This document shows, one piece after another, positions 1 to 64,000 of a DNA stretch of 64,000 nucleotides (the stretch's first letter is position 1; every line of letters starts with the position of its first letter). Origin of the DNA: an uncultured Mucilaginibacter sp. (GTDB lineage Bacteria; Bacteroidota; Bacteroidia; Sphingobacteriales; Sphingobacteriaceae); NCBI GenBank assembly GCA_903866915.1, contig CAIPPO010000087.1, positions 1 through 64,000 on the forward strand, written 5' to 3'. Position numbers and translations under genes: made by a program. The notes under the pieces are model-generated. The model was not told the DNA's origin, did no database searches, and saw only the letters and a program-made list of their open reading frames with translations.

Positions 1-1114
1 AGGTTTTTACTGCTGAAGGTACCGCAATGATCAACGTAGTGATCATAAACACACCACCCAGGAAAGGATTCATGCCGGTAACAAACATGTGGTGACCCCA
101 TACAATAAATGAAAGGGTACTAATACCGATCAGTGAATAAACCATTGCATGGTATCCAAATATTGGCTTGCGTGAATTTACCGATATCACCTCAGACGAG
201 ATACCCATCGCAGGCATGATAACGATATATACTTCCGGGTGACCCAGGAACCAGAACAAGTGCTGGAACAGGATCGGGCTACCACCTGAATAAGGCAATA
301 ACTTTCCGTTTAAAACAATATCAGATAAATAGAAGCTGGTACCAAAGCTACGATCGAAAATCAACAACACTACACCTGCTACCAATACAGGGAAAGACAA
401 AATACCCAGGATAGCAGTAAGGAAGAATGCCCAAACGGTAAGCGGCATTTTCCAAAGGTCCATACCTTTGGTACGCATATTCAATACGGTACTTACATAG
501 TTGATACCACCCATCAATGAGGAGGCAACAAATAATACCATACTGATCAGCCAAAGCGTCATCCCCAATTCTGACCCTTTCATCGCTTTCGGCAGCGCCG
601 ACAAAGGCGGATAAATGGTCCATCCCGCTCCTGCGGGTCCTTTCTGAATAAAGAATGAGGAAAGCATGATGATACTGGCAATAAAGAAGAACCAGTAGGA
701 AAGCATATTCACAAAAGGTGAAGCCATATCGCGTGCTCCAACCTGCAATGGAATAAGTAAATTACTAAAGGTACCGCTCAAACCGGCAGTTAGAACAAAG
801 AATACCATGATGGTACCGTGAATGGTAACCAGCGACAGGTAAAACTCAGGATCAAGGCGTCCGTTAGGGGCAAAACGTCCTAAAAGTGTAGTTAATAAAG
901 GAAAAGACTTATCCGGATACGCCAACTGGATCCTGAAAAGGATTGACAAAAGCATAGCTATAACTGCCATTGTAATACCTGTGATCAGGAATTGTTTGCC
1001 GATCATCTTGTGATCCTGGCTAAACACGTATTTCGTTAGAAAAGTTTCGTGATGATGATGTTCGTGATCATGATCATGAGACACGGCGTGATCTTGAACT
1101 GCTAATGTTGACAT
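1..1114 (-). CDS. ctaD: Cytochrome c oxidase subunit I, 3' end outside window
   Basis: Catalytic haem-copper subunit of an aa3-type terminal oxidase in the inner membrane, which reduces O2 to water and pumps protons. Only the N-terminal ~370 residues lie in the window, so the ORF track misses it. I translated from the ATG at the right-hand end (complement 1112-1114): it reads MSTLAVQDHAVSHDHDHEHH, then a sequence ending in SQDHKMIGKQF, which resembles the subunit I opening, followed by hydrophobic segments. The His/Asp-rich leader is unusual and could bind metal, but this is only inference. It follows ctaC by 14 bp and is the last gene of the act-cta operon visible here. Family assignment is firm; the missing C-terminus cannot be assessed. 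Confidence 0.93.
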   Translation of the reverse strand, partial: MSTLAVQDHAVSHDHDHEHHHHETFLTKYVFSQDHKMIGKQFLITGITMAVIAMLLSILFRIQLAYPDKSFPLLTTLLGRFAPNGRLDPEFYLSLVTIHGTIMVFFVLTAGLSGTFSNLLIPLQVGARDMASPFVNMLSYWFFFIASIIMLSSFFIQKGPAGAGWTIYPPLSALPKAMKGSELGMTLWLISMVLFVASSLMGGINYVSTVLNMRTKGMDLWKMPLTVWAFFLTAILGILSFPVLVAGVVLLIFDRSFGTSFYLSDIVLNGKLLPYSGGSPILFQHLFWFLGHPEVYIVIMPAMGISSEVISVNSRKPIFGYHAMVYSLIGISTLSFIVWGHHMFVTGMNPFLGGVFMITTLIIAVPSAVKT

Positions 1115-1128
1115 AATCGCTATACTTA

Positions 1129-2310
1129 TTAATTATTTAATGCTATCTTATTTTCTGCTGCGCCAGCTTTGTTACCAGCGTCGGCAAGCTTCCACTCTTT
1201 CCTGATCAGGTCATTGACGTAAGGTTTCTGATGTGAAAGCCATACGCGGTACTCAGCTGGAGTAACTACCATAACCACTTTTTGCATATTATAGTGACCA
1301 CCACCGCAAATCTTGTTGCAATACAACAGGTAATTAAAGCCAGGGTCATCCAACCTGTTGCGCATATCGGCTGTAGTGATGGTTGGTGTAAATTTGAAGA
1401 ATGTCGGCAATCCTGGAACAGCATTCATCTGCAACCTGAAATGTGGCATAAATACGCTATGGATAACGTCCTGCGCATGAATATTTAACCTGATCGATTT
1501 ACCTACCGGCAATACCAATGTATCGGCTCTCAGGTCGTCATAGCTGTTTTTATCTTTCGAGCTAACAGCCAGATTATTACTTTGAGTATAGTAGGTTTGA
1601 TAATCTGTTGTACCCAACTTACCATCAGCACCAGGGTAACGCAATTCCCAGGCAAACTGATGAGCAGTAACATCGATATTGATATCTCCCTTTACCTCAG
1701 TGGTATTGGTGATCTGGCGCCAAAGGAAAAACCCAAAAACCACTAACACTGTCAAAACTATCGCCGGAACGATGGTCCATATTTTTTCGATGGTATTATT
1801 ATGCGGATAATAATAGGCCTTACGTTTTTCAGAGCCACGGTATTTAAATAAAAACCCGAATAACAAGATTTGCGTGATGATAAACACAAAGGTTGTAATG
1901 GCGGTGGTTGTCCAAAACATCTGGTCAATCAACACTCCGTGTGATGAAGCAGGTTCAGGCAATATTTGTTGACCTTGTACTGTAAACGACCAATAGGCAC
2001 CATACAAACCAGCTACCAGAAACACTAAACAGATATAACCAATAAAGTTATTCCAGTTAATACCTTTCTTGCCTTGCATTTTCAGCGTTAGCTCGTATAT
2101 CTTCAGAATTTTTCCAATAACAGCAACTATCACGCATACCAGCAGGAAAAGCAAAACATAATATCCTACTCCCAGCCATTCGCTTCCAGTATCCGCAGCC
2201 GGAGTGCCTGCCGCAGGTGTATCGGCAAACAAGCTGCCAGTTCCCATCAGCAAAAACATAGCGAAAAAGGAACTTAATTTTTTAGAATCTATTAATTTTT
2301 TGAATCCCAT
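1129..2310 (-). CDS. ctaC: Cytochrome c oxidase subunit II
   Basis: Carries the dinuclear CuA centre that accepts electrons from cytochrome c or from alternative complex III and passes them to subunit I. The 393-residue protein starts with a signal-like hydrophobic segment, has further membrane segments in its first half, then a periplasmic cupredoxin domain. The CuA ligands are visible near the C-terminus as CNKICGGGHYNM (Cys-x3-Cys-x3-His-x2-Met), with the upstream ligand His in the HSVFMPHFRLQMN stretch. There is no fused C-terminal cytochrome c, unlike caa3 subunits II, which fits direct electron delivery by ActE/ActA haems. It lies 48 bp after actF and 14 bp before ctaD. Confidence 0.95.
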   Translation of the reverse strand: MGFKKLIDSKKLSSFFAMFLLMGTGSLFADTPAAGTPAADTGSEWLGVGYYVLLFLLVCVIVAVIGKILKIYELTLKMQGKKGINWNNFIGYICLVFLVAGLYGAYWSFTVQGQQILPEPASSHGVLIDQMFWTTTAITTFVFIITQILLFGFLFKYRGSEKRKAYYYPHNNTIEKIWTIVPAIVLTVLVVFGFFLWRQITNTTEVKGDINIDVTAHQFAWELRYPGADGKLGTTDYQTYYTQSNNLAVSSKDKNSYDDLRADTLVLPVGKSIRLNIHAQDVIHSVFMPHFRLQMNAVPGLPTFFKFTPTITTADMRNRLDDPGFNYLLYCNKICGGGHYNMQKVVMVVTPAEYRVWLSHQKPYVNDLIRKEWKLADAGNKAGAAENKIALNN

Positions 2311-2358
2311 TTTTATATCAGTTTGGTATTCCTAATCGGTTAGCAAATTTAGTTAATA

Positions 2359-3627
2359 TTAAATGTGGTGGTGTAAGCTCTCGTCCAGGAATGGGTGATT
2401 CTTAGGTATAAGAGACTTAAATTTACTCAGCGCAGACAGGGCGAGGAACGTAAACAAACCAGCGAAACCAATAAACACTCCAGGCTCAACCCATGAAATT
2501 ACACCCCAGTACCAATGTTCGTGCGGAGCGATGGTGTTAGGTGCGATCATTTGAAAATAATCAAGCCAGTGGCCAAGAATAATAACAACAGCCATTACCT
2601 GCAAGGTACCAACATAGCGTTTTGAATCGCGCTGCATTAACACCAGCAATGGAGCTCCGAAATTGATCACGATATTTAACCAGAACCAAACCTTGAAATC
2701 AGGCTCCCAGCGACGGAAGAAATAAGCCGACTCTTCAGGAATATTGGCGTAATAGGTAAGCAAAAACTGTGCAAACCACAGGTAAGTCCAGAATACAGAG
2801 AATGCAAACATGAATAAGCCCATATTGTGCAGGTGATTAACTGTTACCCATGATAAGTACCCTTGTTTACGAAGGTAGATAATAACCAGGGTCATAGCAG
2901 CTAAACCGCTTACCCAAAGACCGGCAAGGTTGTACCAACCAAACATGGTCGAGAACCAGCGAGCCTCCAATGACATGATCGTATCAAAAGCAAATACCGG
3001 AACAGTAAAACCAAATAAAACCAGGAAGATAGCAGAGATAACAATGCTTTTGTTATAATATTTCATTCCACCCAACTCGTCTTCATCACGGGAGTATTTT
3101 GCAAACAACCAGCCAAAAAAGCTGTAAACTGCAAGCATACCGATGATACGAAACAAAAAGTAAGGTACATTCAGATAACCCGCTTTGCCTGCGATCACAG
3201 AATCATAAATTCCGCTGTCTTTAATACGCAGATCAGGGGTTGCCCAACGTGCATATAAATATGGTTCGATATGATTTTTTCCATCTACATTTACAGTGTG
3301 GGTCATTTTTAGCCCGGCAATGATAATAACTACCAGGATCAAAGCTGCTATAGGCAAAACCTTACCAAATGCCTGAGGTACACGCAGGATCGATGCCGAC
3401 CAACCTGCCTGAGCCGCATACTGTATGCCGCAAAACATAACCCCGGCTGCACAGACGCAAGTAAAATAATAGCCCATCAGCAACAGGTTTGAAAACGTCC
3501 GCTGCTCGTGGTGAGTTAAAAACCCGGCCACAATGGTTACAACACCGATAACAATAGCGATCAAGCTCCAGGTTTTTACTTTACCTGTAAATTGATATTG
3601 CTCGTCAAAACTATTATGAGTCTTCAT
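2359..3627 (-). CDS. actF: Alternative complex III subunit ActF
   Basis: Integral membrane subunit of the quinol:cytochrome c/oxidase oxidoreductase (alternative complex III), homologous to ActC in the NrfD/PsrC-like fold. The 422-residue sequence is almost entirely hydrophobic helices (about ten predicted by eye) with short loops and ends in a His-rich tail (LDESLHHHI). It begins 8 bp after actE stops and is followed by ctaC, the typical Bacteroidota order in which the complex and its partner oxidase form a supercomplex. Assignment rests on hydrophobicity, length and position in the intact actABCDEF cluster. Confidence 0.92.
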   Translation of the reverse strand: MKTHNSFDEQYQFTGKVKTWSLIAIVIGVVTIVAGFLTHHEQRTFSNLLLMGYYFTCVCAAGVMFCGIQYAAQAGWSASILRVPQAFGKVLPIAALILVVIIIAGLKMTHTVNVDGKNHIEPYLYARWATPDLRIKDSGIYDSVIAGKAGYLNVPYFLFRIIGMLAVYSFFGWLFAKYSRDEDELGGMKYYNKSIVISAIFLVLFGFTVPVFAFDTIMSLEARWFSTMFGWYNLAGLWVSGLAAMTLVIIYLRKQGYLSWVTVNHLHNMGLFMFAFSVFWTYLWFAQFLLTYYANIPEESAYFFRRWEPDFKVWFWLNIVINFGAPLLVLMQRDSKRYVGTLQVMAVVIILGHWLDYFQMIAPNTIAPHEHWYWGVISWVEPGVFIGFAGLFTFLALSALSKFKSLIPKNHPFLDESLHHHI

Positions 3628-3635
3628 TTAAAATA

Positions 3636-4211
3636 TTATTGTTTTTGTAATTGGTGTACATACTGAACCACTTTCCAGCGTTCTGTCGGCGAAAGTTGCG
3701 AAGCGTATGAACCCATAGCATTCACGCCATAAGTGATGGTATGATAAATTTTTCCATCAGTAAGATCTTTCATATTACCACCCCTTGAACTCTGTCCCTT
3801 CGAATAAGAAGGCGGCGGCGGGTAACCATGCTGCACCACCAAACCATCACCCTGTCCACCTAAGCCATGGCAAGGTGAGCAAAAACTGATAAATAACTGT
3901 TTACCATCTTCAAGGCTTTCTGCAGTTTCGGCAAGCGGACTTTTCACCTCGGTGCCAGCCAACTCATAACCATCTTTGGTATTTGGATAATCAAAAGTTG
4001 TAAATCCAACCGGAATTGTACCGGCAGGTGCTTTCTGAGCAGTTTTTCCGTCCTTAAAATTAGGGTTCGGCTGATCAGGGTCATACGCAATATGCTCGTA
4101 CATATTGGGGGCGTATTCCCAGCCTGTGCTTCTTTTATCCTTGCACGAGCTTACTGCGATAGCAGCTGCAACGGCAACTGACGCAAGTCCCAATATCTTT
4201 GTTTTATTCAT
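3636..4211 (-). CDS. actE: Alternative complex III monohaem cytochrome c subunit ActE (lipoprotein)
   Basis: Periplasmic monohaem cytochrome c of alternative complex III. A signal peptide ends in a lipobox-like VSSC, so the mature protein is probably lipid-anchored at Cys. The haem site CSPCH is in the middle, with candidate axial Met in YGVNAMGSYAS downstream, as in class I cytochromes. The ORF track starts at an upstream codon (4220); I prefer the ATG at 4211, which gives MNKTKILGLASVAV and overlaps the actD stop by 8 bp in an ATGAATAA junction, suggesting translational coupling. Length is 191 residues. Confidence 0.92.
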   Translation of the reverse strand: MNKTKILGLASVAVAAAIAVSSCKDKRSTGWEYAPNMYEHIAYDPDQPNPNFKDGKTAQKAPAGTIPVGFTTFDYPNTKDGYELAGTEVKSPLAETAESLEDGKQLFISFCSPCHGLGGQGDGLVVQHGYPPPPSYSKGQSSRGGNMKDLTDGKIYHTITYGVNAMGSYASQLSPTERWKVVQYVHQLQKQ

Positions 4212-4740
4212 AGCTAACATATTTTCTGTCGTTATGCTTAATTTCTACAGCTCCGGCATCACGCAGGATATTAGTGATATCCTCATGAGGAACATTTCCT
4301 TTGGCATCTATCGCGATCACAAAACGATCGTCAGTTGCCCGCAGATCCATCACCCGTGGCGCACGTCCCGGGAAAAGGTGTGTGGCAAAAAAGAAGGTTA
4401 TGGTCATACCAAATGCGGTAAACAGTACGGTCCACTCGAAAGTTGCCGGGATAAAATCCGGAACAGCAAATGCAGGCTTACCACCAATATTCATCGGCCA
4501 GTCATGTACCAGGGTATAATACACGATACTAAAAATTGTTGTTCCACCCAAAATACCGAACATAAAGGCTGCATAACCCAATCGTGAAGGTTTTACACCC
4601 AGCTTATCTTCAATACCGTGAATTGGCATTGGGGTATAAACGTCATAAATCGGAACGCTGTTCTTTTTCAATTCGTCGATCCCATGCAGCAAGACATCCG
4701 GATCGTCAAAAAGCCCCAATATAAATTTAGTGCTGCTCAT
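4204..4740 (-). CDS. actD: Alternative complex III subunit ActD (DUF3341)
   Basis: Small membrane-associated subunit of alternative complex III, DUF3341 family. Residues 1-50 form a soluble N-terminal part; two hydrophobic helices follow (around residues 57-80 and 95-120), then a soluble tail containing HLFPGRAPRVMD. It contains no cofactor motif, as expected, since ActD is structural. It sits 6 bp after actC and its stop overlaps the start of actE, consistent with co-translation of the complex. Confidence 0.92.
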   Translation of the reverse strand: MSSTKFILGLFDDPDVLLHGIDELKKNSVPIYDVYTPMPIHGIEDKLGVKPSRLGYAAFMFGILGGTTIFSIVYYTLVHDWPMNIGGKPAFAVPDFIPATFEWTVLFTAFGMTITFFFATHLFPGRAPRVMDLRATDDRFVIAIDAKGNVPHEDITNILRDAGAVEIKHNDRKYVSYE

Positions 4741-4746
4741 TATTTC

Positions 4747-6216
4747 TTATTTTTTATAGTCTGCCAGTTCTACACTGTCAAATTTCGTTAACGACTCTTT
4801 ATAGAATTCAACCTGTTGAGGCTCTAGGTGTCCCTCAGCCATCAATTTCTTCTTAGCCTGTTCACTAGATGATTTCAGCAATAGTTTCACTTCTGCCATT
4901 GCAATTGAAGGAAGCACCCTGATGAATAAAAGGAACATGGTAAAGAATAAACCGATTGAACCGATAAATATACTTACGTCGATCCATGTTGGATAAAACA
5001 TCGCCCAGCTCGAAGGGATAAAATCGCGGTGCAGTGAAGTTACAATGATCACGAAACGCTCGAACCACATACCAATGTTTACTACAATAGATAATACCCA
5101 TGAAACATGAATGTTGGTCCTGATTTTTTTGAACCACATCAATTGGGTCATCAATACGTTACAACCATACATCATACAACCTGCCCACCAGTAAGGGCCG
5201 ATAAAGCGATTTAAGAAAGTATATTGCTCATATTCACCACCTGAGTAGTAAGCGATAAAGAATTCAGTTAAATAAGCCACGCCAACGATAGAGCCTGTAA
5301 CAAGGATGATCTTGTTCATAGCTTCGATATGGAACATGGTGATATAGTTCTCCAACCCTAATACTTTACGTACAACAAGCAATAGGGTCTGCACCATAGC
5401 GAAACCAGAGAAAATAGCTCCGGCAACGAAATATGGAGGGAAAATGGTCGTATGCCAGCCCGGCTCAAGCGATGTAGCAAAGTCCATAGATACGATGGTG
5501 TGTACCGAAAGTACCAGCGGGGTTGAAACACCAGCCAGGATCAAACATACCGTCTCAAAACGCTGCCATGTTTTTAATGAACCTGTCCATCCGAAAGAAG
5601 CAATTGAATAGATCCTGCGGCGGATACCAGTTGCACGGTCGCGAATCGTTGCCAGATCGGGTAATAAACCAGTATACCAGAACAATAAGGATACCGAGAA
5701 GTAAGTTGATATCGCAAATACGTCCCAGATCAAAGGCGAGTTAAAGTTAACCCATAATGAACCGTATTGGTTTGGCAATGGTAATGAATATACTGCCATC
5801 CACGGGCGACCCATGTGACAAACAATATAACTGGCCGCACAAATTACCGCGAAGATGGTCATCGCTTCTGCCGACCGGTTGATAGAGTTACGCCAGTTTT
5901 GACGGAACAGTAATAAGATAGCAGAAATAAGCGTACCAGCGTGACCAATACCTACCCACCAAACGAAGCCGGTGATATCCCATGCCCAACCTACTGTTTT
6001 ATTTAAACCCCAGGAACCTATACCGTACCAAAAAGTCCAGCTTACTGCAAATACCCAAAGGAGTGCACCCAGGGATGCCACCGTAAAACCGATCCACCAC
6101 GCCTTATTTGGCATGTTTTCTACGGGTTTTAAAATATCATCTGTCACTTTCGCGTAGGTGATATTCTCGCCGGTTACCAACGGTTCCCTTATTATTGATT
6201 CATGATGAGATGCCAT
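4747..6216 (-). CDS. actC: Alternative complex III subunit ActC (NrfD/PsrC-like)
   Basis: Polytopic membrane subunit that, together with ActB, forms the probable quinol-oxidising site of alternative complex III; member of the NrfD/PsrC polysulfide reductase membrane family. The 489 residues contain about ten hydrophobic helices, with polar residues inside helices (for example WVGIGHAGTLISA and AASYIVCHMGRPW) that fit a proton path or quinol site. The N-terminus is soluble and contacts the ActB side. Spacing is 25 bp from actB and 6 bp to actD. Paralogous to ActF further down the operon. Confidence 0.94.
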   Translation of the reverse strand: MASHHESIIREPLVTGENITYAKVTDDILKPVENMPNKAWWIGFTVASLGALLWVFAVSWTFWYGIGSWGLNKTVGWAWDITGFVWWVGIGHAGTLISAILLLFRQNWRNSINRSAEAMTIFAVICAASYIVCHMGRPWMAVYSLPLPNQYGSLWVNFNSPLIWDVFAISTYFSVSLLFWYTGLLPDLATIRDRATGIRRRIYSIASFGWTGSLKTWQRFETVCLILAGVSTPLVLSVHTIVSMDFATSLEPGWHTTIFPPYFVAGAIFSGFAMVQTLLLVVRKVLGLENYITMFHIEAMNKIILVTGSIVGVAYLTEFFIAYYSGGEYEQYTFLNRFIGPYWWAGCMMYGCNVLMTQLMWFKKIRTNIHVSWVLSIVVNIGMWFERFVIIVTSLHRDFIPSSWAMFYPTWIDVSIFIGSIGLFFTMFLLFIRVLPSIAMAEVKLLLKSSSEQAKKKLMAEGHLEPQQVEFYKESLTKFDSVELADYKK

Positions 6217-6241
6217 ACGTTATCTATCTCTTGTTTTATTA

Positions 6242-9200
6242 TTAAGCTTCAGTTTCTACAGTATTCCTAACCTTTACCTGGTAACCAATACCTGGTTGTA
6301 CGTTAAGTTCTTCCAATACATAATATGTTCTTTCGCTGTCCAGCAATTTGGCAACTTCAGAGTTCTTATCGTTCCTGTTACCAAATACGATGGCGTTGGT
6401 CGGACAAGTTTGCTGGCAGGCAGTTTTAATATCACCGTCAGCAACAGGGCGTTTTTCGATCTTGGCTTTCAGTTTACCCGCCTGGATACGCTGAATACAC
6501 ATAGAGCATTTTTCCATTACCCCACGGAAACGAGTAGTAACATCCGGGTTTAGCACCAAATGGGTATGCTCATTTATCAGGTAGTTATCAAAACGCGAAT
6601 CGTTCCAATAGTTGAACCAGTTAAAGCGACGCACTTTATATGGACAGTTGTTAGCGCAATAACGGGTACCGATACAACGGTTATAAGCCATGTGATTCAA
6701 ACCTTCGCTTGAGTGTACCGTTGCTAATACCGGACATACTGTTTCGCATGGTGCGTGATCGCAATGCTGGCAAAGCATTGGTTGATAAACAACCGATACA
6801 TTGTCCAAGTCCTTCAGGTCCTGAATTTCTTTTTCTTCGGTTACTGATTTACCTCCATCGTTGAAGCTGTAGTAACGGTCGATACGGATCCAGTGCATTT
6901 CACGGCGGCGGCGAACTTCATCGCGGCCGACCACCGGTATATTATTTTCAGCGCTACATGCTACCACGCAGGCGCCGCAACCGGTACAGGCGTTCAGGTC
7001 GATCGCCATTACCCAGTTGTATTGAGGATGATCATAGTCATCCCATAAAGTTTCGTATTCTTTATGTTTAAGGGAACCACCGCTATTTGAAGTTGGGTCC
7101 TTAACGAAGTCTTTCAAAGTAGTTTCACGGATCACATTACGACCTTCGATCGAATGGTGGGTCTGTGTTTGCGCCAGAATGATCTGGTCACCAGTAGGTG
7201 TAATTTTTGCAACTGTACTGTTCTGGAAGGTTCCGTTCTCTGCGATCTGCAGCGGGTACACATTCTTACCAGCACCCAAGCCCACCGGACCAACTTCAGT
7301 ACGACCGTAACCAACAGCGATCGAGATAGTACCCTGAGTTTGACCAGGCTGAGCAAGTATAGGTAAGGTAACTGTTTTCTGACCGTCGACAGCAATCGTG
7401 ATCACATCGCCCTGCACATAGCCCGCATTTCTGATATCAGTTGGCGACATGGCAGCAAAGTTATCCCAGGTAACTTTAGATACCGGATCAGGCATTTCCT
7501 GTAACCATGGGTTATTGGCACGTTTACCATCACGCAATGCAACCGATTGGTAAAGTTGTATTTCGTAACTTCCTGCAGGAGCTGCGTATTTGCTGCTTTG
7601 TACAAGGATCGTTTGGGCTACACCATTCAAATCTTTGCTAAAGCTATAGTTAGAAGCTGGTTTGTCGGCTACTTTAACGAAACCGGTTTGCAACAACGTT
7701 TCCCAACCTTTAAGGCCCGAAAGGCCACCTTTTGCAAGCAGGTTTTTGTCCCAGTTATTGCGTACGTAAGTGTAATAATCTTTAGTGGTACTGTCAGACC
7801 AGTTTAATAAACTTTGCTCTGCCTGGCGGGTATCATAAACAGGGTTGATGGCTGGCTGTATGATCGTATAATAACCTTCGATCGGGTTGCTATCACCCCA
7901 TGATTCCAAATAATAATTTGCTGGTGCGACCACATTGCTATGAACAGAGGTTTCATCCTTGCTGCCAGCGAAGTTTACGCGCAAACGAACTTTCTTCAAT
8001 GCTTCTGCAAATTCTGCGCCTTTATAATATTCATATACCGGATTTGCATTCAGGAAGAATACAGCATCCACTTCGCCGCGTTCAACCTCAGCTACAAACT
8101 CAACAAACTCTGCGTCGTTGCCTTTATATTGATTGGAATAATTATCAAGATCGATCGTTGTACCATAGCTTCCCAATTGTGCGTTGATCGCATTTACAAG
8201 AATCTGCTTGGCTACATCATTTGAACCAGAAACTACCAAAGCTTTGCCTTTGGCTGCTTTCAATTCAGCCGCAACCAATTTAACAGCTTTATCAGCGTTT
8301 ACATTTGCCAATGGCTTGCTGCCAGGCAAAGTTGTACCTGTAATAGCATTGTATAAATTAACCAAAGCAGGACCTTCTTCAGATGGTTTGATCAGCACAC
8401 GGCTGTCGGCATTTGAACCAGTAAGGCTCATTCCGGTCTCAAACTGAATATGGCGGGACATTTTTTTACTGGCCAGCGATTTGCTGTTCCGGTTTTGAAC
8501 CCATTGGGTGCTAAACTCATCAGGAGATATCCAGGTTCCGAGGAAATCGGCACCGAAGCTCACGATAACATCAGCCTTTTCGAAATGGTAATGCGGGATA
8601 ACCGCTTTGCCAAAACTATTCTGGTTAGCTTGTATGATACCTGTATAAGATACGGCATCATAAGTAATATGTTTTGTAGTAGGGAACTGCGCTATAAAAT
8701 CTGCGATCACAGCCAAAGTTGATGGGCTGTTGATAGAAGAAGTAACTAACCTGATTTTTTTATTTGCCGCCTTGATCACCGCAAGTTCGAGTTTAACAAA
8801 AGCGTCAATTTCGGGCCAGCTTGAATCGGTACCATCCAATAATGGATTGTTAAAACGATTGTAATCGTACAGATCGAGTACAGAAGCCTGAGCCTGGGCG
8901 CTCAAACCACCTTTAGAGAACAGGTCGTTAGGATTACCTTCTATTTTGATCGGACGTCCTTCTCGGGTTTTAACCAGGATAGCGTGACCATCATAGGTAG
9001 AAACATAGTAGTTAGCCACACCCGGAGTAATTTCTTCCGGTTTGATCAGGTAAGGGATGGATTTATGCACCGGCACCTTCTGACAGGCAGCCAGCGTAAC
9101 CGCACCAACACCAAAGCCCAAAGCTTTCAGGAAGTCGCGACGCGGGGTTTTACCTGCGAGGCCACCACCGGTCAATACATCCTCAATAGGGATCGGCTCG

Positions 9201-9286
9201 GCAAACTCGTGTTTATTTTTCTCAACAAATTCCGGTTCGTTGTTTAGTTCTTCTAAACCCTTCCAGTATTTCTTATTGCTGTCCAT
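6242..9286 (-). CDS. actB: Alternative complex III iron-sulfur subunit ActB (molybdopterin-oxidoreductase-like)
   Basis: Large peripheral subunit of alternative complex III (1014 residues). The N-terminus has a twin-arginine-type motif RRDFLKALGFG leading to LAAC, so export by Tat and possible lipidation are likely. Residues ~100-720 resemble the molybdopterin-binding family but the homologous ActB proteins lack the cofactor. The C-terminal third is a ferredoxin-like module with four Cys clusters: CTGCGACVVAC, CQHCDHAPCETVC, CIGTRYCANNC plus CSMC, and CQQTC. These would carry three 4Fe-4S and one 3Fe-4S centre linking quinol to the ActA haems. It follows actA by 37 bp and precedes actC by 25 bp. 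Confidence 0.95.
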   Translation of the reverse strand: MDSNKKYWKGLEELNNEPEFVEKNKHEFAEPIPIEDVLTGGGLAGKTPRRDFLKALGFGVGAVTLAACQKVPVHKSIPYLIKPEEITPGVANYYVSTYDGHAILVKTREGRPIKIEGNPNDLFSKGGLSAQAQASVLDLYDYNRFNNPLLDGTDSSWPEIDAFVKLELAVIKAANKKIRLVTSSINSPSTLAVIADFIAQFPTTKHITYDAVSYTGIIQANQNSFGKAVIPHYHFEKADVIVSFGADFLGTWISPDEFSTQWVQNRNSKSLASKKMSRHIQFETGMSLTGSNADSRVLIKPSEEGPALVNLYNAITGTTLPGSKPLANVNADKAVKLVAAELKAAKGKALVVSGSNDVAKQILVNAINAQLGSYGTTIDLDNYSNQYKGNDAEFVEFVAEVERGEVDAVFFLNANPVYEYYKGAEFAEALKKVRLRVNFAGSKDETSVHSNVVAPANYYLESWGDSNPIEGYYTIIQPAINPVYDTRQAEQSLLNWSDSTTKDYYTYVRNNWDKNLLAKGGLSGLKGWETLLQTGFVKVADKPASNYSFSKDLNGVAQTILVQSSKYAAPAGSYEIQLYQSVALRDGKRANNPWLQEMPDPVSKVTWDNFAAMSPTDIRNAGYVQGDVITIAVDGQKTVTLPILAQPGQTQGTISIAVGYGRTEVGPVGLGAGKNVYPLQIAENGTFQNSTVAKITPTGDQIILAQTQTHHSIEGRNVIRETTLKDFVKDPTSNSGGSLKHKEYETLWDDYDHPQYNWVMAIDLNACTGCGACVVACSAENNIPVVGRDEVRRRREMHWIRIDRYYSFNDGGKSVTEEKEIQDLKDLDNVSVVYQPMLCQHCDHAPCETVCPVLATVHSSEGLNHMAYNRCIGTRYCANNCPYKVRRFNWFNYWNDSRFDNYLINEHTHLVLNPDVTTRFRGVMEKCSMCIQRIQAGKLKAKIEKRPVADGDIKTACQQTCPTNAIVFGNRNDKNSEVAKLLDSERTYYVLEELNVQPGIGYQVKVRNTVETEA

Positions 9287-9323
9287 TTAAGCTATATAAA
9301 CTGTAATGTTTCCTAAATATTTA

Positions 9324-10601
9324 TTAATAATGGCACTTGCCGCACTCGATACCGCCCATTTGAGCTTCTGTCACTTTACCGCCTTTTCTCAGCAATTCGT
9401 GCACTGCTTCCATTTTTTCGTAGTAAGCGTTGCCTTTATAATTGATCTCGGTCCGTTTGTGGCACTGTATACACCATTTCATTGTCAAAGGCGAATACTG
9501 ATACATTTCTTTCATGGATTGAACCGGACCGTGGCAGGTAGTACATTCAATTTTTCCAACAGTTACGTGTTGAGAGTGGTTGAAGTAAGCGAAATCGGGC
9601 AGGTTGTGGATACGTACCCATTGTACAGGACGTGCCAGTGTGCTATCGTATTTCTGAGTCTTAGGATCAAAGCCGATTGCAGTATATATCTTGGCGATCT
9701 CCGTTGAAGGCTCGGTAGCATCTTTCCTTCTATCGATCACTTTGTGGCAGTTCATACAAACATTCAGTGATGGGATAGAAGCATTTTTTGACTTGTATGC
9801 ACCAGAGTGGCAGTACTGACATTTGATCTGCATCTCGCCTGCATGCAGGTCGTGCGGATATTTGATCGGCTGAACTGGCTGGTAACCGGTATGTACGTTG
9901 GTATTCCATAGCGAAACCCAGGTCCAGCTGCCTCCGGCAATTGAAACACATAACAATACAAAAAACACAAGCTTCTTATTTTTAGCGAGACGCTTAACAG
10001 TGGCATATTTATCAACCGGTGTAGTGTCAACTGCAGCCGGTGCCATTAAAATTTCTGGTTTGGTAGCAACCAGATTGTCTAAAGTTTTAACAACTCTATT
10101 CAGCACCAGGATCACGATGAAGGCAAGGATAATAACGCCCAACAAGGCGTAAACGATCAACATGCTTGGTCCTTGTTCTACTGCGACTGTAGCCTGTGCA
10201 GCTTTGGCTTTGTCCTGTATATCTTTATAGGCCGCACGTACGTAAGTGATAATATTGCCAGCGTCTGCATCAGACAAATCAGTGAACACTGTCATACCAG
10301 CCTGATTGAACTGGTTATAGATGTCCATGGCTTTTTTATCCTTAGCTGCCATTAACGCCTGGTTATTCTGGATCCATTTGACAAGCCATTTGTCGTCAGT
10401 TTCCTTGGTCAACTGAGGACCTAAAGCCGGACCGATAACCTGCTTGTCGATTGCGTGACAAGCCGTACATTTTGCTTTGAAAATAGCTTCGCCCTTGGTA
10501 GCATCGGTCTGCGCATTCGCAGATATGCTCAAGATAGCAAGCCCGGCTACCAGCAAAAATGCCCGGTAAAAATGTTTAAAAGTAAATGAGATGCTACTCA
10601 T
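9324..10601 (-). CDS. actA: Alternative complex III multihaem cytochrome c ActA with fused N-terminal cytochrome
   Basis: First gene of the respiratory operon, encoding the multihaem c subunit. A signal peptide (residues ~1-30, ending SANA) is followed by a monohaem class I cytochrome domain with CTACH near residue 45, a transmembrane helix (~residues 145-170), a second hydrophobic helix (~210-230), then the pentahaem ActA domain with CQYCH, CMNCH, CTTCH, CIQCH and C-terminal CGKCH. I count six CxxCH sites in total. The extra N-terminal cytochrome is a fusion seen in Bacteroidota ActA. A promoter-like TTTG-N22-TACTTTTG pair lies about 85 bp upstream. Confidence 0.94.
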   Translation of the reverse strand: MSSISFTFKHFYRAFLLVAGLAILSISANAQTDATKGEAIFKAKCTACHAIDKQVIGPALGPQLTKETDDKWLVKWIQNNQALMAAKDKKAMDIYNQFNQAGMTVFTDLSDADAGNIITYVRAAYKDIQDKAKAAQATVAVEQGPSMLIVYALLGVIILAFIVILVLNRVVKTLDNLVATKPEILMAPAAVDTTPVDKYATVKRLAKNKKLVFFVLLCVSIAGGSWTWVSLWNTNVHTGYQPVQPIKYPHDLHAGEMQIKCQYCHSGAYKSKNASIPSLNVCMNCHKVIDRRKDATEPSTEIAKIYTAIGFDPKTQKYDSTLARPVQWVRIHNLPDFAYFNHSQHVTVGKIECTTCHGPVQSMKEMYQYSPLTMKWCIQCHKRTEINYKGNAYYEKMEAVHELLRKGGKVTEAQMGGIECGKCHY

Positions 10602-10686
10602 AAAGTGTATTTATGCTTAATGAATTTCCGTTTTATCCTTATGAAGTCAATTGCAGGCGCGTGAATTGCTTCGGGTTTTCCAGCCA

Positions 10687-10720
10687 CAAAAGTAAAATTT
10701 ATTACAGTATCGCTGACAAA
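10687..10720 (-). promoter_or_regulatory. Candidate promoter of the act-cta operon
   Basis: On the minus strand TACTTTTG (10694-10687) matches the Bacteroidota -7 consensus TAnnTTTG, and TTTG (10720-10717) lies 22 bp upstream as a -33 element, at the loose end of usual spacing. It would give a leader of about 80 nt before actA. Confidence 0.5.
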
Positions 10721-10763
10721 TAAATGACGCTTATATATAATTTATAATTGTTCTAAATAACGT

Positions 10764-10800
10764 AAAAAGAGGCCTCTATTAACTCAAAAACGGCCTTTTT
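10764..10800 (-). terminator. Candidate terminator of the deoxyhypusine-synthase-like gene
   Basis: On the minus strand AAAAAGGCC is followed after an AT-rich loop by GGCCTCTTTTT: an 9-bp stem interrupted by a two-base bulge and ending in a T run. It sits about 80 bp beyond the stop of the gene ending at 10880 and before the act promoter. Confidence 0.5.
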
Positions 10801-10879
10801 GGCGCCCAAACTTAAATTTGCCCAGGTTTTTACCAATTGATCTGGATTAAATTGTGCTAAATATTTTGAAAAAATAAAG

Positions 10880-11857
10880 CTATTGTTTTAAAATCCAGGC
10901 AAAAATTAAGGGCACCACAATCGTCGCATCCGATTCAACTATAAACTTTGGAGTATGTATATCCAGCTTGCCCCAGGTGATCTTCTCGTTAGGTACAGCA
11001 CCAGAGTAAGAGCCATAAGAAGTAGTAGAATCTGATATCTGGCAGAAATAGCTCCAAAACGGAATATTTTCCATTTCCATATCCTGGTATAGCATCGGCA
11101 CCACACAAATAGGAAAATCTCCTGCGATACCGCCACCGATCTGGAAAAAGCCTATGCCCTGGCCATCTGAATTATTTACATACCAGTCGGCCAACCATGC
11201 CATATACTCAATCCCGCTCTTCATCGCCGAAGCCCTGATCTGCCCTTTGATCACGTAAGAAGCAAAAATATTTCCCATGGTTGAGTCTTCCCAACCAGGT
11301 ACTACTATCGGCAGGTTCTTTTCGGCAGCTGCCAGCATCCAGGAATTCTTCGGATCTATTTCGTAATATTCTTCCAGTTCGCCGCTCAGCAATATTTTGT
11401 ACATGTATTCATGTGGGAAGTATCGCTCACCTTTATCATCAGCATCTTTCCATATTTTATGGATGTGTTTTTGCAGCCTGCGAAAAGCTTCTTCTTCGGG
11501 AATGCAGGTATCAGTAACCCTGTTGTAATGGTTTTCAAGCAAAGCCCACTCATCCTGCGGACTCAGATCCCGGTAATTCGGCACCCGTTTATAATGCGAA
11601 TGTGCAACCAGGTTCATAATATCCTCTTCCAGGTTAGCTCCGGTGCAGGAAATAATTGCGATCTTATCCTGGCGGATCATTTCTGCTAAGGAAATACCCA
11701 ACTCGGCTGTGCTCATAGCACCGGCCAACGTAACCATCATTTTGCCGCCCTCCTCCAGGTGTTTTTCATAACCTTTGGCTGCATCCATTAAAGCTGCGGC
11801 GTTAAAATGCAAATAGTTCTTTTCGATAAATTGCGAGATCGGTCCTCTTGTGCTCAT
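10880..11857 (-). CDS. Deoxyhypusine synthase family protein (probable polyamine-linked aminobutyl transferase)
   Basis: 325-residue homologue of deoxyhypusine synthase. Bacteria have no eIF5A, so bacterial members are thought to act on free amines, making homospermidine or related polyamines from spermidine by NAD-dependent aminobutyl transfer. The segment around the catalytic lysine is conserved (SGAVPNEKITWGKL compared with SWGKI in eukaryotic enzymes), as are the NAD-region phrase ISCTGANLEED and the Gly-rich IGGGIAGDFP. This argues for an active enzyme. The ORF track begins at 11953; I prefer ATG 11857 (MSTRGPISQF) because the extra 32 residues are low-quality Lys/Asn-rich sequence and a TAATTTTG box lies in that stretch. 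Confidence 0.85.
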   Translation of the reverse strand: MSTRGPISQFIEKNYLHFNAAALMDAAKGYEKHLEEGGKMMVTLAGAMSTAELGISLAEMIRQDKIAIISCTGANLEEDIMNLVAHSHYKRVPNYRDLSPQDEWALLENHYNRVTDTCIPEEEAFRRLQKHIHKIWKDADDKGERYFPHEYMYKILLSGELEEYYEIDPKNSWMLAAAEKNLPIVVPGWEDSTMGNIFASYVIKGQIRASAMKSGIEYMAWLADWYVNNSDGQGIGFFQIGGGIAGDFPICVVPMLYQDMEMENIPFWSYFCQISDSTTSYGSYSGAVPNEKITWGKLDIHTPKFIVESDATIVVPLIFAWILKQ

Positions 11858-11880
11858 ATAACTGCTGTTGATTTTGGGGG

Positions 11881-11888
11881 CAAAATTA
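11881..11888 (-). promoter_or_regulatory. -7 promoter-like box, deoxyhypusine-synthase-like gene
   Basis: TAATTTTG on the minus strand, 23 bp before the preferred ATG; matches TAnnTTTG. No -33 TTG at the right distance was found. Confidence 0.35.
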
Positions 11889-11963
11889 GTTTTTTTGTTC
11901 GTTCTTTTCCGATTACTTGTACAGTGTTTGATATTGCCATTGATAAGACACAAACTACCCCGT

Positions 11964-12036
11964 CACAAATTAACCAACCACAAGTAAACAATCACAAGTT
12001 AACTAATCGCCAATCACAAGTTAACTAATCACAAAC
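11964..12036. repeat. Degenerate short tandem repeat CACAAGTTAACTAAT
   Basis: Five runs of the unit CACAA(G/A)(T/C)TAAC(T/C)AAT follow one another between the divergent genes ending 11857 and starting 12062; two copies (CACAAGTTAACTAATC) are identical. Non-coding; function unknown. Confidence 0.7.
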
Positions 12037-12039
12037 CTC

Positions 12040-12047
12040 TATCTTTG
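12040..12047 (+). promoter_or_regulatory. -7 promoter-like box TATCTTTG
   Basis: Perfect TAnnTTTG 14 bp before the ATG at 12062, immediately after the tandem repeat. No clear -33 element. Confidence 0.4.
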
Positions 12048-12061
12048 CTGCCGCTAAAACG

Positions 12062-13201
12062 ATGAAGAAAGTCTTTTTTACTGTTCTTTTGGTATCCTGC
12101 CTATTAGAAGCCAATGCCCAGGTGAGCGCGCTGGGAAGGTTTATCAAACGTATGTATTTTGATAAAGACAGTACGCGAAAAAGCAGTTTCGTTATCATAC
12201 CCATACTTACCTCTGCGCCAGAAACCGGACTTGAGATAGGTGGTGCAGGTTTGTATTCCTTTTATGCCGATACAATACGTAGTAATCAAACACGGGTATC
12301 CAGTATCTATCCTTACCTCTCGATCACTACCAAAGGGCAAAGCCACTTTAGCGTAAGCACCAATTATTGGAGCGCTAAGAATAATTATAACCTGACCGCA
12401 GCTATCAGCTATATCAATTACCCATCCAATTTTTATGGCATCGGGAACAATACCCGCAATGCTGATGCCGACCCGATAGACGAGAAGAGATTTAAACTAA
12501 ACCTGGGTGCCCAAAAACTAATTGCTCCCAATTTTTATGCAGGCGCAGTAACCGGCGTTTACAATTATACTTACACTAACAATACCCTAAACGGAATATT
12601 CAATACTGATCCACAGGTTCAGAACCGTAGTGGCGGGGTAGGTATATTCATTGGTCCGAGCCTTAATTATGATAGTCGGGATAATAATACGTATTCAACC
12701 AAAGGCATTATTGTTTCTGCATACTATAATATAATGCATGGTATAATTGATGATAATAGTTATATCGGCGGCTTTTTTAATATCGAGTATTCCCAGTTTT
12801 TTTCGCTCGACAAAAAATTGGTTTTGGGTATTGATATACAGGAACAAAGCCTGACTGGTGGTTTATCGCCATTTTATTTACTACCCGCCCTGGGCAATGA
12901 CGAAATGATGCGCGGCTATTACAACGGACGCTTCCGCGACCGCAATTTCATAGGAGGTCAAACCGAGTTACGCTACCGCATCAATGACCGAATTGGAATC
13001 GTTGGGTTTTTAGGGACAGGCGAAGTAGCGCACAATATGTTTTCTATTAATACGCTAAAACCTGATTATGGTATGGGTGTCCGGTATTTCTTTGATACCG
13101 AAAAGGGCTTGTGCATCAGGGCCGATTATGGCATTGGCGAGAAAGTACCAGGTGAGTCGAGGCAGACCGGGTTTTATATTGGGCTGGGGCAGTCGTTTTA
13201 A
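12062..13201 (+). CDS. BamA/TamA-family (surface antigen D15-like) outer-membrane beta-barrel
   Basis: 379-residue outer-membrane protein with a signal peptide (ends ANAQ). Almost the whole mature chain is alternating beta-strand sequence. Features of the Omp85 barrel are visible: LNYDSRDNN in mid-protein, the MRGYYNGRFRDRN segment that corresponds to the conserved RGF/RGY loop, and a C-terminal aromatic residue (YIGLGQSF) suited to recognition by the BAM machine. No POTRA domains are present: only a short N-terminal linker, so this is a stand-alone barrel of the bacterial surface antigen family rather than BamA itself. Substrate unknown. It is monocistronic, convergent with the methyltransferase gene. 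Confidence 0.8.
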   Translation: MKKVFFTVLLVSCLLEANAQVSALGRFIKRMYFDKDSTRKSSFVIIPILTSAPETGLEIGGAGLYSFYADTIRSNQTRVSSIYPYLSITTKGQSHFSVSTNYWSAKNNYNLTAAISYINYPSNFYGIGNNTRNADADPIDEKRFKLNLGAQKLIAPNFYAGAVTGVYNYTYTNNTLNGIFNTDPQVQNRSGGVGIFIGPSLNYDSRDNNTYSTKGIIVSAYYNIMHGIIDDNSYIGGFFNIEYSQFFSLDKKLVLGIDIQEQSLTGGLSPFYLLPALGNDEMMRGYYNGRFRDRNFIGGQTELRYRINDRIGIVGFLGTGEVAHNMFSINTLKPDYGMGVRYFFDTEKGLCIRADYGIGEKVPGESRQTGFYIGLGQSF

Positions 13202-13222
13202 ATTAAAAATTGGCTGATTTGA

Positions 13223-13319
13223 AAGATACGATTTTGGGATTTGAGGGATGAACATGATTATGTCTGTTGCGTCCTGGCCATTTAATCAAATCCTTAAATT
13301 GTGTTCAGAATCGTATCTT
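13223..13319. repeat. Nested inverted repeat between convergent genes
   Basis: Outer arms AAGATACGATT (13223-13233) and AATCGTATCTT (13309-13319) are perfect 11-bp complements; inner arms GGATTTGA (13237-13244) and TCAAATCC (13286-13293) also pair. The right outer arm overlaps the last codons of the methyltransferase gene. Confidence 0.7.
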
Positions 13320-14090
13320 GAAATCCTCTTTCACCCGCCCCTTCCTAAAATATACCAGGCCTATCCAAAACAGATCGATTGAAACGGTAACCTGTGGATG
13401 CGCTTTGATAGCTGCCCATGCTTCTTTCATTCCTTCGCTCCAATAGATATCGTCAAAGATTAGCAAGGTGCCTTCATGCACTTTTGGCAGGCACCATTCA
13501 AAATAGCGGAGGGTGGCTTCTTTCTGATGATTGCCATCTACAAATACAAAATCGAGCTTATTTAATTTCCCGATGACACCGGGTAGCGTATCATCAAAAT
13601 TACCGATCACCTGTTTAATAGTGTTTAAACCAGCTTTTTGAAATACTTCCGTCGCAATTTGGGCCGTTTCCGGACAACCTTCCAGGGTATATAATTGCGC
13701 ATCAGGAGCTGCATTTTTAAGATATACGGAAGTAGTACCTAAGCATGTACCCAACTCGATCATATTTTCAGGCTTCAGGTTCTTAACCAGCCGGTACAGT
13801 AGTTGGGCGAGTTTTGGGCGCTTCAAAGCATTTTTTGCGATATCACTTACTCGCTTCTGCCTATTTTTGTTCAACAACGAGCCCGCGCCCAAATCAGTTA
13901 CATTGATCAGCCGCTTGTCAGAAAGAAGCTCTTTACGCAGGTTCTCTGCCTGATCGTATACTTTTTTGCTTTTAAAATCGTAAATTACCTCATCCAGCAA
14001 CCGGTAAACAAAAGGCGAATGGGTGCCATGCCGGGTTTTTGCCCGTAAACGATGCAGTACATAATCCTTTGCGAAGCTTAAATGGAGCAT
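13305..14090 (-). CDS. Class I SAM-dependent methyltransferase, O-methyltransferase-like
   Basis: 261 residues. The middle contains the SAM-binding motif I as MIELGTCLGTTSVYL, then an acidic second-strand end in LYTLEGCPETAQIA, and LDFVFVDGNHQKEATLRYF, typical of the Methyltransf_24/class I O-methyltransferase group in which DGNH binds metal or substrate. The N-terminal ~75 residues are basic and helical. The substrate is not evident. The gene has a TATTTTTG box only 5 bp before its ATG, so its mRNA may be nearly leaderless. Divergent from the SirB1-like gene and convergent with the barrel gene. Confidence 0.8.
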   Translation of the reverse strand: MLHLSFAKDYVLHRLRAKTRHGTHSPFVYRLLDEVIYDFKSKKVYDQAENLRKELLSDKRLINVTDLGAGSLLNKNRQKRVSDIAKNALKRPKLAQLLYRLVKNLKPENMIELGTCLGTTSVYLKNAAPDAQLYTLEGCPETAQIATEVFQKAGLNTIKQVIGNFDDTLPGVIGKLNKLDFVFVDGNHQKEATLRYFEWCLPKVHEGTLLIFDDIYWSEGMKEAWAAIKAHPQVTVSIDLFWIGLVYFRKGRVKEDFKIRF

Positions 14091-14095
14091 GGCGA

Positions 14096-14103
14096 CAAAA
14101 ATA
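14096..14103 (-). promoter_or_regulatory. -7 promoter-like box TATTTTTG next to the start codon
   Basis: TATTTTTG on the minus strand lies 5 bp before the ATG at 14090, so transcription would begin at or very close to the start codon. Confidence 0.4.
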
Positions 14104-14131
14104 GAGAAAGCTTTAGTATTTTAGCATAGTG

Positions 14132-14989
14132 ATGATAGACCCGAATGAGATCAATTCCTTGATTCGGTTATTGGATGACCCCGACAAGGAAATTTTCGAC
14201 CATATACATAGTAAACTGGCCTCCTACGGACCAGCAGTAATTGAGTACCTCGAATCCGCCTGGGAACAGGCCTTTGATCCGATACAGCAGGAACGAATTG
14301 CTGATCTGGTACATGAGATTCAATTTGGCATCGTCAAAGACGAACTGAAACTATGGTACCAAAGCGGCGCGTTCGATTTATTGCAAGGTGTGCTTACCAT
14401 CAACAAATACCAGTACCCCGACCTTGATGAGCAAAAAATTATTAACCAGATTGAGGCTATCAAGCGTGATATCTGGTTACAACTGATCTACGATGCCAGC
14501 CCGGCAGAACAGATCAAATTGATCAATCACGTTTTATACAACATTCATGGGTTCAGTGGCAACACGGCCAATCACCAGGATCCTCAGAACAGCTATCTGA
14601 GTCAGGTACTCGAAAGCAAAAAGGGGAACCAGATCTCGCTGGCTATTATATATTCTATCATTGCGCAAAAACTGGATATCCCGGTCTACGGCGTAAACTT
14701 ACCGCAACACTTTATCCTGGCCTACGTGGACGAGCGAATGGAAACCGAGTTTGAAGGTGGCATTTTGTTTTATATCAATGCCTTCAACCGCGGGTTGATC
14801 TTCGGCAGGCGCGATGTTGACATGTTTCTAAAAACACTCAAACTCAGGGCCGAAAAACAATTCTACGAACCCTGCGGAAATGCCGACATCATCCGCCGTA
14901 TCCTGCGTAACCTGATCAGCGCCTATGAAAACTTAGGGTCAACCGAAAAAGTGGCTGAACTGAATGAATTGCTGGAAATTGTTAGCTAG
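14132..14989 (+). CDS. SirB1 / transglutaminase-like family protein
   Basis: 285-residue cytoplasmic protein. The region around residues 165-210 contains ESKKGNQISLAIIYSIIAQKL and VYGVNLPQHFILAYVD, the typical SirB1/transglutaminase-like core (K-G-x-P-x-x-L then P-x-H-F-I). The N-terminal ~120 residues are helical, and the C-terminus has a tetratricopeptide-like pair of helices (IIRRILRNLISAYENLGSTEKVAELNELL). The family is of unclear biochemical role. The ORF track starts at GTG 14129; I use the ATG directly after it. Only 41 bp separate it from the divergent methyltransferase. Confidence 0.75.
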   Translation: MIDPNEINSLIRLLDDPDKEIFDHIHSKLASYGPAVIEYLESAWEQAFDPIQQERIADLVHEIQFGIVKDELKLWYQSGAFDLLQGVLTINKYQYPDLDEQKIINQIEAIKRDIWLQLIYDASPAEQIKLINHVLYNIHGFSGNTANHQDPQNSYLSQVLESKKGNQISLAIIYSIIAQKLDIPVYGVNLPQHFILAYVDERMETEFEGGILFYINAFNRGLIFGRRDVDMFLKTLKLRAEKQFYEPCGNADIIRRILRNLISAYENLGSTEKVAELNELLEIVS

Positions 14990-15003
14990 TCCGAAAGTCC
15001 GAG

Positions 15004-15021
15004 TCCCGAAAGCTATCGGGA
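15004..15021. repeat. Palindromic element TCCCGAAAGCTATCGGGA
   Basis: Perfect 6-bp arms TCCCGA/TCGGGA around AAGCTA, one base different from the perfect 18-bp palindrome at 61264-61281. It follows tandem AGTCCGAA units (14988-15003) after the SirB1-like gene. Confidence 0.7.
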
Positions 15022-15066
15022 GTCAAAAAGTACGAACGACAAAGAATATTTAGCCGAAGAAATTTG

Positions 15067-15109
15067 TTAATCAGTGAAATCTGTGAACCTTAATCAGCGT
15101 AATCTGTCA
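15067..15109 (+). repeat. Degenerate copy of the AATCTGTGAAATC dispersed repeat
   Basis: TTAATCAGTGAAATCTGTGAACCTTAATCAGCGTAATCTGTC resembles, in rotated form, the 45-bp element at 27261, 27783, 61907 and 61992. Lies just past the esterase stop. Confidence 0.5.
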
Positions 15110-16012
15110 TCAAAAGCCATTACCTGCTAACCAGTTTGCTGCCCAGTTAAACCAATGCTCGCTGCTTTTGGGGTTGTTTAGGCCAAAACCATGACCACCC
15201 GCCTCAAAAATATGTAGCTCTGCTTTTACCTTGTTCTTTTGCAATCCCTCGTAAAAAAGGATCGAATTTTCGACCGGCACCACATCGTCATCTGTGGCAT
15301 GCACCAGGAAAGTAGGCGGCGTATCTGTAGTGATCTGTTTTTCGTTTGAATATAATTCGATGAGTTCAGGCGATGGCTTTGTACCGATCAGGTTTTCGCG
15401 CGAACCGACATGTGCTTCAGGTCCGAAACTAATTACCGGGTAAACTAAAATAGCAAAATCGGGACGCAGACTAATATTGTTCGGGTTATCGATCAGCGCT
15501 TTAGCATAATGGGTATCCAACGTCGAAGCCAGGTGTCCTCCCGCGGAAAAACCAATAATACCTATCTTGCGCGGGTTTATACCCCATTCTGCTGCACGCT
15601 CCCTAACCAATTGGATAGCACGTTGTGCGTCTTGAAGCGGACCGATGGTTTTGTTTAGCATAATAGAATCACTGGGCAAGCGGTATTTTACAACAAATGC
15701 CGTAACTCCTATCTTGTTAAATTCCTGGGCTATTCCCCTTCCCTCGTGCCCTGATGCCAAACCGGCATAACCACCACCAGGGAAAATAATAATGGCTGTG
15801 CCATTTACTTTTCCTTTTCCGGGCAGATATGGCGTTATGGTGGGTATACTTACACCCGTTATCCAGTCTGTTTGATCAACCTTCTCAATATAAGTTGAAG
15901 GCGTCTTTTTTGAATTTGGCACGCCATTAGAGTATAGCGGAATTTGCTGTTGCGCAAACGAAACTGACGAGCTGATCATAGCCAGGACTAAAAACGATTT
16001 AAAAAATTTCAT
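15110..16012 (-). CDS. Secreted alpha/beta-hydrolase (carbohydrate esterase/BD-FAE-like)
   Basis: 300 residues with a signal peptide (ends SFAQQ). The alpha/beta-hydrolase fold is clear: oxyanion region IIFPGGGYAGLASGHEG, nucleophile elbow GFSAGGHLAS (catalytic Ser), acid in HATDDDVVPVENS and catalytic His in GGHGFGL. This pattern fits the Esterase_D/BD-FAE type acetylxylan and feruloyl esterases common in polysaccharide-degrading Bacteroidota, but no glycoside hydrolases are nearby, so the substrate is uncertain. Transcribed away from the SirB1-like gene; prfB lies upstream on the same strand. Confidence 0.82.
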   Translation of the reverse strand: MKFFKSFLVLAMISSSVSFAQQQIPLYSNGVPNSKKTPSTYIEKVDQTDWITGVSIPTITPYLPGKGKVNGTAIIIFPGGGYAGLASGHEGRGIAQEFNKIGVTAFVVKYRLPSDSIMLNKTIGPLQDAQRAIQLVRERAAEWGINPRKIGIIGFSAGGHLASTLDTHYAKALIDNPNNISLRPDFAILVYPVISFGPEAHVGSRENLIGTKPSPELIELYSNEKQITTDTPPTFLVHATDDDVVPVENSILFYEGLQKNKVKAELHIFEAGGHGFGLNNPKSSEHWFNWAANWLAGNGF

Positions 16013-16060
16013 ATCGGTTCAAATTGAGCAAGCGAAGCTTGAAGCTATAAAGTTAAATGA

Positions 16061-17150
16061 TTACTTCGAACCGCCAAACTCCATCAAATAGGCTTTCAGA
16101 AATTCGTCCAGTTCGCCGTCTAACACCGCCTGCGCATTCGACGTTTCATGATCGGTACGCAAATCTTTAACTAATTTATAGGGATGAAGCACATAATTCC
16201 TGATCTGTGAGCCCCATTCTATTTTCTTCTTATTCCCTTCTATCGCATTGCTTGTTTCCCTGCGCTTGCGCAACTCAATTTCATATAATTGGGATTTTAG
16301 CAAGCGGATAGCATTGTCCTTATTCTGCAATTGCGAACGGGATTCCTGGTTCTTGATAATAATGCCCGATGGTTTATGGTATAACCGAACGGCCGTTTCT
16401 ACTTTATTTACATTCTGCCCACCGGCACCACCCGAACGAAAAGTCTCAAATTCAATATCGGCCGGATTGATATCGATCTCGATGGTATCATCAACCAGCG
16501 GATAAACGTATACCGAAGCAAATGAAGTATGACGTTTAGCATTGGAATCAAATGGAGAAATACGCACCAATCGATGCACACCATTTTCGCCTTTCAGGTA
16601 ACCATAAGCAAAGTCGCCTTCAAACTGTAGTGTTACCGTTTTTACACCGGCCACATCACCCTCCTGAAAGTCCTGCTCAGTAACCTTATAGCCGTTCTTT
16701 TCGCCCCACATAATATACATACGCATCAACATACCAGCCCAGTCGCAGCTTTCCGTACCACCGGCACCGGCAGTAACCTGCAATACAGCGTTTAACTGGT
16801 CCTCTTCAGTCGACAGCATATTCTTAAACTCCAGTTCTTCTACAGCCTTCAGCGCAATATCAAACTGTTCCTTCATTTCTCCTTCTGTCGCATCTCCACC
16901 CTGAAAAAAATCAAACATCACCCCAGCATCGTCTACTTTAGAAACAACTTGCTGGTAAGCATCTGTCCAAACTTTTTTGGTTTTGATGGAAGCCAGAACC
17001 TTTTCGGCTTCTTTGGGTTGATCCCAGAAGCTGGGACCAAGGGTTATTTCCTGTTCGGTTTTGAGTGCATCAAGTTTAGCATCGATGTCAAAGATGCCTC
17101 CTCAGGGAAACTGCTCTATCCCTCAAGTCTTGTACTTGTTCTTTAGTCAT
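16061..17150 (-). CDS. prfB: Peptide chain release factor 2, with programmed +1 frameshift
   Basis: Terminates translation at UGA and UAA. Two frames are joined: ATG at 17150 reads [20 protein letters not shown] and meets an in-frame TGA at 17090-17088; a +1 shift at CTT-TGA-C (skipping T17090) continues with [10 protein letters not shown] to 16061, giving 362 residues, the normal RF2 length. The upstream AGGAGG three bases before CTT is the internal Shine-Dalgarno element that stimulates shifting. The downstream part has the RF2 anticodon-like SPF motif ([11 protein letters not shown]) and the catalytic GGQ ([11 protein letters not shown]). The ORF track reports only the portion from 16921. 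The low RF2 level would raise the shift, giving autoregulation. Confidence 0.96.
17083..17102 (-). promoter_or_regulatory. RF2 +1 programmed frameshift site
   Basis: On the minus strand AGGAGGCATCTTTGAC contains the SD-like AGGAGG, the slippery CTT codon and the UGA stop followed by C, the same layout as the E. coli prfB site. Confidence 0.95.
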
Positions 17151-17287
17151 GTGGCAAATATAGTAAAATGCATTGTCGGTAAACAATCCTGCCCTTGCGT
17201 ATGGTTATTAATTAAAGATCTTCTGATTACAAATTTTTCAAACCGCTACTTCATTAAAAAAAGAAGCCTTGAGCATATCTGAAATAC

Positions 17288-17321
17288 GAAAAGGACCGAA
17301 GCGTTAGCCCCGACCCTTTTC
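17288..17321 (-). terminator. Terminator hairpin with G-U pairs after the 145-aa unknown gene
   Basis: On the minus strand GAAAAGGGTCGGGGC and GCTTCGGTCCTTTTC form a continuous 15-bp stem around TAAC if G-U pairs are allowed. On the plus strand the same positions become A-C mismatches, so the structure is one for minus-strand RNA. Confidence 0.65.
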
Positions 17322-17359
17322 AATTTATTTTTCGCAGATAGTGTTTTTAATATGAATTC

Positions 17360-17797
17360 TTATCCCCGGATGAGATCATTGACCAGGCCACTCAAATCAG
17401 CCCGATTTCCATTGATCATAGACAAGAACGTCCCTAACCCGAAGTCTTTATTTTGTTCAATTTTCGATTGCCTAATAAGTTCATTCATAACCGGCGGCAT
17501 CAGGTCGTTGGCAACGCGTAAAGCTACCGCATTTTCCATTCCATAGTGCTTATTCAATTTCCCGGCAAATTTATTTACCACACTGTTAACCAGTGGGTTT
17601 TGATAAATACCCGGGTATTGAAAATACCTGACGAGATCTTTCAACCGTCCTGATTCCATCTGTCCTTTTAATACTTCTATTATTGAACTCGACGCTTCGT
17701 TGATGATCGATTCCCGATATTTTTCCGGTATCTCCGGGTTATTGATAACTGCCCTGCCAGCGTTATTTTTAACAAGCAAAAATAATTTCTCAAACAT
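17360..17797 (-). CDS. Protein of unknown function, helical
   Basis: 145 residues if started at ATG 17797 (MFEKLFLLVKNNAGRAVINN). That start follows a purine-rich GGGGGTAGG at a suitable distance, one of the few Shine-Dalgarno-like sequences here; the ORF track's extra 15 residues are unlikely. The sequence is soluble, alpha-helical and has no signal peptide. I do not recognise the family with certainty; the mixture of short helices and the VNSVVNKFAGKL and ANDLMPPVMNELIRQS segments is faintly like DUF937/YidB-type proteins. It faces away from pgi, with the dyad array at 17936-18001 between them. Confidence 0.6.
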   Translation of the reverse strand: MFEKLFLLVKNNAGRAVINNPEIPEKYRESIINEASSSIIEVLKGQMESGRLKDLVRYFQYPGIYQNPLVNSVVNKFAGKLNKHYGMENAVALRVANDLMPPVMNELIRQSKIEQNKDFGLGTFLSMINGNRADLSGLVNDLIRG

Positions 17798-17935
17798 AAA
17801 CCTACCCCCTATTTCGTGTATTGACAAAATGATGACAATCAATGATTTTTATTATCACCTCGACAAAGGTATTGATAAAAATATTTAATTTTCAAACCAA
17901 TTGTCAAACTATTTTCAATTTTTTGTAATTTAACA

Positions 17936-18001
17936 TGTGTATTTTCAACACTAAGCTTAGTGTGTTGAATTGACACAATATAAATGTGTTAAAACGACAC
18001 A
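17936..18001. promoter_or_regulatory. Three phased operator-like dyads upstream of pgi
   Basis: Three copies of TGTGT(T/A)-N5-6-(A/G)ACAC occur at 17936, 17961 and 17985 (TGTGTATTTTCAACAC, TGTGTTGAATTGACACA, TGTGTTAAAACGACACA), spaced 25 and 24 bp. The first two bracket a perfect 16-bp palindrome ACACTAAGCTTAGTGT (17948-17963). They lie in the 295-bp gap between divergent genes. Confidence 0.6.
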
Positions 18002-18065
18002 AAACGATATTAAAACTGTTGCCTTTGTTATACTTTTGTTAAATTTTATCCAGCTTAAATATTAA

Positions 18066-19739
<1,674 letters not shown>

Positions 19740-19754
19740 TTTTGGACTAAGGCC

Positions 19755-20822
19755 CTACTTTTTCACAAATTTAACCTGATACACATAGGGCCATTTTTTA
19801 CCGGTAACAAACAGACGCTTACCTTGCTCGTCCCAGGCTATGCCGTTGAGCACATTTTGGGCGTTATCAAAACTTGAGGGGCGATCTTTCAAAGGCCAAA
19901 GATTTTTCATATCCACCCGCTGTTCCACTGCACCGGTTTTAGGATCTATTACAAGGATAGTATCCTGCGTGTAAACATTGGCATAGAGCTTTTTATTGAT
20001 GAATTCCAGTTCGTTTACCTCATCAACCTGCTTTTGGTCATCGTAGACGTCAATAAAGCCAATATTGTGATAGTCGTTAATATCAAGGAACCATATCCTG
20101 TTGGTGCTGTCATCGGTATATATCTTCGTACCATCGTTGCAAACTCCCCAGCCTTCATTACCTATGTTATAAGTAAAGGTTTTGAGGGTTTTGAATGTGT
20201 TTTTGTCGTAAACAAATCCGGTCTTTTCGCGATAGGTCAGTTGCATGATCTTGTCGCCAACAAAAGTAAACCCTTCACCAAAATACTTTTTATCCAGCTT
20301 GATAGATTGCAGCGCCTTTCCGGTTTGTAAATCGACCTTTAACAATTTCGAATTACCGTAATTCCCCGTACTTTCATACAAATAGCCATCATGATATTCC
20401 AGACCCTCGGTATAAGAACTGGTATCATGGGGAAACTTTCGCTCTACTACATAGGTATATTGTTCGGGCGCTTTAGACGCCAGCAAGACTATATTGGTGG
20501 TAGCATCCTGGCTTTTACCCTGACTGAATATCCGGGCGGTTATCACCCTCGGACCAAGGGAATAACTGTCGGTTTTGAGTATCAACGCTGTTGAATCCTT
20601 TTTAGTGGCGATTTTAGCCGAATCTACAAGATAAACAATTGAATCTGGCTTCAAATCAGCAGGGTAACTTGCTTTGACAGTTACCGCGTCGCCGGATTTA
20701 TAATTAGTACCAGCCTCTGGCGAAACCGAAAGATCGACGTGGTGTTCATTAGGTTTACATCCGGTAAAACCGTAAATAAATGCTATAATGACCGTAAAAT
20801 AAACAATTATTCTCTTCTTCAT
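19755..20822 (-). CDS. Glutaminyl-peptide cyclotransferase, lipoprotein
   Basis: 355 residues. A signal peptide ends at a lipoprotein-type Cys (YGFTGC). Residues ~30-120 form an Ig-like beta domain (SVSPEAGTNYKSGDAVTVKA), and the rest matches the plant/bacterial glutamine cyclotransferase five-bladed propeller: SSYTEGLEYHDGYLYESTGNYG, FTYNIGNEGWGVCNDG, and NVLNGIAWDEQGKRLFVTGKKWP near the end. The enzyme converts N-terminal Gln of exported peptides to pyroglutamate. It is the third gene of dnaG-yraN-qc, with a 3-bp gap after yraN. Confidence 0.88.
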   Translation of the reverse strand: MKKRIIVYFTVIIAFIYGFTGCKPNEHHVDLSVSPEAGTNYKSGDAVTVKASYPADLKPDSIVYLVDSAKIATKKDSTALILKTDSYSLGPRVITARIFSQGKSQDATTNIVLLASKAPEQYTYVVERKFPHDTSSYTEGLEYHDGYLYESTGNYGNSKLLKVDLQTGKALQSIKLDKKYFGEGFTFVGDKIMQLTYREKTGFVYDKNTFKTLKTFTYNIGNEGWGVCNDGTKIYTDDSTNRIWFLDINDYHNIGFIDVYDDQKQVDEVNELEFINKKLYANVYTQDTILVIDPKTGAVEQRVDMKNLWPLKDRPSSFDNAQNVLNGIAWDEQGKRLFVTGKKWPYVYQVKFVKK

Positions 20823-20825
20823 ATA

Positions 20826-21194
20826 TTAAATAGATGATGGCCAAAAGGCATCTTCGATATGTTTTAGTTTATAATCTGCATTCCTGTTAAAGAGGATCGA
20901 AATGATATCAAACCGCACCTCACCCTGGTGATCCATCAGGTAAATATATTCATCTGCAGCTTCAACCAGTAATTTTTGTTTCCGCGCATCAACAAAATCC
21001 TCAGGCTCGCCAAAACTATTGCTGGATCGTGCTTTTACTTCTACAAATATGATGCGCCTGTCTTTGTAGGCTACCAGGTCAACCTCGCACTTACCGTGGG
21101 TCCAGTTTTCATCCAGTATCTCAAACCCATGCTTTTCTAAATATGCTTTGGCCAGGGCTTCGCCTTTGCGGCCAAGTTCGAGGTGTTGCGCCAT
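20826..21194 (-). CDS. yraN: YraN/UPF0102 endonuclease-like protein
   Basis: 122-residue protein of the UPF0102 family with the Holliday-resolvase/restriction-endonuclease-like fold. The catalytic core pattern is intact: Glu in KAYLEKHGFEILDENW, CEVDLVAYKDRRIIFVEVKARSS (E-x-D-L-V and E-V-K). The C-terminus lacks other domains. The ATG overlaps the dnaG stop by one base (TAATG), so it is translationally coupled to primase. Role unproven; related proteins have been linked to DNA recombination or uptake. Confidence 0.9.
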   Translation of the reverse strand: MAQHLELGRKGEALAKAYLEKHGFEILDENWTHGKCEVDLVAYKDRRIIFVEVKARSSNSFGEPEDFVDARKQKLLVEAADEYIYLMDHQGEVRFDIISILFNRNADYKLKHIEDAFWPSSI

Positions 21195-23119
21195 TATTTG
21201 AGTATCACTGAACCTAAATAATCTGAAATGCTTTTCTCTACCTTTTTCATATGCATGTATTGATTAAGAAGTATTTCGGTATCAGCTTCCCCCACTGCCT
21301 TCTGCAATTCAGTACGCAAGCCATCCAGTATCTTCCCAACCTTTTGCTTTTTTAAATGAAATATGGCACCTAAAATGGTAGCCTTCATATTCACTTGTTC
21401 ATCCGGCACTAGTATTTTATGCATTTCGTACCAGTTATCGCTGAGGGTATATTTAGTAGCCAGCAGGGTAACTGAAAGGTCGACAATATCTTTATCGGAA
21501 AAATGAATAAAAAATTGTTCATCAGGTAAAATTCCATTTTCTACCTCTTTGGAATAATGGGCCACGAACTTTCTACTGGCTTCATGCTCAAAATTAACGT
21601 CTCCCAATTCAGCGATCATAAAAGGTCCGATATAGGTATTGGTAATACCGTCCCAATCGATCATTTTATTGCCATACAACAGCAGCAACCTCACGATCTC
21701 TCGCTCCTGGCTCGAGTCTTCTTTCTTAACAGGCTGTTCCTGAGGAAGTTCCTCAGTAGGTAAATAATCAACAGGCTCAATAGTACGGGTATTTTGCTGC
21801 GCCTCCTTCCTGGCTTTTGCCAGGCGCATTTTATTCAATTCCGATAGCAAAGCGCGCTCGTCGATCTCCAATTGGTGACTGCATTCGCGGATAAATACCG
21901 AAGCCTTAATAGAGTCGGGTATTTTTGCGATACTCTCCACGATCTCACGTATCACGTCTGCCCGCCGGATAGGGTCGTTGCCGGCTTCTTTCAGCAGTAT
22001 GTCCGTTTTATAAAGAATAAAGTCTTTACGATTCTGGTTTATGTAGGTTTTAAAGGCCTGTGTGCCTACCAGCTGCACATAAGAATCAGGATCGTGCCCA
22101 TCAGGAAAAAGAACAACTTTAACATTAAGTCCTTCCTCCAGTATCATATCCAGTCCGCGCAATGAAGCTTTGATCCCAGCCGCATCACCGTCATATAAAA
22201 TAGTTACATTTTTAGTAAACCGCCCGATCAACCTGATCTGTTCCACGGTAAGCGAGGTACCCGACGATGCCACCACGTTCTCTATACCTGCCTGGTGTAC
22301 CGACAGCACATCGGCATAACCCTCTACCAGGTAACAATTATCTTCATCGCGAATGGCCTTTTTGGCGAAAAATAAGCCATATAAAATATTCGACTTATGG
22401 TAAATCTCCGATTCGGGTGAATTGACGTATTTGGGAACATTCTTGTCATTTTTAAGTGTTCGTCCGCCGAATGCAATCACTCTGCCAGTAAAACTGTGGA
22501 TAGGGAACATTACCCGGCCGCGATAACGATCGTACAACGTGCCATTATCCCGTTTAACACTCAAGCCGGTCTCTTCCAGAAATTGCTGCTGGTAACCCTC
22601 TTTCAGCGCGTTGCTGGTAAAAGCTTCCCACTGATCGGGCGAATAACCTAATTCAAATTTTTTGATCGTTTCATTGCTGAAACCGCGTTCTTTGAAATAG
22701 CTCAGGCCGATACTTTGTCCATCTTCGGTCTCCAGTAAACTTTCGTGAAAGAACTTCGCCGCATAACCCGTAACGATCATCAGGCTCTCCCGGTGGTTTT
22801 CTTCTTCCTTGTTTTCAGTAGATTCAATGGTTTCTTCAACCTCGATACCATACTTTTTAGCCAGCCATTTCAGCGCTTCAGGATACGAGAATTTTTCCAG
22901 CTCCATCAGGAAAGTAACGGCCGAACCTCCTTTACCGGAAGAAAAATCTTTAAAAATTCCTTTCGCCGGGGATACAGTAAAAGAGGGCGTACGCTCATTG
23001 CTGAATGGAGAAAGACCAACATAGTTGGCCCCGCGTTTTTTAAGTTGTACAAACTCGCCGATCACTTCCACAATGTCTGTGGCTTCCATAATGCGGTCGA
23101 TAGTGAGTTTGGTGATCAT
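21194..23119 (-). CDS. dnaG: DNA primase, zinc-ligand-deficient form
   Basis: Makes RNA primers for DNA replication. 641 residues when started at ATG 23119 (MITKLTIDRIMEATDIVEVI); the ORF track uses TTG 23140. The N-terminal zinc-ribbon equivalent reads LSPFSNERTPSF ... IFKDFSSGKGG, so the usual Cys/His/Cys/Cys ligands are Ser, Ser, Asp and Ser. The catalytic core is normal: VEGYADVLSVHQAGIENVVA (TOPRIM Glu) and ILYDGDAAGIKAS. The C-terminal helicase-interaction region follows a Pro/Glu-rich linker. Followed by yraN with a one-base overlap. Confidence 0.95.
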   Translation of the reverse strand: MITKLTIDRIMEATDIVEVIGEFVQLKKRGANYVGLSPFSNERTPSFTVSPAKGIFKDFSSGKGGSAVTFLMELEKFSYPEALKWLAKKYGIEVEETIESTENKEEENHRESLMIVTGYAAKFFHESLLETEDGQSIGLSYFKERGFSNETIKKFELGYSPDQWEAFTSNALKEGYQQQFLEETGLSVKRDNGTLYDRYRGRVMFPIHSFTGRVIAFGGRTLKNDKNVPKYVNSPESEIYHKSNILYGLFFAKKAIRDEDNCYLVEGYADVLSVHQAGIENVVASSGTSLTVEQIRLIGRFTKNVTILYDGDAAGIKASLRGLDMILEEGLNVKVVLFPDGHDPDSYVQLVGTQAFKTYINQNRKDFILYKTDILLKEAGNDPIRRADVIREIVESIAKIPDSIKASVFIRECSHQLEIDERALLSELNKMRLAKARKEAQQNTRTIEPVDYLPTEELPQEQPVKKEDSSQEREIVRLLLLYGNKMIDWDGITNTYIGPFMIAELGDVNFEHEASRKFVAHYSKEVENGILPDEQFFIHFSDKDIVDLSVTLLATKYTLSDNWYEMHKILVPDEQVNMKATILGAIFHLKKQKVGKILDGLRTELQKAVGEADTEILLNQYMHMKKVEKSISDYLGSVILK

Positions 23120-23137
23120 TCTGTTGAGTCGTACCAA

Positions 23138-23145
23138 CAAAAATA
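23138..23145 (-). promoter_or_regulatory. -7 promoter-like box of dnaG operon
   Basis: TATTTTTG on the minus strand, 18 bp before the dnaG ATG; matches TAnnTTTG. No -33 element at the right spacing. Confidence 0.35.
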
Positions 23146-23255
23146 ACTTTTTAGGCGGTCATACCTGTGTTGCCTAACCAAAATTTTTCCAACGTTTGTA
23201 TCGTTGGTTTTCATTTTTACGTATTTGATTTTTATAAGACATTTAATTTAGTGAT

Positions 23256-23732
23256 ATGAAAAAGCTTCTTCTTGTGCTATTGGCTGCGGGTACGATGTTA
23301 GGTTTATCGTGTAAAAAAGAAAAACAAATATCAGGCAACGACCTGTTTATCGCTGCAAATATTGGGTCAATAACCTGGTTGGGCCAGCCAAATACGAGCA
23401 AAGCCGGCGGCGATTCGATCTCAGTGCAAGGTATCAGCTCCGCAAGCAAAAATACGCTGGAGTTTAAAATAGCTTTTAATGGCAAAGGTACCTATCAACT
23501 TAAAAAGGGAGATGCCACCTTTATTTATTCAATTACTACCGACAGTCCAGCCTCGCTTTATCAACTGGATACCACACAAAACAATACGGTTTCTGTAACT
23601 CAATACGACATCGTTTCAAATGTAGCGCAGGGCTCGTTTCAGCTACATTTTGTTAAAGTGCAGGGAAGTTCAGATCCGGGTAATAGCGTCAACCTGGCCA
23701 ACGGTCGATTCTGGCTGCAGGTGCCTTTTTAA
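23256..23732 (+). CDS. Small lipoprotein of unknown function, paralogue 1
   Basis: 158 residues with a lipoprotein signal peptide (AGTMLGLSCKKE). The mature part is a small beta-rich domain: ITWLGQPNTS, LEFKIAFNGKGTYQLKKGDATF, TQNNTVSVTQYDIVSNVAQGSFQLHF, and a final strand NGRFWLQVPF. The same plan occurs in the two lipoproteins at 24712 and 25243, so these three are paralogues. Its stop overlaps the stop of the convergent EamA transporter by 4 bp. Resembles DUF6252-type lipoproteins; function unknown. Confidence 0.7.
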   Translation: MKKLLLVLLAAGTMLGLSCKKEKQISGNDLFIAANIGSITWLGQPNTSKAGGDSISVQGISSASKNTLEFKIAFNGKGTYQLKKGDATFIYSITTDSPASLYQLDTTQNNTVSVTQYDIVSNVAQGSFQLHFVKVQGSSDPGNSVNLANGRFWLQVPF

Positions 23733-24592
23733 GTAGAAACAGCTGTTACGCGCTTCCTGAAAAAAGTAATCGCAATACCGCCCAATACAATAACACTTCC
23801 CACAATTTCATTCAATTCCAATTTCTCTCCCAGGAAAAGCATGGCCCAAAAACCGGCAATTACGGTCTGGCTAAGTAATGCAATGGAAACTTTAGTTGCT
23901 TCGAGGTGATTGATTGCGTAATTAATGGTGATCCATCCGGTTAACTGGCAGATAAGTCCTACACCAATAAGGCAAAACCAGGTTGGCGTTGAGAAATGCA
24001 ATAAATTATCGTGTCGAAAACTGCAAATCGCCAACATGAAAATACTAGCGCCAAGCATATTGTAATACATGAAAGTAACTGTACTAATATTCCGAAGGAC
24101 GCCTTTAGTGATCATGATATAAACTGCATAGAAAAAACTGGCGATCAAAGCGTAAACAAAACCAATATTGAACTGCAGCTGAATTATTTTATTGAACCCT
24201 ACCAGGGTGATCATACCTACTATAGACACAGCCGTTCCGATCCAGAAGTTTCGGCCCGACTTTTTATGCAGGATTAAATAGCTCAGCAAACCAACCCAGA
24301 CAGGTGCGAGGTTAGCAACCAATGTTGATACGGTAGCGCTGATTTTCATCAGCGACATATTCCACACCGCAATATCACCTGCAAATATTACTCCACCAAG
24401 CAGGGCAATCAGGAGGTCCTTTCGGGATATCTTTAGCTTTTTGCCAATGATAGCATAGGGCGCCAATACAACCCAGGCCAAAAAAATACGGTAAAAAGCT
24501 GAGACCAGCGGTGATGCATCGCCAAGCCTGACAAAAATCGGCGAGAAAGAAATACAGATAATGCCAATCAGCAGGCTTATTTTGGGATTCAT
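23729..24592 (-). CDS. EamA/DMT-family transporter
   Basis: Inner-membrane protein of the drug/metabolite transporter superfamily. From ATG 24592 (MNPKISLLIGIICISF) it has 287 residues and about ten hydrophobic helices arranged as two EamA repeats, with the pattern SPIFVRLGDASPLVSAFYRIFLAW in the first. The ORF track adds 28 unlikely residues upstream. The substrate is unknown. It lies inside a stretch of three paralogous lipoproteins but on the opposite strand. Confidence 0.85.
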   Translation of the reverse strand: MNPKISLLIGIICISFSPIFVRLGDASPLVSAFYRIFLAWVVLAPYAIIGKKLKISRKDLLIALLGGVIFAGDIAVWNMSLMKISATVSTLVANLAPVWVGLLSYLILHKKSGRNFWIGTAVSIVGMITLVGFNKIIQLQFNIGFVYALIASFFYAVYIMITKGVLRNISTVTFMYYNMLGASIFMLAICSFRHDNLLHFSTPTWFCLIGVGLICQLTGWITINYAINHLEATKVSIALLSQTVIAGFWAMLFLGEKLELNEIVGSVIVLGGIAITFFRKRVTAVST

Positions 24593-24711
24593 TACTATCG
24601 AATTGTTCCAAACATAGCAAAAAGCCCTATTGTATTTAAGCGCTGCACCAATTTTTAAAACAATTGTAGCATCCAATCAATAAGCAGCGTAACAGATATT
24701 AAATTAGTAGA

Positions 24712-25236
24712 GTGAAAAAACTTAATTACCTGACTTGTATTTTAACGATATTCTCAGCGTGGTCATGCAACTACCATCCTGATTGTTGCGTGCTTCCGCA
24801 ACCGTCAGCTGTTGTAACAGCGCAAAGAAACGGCATAAGTTGGGCTGATCGCTTTGCATCCGGCTCGGTGAGCTCATCAGACACCCTGAGCATTTCGGCA
24901 GTTAGTGCTACGATACCAACACCTGGCACCATCAATAAAGTGGATACATTAAATTTTAAAATAGACTATATTAATCCGGGCACCTATGCGCTAAAAGGCA
25001 ACGATGCATTTTACGGCATGTTTAATAATGGTACGTTAACTGGCTACAAAATTGACAATACTTACAATAACATCATCGTAATAACGGGTTATCAAAGGCT
25101 TAGCAACCCCTATTCTACCGTACCCGACCAGGTTAGGATAACCGGTACTTTCAGTATCGTGTTTCTTGACCCCAAAAGCCCGTCTGGAATCAAATTCCGG
25201 AATGGTAGTTTTTATGTATTGGTTCCCTATCTATAG
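24712..25236 (+). CDS. Small lipoprotein of unknown function, paralogue 2
   Basis: 174 residues starting at GTG 24712; an in-frame TAA four codons upstream leaves no better start. Signal peptide leads to a lipidated Cys (FSAWSCN). The mature domain shares with its neighbours the phrase LNFKIDYINPGTYALKGNDAFYG, a TYNNIIVITGY strand and a closing FRNGSFYVLVPYL. Predicted extracytoplasmic, function unknown. It is followed by paralogue 3 in the same reading frame, separated by a TAG and two codons. Confidence 0.65.
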   Translation: MKKLNYLTCILTIFSAWSCNYHPDCCVLPQPSAVVTAQRNGISWADRFASGSVSSSDTLSISAVSATIPTPGTINKVDTLNFKIDYINPGTYALKGNDAFYGMFNNGTLTGYKIDNTYNNIIVITGYQRLSNPYSTVPDQVRITGTFSIVFLDPKSPSGIKFRNGSFYVLVPYL

Positions 25237-25242
25237 ATCATT

Positions 25243-25737
25243 TTGAAAAAAGCACAACAACTCATCATTGTACTATTAATTTGCTTAACCGCCCTTTCGT
25301 GCAGCCGCTATTGCTGTGACTTGCCGCTACCCTTAAATTCAATAACTGCCACAAAGAATGGATTGTCATGGAAAATTGAAAATGCGACAGTGAAAATTAA
25401 GGCCGATTCACTCCTTATTGCTGATACAACTATTTCCCCTACTTATTCAGAGATATTTAGGATCAATCTCAGCTTTAACGGCGCCGGCAACTATGCTTTA
25501 GCAGAAAATAATGTAACCTATAAATACATTGCAGGCATGGACAGCCCTTATTTTCCCTATCAGTTAGACAGCACTTATAGCAATACATTCAAAATAACCG
25601 ATTACGATGTTAATGCCGGAATTATTGTCGGTACTTTCGATTTAAGACTTCTAAAAAATCCAGCCAACAGCGATGTCCGCTACCCGGCCATTATCAATTT
25701 TTCAAGCGCTTCATTCCGACTTTATTTAAGCAAATAA
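25243..25737 (+). CDS. Small lipoprotein of unknown function, paralogue 3
   Basis: 164 residues from TTG 25243; the stop of the previous gene is in the same frame nine bases earlier, so this non-ATG start is nearly forced. Signal peptide and lipobox ([16 protein letters not shown]) are clear, and its N-terminus matches that of paralogue 2 (CNYHPDCCVLPQP). Shared segments include [18 protein letters not shown] and [11 protein letters not shown]. Probably co-transcribed with paralogue 2. Function unknown. Confidence 0.65.
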
Positions 25738-25740
25738 TCG

Positions 25741-25748
25741 TATTTTTG
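25741..25748 (+). promoter_or_regulatory. -7 promoter-like box of asnS
   Basis: TATTTTTG (TAnnTTTG) directly after the stop of the lipoprotein gene, 21 bp before the asnS ATG. Confidence 0.4.
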
Positions 25749-25769
25749 CCGCTCGAAAATATATTTTAT

Positions 25770-27206
25770 ATGAGCCAGCGGACTAAGATCAAAGCATTAC
25801 TTGAAAGTGAACAAACCCAAATTGAGGTTACTGTTAAAGGTTGGATACGCACCTTTCGCAACAACCAGTTTATCGCTTTAAATGATGGCTCCACCAATAA
25901 TAACCTGCAGATCGTTGTCGATTTTGAAAATACCGACCCGTCTTTACTAAAACGTCTCACCACTGGCGCAGCAATAAGCGTAGTTGGAGAATTAGTTTCA
26001 TCGCTTGGCAAAGGTCAAAAGGTAGAGGTTAAAGCAAAACAAATAGAAGTACTTGGTGATAGCGACCCGGAGAAATACCCGCTTCAACCGAAAAAACATA
26101 GTCTGGAGTTTTTGCGGGAGATAGCACATTTACGCTTCCGTACCAATACGTTCGGCGCCATTTTCCGCGTGCGCAATACGCTGTCACATGCTATTCATAC
26201 ATTTTTCCAGGATCGGGGATTTGTTTATTTGCATACACCTATCATTACTGCTTCTGATGCTGAAGGCGCAGGAGAAACTTTCCATGTGACCAATTTCGAT
26301 ATTACCAACCCACCAAAAACAGAAACCGGAGAAATCGACTACAAACAGGATTTCTTTGGCCGTGCTACCAACCTCACCGTTTCCGGGCAGTTGGAAGGCG
26401 AACTGGGTGCCATGGCACTGAGCGATATATATACCTTCGGCCCAACTTTCCGTGCTGAAAATTCAAATACTACCCGGCACTTAGCGGAATTCTGGATGAT
26501 AGAACCCGAAATGGCTTTTTATGATTTGGTAGATAATATGGACCTGGCCGAGGCTCTTTTGAAATTCGTGATCAAAGAAGCATTGAATAAAAATGCTGAC
26601 GACCTGGAGTTCCTTAGCCAACGTTTGGCCGAAGAAGAAAAACAGAAGCCACAAAATGAACGCTCAGATCTGTCGCTTATTGACAAATTGCAGTTTTGCC
26701 TGGACAATGATTTTCAGCGCCTTACCTATACCGAGGCAATCGAGATATTAAAAGAATCGACCCCGAATAAAAAGAAAAAATTCCAATACCCCATTGAAGG
26801 CTGGGGTACCGACCTCCAATCGGAACACGAACGGTACCTTGTTGAAAAGCATTTTAAAAAACCGGTTATCCTGACTGATTATCCGAAGCAGATCAAAGCA
26901 TTCTACATGCGTCAGAACGACGACGGTCAAACCGTACGTGCGATGGATATCCTGTTCCCCGGCATTGGCGAGATCGTTGGCGGTTCACAACGCGAAGAGC
27001 GCCTAGATAAACTGGAACAACGTATGGACGAAATGGGTATCCCGAAAGAAGAACTTTGGTGGTACCTGGATACCCGTCGCTTCGGTGCTTGTCCGCATGC
27101 CGGTTTCGGTTTAGGTTTCGAGCGTCTGGTGCTTTTTGTTACCGGTATGGGTAATATCAGGGACGTCATCCCGTTCCCAAGGTTTCCTAAAAATGCCGAG
27201 TTTTGA
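25770..27206 (+). CDS. asnS: Asparaginyl-tRNA synthetase
   Basis: Class II aminoacyl-tRNA synthetase that charges tRNA-Asn. 478 residues from ATG 25770 ([15 protein letters not shown]); the ORF track's start is an upstream TTG. An N-terminal OB-fold anticodon-binding domain ([20 protein letters not shown]) precedes the catalytic domain with motif 1 region [20 protein letters not shown], motif 2 [20 protein letters not shown] and motif 3 [20 protein letters not shown]. The segment [12 protein letters not shown] distinguishes it from AspRS. Length is normal. Confidence 0.97.
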
Positions 27207-27260
27207 GCGCTGATTCGTAGATGTTTATGTTGATGACGCTGATTGAGGTCATTTTAAATT

Positions 27261-27307
27261 AAAAAACTGTGAAATCATAGTAATCATCTAAAAATCTGTG
27301 ATTAAAT
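27261..27307 (+). repeat. Dispersed repeat AAATCTGTGAAATC, copy A
   Basis: AAAAACTGTGAAATCATAGTAATCATCTAAAAATCTGTGATT is the same element as the inverse copies at 61907 and 61992. Lies between asnS and the SRPBCC gene. Confidence 0.7.
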
Positions 27308-27309
27308 AA

Positions 27310-27768
27310 ATGGCAAAAATAGAGCTGACCACAATTATTAATGCGCCTACTGAAATAGTTTTTGACTTGTCACGCAGTATTGACCTTCACCTGGAATCTA
27401 CCAAACAAACGGGTGAACAAGCTATTGCCGGCAAAACCAGTGGTTTGATTGAACCCGGCGAAACCGTCACCTGGCGGGCCCGACATTTTGGAATCTGGCA
27501 AAACCTTACCTCAAAAATTAATGAATTTAAGCGACCTGATTTCTTTGCGGATGAAATGGTTTCCGGTGCTTTTAAAAGCTTCCGGCATGAGCATTACTTT
27601 GTTTCGCTAAATGGGCAAACGCTCATGAAAGATATCTTTACATTTGAATCGCCCGGGGGAGTATTAGGGAGCCTATTCAATTGGCTGGTTTTAAAGAAGT
27701 ATATGACTAACCTTCTCACCGAAAGGAACCGCGTCATCAAAGCCCAGGCCGAAAATCAATCAGTGTAA
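27310..27768 (+). CDS. SRPBCC / polyketide cyclase-like ligand-binding protein
   Basis: 152 residues with the START/SRPBCC fold pattern: an N-terminal strand and helix IELTTIINAPTEIVFDLSRSID, beta-strands WRARHFGIWQNLTSKINEF and DEMVSGAFKSFRHEHYFVSL, and a long C-terminal helix (LKKYMTNLLTERNRVIKAQAE). These proteins bind hydrophobic ligands in a central cavity; the ligand here is unknown. No signal peptide. Bounded on both sides by copies of the dispersed AAATCTGTG repeat. Confidence 0.75.
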   Translation: MAKIELTTIINAPTEIVFDLSRSIDLHLESTKQTGEQAIAGKTSGLIEPGETVTWRARHFGIWQNLTSKINEFKRPDFFADEMVSGAFKSFRHEHYFVSLNGQTLMKDIFTFESPGGVLGSLFNWLVLKKYMTNLLTERNRVIKAQAENQSV

Positions 27769-27782
27769 ATTAACTTTCTGCT

Positions 27783-27827
27783 TAAAATCTGTTGAGTCAA
27801 AATAGTCAGCTAAAATCTGTGATTCAA
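27783..27827 (+). repeat. Dispersed repeat AAATCTGTGAAATC, copy B (degenerate)
   Basis: AAAATCTGTTGAGTCAAAATAGTCAGCTAAAATCTGTGATTC is a diverged copy of the element at 27261, between the SRPBCC gene and the M20 hydrolase. Confidence 0.6.
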
Positions 27828-27831
27828 ACAA

Positions 27832-29016
27832 CTAATTGCCTAACTGCTTCAAAGCCAGATAAGCCATCAAACCTGTACTGATCTTAAATGCATCTTCCTC
27901 CACATCAAAAGTTGGTGTATGGACAGAGGAGGTAATACCCCGGCTTTCATTTCTCGTGCCAAGTCGATAGAAACAGGCATCAGCAACCTGCGAATAATAA
28001 GCAAAGTCTTCTGCCGCCATCCAGATATCCAGATCGAGAACATTTTCTTTGCCGAGGTATTCTTCGGCATGAGCACGGGTAGCAGCTGTCAGCTTTTCTT
28101 CATTGATCAGGAAGGGATATCCCCGCACGATATTAAAGTCAACCGTGCCACCAAAGCTTTCTACTACACCTTCGGCGATCTTCTTCATCTTTTTATGAGC
28201 TTCTGCCCGCCAGGCTTCATCCATCGTGCGGAAAGTGCCTTCGAGATAAACTTCGTTTGGAATCACATTCGTAGCGCCGTTGGCGATCACTTTGCCAAAC
28301 GAGAGAACCGATGGGCTTTTAGGGTCGGCAGAACGGCTGACGATGGTTTGCAGGGCAGTCAACATGTAGGCGGTGATCATCACCGGGTCGATATTCTGTT
28401 GAGGCTGCGCGCCGTGTCCTCCTTTGCCTTTAACGGTAACATAAAGTTCATCGGTTGAAGCCATATATTTTCCGGCTCTGAAACCCACTTTGCCGGCATC
28501 GATCAGCGGCATTACGTGCTGACCTAATACCGCCTGGGGTTTAGGATTTTCCAGCACGCCTTCTTTGATCATCAGGCTGGCGCCGCCGGGGAGTTTCTCT
28601 TCGGCAGGCTGAAAGATAAGTTTTACGGTTCCGGCAAATTCATCTTTCAACTGAGTCAATATCTTAGCCGTACCTAAAAGTGACGAAGTATGTGCATCAT
28701 GCCCGCAGGCATGCATCACGCCTGTATTTTGTGACCGGTAGGGAACATCATTCGCCTCCATGATGGGTAACGCATCCATATCCGCACGCAACGCCACTAC
28801 CCTATCGGAGGGCTTAGCTCCTTTAATCAACGCTACGAGACCGTTATCAGCCATACGTTCATAGGTTAATCCCAGCTCATCCAGCTTTTTTGCTACAAAT
28901 GCTGATGTTTCCACTTCGTTGAATGAAAGTTCGGGATGAGTATGCAAATAACGGCGGTTGGCAACCACTTCGTCAAATATATTTTGGGATAGGTTCTGTA
29001 TCTTTTCTTTATTCAT
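27832..29016 (-). CDS. M20-family metallo-amidohydrolase
   Basis: 394-residue zinc/metal-dependent peptidase or N-acyl-amino-acid hydrolase of the M20D/IAA-amino-acid hydrolase group. Metal-binding motifs are visible: HACGHDAHTSSLLG (Cys and His ligands), QPAEEKLPGGASLM (catalytic Glu), GHGAQPQQNIDPV in the dimerisation domain (catalytic His) and MAAEDFAYY near the end. No signal peptide. Its ATG overlaps the last codons of the SPOR gene (ATGAATAA), so the two are coupled. Substrate cannot be read from sequence. Confidence 0.88.
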   Translation of the reverse strand: MNKEKIQNLSQNIFDEVVANRRYLHTHPELSFNEVETSAFVAKKLDELGLTYERMADNGLVALIKGAKPSDRVVALRADMDALPIMEANDVPYRSQNTGVMHACGHDAHTSSLLGTAKILTQLKDEFAGTVKLIFQPAEEKLPGGASLMIKEGVLENPKPQAVLGQHVMPLIDAGKVGFRAGKYMASTDELYVTVKGKGGHGAQPQQNIDPVMITAYMLTALQTIVSRSADPKSPSVLSFGKVIANGATNVIPNEVYLEGTFRTMDEAWRAEAHKKMKKIAEGVVESFGGTVDFNIVRGYPFLINEEKLTAATRAHAEEYLGKENVLDLDIWMAAEDFAYYSQVADACFYRLGTRNESRGITSSVHTPTFDVEEDAFKISTGLMAYLALKQLGN

Positions 29017-29461
29017 CTGCGTTTTCAGCCTTAGGCTGATTGATTTTTTCGGTGATAATAAAAGTCGACGTGAACCATTTTTTCAGATCGGCCTGAAACT
29101 TTTCAGCATCAGCGCGGGAGCGAAAGTCGCCGGCGCGTACCTTGAAGTTAGGATCACTATAGATCACGTAGCTGCGAATATCGGGAAATTGTTCCTGAAA
29201 TTTAGCCTGTGCTGCGTAAGCATCTTTGCGATTGCCCCCGGTATAAATTTGAACCCTGAATCCTGTTACCTGATCAAGCCCAACAGCTTTTTCCAGTTCG
29301 GCCCGCCTGGCAATCAGCGTATCTACACGCGGGTCTTTAATAACTTCCACTTTACCTTTGCTTTGTGCTGAAACAGATACTGAACAAAAAACAAAGAGCA
29401 TAAAAAAACAGCCTCGTATGATATTGCTTAAAGCTATAGGATATGATGCTGTTTTATACAT
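29009..29461 (-). CDS. SPOR-domain periplasmic protein
   Basis: 150 residues: a signal peptide (ends SVSAQS), a short linker (DTLIARRAELEKAVG) and a SPOR peptidoglycan-binding domain (residues ~65-140) with GFRVQIYTGGNRKDAYAAQAKF and NFKVRAGDFRSRADAEKF. SPOR domains bind septal glycan stripped of peptides, so a role at the division site or cell wall is likely. It precedes the M20 hydrolase with an 8-bp overlap. Confidence 0.85.
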   Translation of the reverse strand: MYKTASYPIALSNIIRGCFFMLFVFCSVSVSAQSKGKVEVIKDPRVDTLIARRAELEKAVGLDQVTGFRVQIYTGGNRKDAYAAQAKFQEQFPDIRSYVIYSDPNFKVRAGDFRSRADAEKFQADLKKWFTSTFIITEKINQPKAENADE

Positions 29462-29540
29462 GCTGAAAATTCGAAAATGAGGAATCCCGGTCGTTCCTTT
29501 ATCCTTTAAATGCTAAATATTACACCACCCGAAATTACCA

Positions 29541-32500
29541 TTACACCAGCCCCACACCATGGCAGTTTTTATATTTTTTGCCGCTACCGCAGGGGCAAGG
29601 GTCATTTCTGCCTATCTTCTGTTCCACACGTACCGGCATTGTCTTTTGCAGTTCGCGCGTATCTTCTACTGGCTGGCCTACCTGGGTTGCTTCTGTAACC
29701 AGCTCAGGTTTGGAAGTGCGCAGTTTACGCAGATCCAATTTGGGCGCTGGTCTGGCTTCTTTAACCTCCTCAGCTTCCTGAACCGGTATGCCACCCCTAA
29801 ACAGGAAGCTAACCAACTCCTTATTCACGTTTGCCAGCATTGCACGAAACAATTCAAATGCCTCAAACTTGTAAACCAATAGCGGGTCCTTTTGTTCGTA
29901 AACGGCGTTTTGAACGGATTGTTTTAACTCGTCCATTTCACGCAAATGCTCTTTCCAGGCATCATCGATCAGGTAAAGCACCACGTTCTTTTCAAATGAT
30001 TTAAATACTTCGGCTCCCTTATTTTCAACCGCCTTTTTCAGCGGCACTGCTACCTGGATACCGTGAATACCATCAGTAAATGGCACTACAATATTTTCTA
30101 CATATTCACCACGCGTATTAAACACATCTTTTATTATGGGGAATGCCTGGTGCGCTACACCTTCGGCTTTGCGTTTATAAAATGCCGTAACTTCAAGGAA
30201 AACCTTTTCAATTAATCCATTCAGGTTTGTATCCCCAAATTCTTCCAGATTTATTGCTGTATCAACTGAAAATACACGGATAATTTCCAATTGGAATCCG
30301 TCGTAGTTGTTGGCTTCCTTAAACTCGGTTACCACATCTGCAACCACATCAAATATTGTATTGTTGATGTCAACTTCAAGTCGTTCACCAAAAAGGGCAT
30401 TTTTACGCTTGGCATATACGACAGAACGCTGTGAGTTCATCACGTCGTCATACTCCAGCAATCGTTTACGAATACCAAAGTTATTCTCTTCAACTTTCTT
30501 CTGTGCACGCTCAATTGATTTGGTAATCATGGAGTGTTGAATTACTTCTCCTTCTTCGATACCCATACGCACCATCAGGTTCGAGATACGCTCTGACCCG
30601 AACAAACGCATCAGGTTATCTTCCAGAGATACAAAGAACTGGGTCGATCCAGGGTCGCCCTGGCGGCCTGCACGACCACGCAACTGGCGGTCGACACGGC
30701 GCGATTCGTGGCGCTCGGTACCTACAATGGCCAATCCTCCGGCATCTTTTACACCCGGGCCCAATTTAATGTCGGTACCACGACCAGCCATGTTGGTTGC
30801 AATGGTTACCGTACCCGATTTACCTGCTTCTGCAACGATATCAGCTTCCTTTTGGTGGAGCTTAGCATTCAATACATTATGTTTAATGCCGCGTAATTTC
30901 AGCATACGGCTCAATAATTCGGAAATATCAACCGATGTTGTTCCCACCAGTACCGGGCGTCCAGCTTGCGTTAATTTGGTGATCTCGTCGGCCACCGCAT
31001 TGTATTTCTCACGAACTGTGCGGTAAACAAGGTCTTCTTTATCATCGCGTATCGCTTTGGTATTGGTTGGTATTTCTACCACGTCAAGCTTATATATCTG
31101 CCAAAACTCGCCAGCTTCGGTTATTGCGGTACCAGTCATACCACAGAGCTTGTGGTACATCCTGAAATAGTTTTGCAAAGTAATGGTTGCAAAGGTTTGG
31201 GTAGCATCTTCTACCTTTACGTTTTCCTTTGCTTCTATCGCCTGGTGCAAGCCATCCGAGTAGCGGCGGCCATCTAAAATACGACCCGTTTGCTCGTCAA
31301 CGATCTTTACTTTGCCTTCATCGATGATGTATTCCGTGTCTTTTTCAAATAGCGTATAAGCTTTTAATAACTGGTTAACAGAATGGATGCGTTCTGATTT
31401 GATAGAAAAATCGCGCATCAGAGAATCTTTTCTGGCGATCTTTTCTTCACTGCTCAAATTTGACTTTTCAATTTCGGCTATCTCACTCCCAACATCCGGC
31501 ATCACGAAGAAATGAGGATCTTCGCCAGAAGCAGTGATCAACTCAATACCTTTTTCGGTTAACTCAACCTGATTGTTTTTTTCATCGATAATAAAAAACA
31601 ATTCCGAATCTACCTTAGGCATTTCCTTGCTCTGGTCCTGCATATAATAGTTCTCCGTTTTAAGGAGTACCGATTTGTGACTGCCCTCGCTCAAAAACTT
31701 AATCAGCGCCTTGCTCTTAGGCAGGCCCCGGTGCGCGCGCAACAAGGCCAGGCCACCATCATCTGAACTGGTCTTGCCGTCGGCGATCAGCTTTTTGGCC
31801 TCATTTAAAACCTGGTTTATATAAGCTTTCTGCGTATTTACCAGGCGCTCAATGCGTGGTTTTAACTCATAAAATTCGTGCTCATCACCACGTGGTATTG
31901 GGCCAGAAATAATCAATGGAGTACGTGCATCGTCGATCAGTACCGAGTCAACTTCATCCACCATCGCATAATGTAATTTGCGCTGAACGAGTTCTTCCGG
32001 ACTACGTGTCATATTGTCACGCAGGTAATCGAAGCCAAATTCGTTATTGGTACCGAAGGTAATGTCAGCTAAATAAGCATTCCGGCGCTCTTCAGAGTTC
32101 GGCTCGTGCTTATCAATACAATCAACCGAGAGGCCATGGAACTCATAAAGCGGCCCCATCCATTCGGAGTCGCGTCGGGCGAGATAATCGTTAACTGTTA
32201 CGATGTGAACACCCTGCCCGGCAAGTGCATTAAGGTATGCCGGCAATGTAGCTACCAGTGTTTTTCCTTCACCAGTGGCCATTTCTGCTATTTTCCCTTC
32301 GTGCAATACAGTACCACCTATCAGCTGCACGTCATAATGCACCATATCCCAGGTTACTTCGTTTCCGGCAGCAATCCAGGTATTGTGGTGGGTAGCTTTA
32401 TCGCCTTGAATCACCACGTTGGCCTTGCGGGCAGCCAGATCGCGGTCAAATTGGCTGGCGGTAACTTCTATCGTTTTATTTTCTTTGAACCGGCGGGCGG

Positions 32501-32852
32501 TTTCTTTTACCACTGCAAAAGCTTGCGGCAAAATATCCATCAGAATTACTTCCAGCTCTTTGTTACGGTCTTTTTCCAGTTTGTCAGCCTGGCGGTACAG
32601 TTCAACTTTTTCTGTAACATCCATATCTGGATTTGACTCGATTCTATCTTTAATTTCTTGTATTTCAGCATCAATAGAGGTGAGTCCTTCGCTTATGGTT
32701 TGCTTAAATCCAATGGTCTTTCCCCTCAACTCGTCGTTACTAATCCCATCGAGTTTGGCATATTCTTCTTTTATCTTTTCAACAATAGGCAGTACACCTT
32801 TTACGTCCCGTTCGGACTTGCTGCCGAAAAGCTTGCTTATAAAATTTAACAT
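29541..32852 (-). CDS. secA: Preprotein translocase ATPase SecA
   Basis: Motor that drives unfolded preproteins through SecYEG. 1103 residues, about 200 longer than E. coli SecA because of a Bacteroidota-type insertion between ~residues 330 and 430 (around [17 protein letters not shown]). Walker [17 protein letters not shown], the DEAD-like [17 protein letters not shown], the second helicase domain [17 protein letters not shown], and the C-terminal zinc-binding SEC-C motif [18 protein letters not shown] are all present. Preceded by a TACCTTTG promoter box and a 15-bp palindrome. Confidence 0.97.
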
Positions 32853-32868
32853 AATAAATCAATATGTT

Positions 32869-32883
32869 TTGTTGAGTCAACAA
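32869..32883. promoter_or_regulatory. Palindrome TTGTTGAGTCAACAA upstream of secA
   Basis: Perfect 7-bp arms around a central G, 17 bp before the secA ATG and downstream of its putative -7 box, i.e. inside the leader; could be an operator or a small RNA hairpin. Confidence 0.45.
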
Positions 32884-32919
32884 TTGCGCCACAGCACCCT
32901 TAGAGGTCATAATGGCAGC

Positions 32920-32927
32920 CAAAGGTA
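32920..32927 (-). promoter_or_regulatory. -7 promoter-like box of secA
   Basis: TACCTTTG on the minus strand, about 67 bp before the secA ATG. The -33 region shows no TTG. Confidence 0.35.
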
Positions 32928-32936
32928 CGTTTTGTA

Positions 32937-32971
32937 GTTGGAAAGTTGGAAGGTTGAAAAGTTGGAAGGTT
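32937..32971. repeat. Short tandem repeat GTTGGAAAGTTGGAAGG
   Basis: Four imperfect GTTGGAAG/GTTGAAAA octamers in a row in the 322-bp gap upstream of secA. The rest of the gap (32972-33174) is AT-rich and I see nothing else in it. Confidence 0.65.
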
Positions 32972-33174
32972 ATTTTTTATTCTATTCAGCTCCGAATTTC
33001 TTTAAATAGTTAATAAGGACTTGCGGGCCAAACAAAAAAATAAAACGGCTACTGTAAATAGTATTAAATATTGCAACTGAAATTTCCCGACTAAATTTTA
33101 TTTATATAATTAAAAAAAATCCTGAATCGATGCTTATAAAAGTATTTTGCATCACGTTTCAACATTACAAACAT

Positions 33175-33708
33175 TTAATGTTCAAACCAATCTTCTTCAT
33201 TATCATCCGGGTCATCCTCATCAAAATTGTCAAAATCATCAGTATTAAACAGATCGTCGTTCAACATTAGCATTTCCAGCGCTTCCTCTTCCGGAGTACT
33301 AGCGTCGAAACGGATGGCCCAGTTATCGGGTATATCGTAACTTTTATCAAAGCCACGGATCCAGGCCACAAACTCCAACCTGAATTCTTCTATTTTACGG
33401 CGCATCAGATCAACATAATCTTCATTATTAAGGCCAAACAACTCGGTGCAGATTACGGCATTTAACATATTATGTGCGGCGTATTTAATCAGAACCGCGT
33501 TCTGCATGCGTATGGAGTATAAACCACCACCCTCAGCTCCGGCTATTTTTACTTGTATCAATACCGCATTACTTAGAATTTCTGCTGCTAAGCTATCAGT
33601 CGACACATCGTGTTTAAGCGCTGCAACAACCATTTGGGCAAGCTCCAACAATTCACCGGCTTTTTTGAATACCGGCAGCTGGCGATAACGGTTTAGTCTT
33701 TTTGACAT
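33175..33708 (-). CDS. Helical protein with acidic C-terminal tail, unknown function
   Basis: 177 residues, no signal peptide. Residues 1-135 are amphipathic helices (PVFKKAGELLELAQMVVAAL, DLMRRKIEEFRLEFVAWI) that resemble a four-helix bundle. The last ~40 residues are strongly acidic (DDFDNFDEDDPDDNEEDWFE). I do not recognise a named family with confidence; similar bundle proteins exist in Bacteroidota as hypothetical proteins. Monocistronic, upstream of purD on the other strand. Confidence 0.65.
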   Translation of the reverse strand: MSKRLNRYRQLPVFKKAGELLELAQMVVAALKHDVSTDSLAAEILSNAVLIQVKIAGAEGGGLYSIRMQNAVLIKYAAHNMLNAVICTELFGLNNEDYVDLMRRKIEEFRLEFVAWIRGFDKSYDIPDNWAIRFDASTPEEEALEMLMLNDDLFNTDDFDNFDEDDPDDNEEDWFEH

Positions 33709-33797
33709 AGAATAGATTTAAGGTTTAGTATAACTGGTGTTTGTAATTCAAATTAAAAAAGTATTCCAATTCAGGGTCAAGATATTGCGGGGCTGAT

Positions 33798-33805
33798 TAT
33801 ATTTG
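33798..33805 (+). promoter_or_regulatory. -7 promoter-like box immediately before purD
   Basis: TATATTTG ends 5 bp before the purD ATG, so the transcript would be essentially leaderless. Confidence 0.4.
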
Positions 33806-33810
33806 CCCGC

Positions 33811-35085
33811 ATGAACATCCTGCTCCTCGGTTCGGGCGGAAGGGAAAGTGCCTTCGCCTGGAAAATTACTCAAAGTCCGAAATGCGAAAAACTATTTATA
33901 GCACCGGGTAATGCCGGCACACCAAAATACGGAACCAACGTGGACATTAAAACCACCAATTTTGAGGGGCTTAAAGCGTTTTCCTTAAACAACGGTATCG
34001 ACCTGGTTTTAGTAGGCCCAGAGGAACCATTGGTGAAAGGCATTCACGATTTCTTCCTGGCTGATGAGCAATTGAAACACATTCCGGTAGTCGGTCCGCA
34101 AGCCGAAGGAGCCCAGCTTGAGGGTAGCAAGGATTTTTCAAAGGCGTTTATGCAAAGGCATCATATTCCGGCGGCTGATTCGCAAACTTTCACCCGGGAA
34201 ACTTTGCAGGATGGTTTGGAATACCTAGAAACCGCTGGTTTACCCATAGTTTTGAAGGCCGATGGGCTGGCAGCCGGTAAAGGCGTGCTGATTTGTACCA
34301 CCCTGCAAGAGGCGCAGTACGAACTAACCGAAATGCTCGAAAACGCAAAGTTTGGCGATGCCAGTGCCAAAGTGGTGATCGAACAGTTTCTGGAGGGTAT
34401 TGAGCTATCGGTGTTTGTGATGACAGATGGCAAAAATTATAAGATATTACCGGAAGCAAAAGATTATAAGCGTATCGGCGAAGCTGATACCGGGCTGAAT
34501 ACAGGAGGCATGGGGTCGGTCTCGCCGGTACCATTTGCCGACAAGGTCTTCCTCAAAAAAGTTGAAGAACGAGTGATTATACCAACTGTTGAAGGTTTGC
34601 GAAAGGAAAATATTCCTTACAAAGGTTTTATTTTTATCGGTCTGATGAATTGCAATGGCGAGCCTTTTGTGATTGAATATAATTGCCGTATGGGTGACCC
34701 GGAAACGGAAAGTGTTATGCCAAGGATAGCCTCAGATTTTGTCGACCTGCTTATTGGTGTTGCTGAAGGAAATCTGGACACCAAAACCCTGGAGATATCG
34801 GACAAGGTTGCAGCAACCGTTATGATTGTTTCGGGCGGATATCCGGGCGAATACCTGAAAAATAAGGTTATTACAGGCACTGAAAACATACGCGATTCCA
34901 TCGTATTTCATGCGGGAACATCGTTTGACGGCGATGAGGTGATCAACACCGGTGGGCGGGTACTTGCTGTAACTACTTTACAGGAAAACCTTTTCGACGC
35001 ATTGCAGCAAGCAACCGCCGACGCCAGCCGGATCTATTTCGATGGAATGTATTTCAGAAGAGATATCGGGTTTGATTTGTTGTAG
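33811..35085 (+). CDS. purD: Phosphoribosylamine-glycine ligase
   Basis: Second step of de novo purine synthesis: joins glycine to phosphoribosylamine with ATP. 424 residues, normal length. N-terminal MNILLLGSGGRESAFAWKI, then the phrase VGPEEPLVKGIHDFF, ATP-grasp segments VLKADGLAAGKGVLICT and EAKDYKRIGEADTGLNTGGMGS, and the metal-binding EYNCRMGDPETE. Single gene followed by a perfect bidirectional terminator. Confidence 0.97.
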   Translation: MNILLLGSGGRESAFAWKITQSPKCEKLFIAPGNAGTPKYGTNVDIKTTNFEGLKAFSLNNGIDLVLVGPEEPLVKGIHDFFLADEQLKHIPVVGPQAEGAQLEGSKDFSKAFMQRHHIPAADSQTFTRETLQDGLEYLETAGLPIVLKADGLAAGKGVLICTTLQEAQYELTEMLENAKFGDASAKVVIEQFLEGIELSVFVMTDGKNYKILPEAKDYKRIGEADTGLNTGGMGSVSPVPFADKVFLKKVEERVIIPTVEGLRKENIPYKGFIFIGLMNCNGEPFVIEYNCRMGDPETESVMPRIASDFVDLLIGVAEGNLDTKTLEISDKVAATVMIVSGGYPGEYLKNKVITGTENIRDSIVFHAGTSFDGDEVINTGGRVLAVTTLQENLFDALQQATADASRIYFDGMYFRRDIGFDLL

Positions 35086-35122
35086 TCGGAAAGCACGAGA
35101 GGCCATTATTTTATAAAACAAT

Positions 35123-35152
35123 AAAAGCCCGAAGAAAATCCTTCGGGCTTTT
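35123..35152. terminator. Bidirectional rho-independent terminator
   Basis: AAAAGCCCGAAG and CTTCGGGCTTTT are perfect 12-bp complements around AAAATC, so each strand has a GC-rich stem ending in T. It separates convergent purD and the thioredoxin-like gene. Confidence 0.93.
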
Positions 35153-35173
35153 AAGTTATCTCTACTTTTTGGG

Positions 35174-36325
35174 CTATTTGCTGCCGCCCGTGGTAGTACT
35201 CTTGCCAAATATCTCGGCCAGCTTATCTTCCAGATCGAAACCATGCAAGCTCTTTGCAATGATTTTCCCGCTTGGGTCAAGTAAAAAATTTGCCGGAATG
35301 CCACGGACCGCATACAATTCCGCTTCTTTACTTTTCCAGAATTGCAAGTCGGACACCTGTGTCCAGGTCAAATGATCTTTGTGGATGGCATTCAGCCATT
35401 TTTGTTTACCGGTTGGCTGATCAAGCGAAACGCCTATAATTGTAAAATTCTTGTCTTTGTATTTCCCAAAAGCCTTCACCACATTCGGATTTTCATGACG
35501 GCAGGGGCCGCACCAGGATGCCCAAAAATCAACCAGTACATATTTGCCTCTGAATGATTGAAGGCTAACTAAATTACCAGCCGTATCGGCTTCAGTAAAC
35601 AAGGGTGCTTCCTGCCCCAATGCTACCGCTTTTAATTTCGGAAGCCTGTCGCCAAAGGCTTTAGCTGCATCCGTCTGTTTGATTTCGGCAGTAAGGTTTT
35701 CATACAAAGGGGCTATATCTGCATAATCTGCACCGTAGGCCGAATACATTTCCAGTGCGTTTAAGCTGATGTAAGAACCCGGATTTTGCTGAATAAACTG
35801 CTTGATGATAGCCAGTTCTTTTGCATCAAGTGCATTTTGTTCAGCTGCCGACTGACGCTGAAAAACTTCTGAATTTTTTTGTTCTTCTGTTGCAGCTTTT
35901 TCTTTTGCATCGTGAACCTCCTGCTCGTCGTCGATCGGTTTAGTCAAAGCGTTATAACGAGCATTGTCCTGGTTGGTTTTAGGACCATCCACTTTTGCAT
36001 TAGCCAGCTTATCATCACTACTAACCTTAATATCGCCTTGTTCAACGTAGATCGATTTATAATCTTTGTATTTCAGGCCATCGCCTTTTTCATTTAAAAC
36101 AAGGTAAGCGTTAAGCGGCACTTTACCTACCGTACCTTTAAACTCGAATTGCCCGTTGTTCAATACAACAGAGTCCTTCTCTAGCTTTTCTTTTACCTGA
36201 TAAATGATATAGATTTTGGCCGGGGCATTAAAACTGCCAACTTTGCCGTGCACAGTGTACGGGCCGTCCTGGGCCAGGGAAATAAAGGGCAAAAGGGTGA
36301 ATGCCGCAAGGATTATTTTCTTCAT
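35174..36325 (-). CDS. TlpA-like thiol-disulfide protein with DUF4369 domain, paralogue 1
   Basis: 383-residue exported protein: signal peptide (ends SLAQDG), N-terminal DUF4369 beta domain (residues ~20-120), a charged helical linker, and a C-terminal AhpC/TSA-thioredoxin domain with ADTAGNLVSLQSFRGKYVLVDFWASWCGPCR. The WCGPC active site is complete, and cis-Pro occurs in VRGIPANFLLDPSG. Probably a periplasmic disulfide reductase. A close paralogue lies upstream; both precede a terminator and may form an operon with the arginase-fold gene. Confidence 0.88.
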   Translation of the reverse strand: MKKIILAAFTLLPFISLAQDGPYTVHGKVGSFNAPAKIYIIYQVKEKLEKDSVVLNNGQFEFKGTVGKVPLNAYLVLNEKGDGLKYKDYKSIYVEQGDIKVSSDDKLANAKVDGPKTNQDNARYNALTKPIDDEQEVHDAKEKAATEEQKNSEVFQRQSAAEQNALDAKELAIIKQFIQQNPGSYISLNALEMYSAYGADYADIAPLYENLTAEIKQTDAAKAFGDRLPKLKAVALGQEAPLFTEADTAGNLVSLQSFRGKYVLVDFWASWCGPCRHENPNVVKAFGKYKDKNFTIIGVSLDQPTGKQKWLNAIHKDHLTWTQVSDLQFWKSKEAELYAVRGIPANFLLDPSGKIIAKSLHGFDLEDKLAEIFGKSTTTGGSK

Positions 36326-36475
36326 ATTTCAACTATTGAGAATCCAATAATAGCAATTATTTTACAAAGTTGACTAATTTAATAGATTTTATCTGCTATT
36401 AAAAAATTCAACCACTAAGCGCGCAATTCGTCTTATTCAAATCAGCCGCACGCATGTAATTGGGCTGATTGAGGC

Positions 36476-37606
36476 CTATTTACCCAATACTTCGTCGAGT
36501 TTGGCTTCGAGGTCATCGCCACGCAAATCAAGCGCAATGATTTTTCCACTAGGGTCGATCAGGAAATTTTTGGGTATACTTTGAACGTAGTAAAGCCGTG
36601 CAACCGAATTGTTCCAAAACTTCAGGTCCGACAGATGGGTCCAGCCTTCAAGGTGATCAGCCCGTATAGCACTTAGCCAGGCGAAACCGCCATTGGGCCT
36701 GTCGAGCGAAATACTAACAATGGTAAAATTTTTATCTTTAAACCGATTAAACGCGTGGACCACATAATGACTCTCCTGTCTGCAGGGGCCACACCATGAT
36801 GCCCAAAAATCGAGCAGCACATATTTTCCCCTGAATGATGACAACCTTACCGGATGTCCCGTGGTATCAGCCTGTTCAAAATCAGGGGCAAGCGAACCTA
36901 TCGACGTGCTTTTTAAGGACTCCAGCGCATCACGTAATGAGCGGGCAGTCTCGGTATCCTGCATTTCTTTCGATAAGCCATCCAGCAATGGCAATAATTC
37001 TACCGGGTCGGGAGTTGGACCGTCCAAACCACCTATGGTTACCAGACTCAAATAGCTGGTGGGATTTGCCTGAATAAAACTTTTCAATTGCTGATGAAGG
37101 TCATTTTGTATCGTTTTGATCTGGGCCTGCAGGTTGATGCCCGAAGTGCTCGAATCACTTTTTCCATGAAGTGCGTCTACAGTCAGCTTATTTATTTTGT
37201 TTGAAGCCTCTGCCCTGATGGCGGATAACTTCAAAAACTGATCATTTATGCCCGAACCTAAAACTTTCGCCTTGTAGGCCGAATCGGGACTTTGTATAGT
37301 GGTATTTCCTTTGTCGAAACAAAAAACCAGCCGGTCGGGAATACTATCAATCAACTTCCTTGAACCAACACTTTTATAATCTACCACTAACTGCGCAAGC
37401 GAAGGATAGATCAGGTCGCCCTTAAAGGTAAACACGCCATTCACTACTTTCGATGAATCAAGAATTTTATTTGAACCAACCTGGTATAACATAAAAACCT
37501 GTGCATTCATATTACCCAGTTTCCCAGTGATTGTAAATGGCTGCGGCGTTTGGCTAAATGCCATAAGCGGCAACAACAGGGTAAGGCAAAATACTATCTT
37601 CTTCAT
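36476..37606 (-). CDS. TlpA-like thiol-disulfide protein with DUF4369 domain, paralogue 2
   Basis: 376 residues with the same order of parts as the gene downstream: signal peptide (ends MAFSQ), DUF4369 domain, helical linker (QIKTIQNDLHQQLKSFIQA), and thioredoxin domain with RGKYVLLDFWASWCGPCRQE and VQSIPKNFLIDPSG. Sequence in the redoxin part is clearly related to paralogue 1, the N-terminal parts less so, which suggests an old tandem duplication with changed specificity. 151 bp separate the two. Confidence 0.88.
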   Translation of the reverse strand: MKKIVFCLTLLLPLMAFSQTPQPFTITGKLGNMNAQVFMLYQVGSNKILDSSKVVNGVFTFKGDLIYPSLAQLVVDYKSVGSRKLIDSIPDRLVFCFDKGNTTIQSPDSAYKAKVLGSGINDQFLKLSAIRAEASNKINKLTVDALHGKSDSSTSGINLQAQIKTIQNDLHQQLKSFIQANPTSYLSLVTIGGLDGPTPDPVELLPLLDGLSKEMQDTETARSLRDALESLKSTSIGSLAPDFEQADTTGHPVRLSSFRGKYVLLDFWASWCGPCRQESHYVVHAFNRFKDKNFTIVSISLDRPNGGFAWLSAIRADHLEGWTHLSDLKFWNNSVARLYYVQSIPKNFLIDPSGKIIALDLRGDDLEAKLDEVLGK

Positions 37607-37657
37607 CCGTATCTAATTTATGACATGCATAACGTTTTATTCGATCTTCAATTGCAA

Positions 37658-38839
37658 TCAGTTCAATTTTTGGTAAGTTTTCCACCAAAGATCGGGCATT
37701 TCACCGGCGACTGCCGTCTTATAGTCGTCATAGCGGCAAGGCACCAGGTGGAAGCGCTCATTAGCAGAACCCGTTGTTGGATAGGGCACCTGCATCCACC
37801 ACCGATCTGACTTTTTGCTTTTCACAAAGATAACCTCATGATCTTCGTGTTTCAAACTTGTTTTGTAAATGAGGTATTGCGATTTAGGGTTAAGCGGAAA
37901 ATCTTTTTTCCGATTATAAAACCCATCAATAAAATACCAAATCATTTGTGCCAGCAGGGTAGCGGTTTGACCGTTGCTGTCAAAAGCGGGGTTAAATTCG
38001 TAAAAACCTATAGAACTCAACTTATCGTTAAAACCGGCATACCGGGCAATCTGGCAGGCCTCCTCGCCATAAAAACCGTTGGGGGAAGCATTGGCATTGC
38101 CCGCTGCATCTGATGACCTGACGGCACCAATATCAAAACTAACCATGTTCGCATTGCGGATAACAGGCTCTGCTACGGCTACTGTACCACTAACTTCACC
38201 AAGCCGATGGACATCAAAATAGAGTTTATCCATCACCCGCAAACTTTGCTGACTTGTAAAATAGGTTTGAAAGCCCAGATTGCTGTAATTGAACAGGTAA
38301 TTAGGCTCGTGTAAAAAAATCTTGTTCAGATAGCTAAGGGATGTGGTTTCAATTGTATCGATAAATGCGTCGTCATCCAGGTCAAAGCGCGGATCGACGA
38401 TAACCAGATCAACTTTTAGTTCCAATTCTTCATATGCAAGGTACTGTGCATAAGTCAAATCCTGCCCTCCGCCAATAATTACCGGTAAAATGTCTTTGCG
38501 GATCAGCTCATTAACAACTGTTTTGACAGCAAAGTAAGTATCCGTAACAACCGCTCCCTGTTTGATGTTACCAAGGTCGACGATGCGGGTTTTGTAGCTG
38601 CCTTCAAACAAAGCGTACAAACGCTCGCGCACATAATCGGGGCCCAGCGCACAACCCGGATTGTTGATAGCGTTTCGGTCGTCCTGTACACCAATGATTG
38701 CGATGTCTGCCTTCTCATCCAGATCAGGAAACGTTGTAGTAAACAGCCTGATCCGCTCGCCCAGTTGGCTGTTGAAATACCCGGTTTTCGGGGTTATCGC
38801 ATCCAGGTTTATCGGCGTAAAAAAGTCGGATAAAGACAT
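37658..38839 (-). CDS. Arginase/formiminoglutamase-fold protein with degenerate metal site
   Basis: 393 residues with the ureohydrolase fold: IIGVQDDRNAINNPGCALGPDYVRE at the start, IIGGGQDLTYAQY, DLVIVDPRFDLDDD, and NMVSFDIGAVRSSDA. In true arginases and formiminoglutamases these read GG(G/D)H, DAHxD and DxD. Here the His of the first becomes Gln, the His of the second Arg, and the last Asp of the third Gly, so about half of the Mn ligands are missing. The C-terminal ~70 residues (DRWWMQVPYPT) are an extension. Usually annotated as formimidoylglutamase in Bacteroidota; a non-enzymatic role seems likely. Confidence 0.75.
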   Translation of the reverse strand: MSLSDFFTPINLDAITPKTGYFNSQLGERIRLFTTTFPDLDEKADIAIIGVQDDRNAINNPGCALGPDYVRERLYALFEGSYKTRIVDLGNIKQGAVVTDTYFAVKTVVNELIRKDILPVIIGGGQDLTYAQYLAYEELELKVDLVIVDPRFDLDDDAFIDTIETTSLSYLNKIFLHEPNYLFNYSNLGFQTYFTSQQSLRVMDKLYFDVHRLGEVSGTVAVAEPVIRNANMVSFDIGAVRSSDAAGNANASPNGFYGEEACQIARYAGFNDKLSSIGFYEFNPAFDSNGQTATLLAQMIWYFIDGFYNRKKDFPLNPKSQYLIYKTSLKHEDHEVIFVKSKKSDRWWMQVPYPTTGSANERFHLVPCRYDDYKTAVAGEMPDLWWKTYQKLN

Positions 38840-38905
38840 GTTGATTCGAAGATTGGGTAATTTGAAAATTTGAAAACATTAAAGATTCTTCAAAATTTCT
38901 GAAAG

Positions 38906-38913
38906 CAAACATA
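38906..38913 (-). promoter_or_regulatory. -7 promoter-like box, arginase-fold gene
   Basis: TATGTTTG on the minus strand about 67 bp before the ATG at 38839; no -33 element seen. Confidence 0.3.
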
Positions 38914-39036
38914 TTTAATTTATGATGTCTTTTGTACTAAAAATTTGAACATCTTAAATACTGCGTTTTTATGTCTGCAACAAATAGCATATTTGCGCTT
39001 AAATAATATGAATTACCTCATTTCATTTTGCATTAA

Positions 39037-40014
39037 TTGATACTGGTTACAGGAGCAACGGGTTTTTTAGGTGCAGAAGTTGCAAATCAACTGGCAGGGC
39101 AAGGTATGCGTATCCGTTGTACAAGGCGGCGCAGCTCGGCAATTCCTTCGCAGCTTAATCAGTACAAAGATCAAATTGAATGGTTTGAAGCCGATATCCT
39201 TGATATTTCAGCTTTGGACGACGCATTTGAAGGCATCACCCACGTTTACAATTGCGCTGCATTTGTATCACTCCGGCAGGTTGATAAAAAGCAAATGATA
39301 TACACCAATGTAAACGGCACAGCAAACATCGTAAATCTTTGCCTGGTAAATGATTGCCGCCTGGTTCATGTGAGTTCTGTTGCTGCAGTTGGCCAGGCCA
39401 AACCAGGCTTGTTAACCAGCGAAAAAGATCAATTAGATCAGGCTTTGGAAACAGATGGGTATGCTATTTCAAAATTAGAAAGTGAGATGGAAGTGTGGCG
39501 CGGCATCGCCGAAGGCATGAGTGCGGTGATCGTAAACCCTTCAATTATCATTGGACCGAGCGCAGGTACTGCAGGAAGCGGCGCCTTGTTTAAAGTTGTG
39601 CAAAACGGCCTCAAATTTTACACCGCAGGCGGAATGGGCTTTGTTGATGTTGAAGACGTGGCGACCTGCATGATTAAATTAATGGCTGCCAATATAACCG
39701 GTGAGCGATATATAATAAGCGCCGAAAATATCTCGTATAAAGAAATTACGCAACGGATAGCTACTTGCTTTGGCGTTAAGCCGCCATCAATTGCGGCAAA
39801 CTCATGGATGATGGAACTCGCCTGGCGGGCTGCTGCATTTACAGGTTTATTTAATGGGGGTTCTCCCGGCATAGATAAGGTTTCCGCACAGGCAGCGTCC
39901 CTGGTCAGGGCGTTTGACAACAGCAAGATCAGGAAGGCTATCGATTTCAAATTCAAGCCGCTTGACGACTCTATCAAAGCTATTTGCGCGGCCTTAGGTA
40001 AAACAGCGGTTTAA
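39037..40014 (+). CDS. NAD(P)-dependent epimerase/dehydratase family protein
   Basis: 325-residue extended short-chain dehydrogenase. It begins directly with the Rossmann motif ILVTGATGFLGAEVANQL; an in-frame TAA precedes the TTG at 39037, so UUG is the only plausible start. TRRRSS after the second strand suggests NADP preference. VHVSSVAAVG and YAISKLESE give the Ser-Tyr-x3-Lys catalytic set. Related to dihydroflavonol-reductase-like proteins; substrate unknown. Divergent from the arginase-fold gene. Confidence 0.85.
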   Translation: MILVTGATGFLGAEVANQLAGQGMRIRCTRRRSSAIPSQLNQYKDQIEWFEADILDISALDDAFEGITHVYNCAAFVSLRQVDKKQMIYTNVNGTANIVNLCLVNDCRLVHVSSVAAVGQAKPGLLTSEKDQLDQALETDGYAISKLESEMEVWRGIAEGMSAVIVNPSIIIGPSAGTAGSGALFKVVQNGLKFYTAGGMGFVDVEDVATCMIKLMAANITGERYIISAENISYKEITQRIATCFGVKPPSIAANSWMMELAWRAAAFTGLFNGGSPGIDKVSAQAASLVRAFDNSKIRKAIDFKFKPLDDSIKAICAALGKTAV

Positions 40015-40082
40015 ATTTCATCTTAGACGAACCTGCTCTGTTCGTTTCTTTTCTATAATTTTGGATTTTGAATGAGCCTTCT

Positions 40083-40556
40083 ATGAAAAGGTTATTATTT
40101 GTTAGTTTATGCTTTTTCTGCGGTTGTGTAGTGTCATCAACGCAGCAACGCGAGGCAGACGCCGCTGTCCAACACTATACTGAAGATCTTTTTGATCACC
40201 CAAAGTACCTTGTTCCGGTCGGTTTTTCAGCCCTGGAGAAAAAAAGATACATCACAGCGCTTGACTCCTCGCTTAATTACGCCCATATACAGGATGGAGA
40301 ATATAAAAAAATGGAGCACTATGTCGATAGCGAAAATTACCAGCGTCCCGATCGTGCATCGCAAAATATCAAACAACTTGACAGTATTGAAAAAGAACGA
40401 CTGTACTATTATGTGCTTGACTTTTCGTTTAGAATCGATTCGTTTGGGCATAAAAAACTAAAAAAATACCATTTCGAGCTCGACACGGCCTTTCGTGTCA
40501 CTAAAGCCACTGATATTAGTTACGGCAGGAATACGCCACCACCGGCTCCCAAATAA
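40083..40556 (+). CDS. Lipoprotein of unknown function
   Basis: 157 residues from ATG 40083 (MKRLLFVSLCFFCGC); the ORF track's TTG adds five residues. The N-terminus is a short hydrophobic signal ending in FCGC, a plausible lipobox Cys. The mature part is Lys/Asp/Tyr-rich with no recognisable domain (ALDSSLNYAHIQDGEYKKM and LDTAFRVTKATDI). I cannot assign a family. It is 68 bp after the epimerase. Confidence 0.6.
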   Translation: MKRLLFVSLCFFCGCVVSSTQQREADAAVQHYTEDLFDHPKYLVPVGFSALEKKRYITALDSSLNYAHIQDGEYKKMEHYVDSENYQRPDRASQNIKQLDSIEKERLYYYVLDFSFRIDSFGHKKLKKYHFELDTAFRVTKATDISYGRNTPPPAPK

Positions 40557-40799
40557 ACTGTCAATTAAAATGAACACTGCGGTGAATGGTGTAAACAATG
40601 TATTTTTTCAATGCTTGTACTTAACCGCCCGTGTGTTCAATCTAATTTGTTGTGAACTAAAAAACACAACGTGTAATTGATACACTAAATTGGTGCTGAA
40701 TAAACAATAACTAACCAAAATTTTGCACCTTTGTAGCGCTTGCCCGCTAATATCCAGCACATCATCCGGATTATAGCGGTTCCTTTACCTGAATAAAGC

Positions 40800-42092
40800 A
40801 TGGACCAATATTTTATCATCGATTTCGACAGCACTTTTACGCAGGTAGAGGCTCTGGACGAACTTGCGCGTATTTCGCTGCGGAAACATCCGGATCGCGA
40901 AAAGATCTATAAACAGATCGAAGATTATACTAATGCCGCTATGGAGGGGAAACTTTCCTTCAGCGAGAGTCTGGCTGCCAGGGTAAAATTACTGGAGGCA
41001 AACCGCGACCACCTGAAGCAATTAATTACGCACCTTAAGAAAAAGGTATCCACCTCATTTTCGAGGAACAGCAATTTTTTCAAGCAGCATCAGGATAACG
41101 TATATATCGTATCAGGCGGATTTAAAGAATTTATTACACCTGTAGTTACCGATTACTTCATTAAAAAAGAAAATATTTACGCCAATACTTTTGTATTCGA
41201 CGAGCAAGACAATATTATCGGCTACGACCGTGAGAACCCGCTTTCGCAAGAAGGTGGCAAGGTTAAGCTGTTAAAACAGATGGGCTTGCAGGGCGAAATT
41301 TTTGGTATTGGTGATGGCTATTCTGATTTCCAGTTAAAGGAATCAGGAATGATTAAAAAATTCTTTGCTTTTACTGAAAATATCGAACGGAAATCGGTAG
41401 CAGAAAAAGCCGATCATGTTACGCCAAGTTTTGACGAGTTCCTTTACATTAACAAACTGCCACGCGCTATATCTTACCCTAAAAATCGCATCAAATGCCT
41501 TGTTGTGGGTCAGGTAGACGAGGAGGCAATTGAACAGATGCGCAAGGAAGGTTACGATATCAGGCATAAAGAAAGCATAGAAGAGAAATACCTGGAGGAA
41601 GCCGGCGTACTTTTGTGCGACGAAGACAACCAACCCACACCTGAACATTTAGAAAATGCAGGGCGCCTAAAAGTTATCGGTATCTTAGGTCGCGTATCGG
41701 GACGGCGGTTATCAGAAACTGCCTGCGAAAACGGGATTATCATTTTCGATGACCCGAAATATAATCCACGCAACGTCGACTTCATTCCAAAACGGATAAT
41801 TGGGTTTATGAATGAGGGTAAAACGCATATGAGCTGTAACTTTCCCGATCTGCAGCCCCCGCGTAATGATAGCGCTCACCGGATCATCCATATTCATACC
41901 AATGTTCCCGGTATACTTGCACAAATTAATGAGGTTTTTGCCCGCCATAACATCAATATTGTTGGTGAATTCCTGGTTACCAATGCGCAGATCGGCTATG
42001 TAATTACCGACGTACATGCCGGCTATAGCAACCGCGTACTGAACGAGTTAAAAGCGATCGATCATACAATCAAATTTAGGTTGTTGTATTAA
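40800..42092 (+). CDS. HAD phosphoserine-phosphatase-like protein fused to NAD-domain-deleted SerA remnant and ACT domain
   Basis: 430 residues. Residues 1-215 are an HAD-IB phosphatase like SerB: DFDST at 8-12 (nucleophile Asp), VSGGF near 105, and GIGDGYSDFQ near 173. Residues ~225-330 resemble the outer half of the SerA substrate-binding domain (IKCLVVGQVDEEAIEQM, LKVIGILG), but the Rossmann NAD-binding domain with its GxGxxG is absent. Residues ~345-430 match the end of SerA and its ACT domain (HRIIHIHTNVPGILAQINEVF). Many Bacteroidota encode ~630-residue SerB-SerA fusions; this looks like an in-frame loss of the dehydrogenase. Probably a serine-responsive phosphatase (inference). Confidence 0.8.
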   Translation: MDQYFIIDFDSTFTQVEALDELARISLRKHPDREKIYKQIEDYTNAAMEGKLSFSESLAARVKLLEANRDHLKQLITHLKKKVSTSFSRNSNFFKQHQDNVYIVSGGFKEFITPVVTDYFIKKENIYANTFVFDEQDNIIGYDRENPLSQEGGKVKLLKQMGLQGEIFGIGDGYSDFQLKESGMIKKFFAFTENIERKSVAEKADHVTPSFDEFLYINKLPRAISYPKNRIKCLVVGQVDEEAIEQMRKEGYDIRHKESIEEKYLEEAGVLLCDEDNQPTPEHLENAGRLKVIGILGRVSGRRLSETACENGIIIFDDPKYNPRNVDFIPKRIIGFMNEGKTHMSCNFPDLQPPRNDSAHRIIHIHTNVPGILAQINEVFARHNINIVGEFLVTNAQIGYVITDVHAGYSNRVLNELKAIDHTIKFRLLY

Positions 42093-42754
42093 ATGAAGCC
42101 TGGAAAATGGTTTGGTGTAACTACGGTGCTCGCGGTTACCTAATGTTCACGTAAAACACCCTGTTACTACCTGTTCTAACCCCAAAATGCACTGTTCTAC
42201 AGCTGTTTATTCGCAAAAAAAGGCCGGTGCGTATCCGGTCGTTTGAACGGTTTTTTGCAAGTTATTGGCAAGCAGGCGATTAGGTGTTCAAAATGACACG
42301 TCCGACCGGAAATTGCAAATGACTGATAATCAATGTATTGAACAGCCAAATGCCGAAATATTTCCGGTCGCGCCGAACAAAAGCTGTTATCGCCTCAGTA
42401 TCAATTGATTGGCTAAAAATCAACCGGTCATCTTAGAGACTATGCAATTAGCTGATTATCAGCCATAGTTTTCGCAAAAAGCGATTTTAAGGGTTTATCA
42501 TTCCCGGCAGTGTTCAAGCTACCATGTTAAGTGCTGTAAATGAATAGGTTGCGAGGCTGGCTACCGGTGACAATCAGTTTTCATAAAATACAATTGGAAC
42601 AAATCAGCGCCAAAAAAGGTATTTCGGACTCGATTTTAGAATCACTCCCGTAGGTACAGATTTGTACTGATGATGCCTATTTCGTAGATTTTGCCAAAAA
42701 GGTGGTTTTTTAACCGCCCTCAAAACGACCTTCCGGATTTTCCGACTTTCCGAC
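42093..42754. other. 662-bp intergenic region without a convincing gene
   Basis: Between convergent genes. ORFs here are short and unconvincing. It contains the inverted pair TCCGGTCG (42234-42241)/CGACCGGA (42303-42310) with inner TTTGAAC/GTTCAAA (42242-42248/42286-42292), a third TTCCGGTCG near 42362, a terminator-like hairpin at 42696-42718 and TTCCGACTTTCCGACTT simple repeats at 42732-42755. I see nothing else. Confidence 0.5.
42696..42718 (-). terminator. Candidate terminator of the universal stress protein gene
   Basis: On the minus strand GGCGGTT-AAA-AACCACC (one C-A mismatch) followed by TTTTT, 37 bp past the stop of the usp gene. Confidence 0.5.
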
Positions 42755-43216
42755 TTAAACCGGCACCACCAGCACAGCCACTTTCGAATGCCTGACCACG
42801 TGTTCGGCAACACTGCCCAGCAATAGGCGATCAAGCCCTGAACGACTGTGCGTTCCGATGACGATCAGATCGACCTTAAATTGATTGCTGTAATCGATTA
42901 TGCTTTCGGCCGCTGAGCCGTATTCGCTGAAATGACTAACTTTAAGATCCTTTGCGTATTTCTTTATTGTTCGGTCAATGATATTATCCGAAACTTCGCC
43001 TTGTATTTTTATCAATTCCGGGTCATCACCTAAACCCTGTTCAAAGGGCATACCGTTAATCAGTCCGGCATCACCGGGAGAAGAAACGATCAGTTCCTTA
43101 ATGTTCACCAGGATTACTTCCGAATGGTAATTATGCGCCAGGTCAAAGCCCCGGGCTGCAGCCTGGTCTGACTCCAGGCTTTCATCAATTGCGATCAATA
43201 TTTTGCTCAAGTTCAT
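42755..43216 (-). CDS. Universal stress protein, UspA family
   Basis: 153-residue Usp domain. It starts with ILIAIDESLESDQAAARGFDLA, and ends with the nucleotide-binding signature VIGTHSRSGLDRLLLGSVAEHVV followed by VAVLVVPV, i.e. the G-x2-G-x9-G-(S/T) pattern of ATP-binding Usp proteins. Cytoplasmic, likely induced by stress or growth arrest. Divergent from kynA with 77 bp between the starts. Confidence 0.9.
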   Translation of the reverse strand: MNLSKILIAIDESLESDQAAARGFDLAHNYHSEVILVNIKELIVSSPGDAGLINGMPFEQGLGDDPELIKIQGEVSDNIIDRTIKKYAKDLKVSHFSEYGSAAESIIDYSNQFKVDLIVIGTHSRSGLDRLLLGSVAEHVVRHSKVAVLVVPV

Positions 43217-43244
43217 CTTAATTTTTTAACAGACGACATCGGGT

Positions 43245-43275
43245 TTTGTTTCTGCATTGCAAGCTCATACCTTTG
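43245..43275 (+). promoter_or_regulatory. Promoter of kynA (TTTG-N19-TACCTTTG)
   Basis: TTTG at 43245-43248 and TACCTTTG at 43268-43275 are 19 bp apart, the textbook Bacteroidota -33/-7 arrangement, and end 18 bp before the kynA ATG. The best promoter match in the window. Confidence 0.7.
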
Positions 43276-43293
43276 ATGCTATAACACCTTCTT

Positions 43294-44244
43294 ATGAGTA
43301 TCTCTCCCGAAATAGAAAAGCGCATTACGCTGTTACAGGAAAAATATGAAGCCATGGGGCAAGACATGGTATCGTACCTCGACGGATTGCTTTATGCTGA
43401 TTTCCTGACTTATTGGGACTATATTCACCTGGATACCTTGTTAAGCCTCCAAAATCCCAAAACGCCCTTCCCCGATGAGGAGATTTTTATCATGTACCAT
43501 CAGGTAACCGAGCTCTACTTTAAAATGGCATTGCATGAGTGCCGGCAGATCACTCAAAGTCAAAATCTTCGCGCCGATTTCTTTACCACCCGCATTAAGC
43601 GCATCAATCGTTATTTCGAGTCGCTCACGCAGTCTTTCGCTATTATGGTAGATGGTATGGAGAAAGAACAATTTTTGCAGTTCCGCATGTCGCTGCTGCC
43701 ATCCAGCGGCTTTCAAAGCGGCCAATACCGGCAGATTGAGATCTATGCGACAGATTTTATTAACCTGGTAGCAAAAGACAAACGCGAAGAACTGGCAAAT
43801 GCGTCGTTTGAAGCACAGTTTGAATATATCTACTGGAAATTTGGTGCAACCGAACTGTCAACCGGAAAAAAGACCTTAACCTTGAAACAGTTCGAAAAAA
43901 AGTATGCCAGATCCTTTATCGAACTGGCAAAATCAAGCACGCTAACTAATTTCAATGCGCTGTTACTGCATTTACAACAACAGCAACAATCAACCCCGGC
44001 TTTAGAAGATGAATTGCGCAAACTGGATGCCAATGTAAATATCAACTGGCCACTGGCGCACTATAAATCGGCCGTACGCTACCTGAACCGCGAGCCTGAC
44101 GAGATCAAAGCGACCGGCGGCACCAACTGGCAAAAATACCTGCCGCCACGCTTTCAAAAGCTTATCTTTTTCCCATCACTGTGGACTGATGAAGAAAAAG
44201 AGCATTGGGGGAAAGGCTGGGTGGAGGATGCTTTGGGTTATTGA
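43294..44244 (+). CDS. kynA: Tryptophan 2,3-dioxygenase family protein
   Basis: Haem enzyme that opens the indole ring of tryptophan to N-formylkynurenine, first step of the kynurenine route. 316 residues, all-helical. Recognisable TDO stretches include GLLYADFLTYWDYIHLDTLLSLQ, DEEIFIMYHQVTELYFKMALHE and RMSLLPSSGFQSGQYRQIEI. Other kynurenine genes are not in the window, so it is a stand-alone gene. The neighbours are a universal stress gene (divergent) and ilvE (206 bp downstream). Some Bacteroidota members of this family are slightly divergent from animal TDO, so substrate needs confirmation. Confidence 0.9.
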   Translation: MSISPEIEKRITLLQEKYEAMGQDMVSYLDGLLYADFLTYWDYIHLDTLLSLQNPKTPFPDEEIFIMYHQVTELYFKMALHECRQITQSQNLRADFFTTRIKRINRYFESLTQSFAIMVDGMEKEQFLQFRMSLLPSSGFQSGQYRQIEIYATDFINLVAKDKREELANASFEAQFEYIYWKFGATELSTGKKTLTLKQFEKKYARSFIELAKSSTLTNFNALLLHLQQQQQSTPALEDELRKLDANVNINWPLAHYKSAVRYLNREPDEIKATGGTNWQKYLPPRFQKLIFFPSLWTDEEKEHWGKGWVEDALGY

Positions 44245-44254
44245 GTAATTTGGG

Positions 44255-44290
44255 CATTGGCTGTGCGTCATTGGAGCATTGGGTCATTGG
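44255..44290. repeat. Short repeat CATTGG x4
   Basis: CATTGG at 44255, 44269, 44277 and 44285, mostly as G(T/C)CATTGG, after the kynA stop. Resembles GTCATTAG units near 62072. Nearby, GTCTGT-TGACT-ACAGAC (44303-44319) is a perfect small hairpin. Confidence 0.55.
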
Positions 44291-44450
44291 CTATCGACTA
44301 TGGTCTGTTGACTACAGACAATAAACCAGGAACAATATTCGTCACAAACAGGTCAATATCACCCATATACCATGATCCATGAGCTGTGAACTATGAACTT
44401 TCAGCCAAAATGGCTAAATTGCCACTTTCTGCAACCAATACACTAAGGCC

Positions 44451-45518
44451 ATGACTGAGACGCTCGACATCAAAATCACTAAAACCAATCATTCGCGTTT
44501 AGCGCAAACTGATTTTAATAACCTGCCCTTCGGAAAAATATTTACCGACCACATGTTGCTGGCCGATTATGCTGATGGCGAATGGAAAAACTTCGAGATA
44601 GTCCCTTATGGCGAGATTGGTTTGAGTCCTGCAATTTCTGCTTTGCACTATGGGCAGGCATTTTTTGAAGGCATCAAAGCCTACAAACATGCCGACGGTA
44701 AGGTATCCGTATTCAGACCTGACAAAAATGCGATCCGTTTTAACAAATCTGCCGAACGTCTATGCATGCCGGCATTACCTGAAGAAATATTTGTTCAAAG
44801 CATAGCAGCGCTGGTTGATTTGGAGCGCGACTGGATACCTTCGGCACCGAACCATTCGCTTTACATCCGGCCGGCAATGTTCGCTACCGATCCGTTTTTA
44901 GGTGTAAACCCTTCGGCCACCTATAAATATATGGTGTTAACCTGCCCTGTAGGACCCTACTTTTCAAAAACATTACGGGTTAAGATCGAAGAAAAATACA
45001 CCCGTGCTGCCGAAGGGGGTTTTGGCTACGCTAAAGCTGCCGGCAATTATGGCGGCGCTATGCTTCCCGGCAAAAAAGCTGTAGAAGAAGGTTTTGACCA
45101 ATTGATCTGGACCGACGGAAAAGAACATCAATTTATTGAAGAAATGGGTGCAGCCAACGTAATGTTTGTACTTGACGGCAAACTGATCACGCCTTCGCTG
45201 GAGCTGCAAACCATACTCGACGGCGTAACCCGCGACACGGTAATTGCGCTGGCTAACGATTGGGGCTTCCCGGTTGAACAACGCCGTATATCAGTTGCTG
45301 AGATTATAGCTGGTGCAAAGAGCGGTGCCTTATCAGATGCCTTCGGAGCTGGCACTGCTGCTACTATTGCACCGGTAGGTTCAATAAGCTACCACGGAGA
45401 GGAATATTTCCTGAGTGACCCCAAAACACGTGAATTTTCGCAAAAGGTACTGCACACGCTGGATGGCATTCGCTACGGTAGATCTGAAGATCCGCACGGT
45501 TGGAATTATATTGTTTGA
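44451..45518 (+). CDS. ilvE: Branched-chain-amino-acid aminotransferase
   Basis: PLP enzyme that interconverts Leu, Ile and Val with their 2-keto acids. 355 residues, type II (eukaryote-like) BCAT. Characteristic stretches: ALHYGQAFFEGIKAYKH, VFRPDKNAIRFNKSAERLCMP, YIRPAMFATDPFLGVNPS, GFGYAKAAGNYGGAML with the PLP-binding Lys, FIEEMGAANVMFVL, and SDAFGAGTAATIAPVGSISY. Length and motifs are complete. Its stop is 36 bp from the end of the convergent phosphoesterase gene. Confidence 0.95.
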   Translation: MTETLDIKITKTNHSRLAQTDFNNLPFGKIFTDHMLLADYADGEWKNFEIVPYGEIGLSPAISALHYGQAFFEGIKAYKHADGKVSVFRPDKNAIRFNKSAERLCMPALPEEIFVQSIAALVDLERDWIPSAPNHSLYIRPAMFATDPFLGVNPSATYKYMVLTCPVGPYFSKTLRVKIEEKYTRAAEGGFGYAKAAGNYGGAMLPGKKAVEEGFDQLIWTDGKEHQFIEEMGAANVMFVLDGKLITPSLELQTILDGVTRDTVIALANDWGFPVEQRRISVAEIIAGAKSGALSDAFGAGTAATIAPVGSISYHGEEYFLSDPKTREFSQKVLHTLDGIRYGRSEDPHGWNYIV

Positions 45519-45554
45519 AACAAGATCAATTTGCACTAACCGGGCCGGCGCCTT

Positions 45555-46760
45555 TCAATTTACTTTCAGCGGAACTGTTAAGCTTTTTCCGAAGACTACC
45601 TTTTGATCCCGATCAGATGGCTTACTGTTCCACAAACATTCGCGAACAGTTAGGTCTTGTGTTTGAGGGTCAAATGTGATCAACTGAAAAGACAGCAAGG
45701 TCTCATCCTTTGCCGAGTATTTACCCTTCATGGGCGAATCAACCCGAAATACATTCAGATTGACATCATTATCCGGACCATGGTAAACATAAAACTCGTT
45801 CCAGTTGCTATTACCGTGGAAATAGGCTTTGATGTTCGGGTGTAATTTCAAAAATTTAACAAACCCACGTTGTTCTAACACCGTTGCGCCATCATCTTTC
45901 GATGCCACGGCACCTTCTTTATAATGCTCCTCAACCAAATTCTCAAATCTGTTTTGCGTCGTCATGTTATAAGGCGGCAGCGGATTGGTAAAATGTTTGG
46001 ATTCGCATTCGGGCTGATCATGGGTAACGATAACCACCGGGGTTTTTAATGCCACCGAATCCAGATCCTTCTGCATCCAGATACGTTCAGCCGAATCGGC
46101 CCAAAGCGTGATAAACATAAAATGTATACCGTGCAGATTACGCGAATAATTGATCTTATCGGTAACGTAGTTGTAGTTAGCAACGGTAAGCGGAATTTTC
46201 GGTTTAATCATTAAGTTATAAATACCCACCATCGAACATGGGTCGGTTGCGGGTTTCATTACACGGGCATATCCAATAGCATTAGAAATATCGTGATTGC
46301 CCGGAACCATTAAAAGTTGGGTAGGCTTTCCATTAGGAGCGTTTAGCTGTAACTGTTGCCTATATGCTGTTTCAAACTGCATCCAGGATGCAGCGGCACT
46401 TTGCACAGGCGGCTCCATTCGGTTGGCAATATCGCCTGCTTCAATCAAATAATCTACCGCACCCACTTTTTTACCGGCTGCTATCCCATTATCGCCAGGT
46501 AAAACCATGGCTGGCAGGGTATTCATTTGGGCTATCATTGCTGCGTTAACTTTGTAACTGGCAACATTGGAATCCCCTCTGAAATTTGCGCGGCTAATAC
46601 CAAAATGAGCATCAGAAGTAAAGATGATATTAACAACCGACGACTTTTTATTCTGGCTATATGCATGGAAATTTAAAGTGAATATCCCCAGTAGGCATAG
46701 CAAAGCATTACTCATTGTAAATGTTTGGCTTCGGTCAGAATGTTTTTGAGTGTTACTCAT
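45555..46760 (-). CDS. Exported calcineurin-like metallophosphoesterase
   Basis: 401 residues from ATG 46760, or 386 from ATG 46715 which directly precedes a signal-like segment (LLCLLGIFTLNFHAYSQ). The two-metal phosphoesterase motifs appear in order: FTSDAHFGI, LIEAGDIANR, VPGNHDIS, VTHDQPEC, and AYFHGNSNWNE. An extracytoplasmic phosphatase or phosphodiesterase acting on organic phosphate is likely. The ORF track starts 18 codons earlier and would overlap the previous gene by 38 bp. Last gene of the TonB receptor locus. Confidence 0.82.
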   Translation of the reverse strand: MSNTQKHSDRSQTFTMSNALLCLLGIFTLNFHAYSQNKKSSVVNIIFTSDAHFGISRANFRGDSNVASYKVNAAMIAQMNTLPAMVLPGDNGIAAGKKVGAVDYLIEAGDIANRMEPPVQSAAASWMQFETAYRQQLQLNAPNGKPTQLLMVPGNHDISNAIGYARVMKPATDPCSMVGIYNLMIKPKIPLTVANYNYVTDKINYSRNLHGIHFMFITLWADSAERIWMQKDLDSVALKTPVVIVTHDQPECESKHFTNPLPPYNMTTQNRFENLVEEHYKEGAVASKDDGATVLEQRGFVKFLKLHPNIKAYFHGNSNWNEFYVYHGPDNDVNLNVFRVDSPMKGKYSAKDETLLSFQLITFDPQTQDLTVRECLWNSKPSDRDQKVVFGKSLTVPLKVN

Positions 46761-46776
46761 CTTTATGGGTTTAAAT

Positions 46777-47931
46777 TTAATTTTTTTCTTTGGGGTCAGC
46801 AACGCTATAGGCATTCCGGTTAGCTTTCACCAGTAATTTGATCGAGATCGGGTACTTATCCGAAAACTGAAAAAGTGCATCGATCACTTCCGGAGGAGCC
46901 GAACCGTTTTTTACAGGCGCGGAGCTATTGATATCAACCCCGGTTCGATTGCCATCATTTCCGATAGTTCGGTACGATTTGGGAACATATTGGATGTAAT
47001 TGGTACCATTTACCAGCCATGGCGAGATCAGGATATGATCATACCATGATTTGGCGCCTCCGGCAGTGCCACAGGAGTTTGGTACGGTACCAAGCGCCCT
47101 GGTTGTAGTGGTTAGAAAAGAAGCAAACAAGCTTGTATTATTCTCCCATTCAGCCGGGTAGCTAACTGTTTTATCCGGGGAAAATGGCGGATCGCTCATT
47201 TTGGTGGCGGTATCGGCCGCGGAAATCATAGACTGGTACCCCGCTTCCAAGCTGTTATGGGTATTAAAATCGCCCATGCTGATCAGGTTGGGGAAGTAAC
47301 CAAATTTAGCCCGCAAATTTTGCATAATGCTGCTTACCTGGATATCCCGACTAGTACTTGACGACCCCGATTGCGTATGATTAACCAATACATATAAAAA
47401 AGTAGTGTCATGCGTAATCGCTAAATTAGGATCATTGTAATATAATTTATAGAGGTTAAAGTCGGTAATATTAGCCAATGCCGTTTCAGTTTTTACAAAA
47501 GTCAGTTTTAGTTTATTATAAAACAAAACCGACATGGAGGTTGCAGCAACAGCGTTAGTCGGAGTAGCATAGGCATACTTTCCCGGAAAAGCAGCATTCA
47601 AAGCATTTGTCGTAATATCTGCAGCAAGATTTGCCGGAAAACTCAATGTTGGATTAAATGCTGCCATTTTTTCGCAACTTAACAAATCGGGATTTGAAAA
47701 TTGAACAATAGTTTTCAAATATCCATCTAAAGCTGCTGTGCTTCCCTGGCAGCCATTACCATAATTAAGCACGTTGTAAGCAATCACTTTAAGCGTATCG
47801 GTAAAATCAATTGTGTTTGGCAAATTTTGAGGAATCGGCTTCTGAACTAAAGGAGCACGATCGGATTTTTTAGCGCAGGAAAATAAAAAAACAATAAAAG
47901 TAAAACAAAGAATAGATAACCTGATTTTCAT
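46777..47931 (-). CDS. Endonuclease/exonuclease/phosphatase-family lipoprotein
   Basis: 384 residues from ATG 47931 (MKIRLSILCFTFIVFLFSCAKK), a lipoprotein signal. EEP-fold motifs: KVIAYNVLNYGNG at the N-terminus, the metal-binding Glu in LLSCEKM, ISMGDFNTHNS and SWYDHILIS toward the end. Members cleave phosphodiesters in nucleic acids, phospholipids or inositol phosphates. Here it sits between the beta-helix lipoprotein and a metallophosphoesterase, downstream of a TonB receptor. A long hairpin (47981-48034) just upstream may limit its expression. Confidence 0.82.
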   Translation of the reverse strand: MKIRLSILCFTFIVFLFSCAKKSDRAPLVQKPIPQNLPNTIDFTDTLKVIAYNVLNYGNGCQGSTAALDGYLKTIVQFSNPDLLSCEKMAAFNPTLSFPANLAADITTNALNAAFPGKYAYATPTNAVAATSMSVLFYNKLKLTFVKTETALANITDFNLYKLYYNDPNLAITHDTTFLYVLVNHTQSGSSSTSRDIQVSSIMQNLRAKFGYFPNLISMGDFNTHNSLEAGYQSMISAADTATKMSDPPFSPDKTVSYPAEWENNTSLFASFLTTTTRALGTVPNSCGTAGGAKSWYDHILISPWLVNGTNYIQYVPKSYRTIGNDGNRTGVDINSSAPVKNGSAPPEVIDALFQFSDKYPISIKLLVKANRNAYSVADPKEKN

Positions 47932-47980
47932 GCAGAAGAATTTTGGCTGTAAAAGCAATTATAAAGGACTATTAAAAACC

Positions 47981-48034
47981 AACAACTTCTTTTGTAATGC
48001 CCGGGAAAACCCGAGCATTACAAAAGAAGTTGTT
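47981..48034 (-). terminator. Very long hairpin between beta-helix and EEP genes
   Basis: AACAACTTCTTTTGTAATGC-C-CGGG ... CCCG-A-GCATTACAAAAGAAGTTGTT: 25-bp arms with one mismatch around AAAA. On the minus strand it is followed by GGTTTTTAATAG, so it can act as terminator or attenuator after the beta-helix gene. Confidence 0.8.
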
Positions 48035-48055
48035 ATAAGTTAGGTCGTAAATTAA

Positions 48056-49480
48056 TTAATGTTGGTTACCGGTACCATCAGTTTGGTAAGCACCGATATC
48101 TTTACCCGGAGGTGTGATACCACTTGAACCAAAGTTTGGATCAACCGGGATACCAGCTGTAACCGGGTTAAAGGTCTGGGTTGCTTTTCCAACAGCCGGT
48201 GAACTTTTCTGCAGGTGGAAATCGAAACCATCAACCGAAGCCTGTGAAGCAAAATTAAGGTTCGGCAACGTGTAGTTTACAAACTGCGGGTTATTTTTTC
48301 CAACCAGCGATGAGCCATCATATGCTTTACCGAAAGTGTAGGTTGAGCCAAGTAACTGAGCCATATTTGGAATATCAGTCGCTTTAGGATGAGTTACTAC
48401 AGCCTGAGCAATATTAGTTGGAACAATTTGATTTGCCTGTGCTACGTTGTCAACATAATAGAAGTTGTAGCCGTAAGCAGTTTGGGTAATTGGACCATCA
48501 GCGTGGCTTAAGGTATCTGCCAGATAAACTTTAGCAGTAACATTATTACCACCTGCAATTCGAACACCAAAGTTACAGTCAACAATCAGGTTATTGAAAG
48601 CTAAAGCTCTCGAGTTATTTTCAACTTCGATAGAACCGCTTCTTGCGCCATAGGTGCCAGAATTCCGGTAACCATCGTTTACATAAGTATTGTTATACAT
48701 AGCAATTTCAGTCTGCGGAGCCTGGGTGCCAGGGTCATTTGCTGATTTTGTACCGTTAGTAGCTCCACCGATGATCAGGTTATAAGCCATATTACCTTGT
48801 GTACCACCTTTGGCATTGAAACCATCACCGCCAGTACCACCACATTTTTCGAGGGTATTTCTCATCATGTTAATATGACCACCGTAGAAACGAACTGCGT
48901 CATCAGGACCACCATAAATCCATGAATCTTCCATAATAAAGGCACCGTTCGGGTTCTGCCAGTAAACAATGTACTGGTCGCCTGTAGATGGACCGGTAAA
49001 TGGAGGTGCTGCAAGACCAGCTCCACCGAAATCAAGGTGAGTCCATTTGATAACTAATAGCGGGCAGCTTTGGTTGCAATAGATACCACCCCATCCGCCA
49101 ACATAAGCAACGTCAGTAGCTGCAGATGATGCACCGGTTGTTTTGGCTTTAGATGGATCAGTGATAGTAATAGGATCTGTTTTGGTGCCTAAGGTTAAAA
49201 ATATGCCGTTAACGATAAAATTTGCGCCATTTAATACATTTACCTTTACACCTTTCTGGATCAGCAAAGTGTCACCGGCGTTGATTGTAACGTCACCTGA
49301 TATGGTGTAAGTTTGATCAGCAAGCATGGTGCCTTTAATAGCTCCCGACAATGGTGCTGTGTTACTCACAGATTTTCCTACCTGCAAAAGCGGAACGGAA
49401 ATAACTGCTTTATCTTTCTTGCTGCACGACGCTAGCGCAAGAACTGAAAGCAAAAGCAAAGCGTTTCTTAAATTTTTCAT
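48056..49480 (-). CDS. Lipoprotein with right-handed beta-helix
   Basis: 474 residues. Signal peptide and lipobox (LALASCSKKDK) are followed by a short linker and a repetitive beta-strand region (ISGDVTINAGDTLLIQKGVKVNVLNGANFIVNG, then Asn/Gly-rich coils such as SGSIEVENNSRALAFNNLIVDCNFGVRI) typical of parallel beta-helix proteins. No catalytic motif is recognised. Probably surface-exposed and co-expressed with the TonB-dependent receptor 57 bp upstream, possibly as a substrate-binding partner in place of a SusD-like lipoprotein. Confidence 0.75.
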   Translation of the reverse strand: MKNLRNALLLLSVLALASCSKKDKAVISVPLLQVGKSVSNTAPLSGAIKGTMLADQTYTISGDVTINAGDTLLIQKGVKVNVLNGANFIVNGIFLTLGTKTDPITITDPSKAKTTGASSAATDVAYVGGWGGIYCNQSCPLLVIKWTHLDFGGAGLAAPPFTGPSTGDQYIVYWQNPNGAFIMEDSWIYGGPDDAVRFYGGHINMMRNTLEKCGGTGGDGFNAKGGTQGNMAYNLIIGGATNGTKSANDPGTQAPQTEIAMYNNTYVNDGYRNSGTYGARSGSIEVENNSRALAFNNLIVDCNFGVRIAGGNNVTAKVYLADTLSHADGPITQTAYGYNFYYVDNVAQANQIVPTNIAQAVVTHPKATDIPNMAQLLGSTYTFGKAYDGSSLVGKNNPQFVNYTLPNLNFASQASVDGFDFHLQKSSPAVGKATQTFNPVTAGIPVDPNFGSSGITPPGKDIGAYQTDGTGNQH

Positions 49481-49537
49481 GGTTAATTAATTAATTGTTT
49501 TTAATGAATGATTATTATTTGTTTGTTGGTGCGATTG

Positions 49538-52366
49538 TTAAAATTTAAACCTGAAACCTATATTGTATCGGGCGTAATATTTATCGTTTTCGATGGTAGC
49601 GTAGTTGGGACTTTCCTGGAGCGGTAGTTTCTCGTTTCCGCTAAAGGCCTGGTTTGGTTGCTTTACCACCAGTTCGTAAGGTGTGTTCAGCAAATTATTT
49701 ACTTTGATGTAAATGATGTAATGCTTGCTGAATTCTTTTTGTGCCGAAAAATCGAGGTTAACGGTTGGGCGTTCCCAGTTATCAAGGTTTTTATAAACGG
49801 ATAGCAGATCTATACGCTCGCCGGTATAAACCATTGCTAATTGGGCATCGGTACCAGTTTTGGAATCTTTATATAGTAACGACACATTACCTACGTTGGC
49901 AGCCTGCCCCTGCAATGGGCGGGGTTGGTTAACATTGATGCTGTGGTAGCTATTGTCGGCAGGATCCCGATATTGAAATACTTTGGTTGAATTGATCAGC
50001 GAGTGCGTATAAGTATAATTACCCCCTACTCCGAAACTTCCGAAAAACTTTCTAAAAACAGCTTCTAAACCGAAGTTATGAGCCGTGCCAAAATTGAACG
50101 GACTAAGCGTATATGCTGCAGCAAATCCTGTTGTTCCTACACCATACTCTATCGGATCCACAATAGTCTTGAAGAAAGCGCCGATCATGTATTGATCAAG
50201 CCCGGCCGGGAAAACCTCATATCTAAAATCGTAGTTGTCAACTTTAGAATGCTGCAGGTTTGGATTTCCCAGAGAAGGAAAATTGTCCTGCCCGAAACCC
50301 GTATTATCGAGGTACGGCACTAAATCGGAATACGCTGGCCTCAATATCGATTTAAAATAAGATAACCTTAAGTTAGCAGTGTTAGAAAGTGCATACCTGG
50401 CATTTATGCTCGGCTGAAAGTCCATATAGCTGATATTGGCAGATTTGCCAGCTATTGTTGCCGGGAGCGACGAATCGTAGAACTGGTTAGTATTCTCAAC
50501 CCGCAATCCGAATGTTGCATCGAAGTGTTCACCAATATAGTACATTGCTTCAGCGTAACCCGCTTGCACATTCTCGGTAAAATCGTATACGCCGCCGTTG
50601 CTCGCCGCGTTACCCAGGGCATCTGTAGCAGGTTGAAATTGAAATTTCGCAGATGGTATCGATGTATAGGCTTCGTAAGTAGAATTTGCATCGGGGATAT
50701 AATTCAAACTATAAATATTGTCAAAATCATTACGGGTTTTATGCCTGGCCATTCCGCCAATACTGATGATAGTTTTGTTATCGAATACTTTAGTGTTGTA
50801 ATGTAAATTGAGAAAAGCCGAAAGATCGCGGTCCGAATTATGCTCCCACTGCCTGCTTTCTGGTCGTACCTCAAGCGGCCCGTAAGTTAAAGATTCAGCA
50901 ACTCCGGAATTGTTCGGATTGATAGACTGTAGTGTAGAAAACGCTGCCATATCCGGTAATTGCTGTTTAGCTACCGAATACGCTATTGACCAATCAGTGG
51001 TGAGCGAATTTGATAACCTATCTTTACCATGTAAGATTCCGGTGTAAACCCCAGAACGATCAGTCCTGGTTTGAGTTTCAAACCCTTGTTCAAAACCGCC
51101 TACAAAACCCTGATAAGAATAATTACCCAAAAGCAAATCATTGGTGTACCTTTCCCTGTTTTCATTTAGTTGCAGGTAGCTACCAAATAAGCTGATGTAA
51201 TTGTTCGCATCAAACTTATAATCGATGGTAGATATTAAGCCTACCCGGTTAGTAAGTGATGAATACTGGCGGGTTAAATAATCAGGAAATACCTGCAACA
51301 TTTGGGCGTTTGGGCTAGGCGCAGGCGTTAAAGTTGCATTTTCAACCAAACGAAAGGTATTATTTCCAGCGTAAGTGTTTTGGTAAGATCCGGCGAATAT
51401 CACACCCAATTTTTTATCGAAAAAACGATCGCCAACAATCAGGTTAAAATTGCTGTTTACAGGAGTCTTAATATTTGAAGTTAAAAGATTTTGATAGGGG
51501 AAATCAGCTATCATCGCCGGAACTCCCAGGCCAGTAATTTCAGCTGGAGATTTTGAATTTATTGTTGCCGTGTTATAATGTTCAAACGGACGGAGCGAAA
51601 ACAATTGACTATACCCCGCACCAACGTTGCCTTCTATCCGCAATTGATCCGGTGCAGTTCTCATCATCATATTAACTACACCTCCCGTTCCATCACCCTC
51701 CATGTCGGGAGTAAGTGATTTGTATAATCCAATATTTTCAACCAGGTCTGCAGGAAATATATCAAGCGGAACATAGCGCTGCTTGTTATCCGGGCTTGGT
51801 ATTTTAATACCGTTGATCAATGTGGTATTGTAGCGTGGGTCCATCCCCCGGATGATGACATACTGGCCATCCCCGGTATTACCTCTTTCTACTGAAACAC
51901 CCGAAACACGGGCCATTACGTTGGCAACAGTGATATCAGGGGATATTGCTATTGAATTAGCCGATACGATATTCACCAGGTTGTTGGCTCGCTGCTCAAT
52001 TTTCTTAGCGTAAGAGTCTGTTTCTTTATTTCCGGTCGCTGAAATTGTAACCGTATTTAAGCTTGAATAATTGGGAGCCAGAAAAAAGTTGATTTTTAAA
52101 TTATCATCGGCGACATTTATAGTGGTGTCAATGGTTTTGTATCCTATATAAGAGATCTTTAATTCGTATTTGCCGGAGTGCAAATTATTGAACTGGTATT
52201 TTCCATTTAACAAAGTTGCAGTATGTAAAGCTCCGGGCTGAAGGGTTACCGTTGCGCCAACCAATTGCTCCTTCGAATCCTTATCATAAATGTATCCGGA
52301 AAGGGTAGAAGCGTAGGAGGCTGAAGCCAGAAAAAGAAATAGAAAAAAGGTAGAAAATTGTTTCAT
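49538..52366 (-). CDS. TonB-dependent receptor
   Basis: 942-residue outer-membrane importer. A signal peptide is followed by a carboxypeptidase-regulatory-like domain (SGYIYDKDSKEQLVGATVTL, ~residues 20-105), the plug domain (ANVMARVSGVSVERG, QYVIIRGMDPRYNTTLINGIKIP, DGTGGVVNMMM) and a 22-strand barrel ending in RYNIGFRFKF. No SusD gene accompanies it. The plug sequence is of the type I associate with receptors beside phosphatases in Bacteroidota rather than with glycan SusC. The ORF track begins at TTG 52369; ATG 52366 is better. Confidence 0.93.
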   Translation of the reverse strand: MKQFSTFFLFLFLASASYASTLSGYIYDKDSKEQLVGATVTLQPGALHTATLLNGKYQFNNLHSGKYELKISYIGYKTIDTTINVADDNLKINFFLAPNYSSLNTVTISATGNKETDSYAKKIEQRANNLVNIVSANSIAISPDITVANVMARVSGVSVERGNTGDGQYVIIRGMDPRYNTTLINGIKIPSPDNKQRYVPLDIFPADLVENIGLYKSLTPDMEGDGTGGVVNMMMRTAPDQLRIEGNVGAGYSQLFSLRPFEHYNTATINSKSPAEITGLGVPAMIADFPYQNLLTSNIKTPVNSNFNLIVGDRFFDKKLGVIFAGSYQNTYAGNNTFRLVENATLTPAPSPNAQMLQVFPDYLTRQYSSLTNRVGLISTIDYKFDANNYISLFGSYLQLNENRERYTNDLLLGNYSYQGFVGGFEQGFETQTRTDRSGVYTGILHGKDRLSNSLTTDWSIAYSVAKQQLPDMAAFSTLQSINPNNSGVAESLTYGPLEVRPESRQWEHNSDRDLSAFLNLHYNTKVFDNKTIISIGGMARHKTRNDFDNIYSLNYIPDANSTYEAYTSIPSAKFQFQPATDALGNAASNGGVYDFTENVQAGYAEAMYYIGEHFDATFGLRVENTNQFYDSSLPATIAGKSANISYMDFQPSINARYALSNTANLRLSYFKSILRPAYSDLVPYLDNTGFGQDNFPSLGNPNLQHSKVDNYDFRYEVFPAGLDQYMIGAFFKTIVDPIEYGVGTTGFAAAYTLSPFNFGTAHNFGLEAVFRKFFGSFGVGGNYTYTHSLINSTKVFQYRDPADNSYHSINVNQPRPLQGQAANVGNVSLLYKDSKTGTDAQLAMVYTGERIDLLSVYKNLDNWERPTVNLDFSAQKEFSKHYIIYIKVNNLLNTPYELVVKQPNQAFSGNEKLPLQESPNYATIENDKYYARYNIGFRFKF

Positions 52367-52514
52367 CAAGGGGTACTTTTTGGCAAAGTAAGCCCCTGAA
52401 CCTTGGAGAAATTCTGAATTTTACCGATTTGGAAAAACACTTAACGCAAGCTTATTTCAGGCTTAACATTAGGCACCGATCGGGTAACAGTGTTAATATT
52501 TGGATAACAAATCC

Positions 52515-52796
52515 CTAATCTACCGAAACAGTTAAACCCTCCTGTTGTAATATTTTCCGGTAGATCTCCATTTCGGTAAACGATCCTTCGAGCACGGCAC
52601 ATTTGCCTTCATTGTGCACTTTCCAGGCTATCTTTTCCGACTGGGTTTCTGAGTAATCAAGATATTTCATCATGCAGTAGATTACGTGATCAAAGGTATT
52701 CACGTCATCATTCCATAAGATCAAACGGTGCATTTCCTTAAGGCTTGCGAGTATTTCCTCAAGGGTTAGGGTCTCTTCCTGGGTTTGTGTTGACAT
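52515..52796 (-). CDS. clpS: ATP-dependent Clp protease adaptor ClpS
   Basis: Delivers N-end-rule substrates to ClpAP. 93 residues: LILWNDDVNTFDHVIYCMMKYL and KIAWKVHNEGKCAVLEGSF are the core signatures, with substrate-pocket Asn-Asp in WNDD and the His in VHNEG that corresponds to the ClpA-contact region. An acidic N-terminal tail (STQTQEETLTLEEIL) is present as usual. TAATTTTG lies 10 bp before the ATG as a promoter box. Divergent from the CBM9-like gene. Confidence 0.95.
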   Translation of the reverse strand: MSTQTQEETLTLEEILASLKEMHRLILWNDDVNTFDHVIYCMMKYLDYSETQSEKIAWKVHNEGKCAVLEGSFTEMEIYRKILQQEGLTVSVD

Positions 52797-52806
52797 ATTG
52801 TAATGA

Positions 52807-52814
52807 CAAAATTA
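52807..52814 (-). promoter_or_regulatory. -7 promoter-like box of clpS
   Basis: TAATTTTG on the minus strand, 10 bp before the clpS ATG. Falls inside the unlikely N-terminal extension of the plus-strand ORF. Confidence 0.35.
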
Positions 52815-52892
52815 CCTAAATCAAATAATAAAATAGGCAGGTATGAGTTATCAAAGCGAAAATCAACGTTATTTTTACCCCGATTTAATTGT

Positions 52893-53768
52893 ATGATCCG
52901 GACTTCGGCCAGCTTACTGGCATTTTTTGCCATTCAGGCTCTTGCTTTGAGCTTATGTTCGGCCCAAACAAAACCTGCACAAAATACCCTGCAAGCCCCC
53001 CCGGCGAGTGTAACGATAGATGGCGACCTGAATGAATGGGGCGACAGCCTGCGCTACTACAACGAAGACCAAAAGCTTTATTATACGCTGGCTAACGACA
53101 AGGACAACCTGTATATGGCTATCCGCATCAATGATCGCAGTGAACAGCGGCGGATACTGGGCGCTGGGCTAACGTTAAGTATCGATACGAAGGGAAAAAA
53201 GAAAGAAACCTTTTCGGTGACATTCCCGATCGGTGGTAAACCTGATATGGCTCCTGATGATGACACCCAATCGCTTGACGGCAGTAAACCGAACGCAGTA
53301 GATAACCACGACGAAAAGTTGAAGGCCAACCTGACCAAATTGCGTCAGATAAGAGTTACAGGCTTTAAAGACGTAGAAAGCGAATTGATCACCACTTCCA
53401 ATACCTATGGTTTTAAAGTTGCGATCGATTTTGATAAAGATGGCAATTTGATCTGCGAAGCAGCTATTCCTTTAAGTTTGTTCCATGCCGATGATATCGG
53501 AAAGACCGAGTGGGCCTTTAATTTTAAGATTAATGGCATTGTCCGTCCATCGCAAAAGCGCAATGACGAGAATGGTGGTACCGAAAACCAGGGCCGAAGT
53601 GGCCGTAGTGGAGGCATGGGAGGCGGAGGCCTGGGCGGTAGTCGCGGTATGCGTGGTGGCGGCAGCCGTGGCATGCGTGGCGGCAATACCGGCGGCGAAT
53701 CCACGGACCGCAGCGAACTTTCCAGATCTGTTGATTTTTGGGAAAAGTTCTTTTTAGCAAAGGGGTAG
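52893..53768 (+). CDS. Secreted CBM9-like domain protein with Gly/Arg-rich tail
   Basis: 291 residues from ATG 52893 (MIRTSASLLAFFAIQ), a signal peptide; the ORF track's extra 30 residues are basic and overlap the clpS promoter. Residues ~40-210 look like a carbohydrate-binding family 9-type domain (VTIDGDLNEWGDSLRYY, LYMAIRINDRSEQR, TYGFKVAIDFDKDG, YE-type end). Residues ~225-270 are a low-complexity tail (RSGGMGGGGLGGSRGMRGG repeats), after which comes a conserved-looking DFWEKFFLAKG end. Probably periplasmic or surface; ligand unknown. Convergent with the plug-MG2 gene. Confidence 0.7.
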   Translation: MIRTSASLLAFFAIQALALSLCSAQTKPAQNTLQAPPASVTIDGDLNEWGDSLRYYNEDQKLYYTLANDKDNLYMAIRINDRSEQRRILGAGLTLSIDTKGKKKETFSVTFPIGGKPDMAPDDDTQSLDGSKPNAVDNHDEKLKANLTKLRQIRVTGFKDVESELITTSNTYGFKVAIDFDKDGNLICEAAIPLSLFHADDIGKTEWAFNFKINGIVRPSQKRNDENGGTENQGRSGRSGGMGGGGLGGSRGMRGGGSRGMRGGNTGGESTDRSELSRSVDFWEKFFLAKG

Positions 53769-53787
53769 TTAGTAATTAACTAACCAC

Positions 53788-56700
53788 TTACCTCACCGAA
53801 TACCGATAAACTGTACGCCCGATATTCCCTTCGTCATCGATTCCTTCGATCACTACCCGGTAGGTTCCTCTGGTATCGGCATTGAAAAACTCAATAGAAG
53901 CATTACCATCTTTATCCGTTAAAATATTGGGATTCCAGTAAATGGTGGTCCGGGCATCAAATGGGTGATCGGGTGTCGCCTGATGATCATATCGGGGCGT
54001 GTAGAACATCCTGGCTTTATGATAACCCCTGAATGCATAAAGAATCAAACCGGAAGGAACCTCGCTGGTCTGGTACTTTGGGTCACTTCCCCTGCGCGTG
54101 GTAATGATGAGCGCCCCGTTAGGAGCCGAACTACCATAAATAGCCGAGGCGGCTACGCTACGCAGCACTTCGATACTGTAAACATCGTTGGGATTGATAT
54201 CATTGACACTAAAATCCTGCAGCGGTGCCCCATCCAGTATCACCGCCATCGGCGCTACCGCCGTAAGATGATTTTGACGGCGCATATTGTATGGCTTGCC
54301 ATCTTTGAAAATAATGCCCATTAATTTACCATTGAGACAGTCTTCTAGGGTGATACAAGCCGTAAAATCGTTACCCATCAGCACCTGGTCGGCATTGCCG
54401 CCGCCATGCAGGTTAGCCGAACCAGACAAGTCGGGCTTTTTACTAACCTTGCTTTTTACCTGCACCTCTTTTAACTTTAGCGTAGCAGTTGTATCAGTAC
54501 CGGCATATCGTTTTGTGTTAACTATAATGACAGGATTATCACCGGGCAAACCTCCGCCATCTACAACGCGAATGCTCTCGATCTCTTTTCCTGAGTAATA
54601 ATTCAGATCCTCTATTGTTCTGTCGAATCCATCGATCACGATTTTTTTGATCTGGTTTTTTTCCGGATGCTTAGGGTCGATTAAACCATAATACCAGCGG
54701 TCGTTGCTTTCATGCAGGCCCGGCACCAGTAACTGGATACCATTTTTAGTATCAGCATCATATTCCTTTGCCAGCCGGTCTACATCTACTACAAACTCCT
54801 GGCGTGTACCGTAATGATTGTATTGGTCGGGCTTTGGCGTCCTTTTATCTTTGATGACCACTTCTTTTAATTTAACCATAGCCGTAGTATCTGTACCGGC
54901 ATATTTTTTTGTGGTGATCATCAGTGTAGCCGGATGCCTAGCAGTTCTGTCGATCAAACGGATGCTTTGAATCTCGCCCGGCTTAAAATAATGAACATCA
55001 TCAGCTGATCGAGGCAACTCGTCGATATTAACGGAAACCGGTTTAAAGTCGTAAGAAAAATGCTTCCCATTATAGGAAAGGCCCGGAATTGCATAGCCCA
55101 GTGCCTCGGCAATGGCAACTGCGTCCTTATTCAGCTTCTTCATATCCAGGTCGTACTCATAGCCTGCGCCATAGCTGTTATACTGATCTGGTTTTGGTGC
55201 GGCTTTATCTTTGATCACTACCTCATTCAGGTGATGCAATTGATTCAATGAATCTGGTTGTTGCCCAATATTATTTTTAACTGCGGCCCCGTTAAGTATA
55301 GAATCGGTTTGCTGACGTTTCGGTTCAGCCCTGTTTATCGCAGGTAAGCCCGGGAAATCAGCCTGTTTTAAATAGATCGCCACGTTGCTCCCGTTATTTT
55401 GTTTCCGGGCACGCAGAATGATTTTCGATGTATCCGATAAAGCTAGGTCAGTAAACCGGAAATTACCATAAGCATCGGTTGTTGTATCTGCATAGAAACC
55501 CTCGTGCGGCGCAGCAAGCGTGAGCCGCCCGTTGGCCACCGGCTTGCCCGCCGGTGTTTTTAAAGTACCGCTGAGTTCTAAACCGGATTCTGGTTTGTAT
55601 AAGGGGCTGTATTGTTTGTTTTCCTGCAATACTTTTTCCCAGTCGAAACGCCGGTAGCCTTGCGTAAGCATTAAGATATCTAGGTCGGCCCGCTTTTGAT
55701 CATTGACATCGGTAAAATAATAATTCGGTTGCTCGATATAGCCCCTCAGGTCTGAGGCGAGCAGCAGGTTATTAAGTATGGTAATTTCAGTATTTTCATC
55801 GGTCAATACCCTGCTTTCATTAATTACAGACACAGAGAAACTACCGCTTACGGGCTTCGCGCTATCGCCCCTGGCGGTAATATCCACCCTTACCTTAGTA
55901 GCCGGCGCATACGTTTTTGCTGGTGTCGACAAGGCGATATGCAGCAGGTCGTCATGCTGCACAAAGATCAAACGTTCATTTAACGGCTCCCCGTTTTGAG
56001 TAAATAGCGTGAATTGTACAATGCCCATCGGGAAACGGTTTTTGCTGATGGTACTTGCAAATGATTTACCGGTAAGGCGCGTTTTGGCCGTATAATAAAC
56101 TTTACCACCAGCCTGCGCAATCACATACAATGTGTTGCCCGGTTGGGCCTGCACTATTTTTTCGTTTGCAGCCACGCTCAGGTAAATGCTGTCGGCATCG
56201 CTATTATTAACTGCCAAAGTAAAACCGGCTTCGCTTGCTTTGGGCAGATCGAAAGTAAACCTGGCGCTATCAGTCAGCAAAATTTCTGCTTTATATACCT
56301 TGCCACTTTGCGGCGTAAGCGCGAAAACCCCCATGCCCAGGTGCTGTGTGGCAACAGTCGCGACAACATCTCCGTTGTTATCGGTAATTTTTGCTGATAC
56401 GTTTAAGCCCAGCCCATCTGCGCCCAGGCATTTGATGGCTACTTTCGATCGCAAACCGTTAACCAGCTGCCCCCCTTCCGGGAAGAATTGAACATCCGGC
56501 TTTTCATGTACTGCGGCAGCAACCTGCCCGGTTTGAGGACCGGCGATTTTAATGGTCTGATCAAAAAAATAGGCCGACGGTTGGTTGCGCATCCAGTTGG
56601 TATATGCCCTGATGCGATAAATGCCGGGTTTGTTTGAACGGCTAAGCGCAAAATTGCTCCAGGCTATGCCCGAGGTTAGTTTTAGCGTTTGCCGCTGAAT

Positions 56701-56985
56701 TACCGAATCCTGGCTGCTGATCAGTTCGCAGTACAGCACCTTGCTGAGCGCGGATAGCTGGTGGTGGTCGCCAATTACTGTATACGCCTTGAACCAGATG
56801 GTATCACCAATAAAGTAGCCCGGTTTGGCCAAATGCAGGTATACTTTTTCAACTGGGTTAGCGAGAAAATGATCCTGTAATTTTTGAGATGCTTTGGTTA
56901 GAAAGGAGCTATCCCCCTGGGCAAAAGAAAGCAGACAGCAGACACTGAAAATAAAAGCTAAAATGGCGGACTTGATTTTCATCAT
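53788..56985 (-). CDS. MG2 / TonB plug-domain protein with three plug-like repeats
   Basis: 1065 residues from ATG 56985. Signal peptide (ends SFAQG); an alpha-2-macroglobulin MG2-like N-terminus (VEKVYLHLAKPGYFIGDTIW); beta domains; a carboxypeptidase-like domain near residue 480-560 (GTLKTPAGKPVANGRLTL); then three successive segments, each starting (L)KEVVIKDK...KPDQYN, at about residues 590, 710 and 842, the last having a complete plug end (YGSSAPNGALIITTRRG). A final MG-like domain ends in VYRYSVR. There is no barrel, so it cannot be a transporter. Function unknown; this family is common in Bacteroidota. Confidence 0.75.
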   Translation of the reverse strand: MMKIKSAILAFIFSVCCLLSFAQGDSSFLTKASQKLQDHFLANPVEKVYLHLAKPGYFIGDTIWFKAYTVIGDHHQLSALSKVLYCELISSQDSVIQRQTLKLTSGIAWSNFALSRSNKPGIYRIRAYTNWMRNQPSAYFFDQTIKIAGPQTGQVAAAVHEKPDVQFFPEGGQLVNGLRSKVAIKCLGADGLGLNVSAKITDNNGDVVATVATQHLGMGVFALTPQSGKVYKAEILLTDSARFTFDLPKASEAGFTLAVNNSDADSIYLSVAANEKIVQAQPGNTLYVIAQAGGKVYYTAKTRLTGKSFASTISKNRFPMGIVQFTLFTQNGEPLNERLIFVQHDDLLHIALSTPAKTYAPATKVRVDITARGDSAKPVSGSFSVSVINESRVLTDENTEITILNNLLLASDLRGYIEQPNYYFTDVNDQKRADLDILMLTQGYRRFDWEKVLQENKQYSPLYKPESGLELSGTLKTPAGKPVANGRLTLAAPHEGFYADTTTDAYGNFRFTDLALSDTSKIILRARKQNNGSNVAIYLKQADFPGLPAINRAEPKRQQTDSILNGAAVKNNIGQQPDSLNQLHHLNEVVIKDKAAPKPDQYNSYGAGYEYDLDMKKLNKDAVAIAEALGYAIPGLSYNGKHFSYDFKPVSVNIDELPRSADDVHYFKPGEIQSIRLIDRTARHPATLMITTKKYAGTDTTAMVKLKEVVIKDKRTPKPDQYNHYGTRQEFVVDVDRLAKEYDADTKNGIQLLVPGLHESNDRWYYGLIDPKHPEKNQIKKIVIDGFDRTIEDLNYYSGKEIESIRVVDGGGLPGDNPVIIVNTKRYAGTDTTATLKLKEVQVKSKVSKKPDLSGSANLHGGGNADQVLMGNDFTACITLEDCLNGKLMGIIFKDGKPYNMRRQNHLTAVAPMAVILDGAPLQDFSVNDINPNDVYSIEVLRSVAASAIYGSSAPNGALIITTRRGSDPKYQTSEVPSGLILYAFRGYHKARMFYTPRYDHQATPDHPFDARTTIYWNPNILTDKDGNASIEFFNADTRGTYRVVIEGIDDEGNIGRTVYRYSVR

Positions 56986-57073
56986 AAGGAATAGATAAAG
57001 CAAGTTACCAAACCTTTTGCCAGCTTACAAATACCTGCAATGACGAAACCGTCATTTTAGCATCAGAAATCCG

Positions 57074-57610
57074 TCAGAATTTGTTCTTCCACATCATACT
57101 TTCAACCGGGCGGGTAGTTGGGTTGTTGTATTTTGCATTTGATTTGGTGTTGTACAACGTTTCAATATCACCTTCAACCACAAAATAGATCAACTGGCCG
57201 ATTGGCATGCCAGCATATATTTTTACCGGCTGGGCGCAGGAGATCTCCAGCGTCCAGGTATTACAAAACCCAACATCACCTTTACCGGCGGTGGCATGGA
57301 TATCGATACCCAGGCGTCCGGTACTTGATTTACCTTCAAGGAAGGGTACATGGCGGTGTGTTTCGGTATATTCCATCGTTACGCCAAGGTATAGCGTATT
57401 AGGCTGCAACACAAAGCCATCTTTAGGTATTTCGAAACCATCTATTTCGTTATGTACTTTGGCATCTAAAACCCGGCTTCGGTAGGTTGCCAGGTGTTTC
57501 CCCAGGTGAACATCATAAGAATTAGTTCCTAAACATTCGCGTTTGAACGGCTCAATAATAATACTTCCGTTATCAATTTCTTCGAGGATCCTTTTGTCAG
57601 ATAAAATCAT
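57074..57610 (-). CDS. dcd: dCTP deaminase
   Basis: Deaminates dCTP to dUTP as source of dTMP. 178 residues, normal for monofunctional Dcd. Key stretches: VHLGKHLATYRSRVLDAK, the nucleotide-binding GKSSTGRLGIDIHATAG, the deaminase/dUTPase-fold loop FCNTWTLEISCAQPVKIYAGMPIGQL and a C-terminal tail KYNNPTTRPVESMMW. Independent gene between the plug-MG2 gene and the divergent phosphopantetheinyl transferase. Confidence 0.94.
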   Translation of the reverse strand: MILSDKRILEEIDNGSIIIEPFKRECLGTNSYDVHLGKHLATYRSRVLDAKVHNEIDGFEIPKDGFVLQPNTLYLGVTMEYTETHRHVPFLEGKSSTGRLGIDIHATAGKGDVGFCNTWTLEISCAQPVKIYAGMPIGQLIYFVVEGDIETLYNTKSNAKYNNPTTRPVESMMWKNKF

Positions 57611-57685
57611 ATTTGGGCTGGGATAATCCGCCTAAATTAGAATTATTTGACATAAGTTTGCCATGCTTTTTGCAATTTTACTTTT

Positions 57686-58324
57686 ATGGCGATAGCTTAC
57701 AGAAAGCAGGTCGATAACGATACCGAATTTGCTCTTTGGAAAATAGAAGAGAAGGCCGCCGACCTGTACAACCAGCTGCAACTTGACGAACAGGAAAAGG
57801 CTTATTTCGACCAGCTGAAACTTGGGAAGCGGCACCTTCATTGGCTGGGTGTTCGAGTTTTGCTCCGTACCATGCTCAATACCAGCGATTATATCGACTG
57901 TAAGATAGACGAGCACGGTAAACCCTACCTGGTTTCTATTCCCTATCATATCTCGCTGAGCCACTCCTTGGATTATGCTGCTGTGATGATTAGTAAAACC
58001 CGCCCTGTAGGTATCGACATAGAACAGATACAGGAAAAAGTGGAGCGCATTGCTGATAAATTTATGCGGCCGGCTGAACTAGGTTTTATCAATCCAAACG
58101 ACAGGATTAACCAGCTTTACGTGGGTTGGTGTGCCAAAGAAGCTGTTTACAAGTGTTACGGCCAAAAAGAAGTGTCGTTTTTAGACAACATTCAATTACA
58201 ACCATTTACCTTTGCTGAAGAGGGGACAGTTGGAGCGCAACTTAGGAAAGATGAGGTTGAACTGGATTACCAGGTTAACTACATGTTATACCACGATTAT
58301 ATGGTAGGCTACGTAAAGGGTTAG
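57686..58324 (+). CDS. 4'-phosphopantetheinyl transferase superfamily protein
   Basis: Activates acyl-carrier proteins by adding phosphopantetheine from CoA. 212 residues, Sfp/AcpT-like two-lobed form. Metal-binding RPVGIDIEQIQEKVERIADKF and the substrate-site VGWCAKEAVYKCYG are intact, with HISLSHSLDYAAVMIS before them. First gene of a small plus-strand operon: lipB starts 4 bp after its stop. Confidence 0.9.
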   Translation: MAIAYRKQVDNDTEFALWKIEEKAADLYNQLQLDEQEKAYFDQLKLGKRHLHWLGVRVLLRTMLNTSDYIDCKIDEHGKPYLVSIPYHISLSHSLDYAAVMISKTRPVGIDIEQIQEKVERIADKFMRPAELGFINPNDRINQLYVGWCAKEAVYKCYGQKEVSFLDNIQLQPFTFAEEGTVGAQLRKDEVELDYQVNYMLYHDYMVGYVKG

Positions 58325-58328
58325 GGAT

Positions 58329-59054
58329 ATGAAGAATAAGCAGGTAACATTTGAAGATTGGGGCCTCATCGACTACAAAGAGGCATGGGATAAACAAGAG
58401 GCGCTTTTTTCTGGCACCGTTGAACTAAAAACCACGATACGTAACCTGAAATCTGTTACTGAAGGCGATGAATACCAGGATTACGCAGCTACACCAAACT
58501 ACCTTATTTTTTGTGAACACCCGCACGTGTATACGCTGGGTAAAAGTGGTAAGTATGAGCATTTACTATTAGATGATGCCGGCCTGAAAGAAAAAAAAGC
58601 CTCGTACTACCCCATTAACCGGGGCGGCGATATCACCTACCACGGCCCCGGCCAAATTGTTGGCTACCCGATATTGGATCTGGACAATTTTTTTACCGAT
58701 ATCCATCTTTACTTACGGACACTCGAAGAAGCTGTTATCCTGACGCTGGCCGACTATGGCTTGCATGCCGGCCGATATCCGGGCTATACCGGCGTATGGT
58801 TTGATGCCGACAACGAGCGCGCCCGCAAAATATGTGCCCTTGGGGTACGCTGCAGCCGCTGGGTTACGATGCATGGCTTTGCCTTTAACATAAACCCCGA
58901 CCTTGAGTATTTTAAATACATTGTACCCTGTGGCATTGATGATAAAGACGTAACCTCGATGCAGCGCGAATTGGGAAGAACCGTTGATAATAACGAAGTA
59001 AAAGAAATCCTTAAAAAGCATATCTCCGTACTTTTTGGTATGGAGATCGCATGA
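58329..59054 (+). CDS. lipB: Octanoyl-[acyl-carrier-protein]:protein octanoyltransferase
   Basis: Moves octanoyl from ACP to lipoyl domains of dehydrogenase complexes, first step of lipoate synthesis. 241 residues. Conserved NRGGDITYHGPGQIVGYPIL, then KICALGVRCSRWVTMHGFAF with the catalytic Lys and IVPCGIDDKDVTSM with the catalytic Cys. The last four bases (ATGA) overlap the start of the SGNH hydrolase gene. lipA is not in the window. The neighbouring phosphopantetheinyl transferase supplies holo-ACP, LipB's donor partner. Confidence 0.95.
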   Translation: MKNKQVTFEDWGLIDYKEAWDKQEALFSGTVELKTTIRNLKSVTEGDEYQDYAATPNYLIFCEHPHVYTLGKSGKYEHLLLDDAGLKEKKASYYPINRGGDITYHGPGQIVGYPILDLDNFFTDIHLYLRTLEEAVILTLADYGLHAGRYPGYTGVWFDADNERARKICALGVRCSRWVTMHGFAFNINPDLEYFKYIVPCGIDDKDVTSMQRELGRTVDNNEVKEILKKHISVLFGMEIA

Positions 59055-59776
59055 AAGTATTTTGCACCTTATTTCTTACCGTTTTCGTACTGACAGGCTG
59101 CGCCAATAAGGGAGATCAAATCCAATCTGCTATCGCTATGTCAACGAATGATACCACCAATACTACTGCGCCCGATTCTCTGAACTATCTGGCCCTGGGC
59201 GACTCATATACTATTGGTGAGGCCGTTCCTGGCAGCGAACCGTTCCCCTGCCAGCTGGTTAAGCAATTGAATTTAAATAATATCCCGACAAAAAATCCAA
59301 CCATCATCGCAGTTACCGGCTGGACCACCGATAACCTGATCTCAGCGATTGCCAATAGTGGGCTGACAGGAAAAAAATATGATATCGTCACCTTGCTCAT
59401 TGGTGTTAACGACCAGTACCAGGGTTTGAGCCAGGATAATTACCGGATCAAATTTCAGCAGGTATTGAATACCGCCATCCAGTTTGCGGGTGGCAATAAA
59501 ACTCGGGTTTTTGTACTTTCTATCCCCGACTATGGTGTTACGCCTTTCGCCACCGGACGAGATAGCATCATCGGTCCGCAGATCGATCAGTTCAATGCCA
59601 TTAATCAAAATATTAGCGTGGCAGCCGGGGTTAACTATCTTAATATTACCGATATCTCTCGCCAGGCAGGTACGGACCCAAGCCTTATCGCTGCAGATGG
59701 ACTGCATCCTTCCGCAAAAATGTATGCCTTGTGGGTGGAAAAACTAAGCCCACTTGTTGCATCCGAAGTAAAATAA
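59051..59776 (+). CDS. SGNH/GDSL-hydrolase lipoprotein
   Basis: 241 residues with a lipoprotein signal (VFVLTGCANKG). SGNH family blocks: block I LALGDSYTIGE with nucleophile Ser, block II Gly in the ITGWTTDNL region, block III LLIGVNDQY with Asn, and block V AADGLHPSAKMY with Asp and His. An extracytoplasmic esterase, lipase or acetylhydrolase. Translationally coupled to lipB by the 4-bp ATGA overlap. Confidence 0.9.
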   Translation: MKVFCTLFLTVFVLTGCANKGDQIQSAIAMSTNDTTNTTAPDSLNYLALGDSYTIGEAVPGSEPFPCQLVKQLNLNNIPTKNPTIIAVTGWTTDNLISAIANSGLTGKKYDIVTLLIGVNDQYQGLSQDNYRIKFQQVLNTAIQFAGGNKTRVFVLSIPDYGVTPFATGRDSIIGPQIDQFNAINQNISVAAGVNYLNITDISRQAGTDPSLIAADGLHPSAKMYALWVEKLSPLVASEVK

Positions 59777-59781
59777 TTTAT

Positions 59782-59799
59782 AAGTCCGTAAGTCCGAAA
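59782..59799. repeat. Tandem AAGTCCG repeat
   Basis: AAGTCCGT-AAGTCCGA after the SGNH stop; related units occur at 14988-15003 (AGTCCGAAAGTCCGAG) and, reversed, at 42732-42755. Confidence 0.5.
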
Positions 59800-59904
59800 G
59801 CGTGTATTTCGGAGACTGAATCAATTTCTATTTGAGGCGATACCTAAATCCCCCAAATTACCTTTTACCCTGCAACTTTCACTTTTCGCCTTTCACCTTT
59901 TACC

Positions 59905-61218
59905 TCATTTGGACCCCTGCATCTTAACCTTCCCTGCAAGTTCTGTGATGGCATGCACTAATTTATCCAGGTCCTGGGTGCGGGTGTAAACATGGGGTGT
60001 GATGCGGACACAACTGATATTTTCCCAAACGATTCCCACGGTATGGATCTTATATTGATTGAACAGGGCACTATCCAGCTCACCGGGTGTCATCCCATCG
60101 ATGCTGACGCCACAAATGGCGCAGGAGAATTCAGGCTTCAATGAGGTGTGCAATTTAACTTTTGGGATGTCTTTCACCCGGGTAGCCCAATAGTTTTTCA
60201 GGTAGCGTATCCGTTCTTCTTTGCGTTTGGGACCGATTCCCTCATGAAAGTTGATTGCCTCGCCGATGCCTTGTTCGATAGCAAAACTGCGTGTGCCAAG
60301 GTCCTCAAACTTCCGGATATCCGGGTCGTGGGCTTTATCGCCGCAAACCATCGGCCATATCTTTTCTATCTTATCTTTTTTTATCCATAGCATGCCGCTG
60401 CCAATAGGTGCCGAAAGAAACTTATGCAAACTGGTACCAAAGTAGTCGCAATGCAGATCAGGAATTTTAAAATCCATCAGCCCAAAGGAATGGGCGCCAT
60501 CGACAATCACTTCGATACCTCTGACATGTGCCATATCGCTTATTTTCTGCGCCGGCAGAATCTGCCCTACCCAATTGATCATATGGGTAACGTGTATCAG
60601 TTTGGTTTTTGGGGTGATGGCTGCCTCAAAAGCTTTGACGATCTGATCGTCATTTTCGACAGGAAAGTCGAAACTGATCTGTTTATAAACAATGCCATCA
60701 CGCTGAGCCCTTTTGTTATAGGCCTGTATCATATGGGGGTAATCCTGTTTAGTGCCAATCACCTCATCGCCGGCTTGTAATGGCAAACCATAAATGATCG
60801 TATTGAGAGCCTCGGTCGAGTTGCGGTTAACCGCAATTTCTTCCGGGAGCGTGCCGGCGAGTTCAGCCAGCTTTTCACGCAGTGGCTCACGCCCCTGATC
60901 GAGGATGCGCCACATATAATAGGAAGGGCCCTGGTTCGACAGATCGTTGAACCTGGCCACTGCCTGCTGTACTACCAGCGGCGAGGGCGATACGCCACCG
61001 TTGTTGAGGTTGATGATGGCAGGATTTACCGTATAGGCGTTTTGGATCGTCGCCCAAAAATCTTCATCCGCCGCTAATTCTGTCGGACTTTTATGTTCAA
61101 CCCTTTGGGCAGCCTTCTTCCAATCTTCAGCATGCAGCTGGTTGAAAAGGCTCGAGGCCGAGAATGCACCTGCAAGTGCAGCAGCCTGTTTTAAAAATAC
61201 GCGACGATCATTGCTCAT
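59905..61218 (-). CDS. Exported class V aminotransferase (isopenicillin-N-epimerase-like)
   Basis: 437 residues. The N-terminus MSNDRRVFLKQAAALAGAF is a Tat-type signal, with a short hydrophobic stretch and no lipobox, so the folded PLP enzyme is exported. The fold type I signatures are visible: NRNSTEALNTIIYGL, VIVDGAHSFGLMDF, and the PLP Lys in YFGTSLHKFLSAPIG. Related to cysteine-desulfurase/IPN-epimerase-like proteins. Substrate unknown. A 311-bp non-coding stretch with palindromic elements lies upstream. Confidence 0.85.
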   Translation of the reverse strand: MSNDRRVFLKQAAALAGAFSASSLFNQLHAEDWKKAAQRVEHKSPTELAADEDFWATIQNAYTVNPAIINLNNGGVSPSPLVVQQAVARFNDLSNQGPSYYMWRILDQGREPLREKLAELAGTLPEEIAVNRNSTEALNTIIYGLPLQAGDEVIGTKQDYPHMIQAYNKRAQRDGIVYKQISFDFPVENDDQIVKAFEAAITPKTKLIHVTHMINWVGQILPAQKISDMAHVRGIEVIVDGAHSFGLMDFKIPDLHCDYFGTSLHKFLSAPIGSGMLWIKKDKIEKIWPMVCGDKAHDPDIRKFEDLGTRSFAIEQGIGEAINFHEGIGPKRKEERIRYLKNYWATRVKDIPKVKLHTSLKPEFSCAICGVSIDGMTPGELDSALFNQYKIHTVGIVWENISCVRITPHVYTRTQDLDKLVHAITELAGKVKMQGSK

Positions 61219-61263
61219 GGTATTTTAAAGGTAAGGATTTTTTGGGATTAGTTGTAGTGGTTG

Positions 61264-61281
61264 TCCCGATAGCTATCGGGA
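61264..61281. repeat. Perfect 18-bp palindrome TCCCGATAGCTATCGGGA
   Basis: Full self-complementarity; a near-identical copy is at 15004-15021. REP-like dispersed palindrome in the gap upstream of the exported aminotransferase. Confidence 0.85.
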
Positions 61282-61350
61282 TGGTTGGGGTTTCGGTTTT
61301 ATAGGGAACGTTTGGCGGAAAAATAAGCAACGAATAATGACATAAAAAAA

Positions 61351-61512
61351 TGTCATTGCGAGGAATGAAATGACGTGGCAATCGCAAGGTATGCCTTTAG
61401 ATCCGGATGCATTTGAGTTTACGGTACAAGACCAACTTTCTCGTACCTGCCTCCTTGCGATTGCCGCGTCGCTGCCCGGCACGCTATCCCAGGCCAGCTC
61501 CTCGCAAGGACA
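61351..61512. repeat. 162-bp imperfect inverted-repeat element (TGTC(A/C)TTGCGAGGA ends)
   Basis: Left end TGTCATTGCGAGGAATGAAA...GACGTGGCAATCGCAAGG is mirrored by the right end, whose complement reads TGTCCTTGCGAGGAGC...GACGCGGCAATCGCAAGG. Overlaps a spurious ORF. Looks like a MITE/REP-type dispersed repeat; no transposase is present. Confidence 0.8.
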
Positions 61513-61530
61513 AAATAGAATTCCAGGCTA

Positions 61531-61848
61531 CTAATTCAGCACAAAATATAGTGTTACAGCGCCCTGCAGGATTACGATGGAAAGCAGCCAGAGGTAAAAT
61601 TTGTCGCCTTTACGGAGCGCGGCGTTGATGGCCAGCACCAGGGCAAATAAAAGGGTGATCACCACAACGGCAATGGTCAGCCAAAAAGCAACTTCGTTAG
61701 CGGTGATCGTAGTCTGATTGGCGTTAGCTTCAAGCCATTTGGCAAATTTTAAATTTGCGCTATTAGCCCCCAAACAAACCCAGGTATATATCGCATAAAA
61801 AATAATCGATATCGGGTGTCGCAACAAAGATCGGAAGAATGCTTTCAT
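61531..61848 (-). CDS. Small membrane protein of unknown function
   Basis: 105 residues with three hydrophobic helices: ISIIFYAIYTWVCLGA near the start, VAFWLTIAVVVITLLFALVLAINAAL, and FYLWLLSIVILQGAVTLYFVL at the end. Polar ends and loops suggest an inner-membrane location. No recognisable family. Lies between repeat elements; its start codon is at 61848. Confidence 0.6.
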   Translation of the reverse strand: MKAFFRSLLRHPISIIFYAIYTWVCLGANSANLKFAKWLEANANQTTITANEVAFWLTIAVVVITLLFALVLAINAALRKGDKFYLWLLSIVILQGAVTLYFVLN

Positions 61849-61906
61849 GCTTTCTATTGATGTTTTTAATACCCTAAGATAGTAAAGATGGTCATTAAGC
61901 CATTTT

Positions 61907-62073
61907 TAATCACAGATTTAAGATGATTGAGTTGATTTCACAGATTTGACAGTTATTTCATTTATTGTATTTTATTAAATGACCCTTTTTTTAATCACAG
62001 ATTTAGGGTGATTATGCTGATTTCACAGATTTAACAGTTACTTCATTTAGTGTATTTTATCAAATAACTAATG
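61907..62073 (-). repeat. Two tandem 85-bp copies of the AAATCTGTGAAATC repeat
   Basis: Copies at 61907-61953 and 61992-62038 are inverted relative to that at 27261: each reads, on the minus strand, AAATCTGTGAAATCA-N8-ATCA-N2-TAAATCTGTGATT, and the flanking ATTTCATTTA(T/G)TGTATTTTAT is also repeated, making an 85-bp unit in tandem. Confidence 0.75.
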
Positions 62074-62099
62074 ACGCGCAGCAAATGACTAATGACCAA

Positions 62100-63524
62100 C
62101 TAACATTCCGGCAAACTAATAGGAATATTGATGGCGAGGCCACCATCGGAGGTTTCTTTGTATTTGGAGTTCATGTCGAGGGCGGTTTGCCACATGGTTT
62201 TTACAACGGCGTCGAGGCTCACTTTGGCTTTGTCGGGATTGGTTTGCAGGGCGAGCTGTGAGGCGGTTATGGCCTTAATGGCACCCATCGTATTGCGTTC
62301 GATGCAGGGCACCTGTACCAGGCCGGCAATGGGATCGCAGGTGAGGCCCAGGTGGTGTTCCATCGCAATTTCGGCGGCCATCAGCACCTGCCTTTGCGAG
62401 CCGCCCAGACATTCGGTAAGCGCCGCGGCAGCCATAGCTGAAGAAACGCCAATCTCGGCCTGGCAGCCGCCCATGGCCGCGGATAGCGTAGCTCCTTTTT
62501 TAAAGATACTACCCACTTCGGAAGCGGTGCAGATGAACCGGATGATCTTCTCATCGCTAAACCCATCGCAAAACACAATCAAGTATTGCAACACAGCCGG
62601 CACCACGCCTGCCGCGCCATTGGTTGGCGCGGTAACAACCCGCCCAAAAGAAGCATTTTCCTCGTTTACGGCCAAAGCAAAGCAGCTCACCCAGTCGAGG
62701 GTGTTTTTGAAGCTGTCGCCGGTTGCTCTGATGGCATGCACCCATTCGCCATAATCCTGGTAAGGTATATTACCGATAAGTCGCTTATTAAGGCTGGCCG
62801 CACGGCGTGCCACATTCAGCCCTCCGGGCAGGTACCCCGTGGTATGGCAACCGCGGTAGATGCATTCGCGCATCACCCGGAAAATATTCAGTATTCCACC
62901 TTTGGTATCTGCTTCGCAGCGCCAGGCCAGCTCGTTCTCCAGTACCACCTCCGATATTTTAAGACCGGTTTTTAGGCACCAATGGAGCAGATCGGCCGCA
63001 TGTTCGATAGGAAATGGTAGATCGACCTCGGATTTGCCCGTCCCCGGTGTCGCACCTTCCTGTACCACAAAGCCGCCACCAATAGAATAATAAGTTTCAG
63101 AAACCGCCCTCCCGTTGGCCAATAAAGCCTGGAAGGTAACGGCGTTAGGATGAAAAGGCAGTTGCTCAAGATAAAGGAACAACAGGTCATCGCTGTCATT
63201 AAAAGCGATCTCCTGGCTCCCTCCAAGCAATAGCTGCCCGGAGCTTTTGATATCGGCTATTTTATCATCGATCGCACTAACATCAAAGGTAACCGGGTCG
63301 TCGCCACTCAAGCCCAGCAGGATAGCGATATCCGTACCGTGGCCCTTACCGGTTTTGGCCAGCGAACCATAAAGCAGAATCTTTATACCTTCGACCTGGG
63401 TCAACTCGTAACCCAGCCGATGCACAAACTGCTGGGCGGCACGCCATGGCCCCAGTGTATGCGAACTTGAAGGGCCGATGCCGATCTTAAATATGTCAAA
63501 AACGGATATCTGTTCGCGCTTCAT
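62100..63524 (-). CDS. sdaA: L-serine ammonia-lyase (iron-sulfur type)
   Basis: Converts L-serine to pyruvate and ammonia with a 4Fe-4S cluster, no PLP. 474 residues, the fused one-chain form: beta domain first ([19 protein letters not shown]), alpha domain after ~residue 190 containing [14 protein letters not shown], then [19 protein letters not shown] and [19 protein letters not shown], whose three Cys bind the cluster. A TTTG-N21-TAATTTTG promoter precedes it. The SerB-like fusion protein at 40800 makes the serine that this enzyme breaks down. Confidence 0.95.
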
Positions 63525-63548
63525 GAGGTAAAATTAAGGATAGTATTA

Positions 63549-63581
63549 CAAAATTACTCAGCCACATTTTGTATTATCAAA
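63549..63581 (-). promoter_or_regulatory. Promoter of sdaA (TTTG-N21-TAATTTTG)
   Basis: TAATTTTG (63556-63549) with TTTG (63581-63578) 21 bp upstream on the minus strand; about 24 bp before the ATG at 63524. Confidence 0.55.
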
Positions 63582-63644
63582 AATTATTAATAGCTTCATT
63601 TCCAGCTAAACACACATCATTCTTAAACTTAACCGCACATTAAA

Positions 63645-64000
63645 ATGAACAATTATGATCCATCGGCCGGCGTTTTCGCCAGCTTTGCTGCACTGTTCGC
63701 GGTGCTTTTTATTCCTCTTCTTATAATCTCCGTCGTTTTGGTAATTGCAAATTGGAAAATTTACGAAAAAGCCGGAAAACCAGGCTGGGCTGCTATTATA
63801 CCAATTTACAACATTATTGTTTTGCTCGAGATTGTTGGCAAACCCGTATGGTGGATTATTCTGTTTCTGGTGCCTTGTGTAAACATCATTTTTGCTATCT
63901 GGACCATTAACTTACTTAGCAAAAGCTTTGGTCAAAGCGAAGGGTTTACGGTAGGTCTTGTTTTTTTACCCTATATATTTTATCCGATTCTTGGATTTGG
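63645..64000 (+). CDS. DUF5684-like membrane protein, 3' end outside window
   Basis: Translation from ATG 63645 gives about 118 residues before the window ends: MNNYDPSAGVFASFAALFAV, two hydrophobic helices, a basic KIYEKAGKPGWAAIIPIYN segment, and further helices (VWWIILFLVPCVNIIFAIW). The phrase KPGW-A-IIPIYN is typical of the DUF5684/signal-peptidase-I-associated membrane proteins. Function unknown. Missed by the ORF track because it runs off the end. Confidence 0.8.
   Translation, partial: MNNYDPSAGVFASFAALFAVLFIPLLIISVVLVIANWKIYEKAGKPGWAAIIPIYNIIVLLEIVGKPVWWIILFLVPCVNIIFAIWTINLLSKSFGQSEGFTVGLVFLPYIFYPILGF

Follow-up and report, generated by a model that had tools for sequence, protein, structure and literature searches.

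A phosphoserine phosphatase of Sphingobacteriaceae that probably kept the ACT domain of a fused SerA after loss of the NAD-binding domain

Serine synthesis is normally restrained at SerA. The window analysed here, a stretch of 64,000 nucleotides from an uncultured Mucilaginibacter sp., encodes a protein, P0001, in which a phosphatase is joined to parts of SerA. Which step of the pathway does such a protein serve, and what could its serine-binding domain control? We consider it probable that P0001 is the SerB of its cell, derived from a SerB-SerA fusion which lost the NAD-binding domain, and that its ACT domain has been retained to sense serine. In the light of the sequences it is plausible, with the likelihood moderately on its side, that feedback acts on the last step of serine synthesis and no longer on the first.

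P0001 (430 amino acids) is encoded by a complete open reading frame at 40800-42092 on the forward strand, starting with ATG. The reverse strand of this interval holds no open frame of comparable kind. The gene stands alone: the upstream neighbour, on the same strand, ends 243 bases away, and the downstream neighbour lies 662 bases off on the opposite strand. The Rfam scan of the window matched no RNA element, and serine genes were not seen among the scanned neighbours. The following parts are distinguished.

40800..41453, + strand: phosphoserine phosphatase domain (HAD-IB), residues 1-218 (Pfam, NCBIfam, PDB sequences, invariant residues)
41454..41483, + strand: junction to the SerA start (LPRAISYPKN region), residues 219-228 (family alignment)
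41484..41774, + strand: remnant of the SerA substrate-binding domain, residues 229-325 (Pfam, alignment, structure prediction)
41775..41873, + strand: SerA hinge helix and linker to ACT, residues 326-358 (alignment, full fusions)
41874..42089, + strand: SerA-type ACT domain, residues 359-430 (PF22629, serine ligands)
42090..42092, + strand: stop codon

The N-terminal half contains all four HAD motifs (DxDxT, S, K, GDGxxD). Pfam reports a HAD match at residues 6-179 (E 1.3e-8), and a search of PDB sequences relates residues 5-210 to phosphoserine phosphatase. D8, D10, S105, K154, D172 and D176 are invariant in 69 of 69 family homologues and in all 80 named loci, so the catalytic residues described in a preliminary description of the locus are confirmed. 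E17, M48, F54 and R61 are invariant in the same 69 homologues and, apart from one M to I exchange, in the 80 loci. With respect to the M. jannaschii phosphatase (PSP), D8, D10, E17, M48 and F54 correspond to D11, D13, E20, M43 and F49, and R61, S105, K154, D172 and D176 to R56, S99, K144, D167 and D171. We take E20, M43, F49 and R56 of the M. jannaschii enzyme to be the residues which recognise phosphoserine.

P0001 scores 58.6 bits against TIGR01488, above the cut-off of 45, and 61.3 bits against the SerB equivalog TIGR00338, which fails the curated cut-off of 144.15; the substrate is therefore assigned from the residues. Since intact SerB-SerA fusions likewise score under this cut-off, TIGR00338 does not cover the branch to which P0001 belongs. 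The HAD-IB phosphatases of ~430 residues in this family are probably the SerB enzymes of their genomes, overlooked by the SerB model. In a structure search with the predicted P0001, the phosphatase 3kd3 was found with a TM-score of 0.89 by target length.

The C-terminal half derives from SerA. Within the family, 8 of the 10 junction columns (219-228) reach at least 97% invariance, and this stretch resembles the 'LSYPK' N-terminus of standalone SerA. The Pfam 2-Hacid_dh match is partial (residues 234-326, E 1.3e-3, under the cut-off). PF22629 (ACT) matches residues 363-425 with 44.4 bits against a cut-off of 27 (E 1.9e-11), and the Pfam search of P0001 gave no match to PF02826, the NAD-binding domain. 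Furthermore, residues 329-430 resemble the C-terminus of E. coli-type SerA in the PDB sequence search. To locate the missing part, P0001 was aligned with SerA of E. coli, standalone SerA of Bacteroidota and the full fusions. Residues ~225-325 align along E. coli SerA 1-111, residue 325 being equivalent to SerA 111, and the alignment resumes at residue 326, equivalent to SerA 305. The deletion, which the preliminary description proposed to map against the ~630-residue fusions, thus covers SerA ~112-304, that is, the NAD-binding domain, and falls between positions 41774 and 41775. P0001 retains the ACT domain as well as the helix with which the chain returns to the substrate-binding domain. A partial SerA substrate-binding domain followed by ACT, with no NAD-binding domain, is hence what Pfam, PDB sequences and alignment agree on, as originally described. 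E. coli SerA and the M. jannaschii phosphatase served as rulers, and their residue numbers match the published ones.

SerA R240, E269 and H292 were deleted together with the NAD-binding domain. R60 is replaced in all forms without this domain, and S61 in nearly all of them. With both the domain and R60/S61 gone, P0001 is expected to have no dehydrogenase activity. In E. coli SerA, the side chains binding serine are His344, Asn346 and Asn364 (PMC6300728). Their counterparts in P0001 (H366, N368 and N386, equivalent to H344, N346 and N364) are invariant in the 69 family members, the 80 named loci and all tabulated fusions. The predicted structure of P0001 has a mean pLDDT of 91.6. The substrate-binding remnant is predicted as an alpha/beta domain (pLDDT mostly ~90-95) and not as an unrelated domain, an outcome which would have spoken against a deletion of the SerA core. 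The best structural matches are phosphoserine phosphatases and ACT-bearing SerA; the latter superpose with a large full-length rmsd, as is expected of domains that sit differently.

How widespread is this architecture? A homologue occurs in 300 of the 301 sampled genomes of the order (17 genera, one family), with ~430 residues wherever a length is listed, and all 69 aligned family sequences are 427-446 residues long. Named carriers include Pedobacter, Sphingobacterium, Mucilaginibacter, Olivibacter and Parapedobacter. G100 is the only sampled family genome without a homologue; it gave no SerB-family match at E <= 1e-6, and a short SerA is present. Being near-universal in the order, the architecture of P0001 is neither chance nor local damage. 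The preliminary description had named a common length with a different ancestry as evidence against a deletion. The length is indeed shared family-wide, whereas the ancestry is as proposed. In other Bacteroidota families, the phylum and class samples contain SerB-SerA frames of ~600-690 residues (~630). P0001 aligns to these full fusions in two pieces, 1-327 and 327-430, separated by ~190 extra residues of the fusion. We found no papers on the SerB-SerA fusion in the open library searched.

The NAD-binding domain is absent in three groups: the P0001 family, family f56 (L100 with 424 residues, and L126-L128) and a Polaribacter-labelled MAG (L215 2489-3778, 430 residues). In addition, fusions with a degenerate dehydrogenase exist. 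The f53 fusions (L107, L132, L131, L129 and L130) still have the NAD-binding domain, with R240, G241 and H292 replaced, and f79 (L136) and f64 (L102) are fusions with a likewise degenerate dehydrogenase domain. Having lost catalytic or substrate residues of the dehydrogenase, the f53, f79 and f64 proteins are probable pseudoenzymes with phosphatase and ACT intact. In f54/g181 (L133, L134, L135), phosphatase and SerA are split into adjacent genes, and the ACT domain of this SerA has the motif LLIH(D/E)N(I/V)SG, against HIHxNxPG in the fusions.

In a tree built from phosphatase and ACT columns, the P0001 family is a single clade (100/99) that also includes the copies from Niabella and Chitinophaga; f56 sits in another, well-supported fusion clade (100/99). 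L215 pairs with the intact fusion L054 (99/90), to which it is 83% identical over the shared columns. This appears to be a recent excision and the closest natural before-and-after pair. Uniting the Sphingobacteriaceae and f56 forms in one clade was disfavoured (AU p = 0.02; the branches are long), and one origin of all degenerate forms was rejected (p = 3e-5). On this tree the NAD-binding domain was thus lost on three or more occasions, of which the one in f56 is the least secure. The Chitinophagaceae copies within the Sphingobacteriaceae clade (L206, L214 and L240 from Niabella, L218 and L225 from Chitinophaga) suggest two horizontal transfers as the simplest reading. The claim of an in-frame, selected deletion of the SerA core is sustained by the alignment, the ~630-residue relatives, the family-wide fixation and the independent repeats.

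The retained parts are not equally conserved. Columns with 80% conservation or more in the intact fusions served as the reference, and each group was scored by its agreement with them. Across the six degenerate lineages the score is 0.86-1.00 for the phosphatase and 0.88-0.94 for ACT (ACT 0.82 in the Niabella and Chitinophaga copies), and only 0.28-0.62 for the substrate-binding remnant. Where the NAD-binding domain is present, it scores 0.22 in f79, 0.47 in f53 and 0.90 in f64, the last indicating early decay. ACT thus scores high as the remnant decays, which argues that it was retained together with the phosphatase and not as a passenger of the dehydrogenase. Mean identity within the family is 78% for HAD, 73% for ACT and 53% for the remnant, the fastest-evolving part. 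The SerA parts were originally reported as well kept on both sides of the junction; this is true of the ACT end but not of the substrate-binding part, which is ~27% identical to intact fusions. Values of dN/dS by domain (~0.06 or less throughout, from 3-34 usable pairs with synonymous sites near saturation) lend weak support to constraint.

If P0001 is the SerB of its cell, which protein catalyses the first step? P0001 is the only SerB-type HAD found in its own genome; the other matches are frames of 679-860 residues, which are probably P-type ATPases. No second match to P0001 appeared in this genome, hence no further SerA-type ACT was seen. The separate SerA which was looked for does exist: SerC adjoins a 316-residue SerA without ACT, both on contig C209. 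Each of the 25 family genomes tested has this short SerA, as does G100 (62-100% identity), and it is also present in f56, in most of f53, and in f64, f79 and the Polaribacter MAG. All six degenerate lineages include one or more genomes with it. The intact-fusion families f8, f9, f10 and f44 lack it, and in their listed genomes the fusion is the nearest SerA. Family f4 and several further intact-fusion families carry both. There are two exceptions: a close short SerA was not found in G859 (f53, degenerate fusion, 98% complete genome), and none was found in the Anseongella MAG G889 at E <= 1e-40. The Niabella and Chitinophaga genomes tested have a different SerA of 414-419 residues. Where a second SerA is available, the fused dehydrogenase can apparently be lost. 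Several intact-fusion families have the short SerA as well, so that the link is permissive and the sample falls short of statistical proof. As far as the GapMind publication (PMC7311316) lists them, the only remaining gap of a Pedobacter strain is lysine DapE. In that part of the publication, the Pedobacter SerB step seems to be filled, with the gene not named.

From these observations we propose the following working. The ancestor was a bifunctional SerB-SerA fusion, whose NAD-binding domain was lost, presumably while a separate SerA without ACT performed the first step. Two P0001 subunits may pair via their ACT domains, and L-serine would bind at the ACT-ACT interface through H366, N368 and N386. 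The substrate-binding remnant and ACT could then move as one body relative to the phosphatase. This serine-driven movement would lower phosphatase activity, inhibition being the most likely sign. When serine sits between two ACT domains of E. coli SerA, the unit of substrate-binding domain and ACT rotates with respect to the NAD-binding domain (PMC6300728). Mycobacterial SerB enzymes are inhibited by L-serine, with their ACT domains implicated (PMC10564941); control at the SerB step thus has a precedent of different build. The repeated losses suggest that, in the groups concerned, serine regulates its formation at the final step. Several points count against this reading. The remnant, the supposed transmitter of the signal, evolves fastest in P0001. 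Folding or dimerisation could be the reason why the serine ligands are conserved. SerB is not usually regarded as the controlling step of the pathway. The TIGR00338 score under the cut-off and the lack of a homologue in G100 also weigh against it.

It is conceivable, and in our judgement unlikely, that remnant and ACT dimerise and stabilise the phosphatase as a scaffold, without serine regulation. A remnant which diverges fast and is still folded in the prediction would fit such a role, and the ACT domains of E. coli SerA do make a dimer interface (PMC6300728). However, the three serine-ligand side chains are invariant over six degenerate lineages and 80 named loci, and a scaffold has no need for exactly such a polar pocket. 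Moreover, a phosphatase of the same type is a separate gene beside SerA in f54/g181 and can therefore exist alone. P0001 could also act in trans, as a phosphatase and regulatory subunit whose remnant and ACT join the ACT-less SerA (or SerC) and relay the serine signal. The sensorless SerA of its own genome, and the presence of the short SerA in most of the tested genomes without the NAD-binding domain, agree with this idea. We nevertheless hold it to be quite improbable: the remnant that would join the partner is the least conserved part of P0001, the genes lie on different contigs from SerA/SerC, and Niabella and Chitinophaga combine the shortened gene with a different SerA of 414-419 residues.

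Two further explanations deny the C-terminal half a function or an origin by deletion. That it is a non-functional leftover, whose removal is merely still to come, is very improbable. The remnant has diverged and the SerA substrate residues are gone, as a leftover would predict, but a homologue persists in 300 of 301 genomes from 17 genera, ACT shows 73% mean identity within the family and is conserved in every independent case, and dN/dS is ~0.06 or less (few pairs). Scarcely credible is a history without deletion, in which the phosphatase was joined to a SerA fragment already devoid of the NAD-binding domain, or in which the gene is an assembly or frameshift artefact. We found no point in its support; identical architecture recurs in many complete and draft genomes, the tree pairs the form from the Polaribacter-labelled MAG with an intact fusion to which it is 83% identical, and intermediates with degenerate NAD-binding domains exist.

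Deletion from a fusion, with the ACT domain kept for serine, therefore remains our preferred reading, and comparison with known systems shows where P0001 stands. The Bacteroidota SerB-SerA fusions (~630 residues) are direct relatives with the same order of parts, junction and serine ligands; they retain the NAD-binding domain with R240, E269 and H292, which P0001 lacks. E. coli-type (type 2) SerA (NF008759; PDB 1psd, 1yba) is the source of remnant, hinge and ACT and shares the serine site; compared with it, P0001 has neither the NAD-binding domain nor R60/S61. Mycobacterial SerB2 is, like P0001, a phosphoserine phosphatase joined to ACT domains. However, its two ACT domains are N-terminal, whereas the phosphatase of P0001 begins at residue 3 and a single SerA-derived ACT follows C-terminally behind the remnant. 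Phosphatases without ACT (M. jannaschii PSP, human PSPH, Francisella 3kd3) have the catalytic domain and residues of P0001 and no regulatory half. The Dunaliella glycerol-3-phosphate dehydrogenase (PDB 6iuy) bears a phosphatase-like stretch in a dehydrogenase chain and matches weakly in sequence and fold; its dehydrogenase is of a different kind and intact, which makes it an architectural parallel only.

An ACT-controlled phosphoserine phosphatase is already known; new are the different build and the unusual, repeated route. Throughout a family of common bacteria, with Pedobacter, Sphingobacterium and Mucilaginibacter among them, the presumed sensor sits on SerB and not on the SerC-adjacent SerA. 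Whether a more general route is at work here, we regard as evenly balanced: a fusion enzyme loses one catalytic core, keeps the sensor of its partner, and the sensor then controls the remaining enzyme, repeatedly so in Bacteroidota. For this phylum one would count three or more excisions besides three degenerate intermediates, and serine feedback would have shifted away from the first step to the last. Intact fusions, degenerate dehydrogenases and excised domains form a replicated series, which offers a test of how a ready-made allosteric domain gains a new enzyme.

Some neighbouring genes in the window may also be mentioned. An Arginase-superfamily protein is encoded at 37658-38839 on the reverse strand, with a weak match to HutG (formimidoylglutamase; 91.8 bits, cut-off 229). 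Downstream of the P0001 gene, 43294-44244 encodes a Tryptophan 2,3-dioxygenase-like protein (TIGR03036, 95 bits, under the cut-off of 390.7), and 44451-45518 a branched-chain aminotransferase which scores above its profile cut-off.
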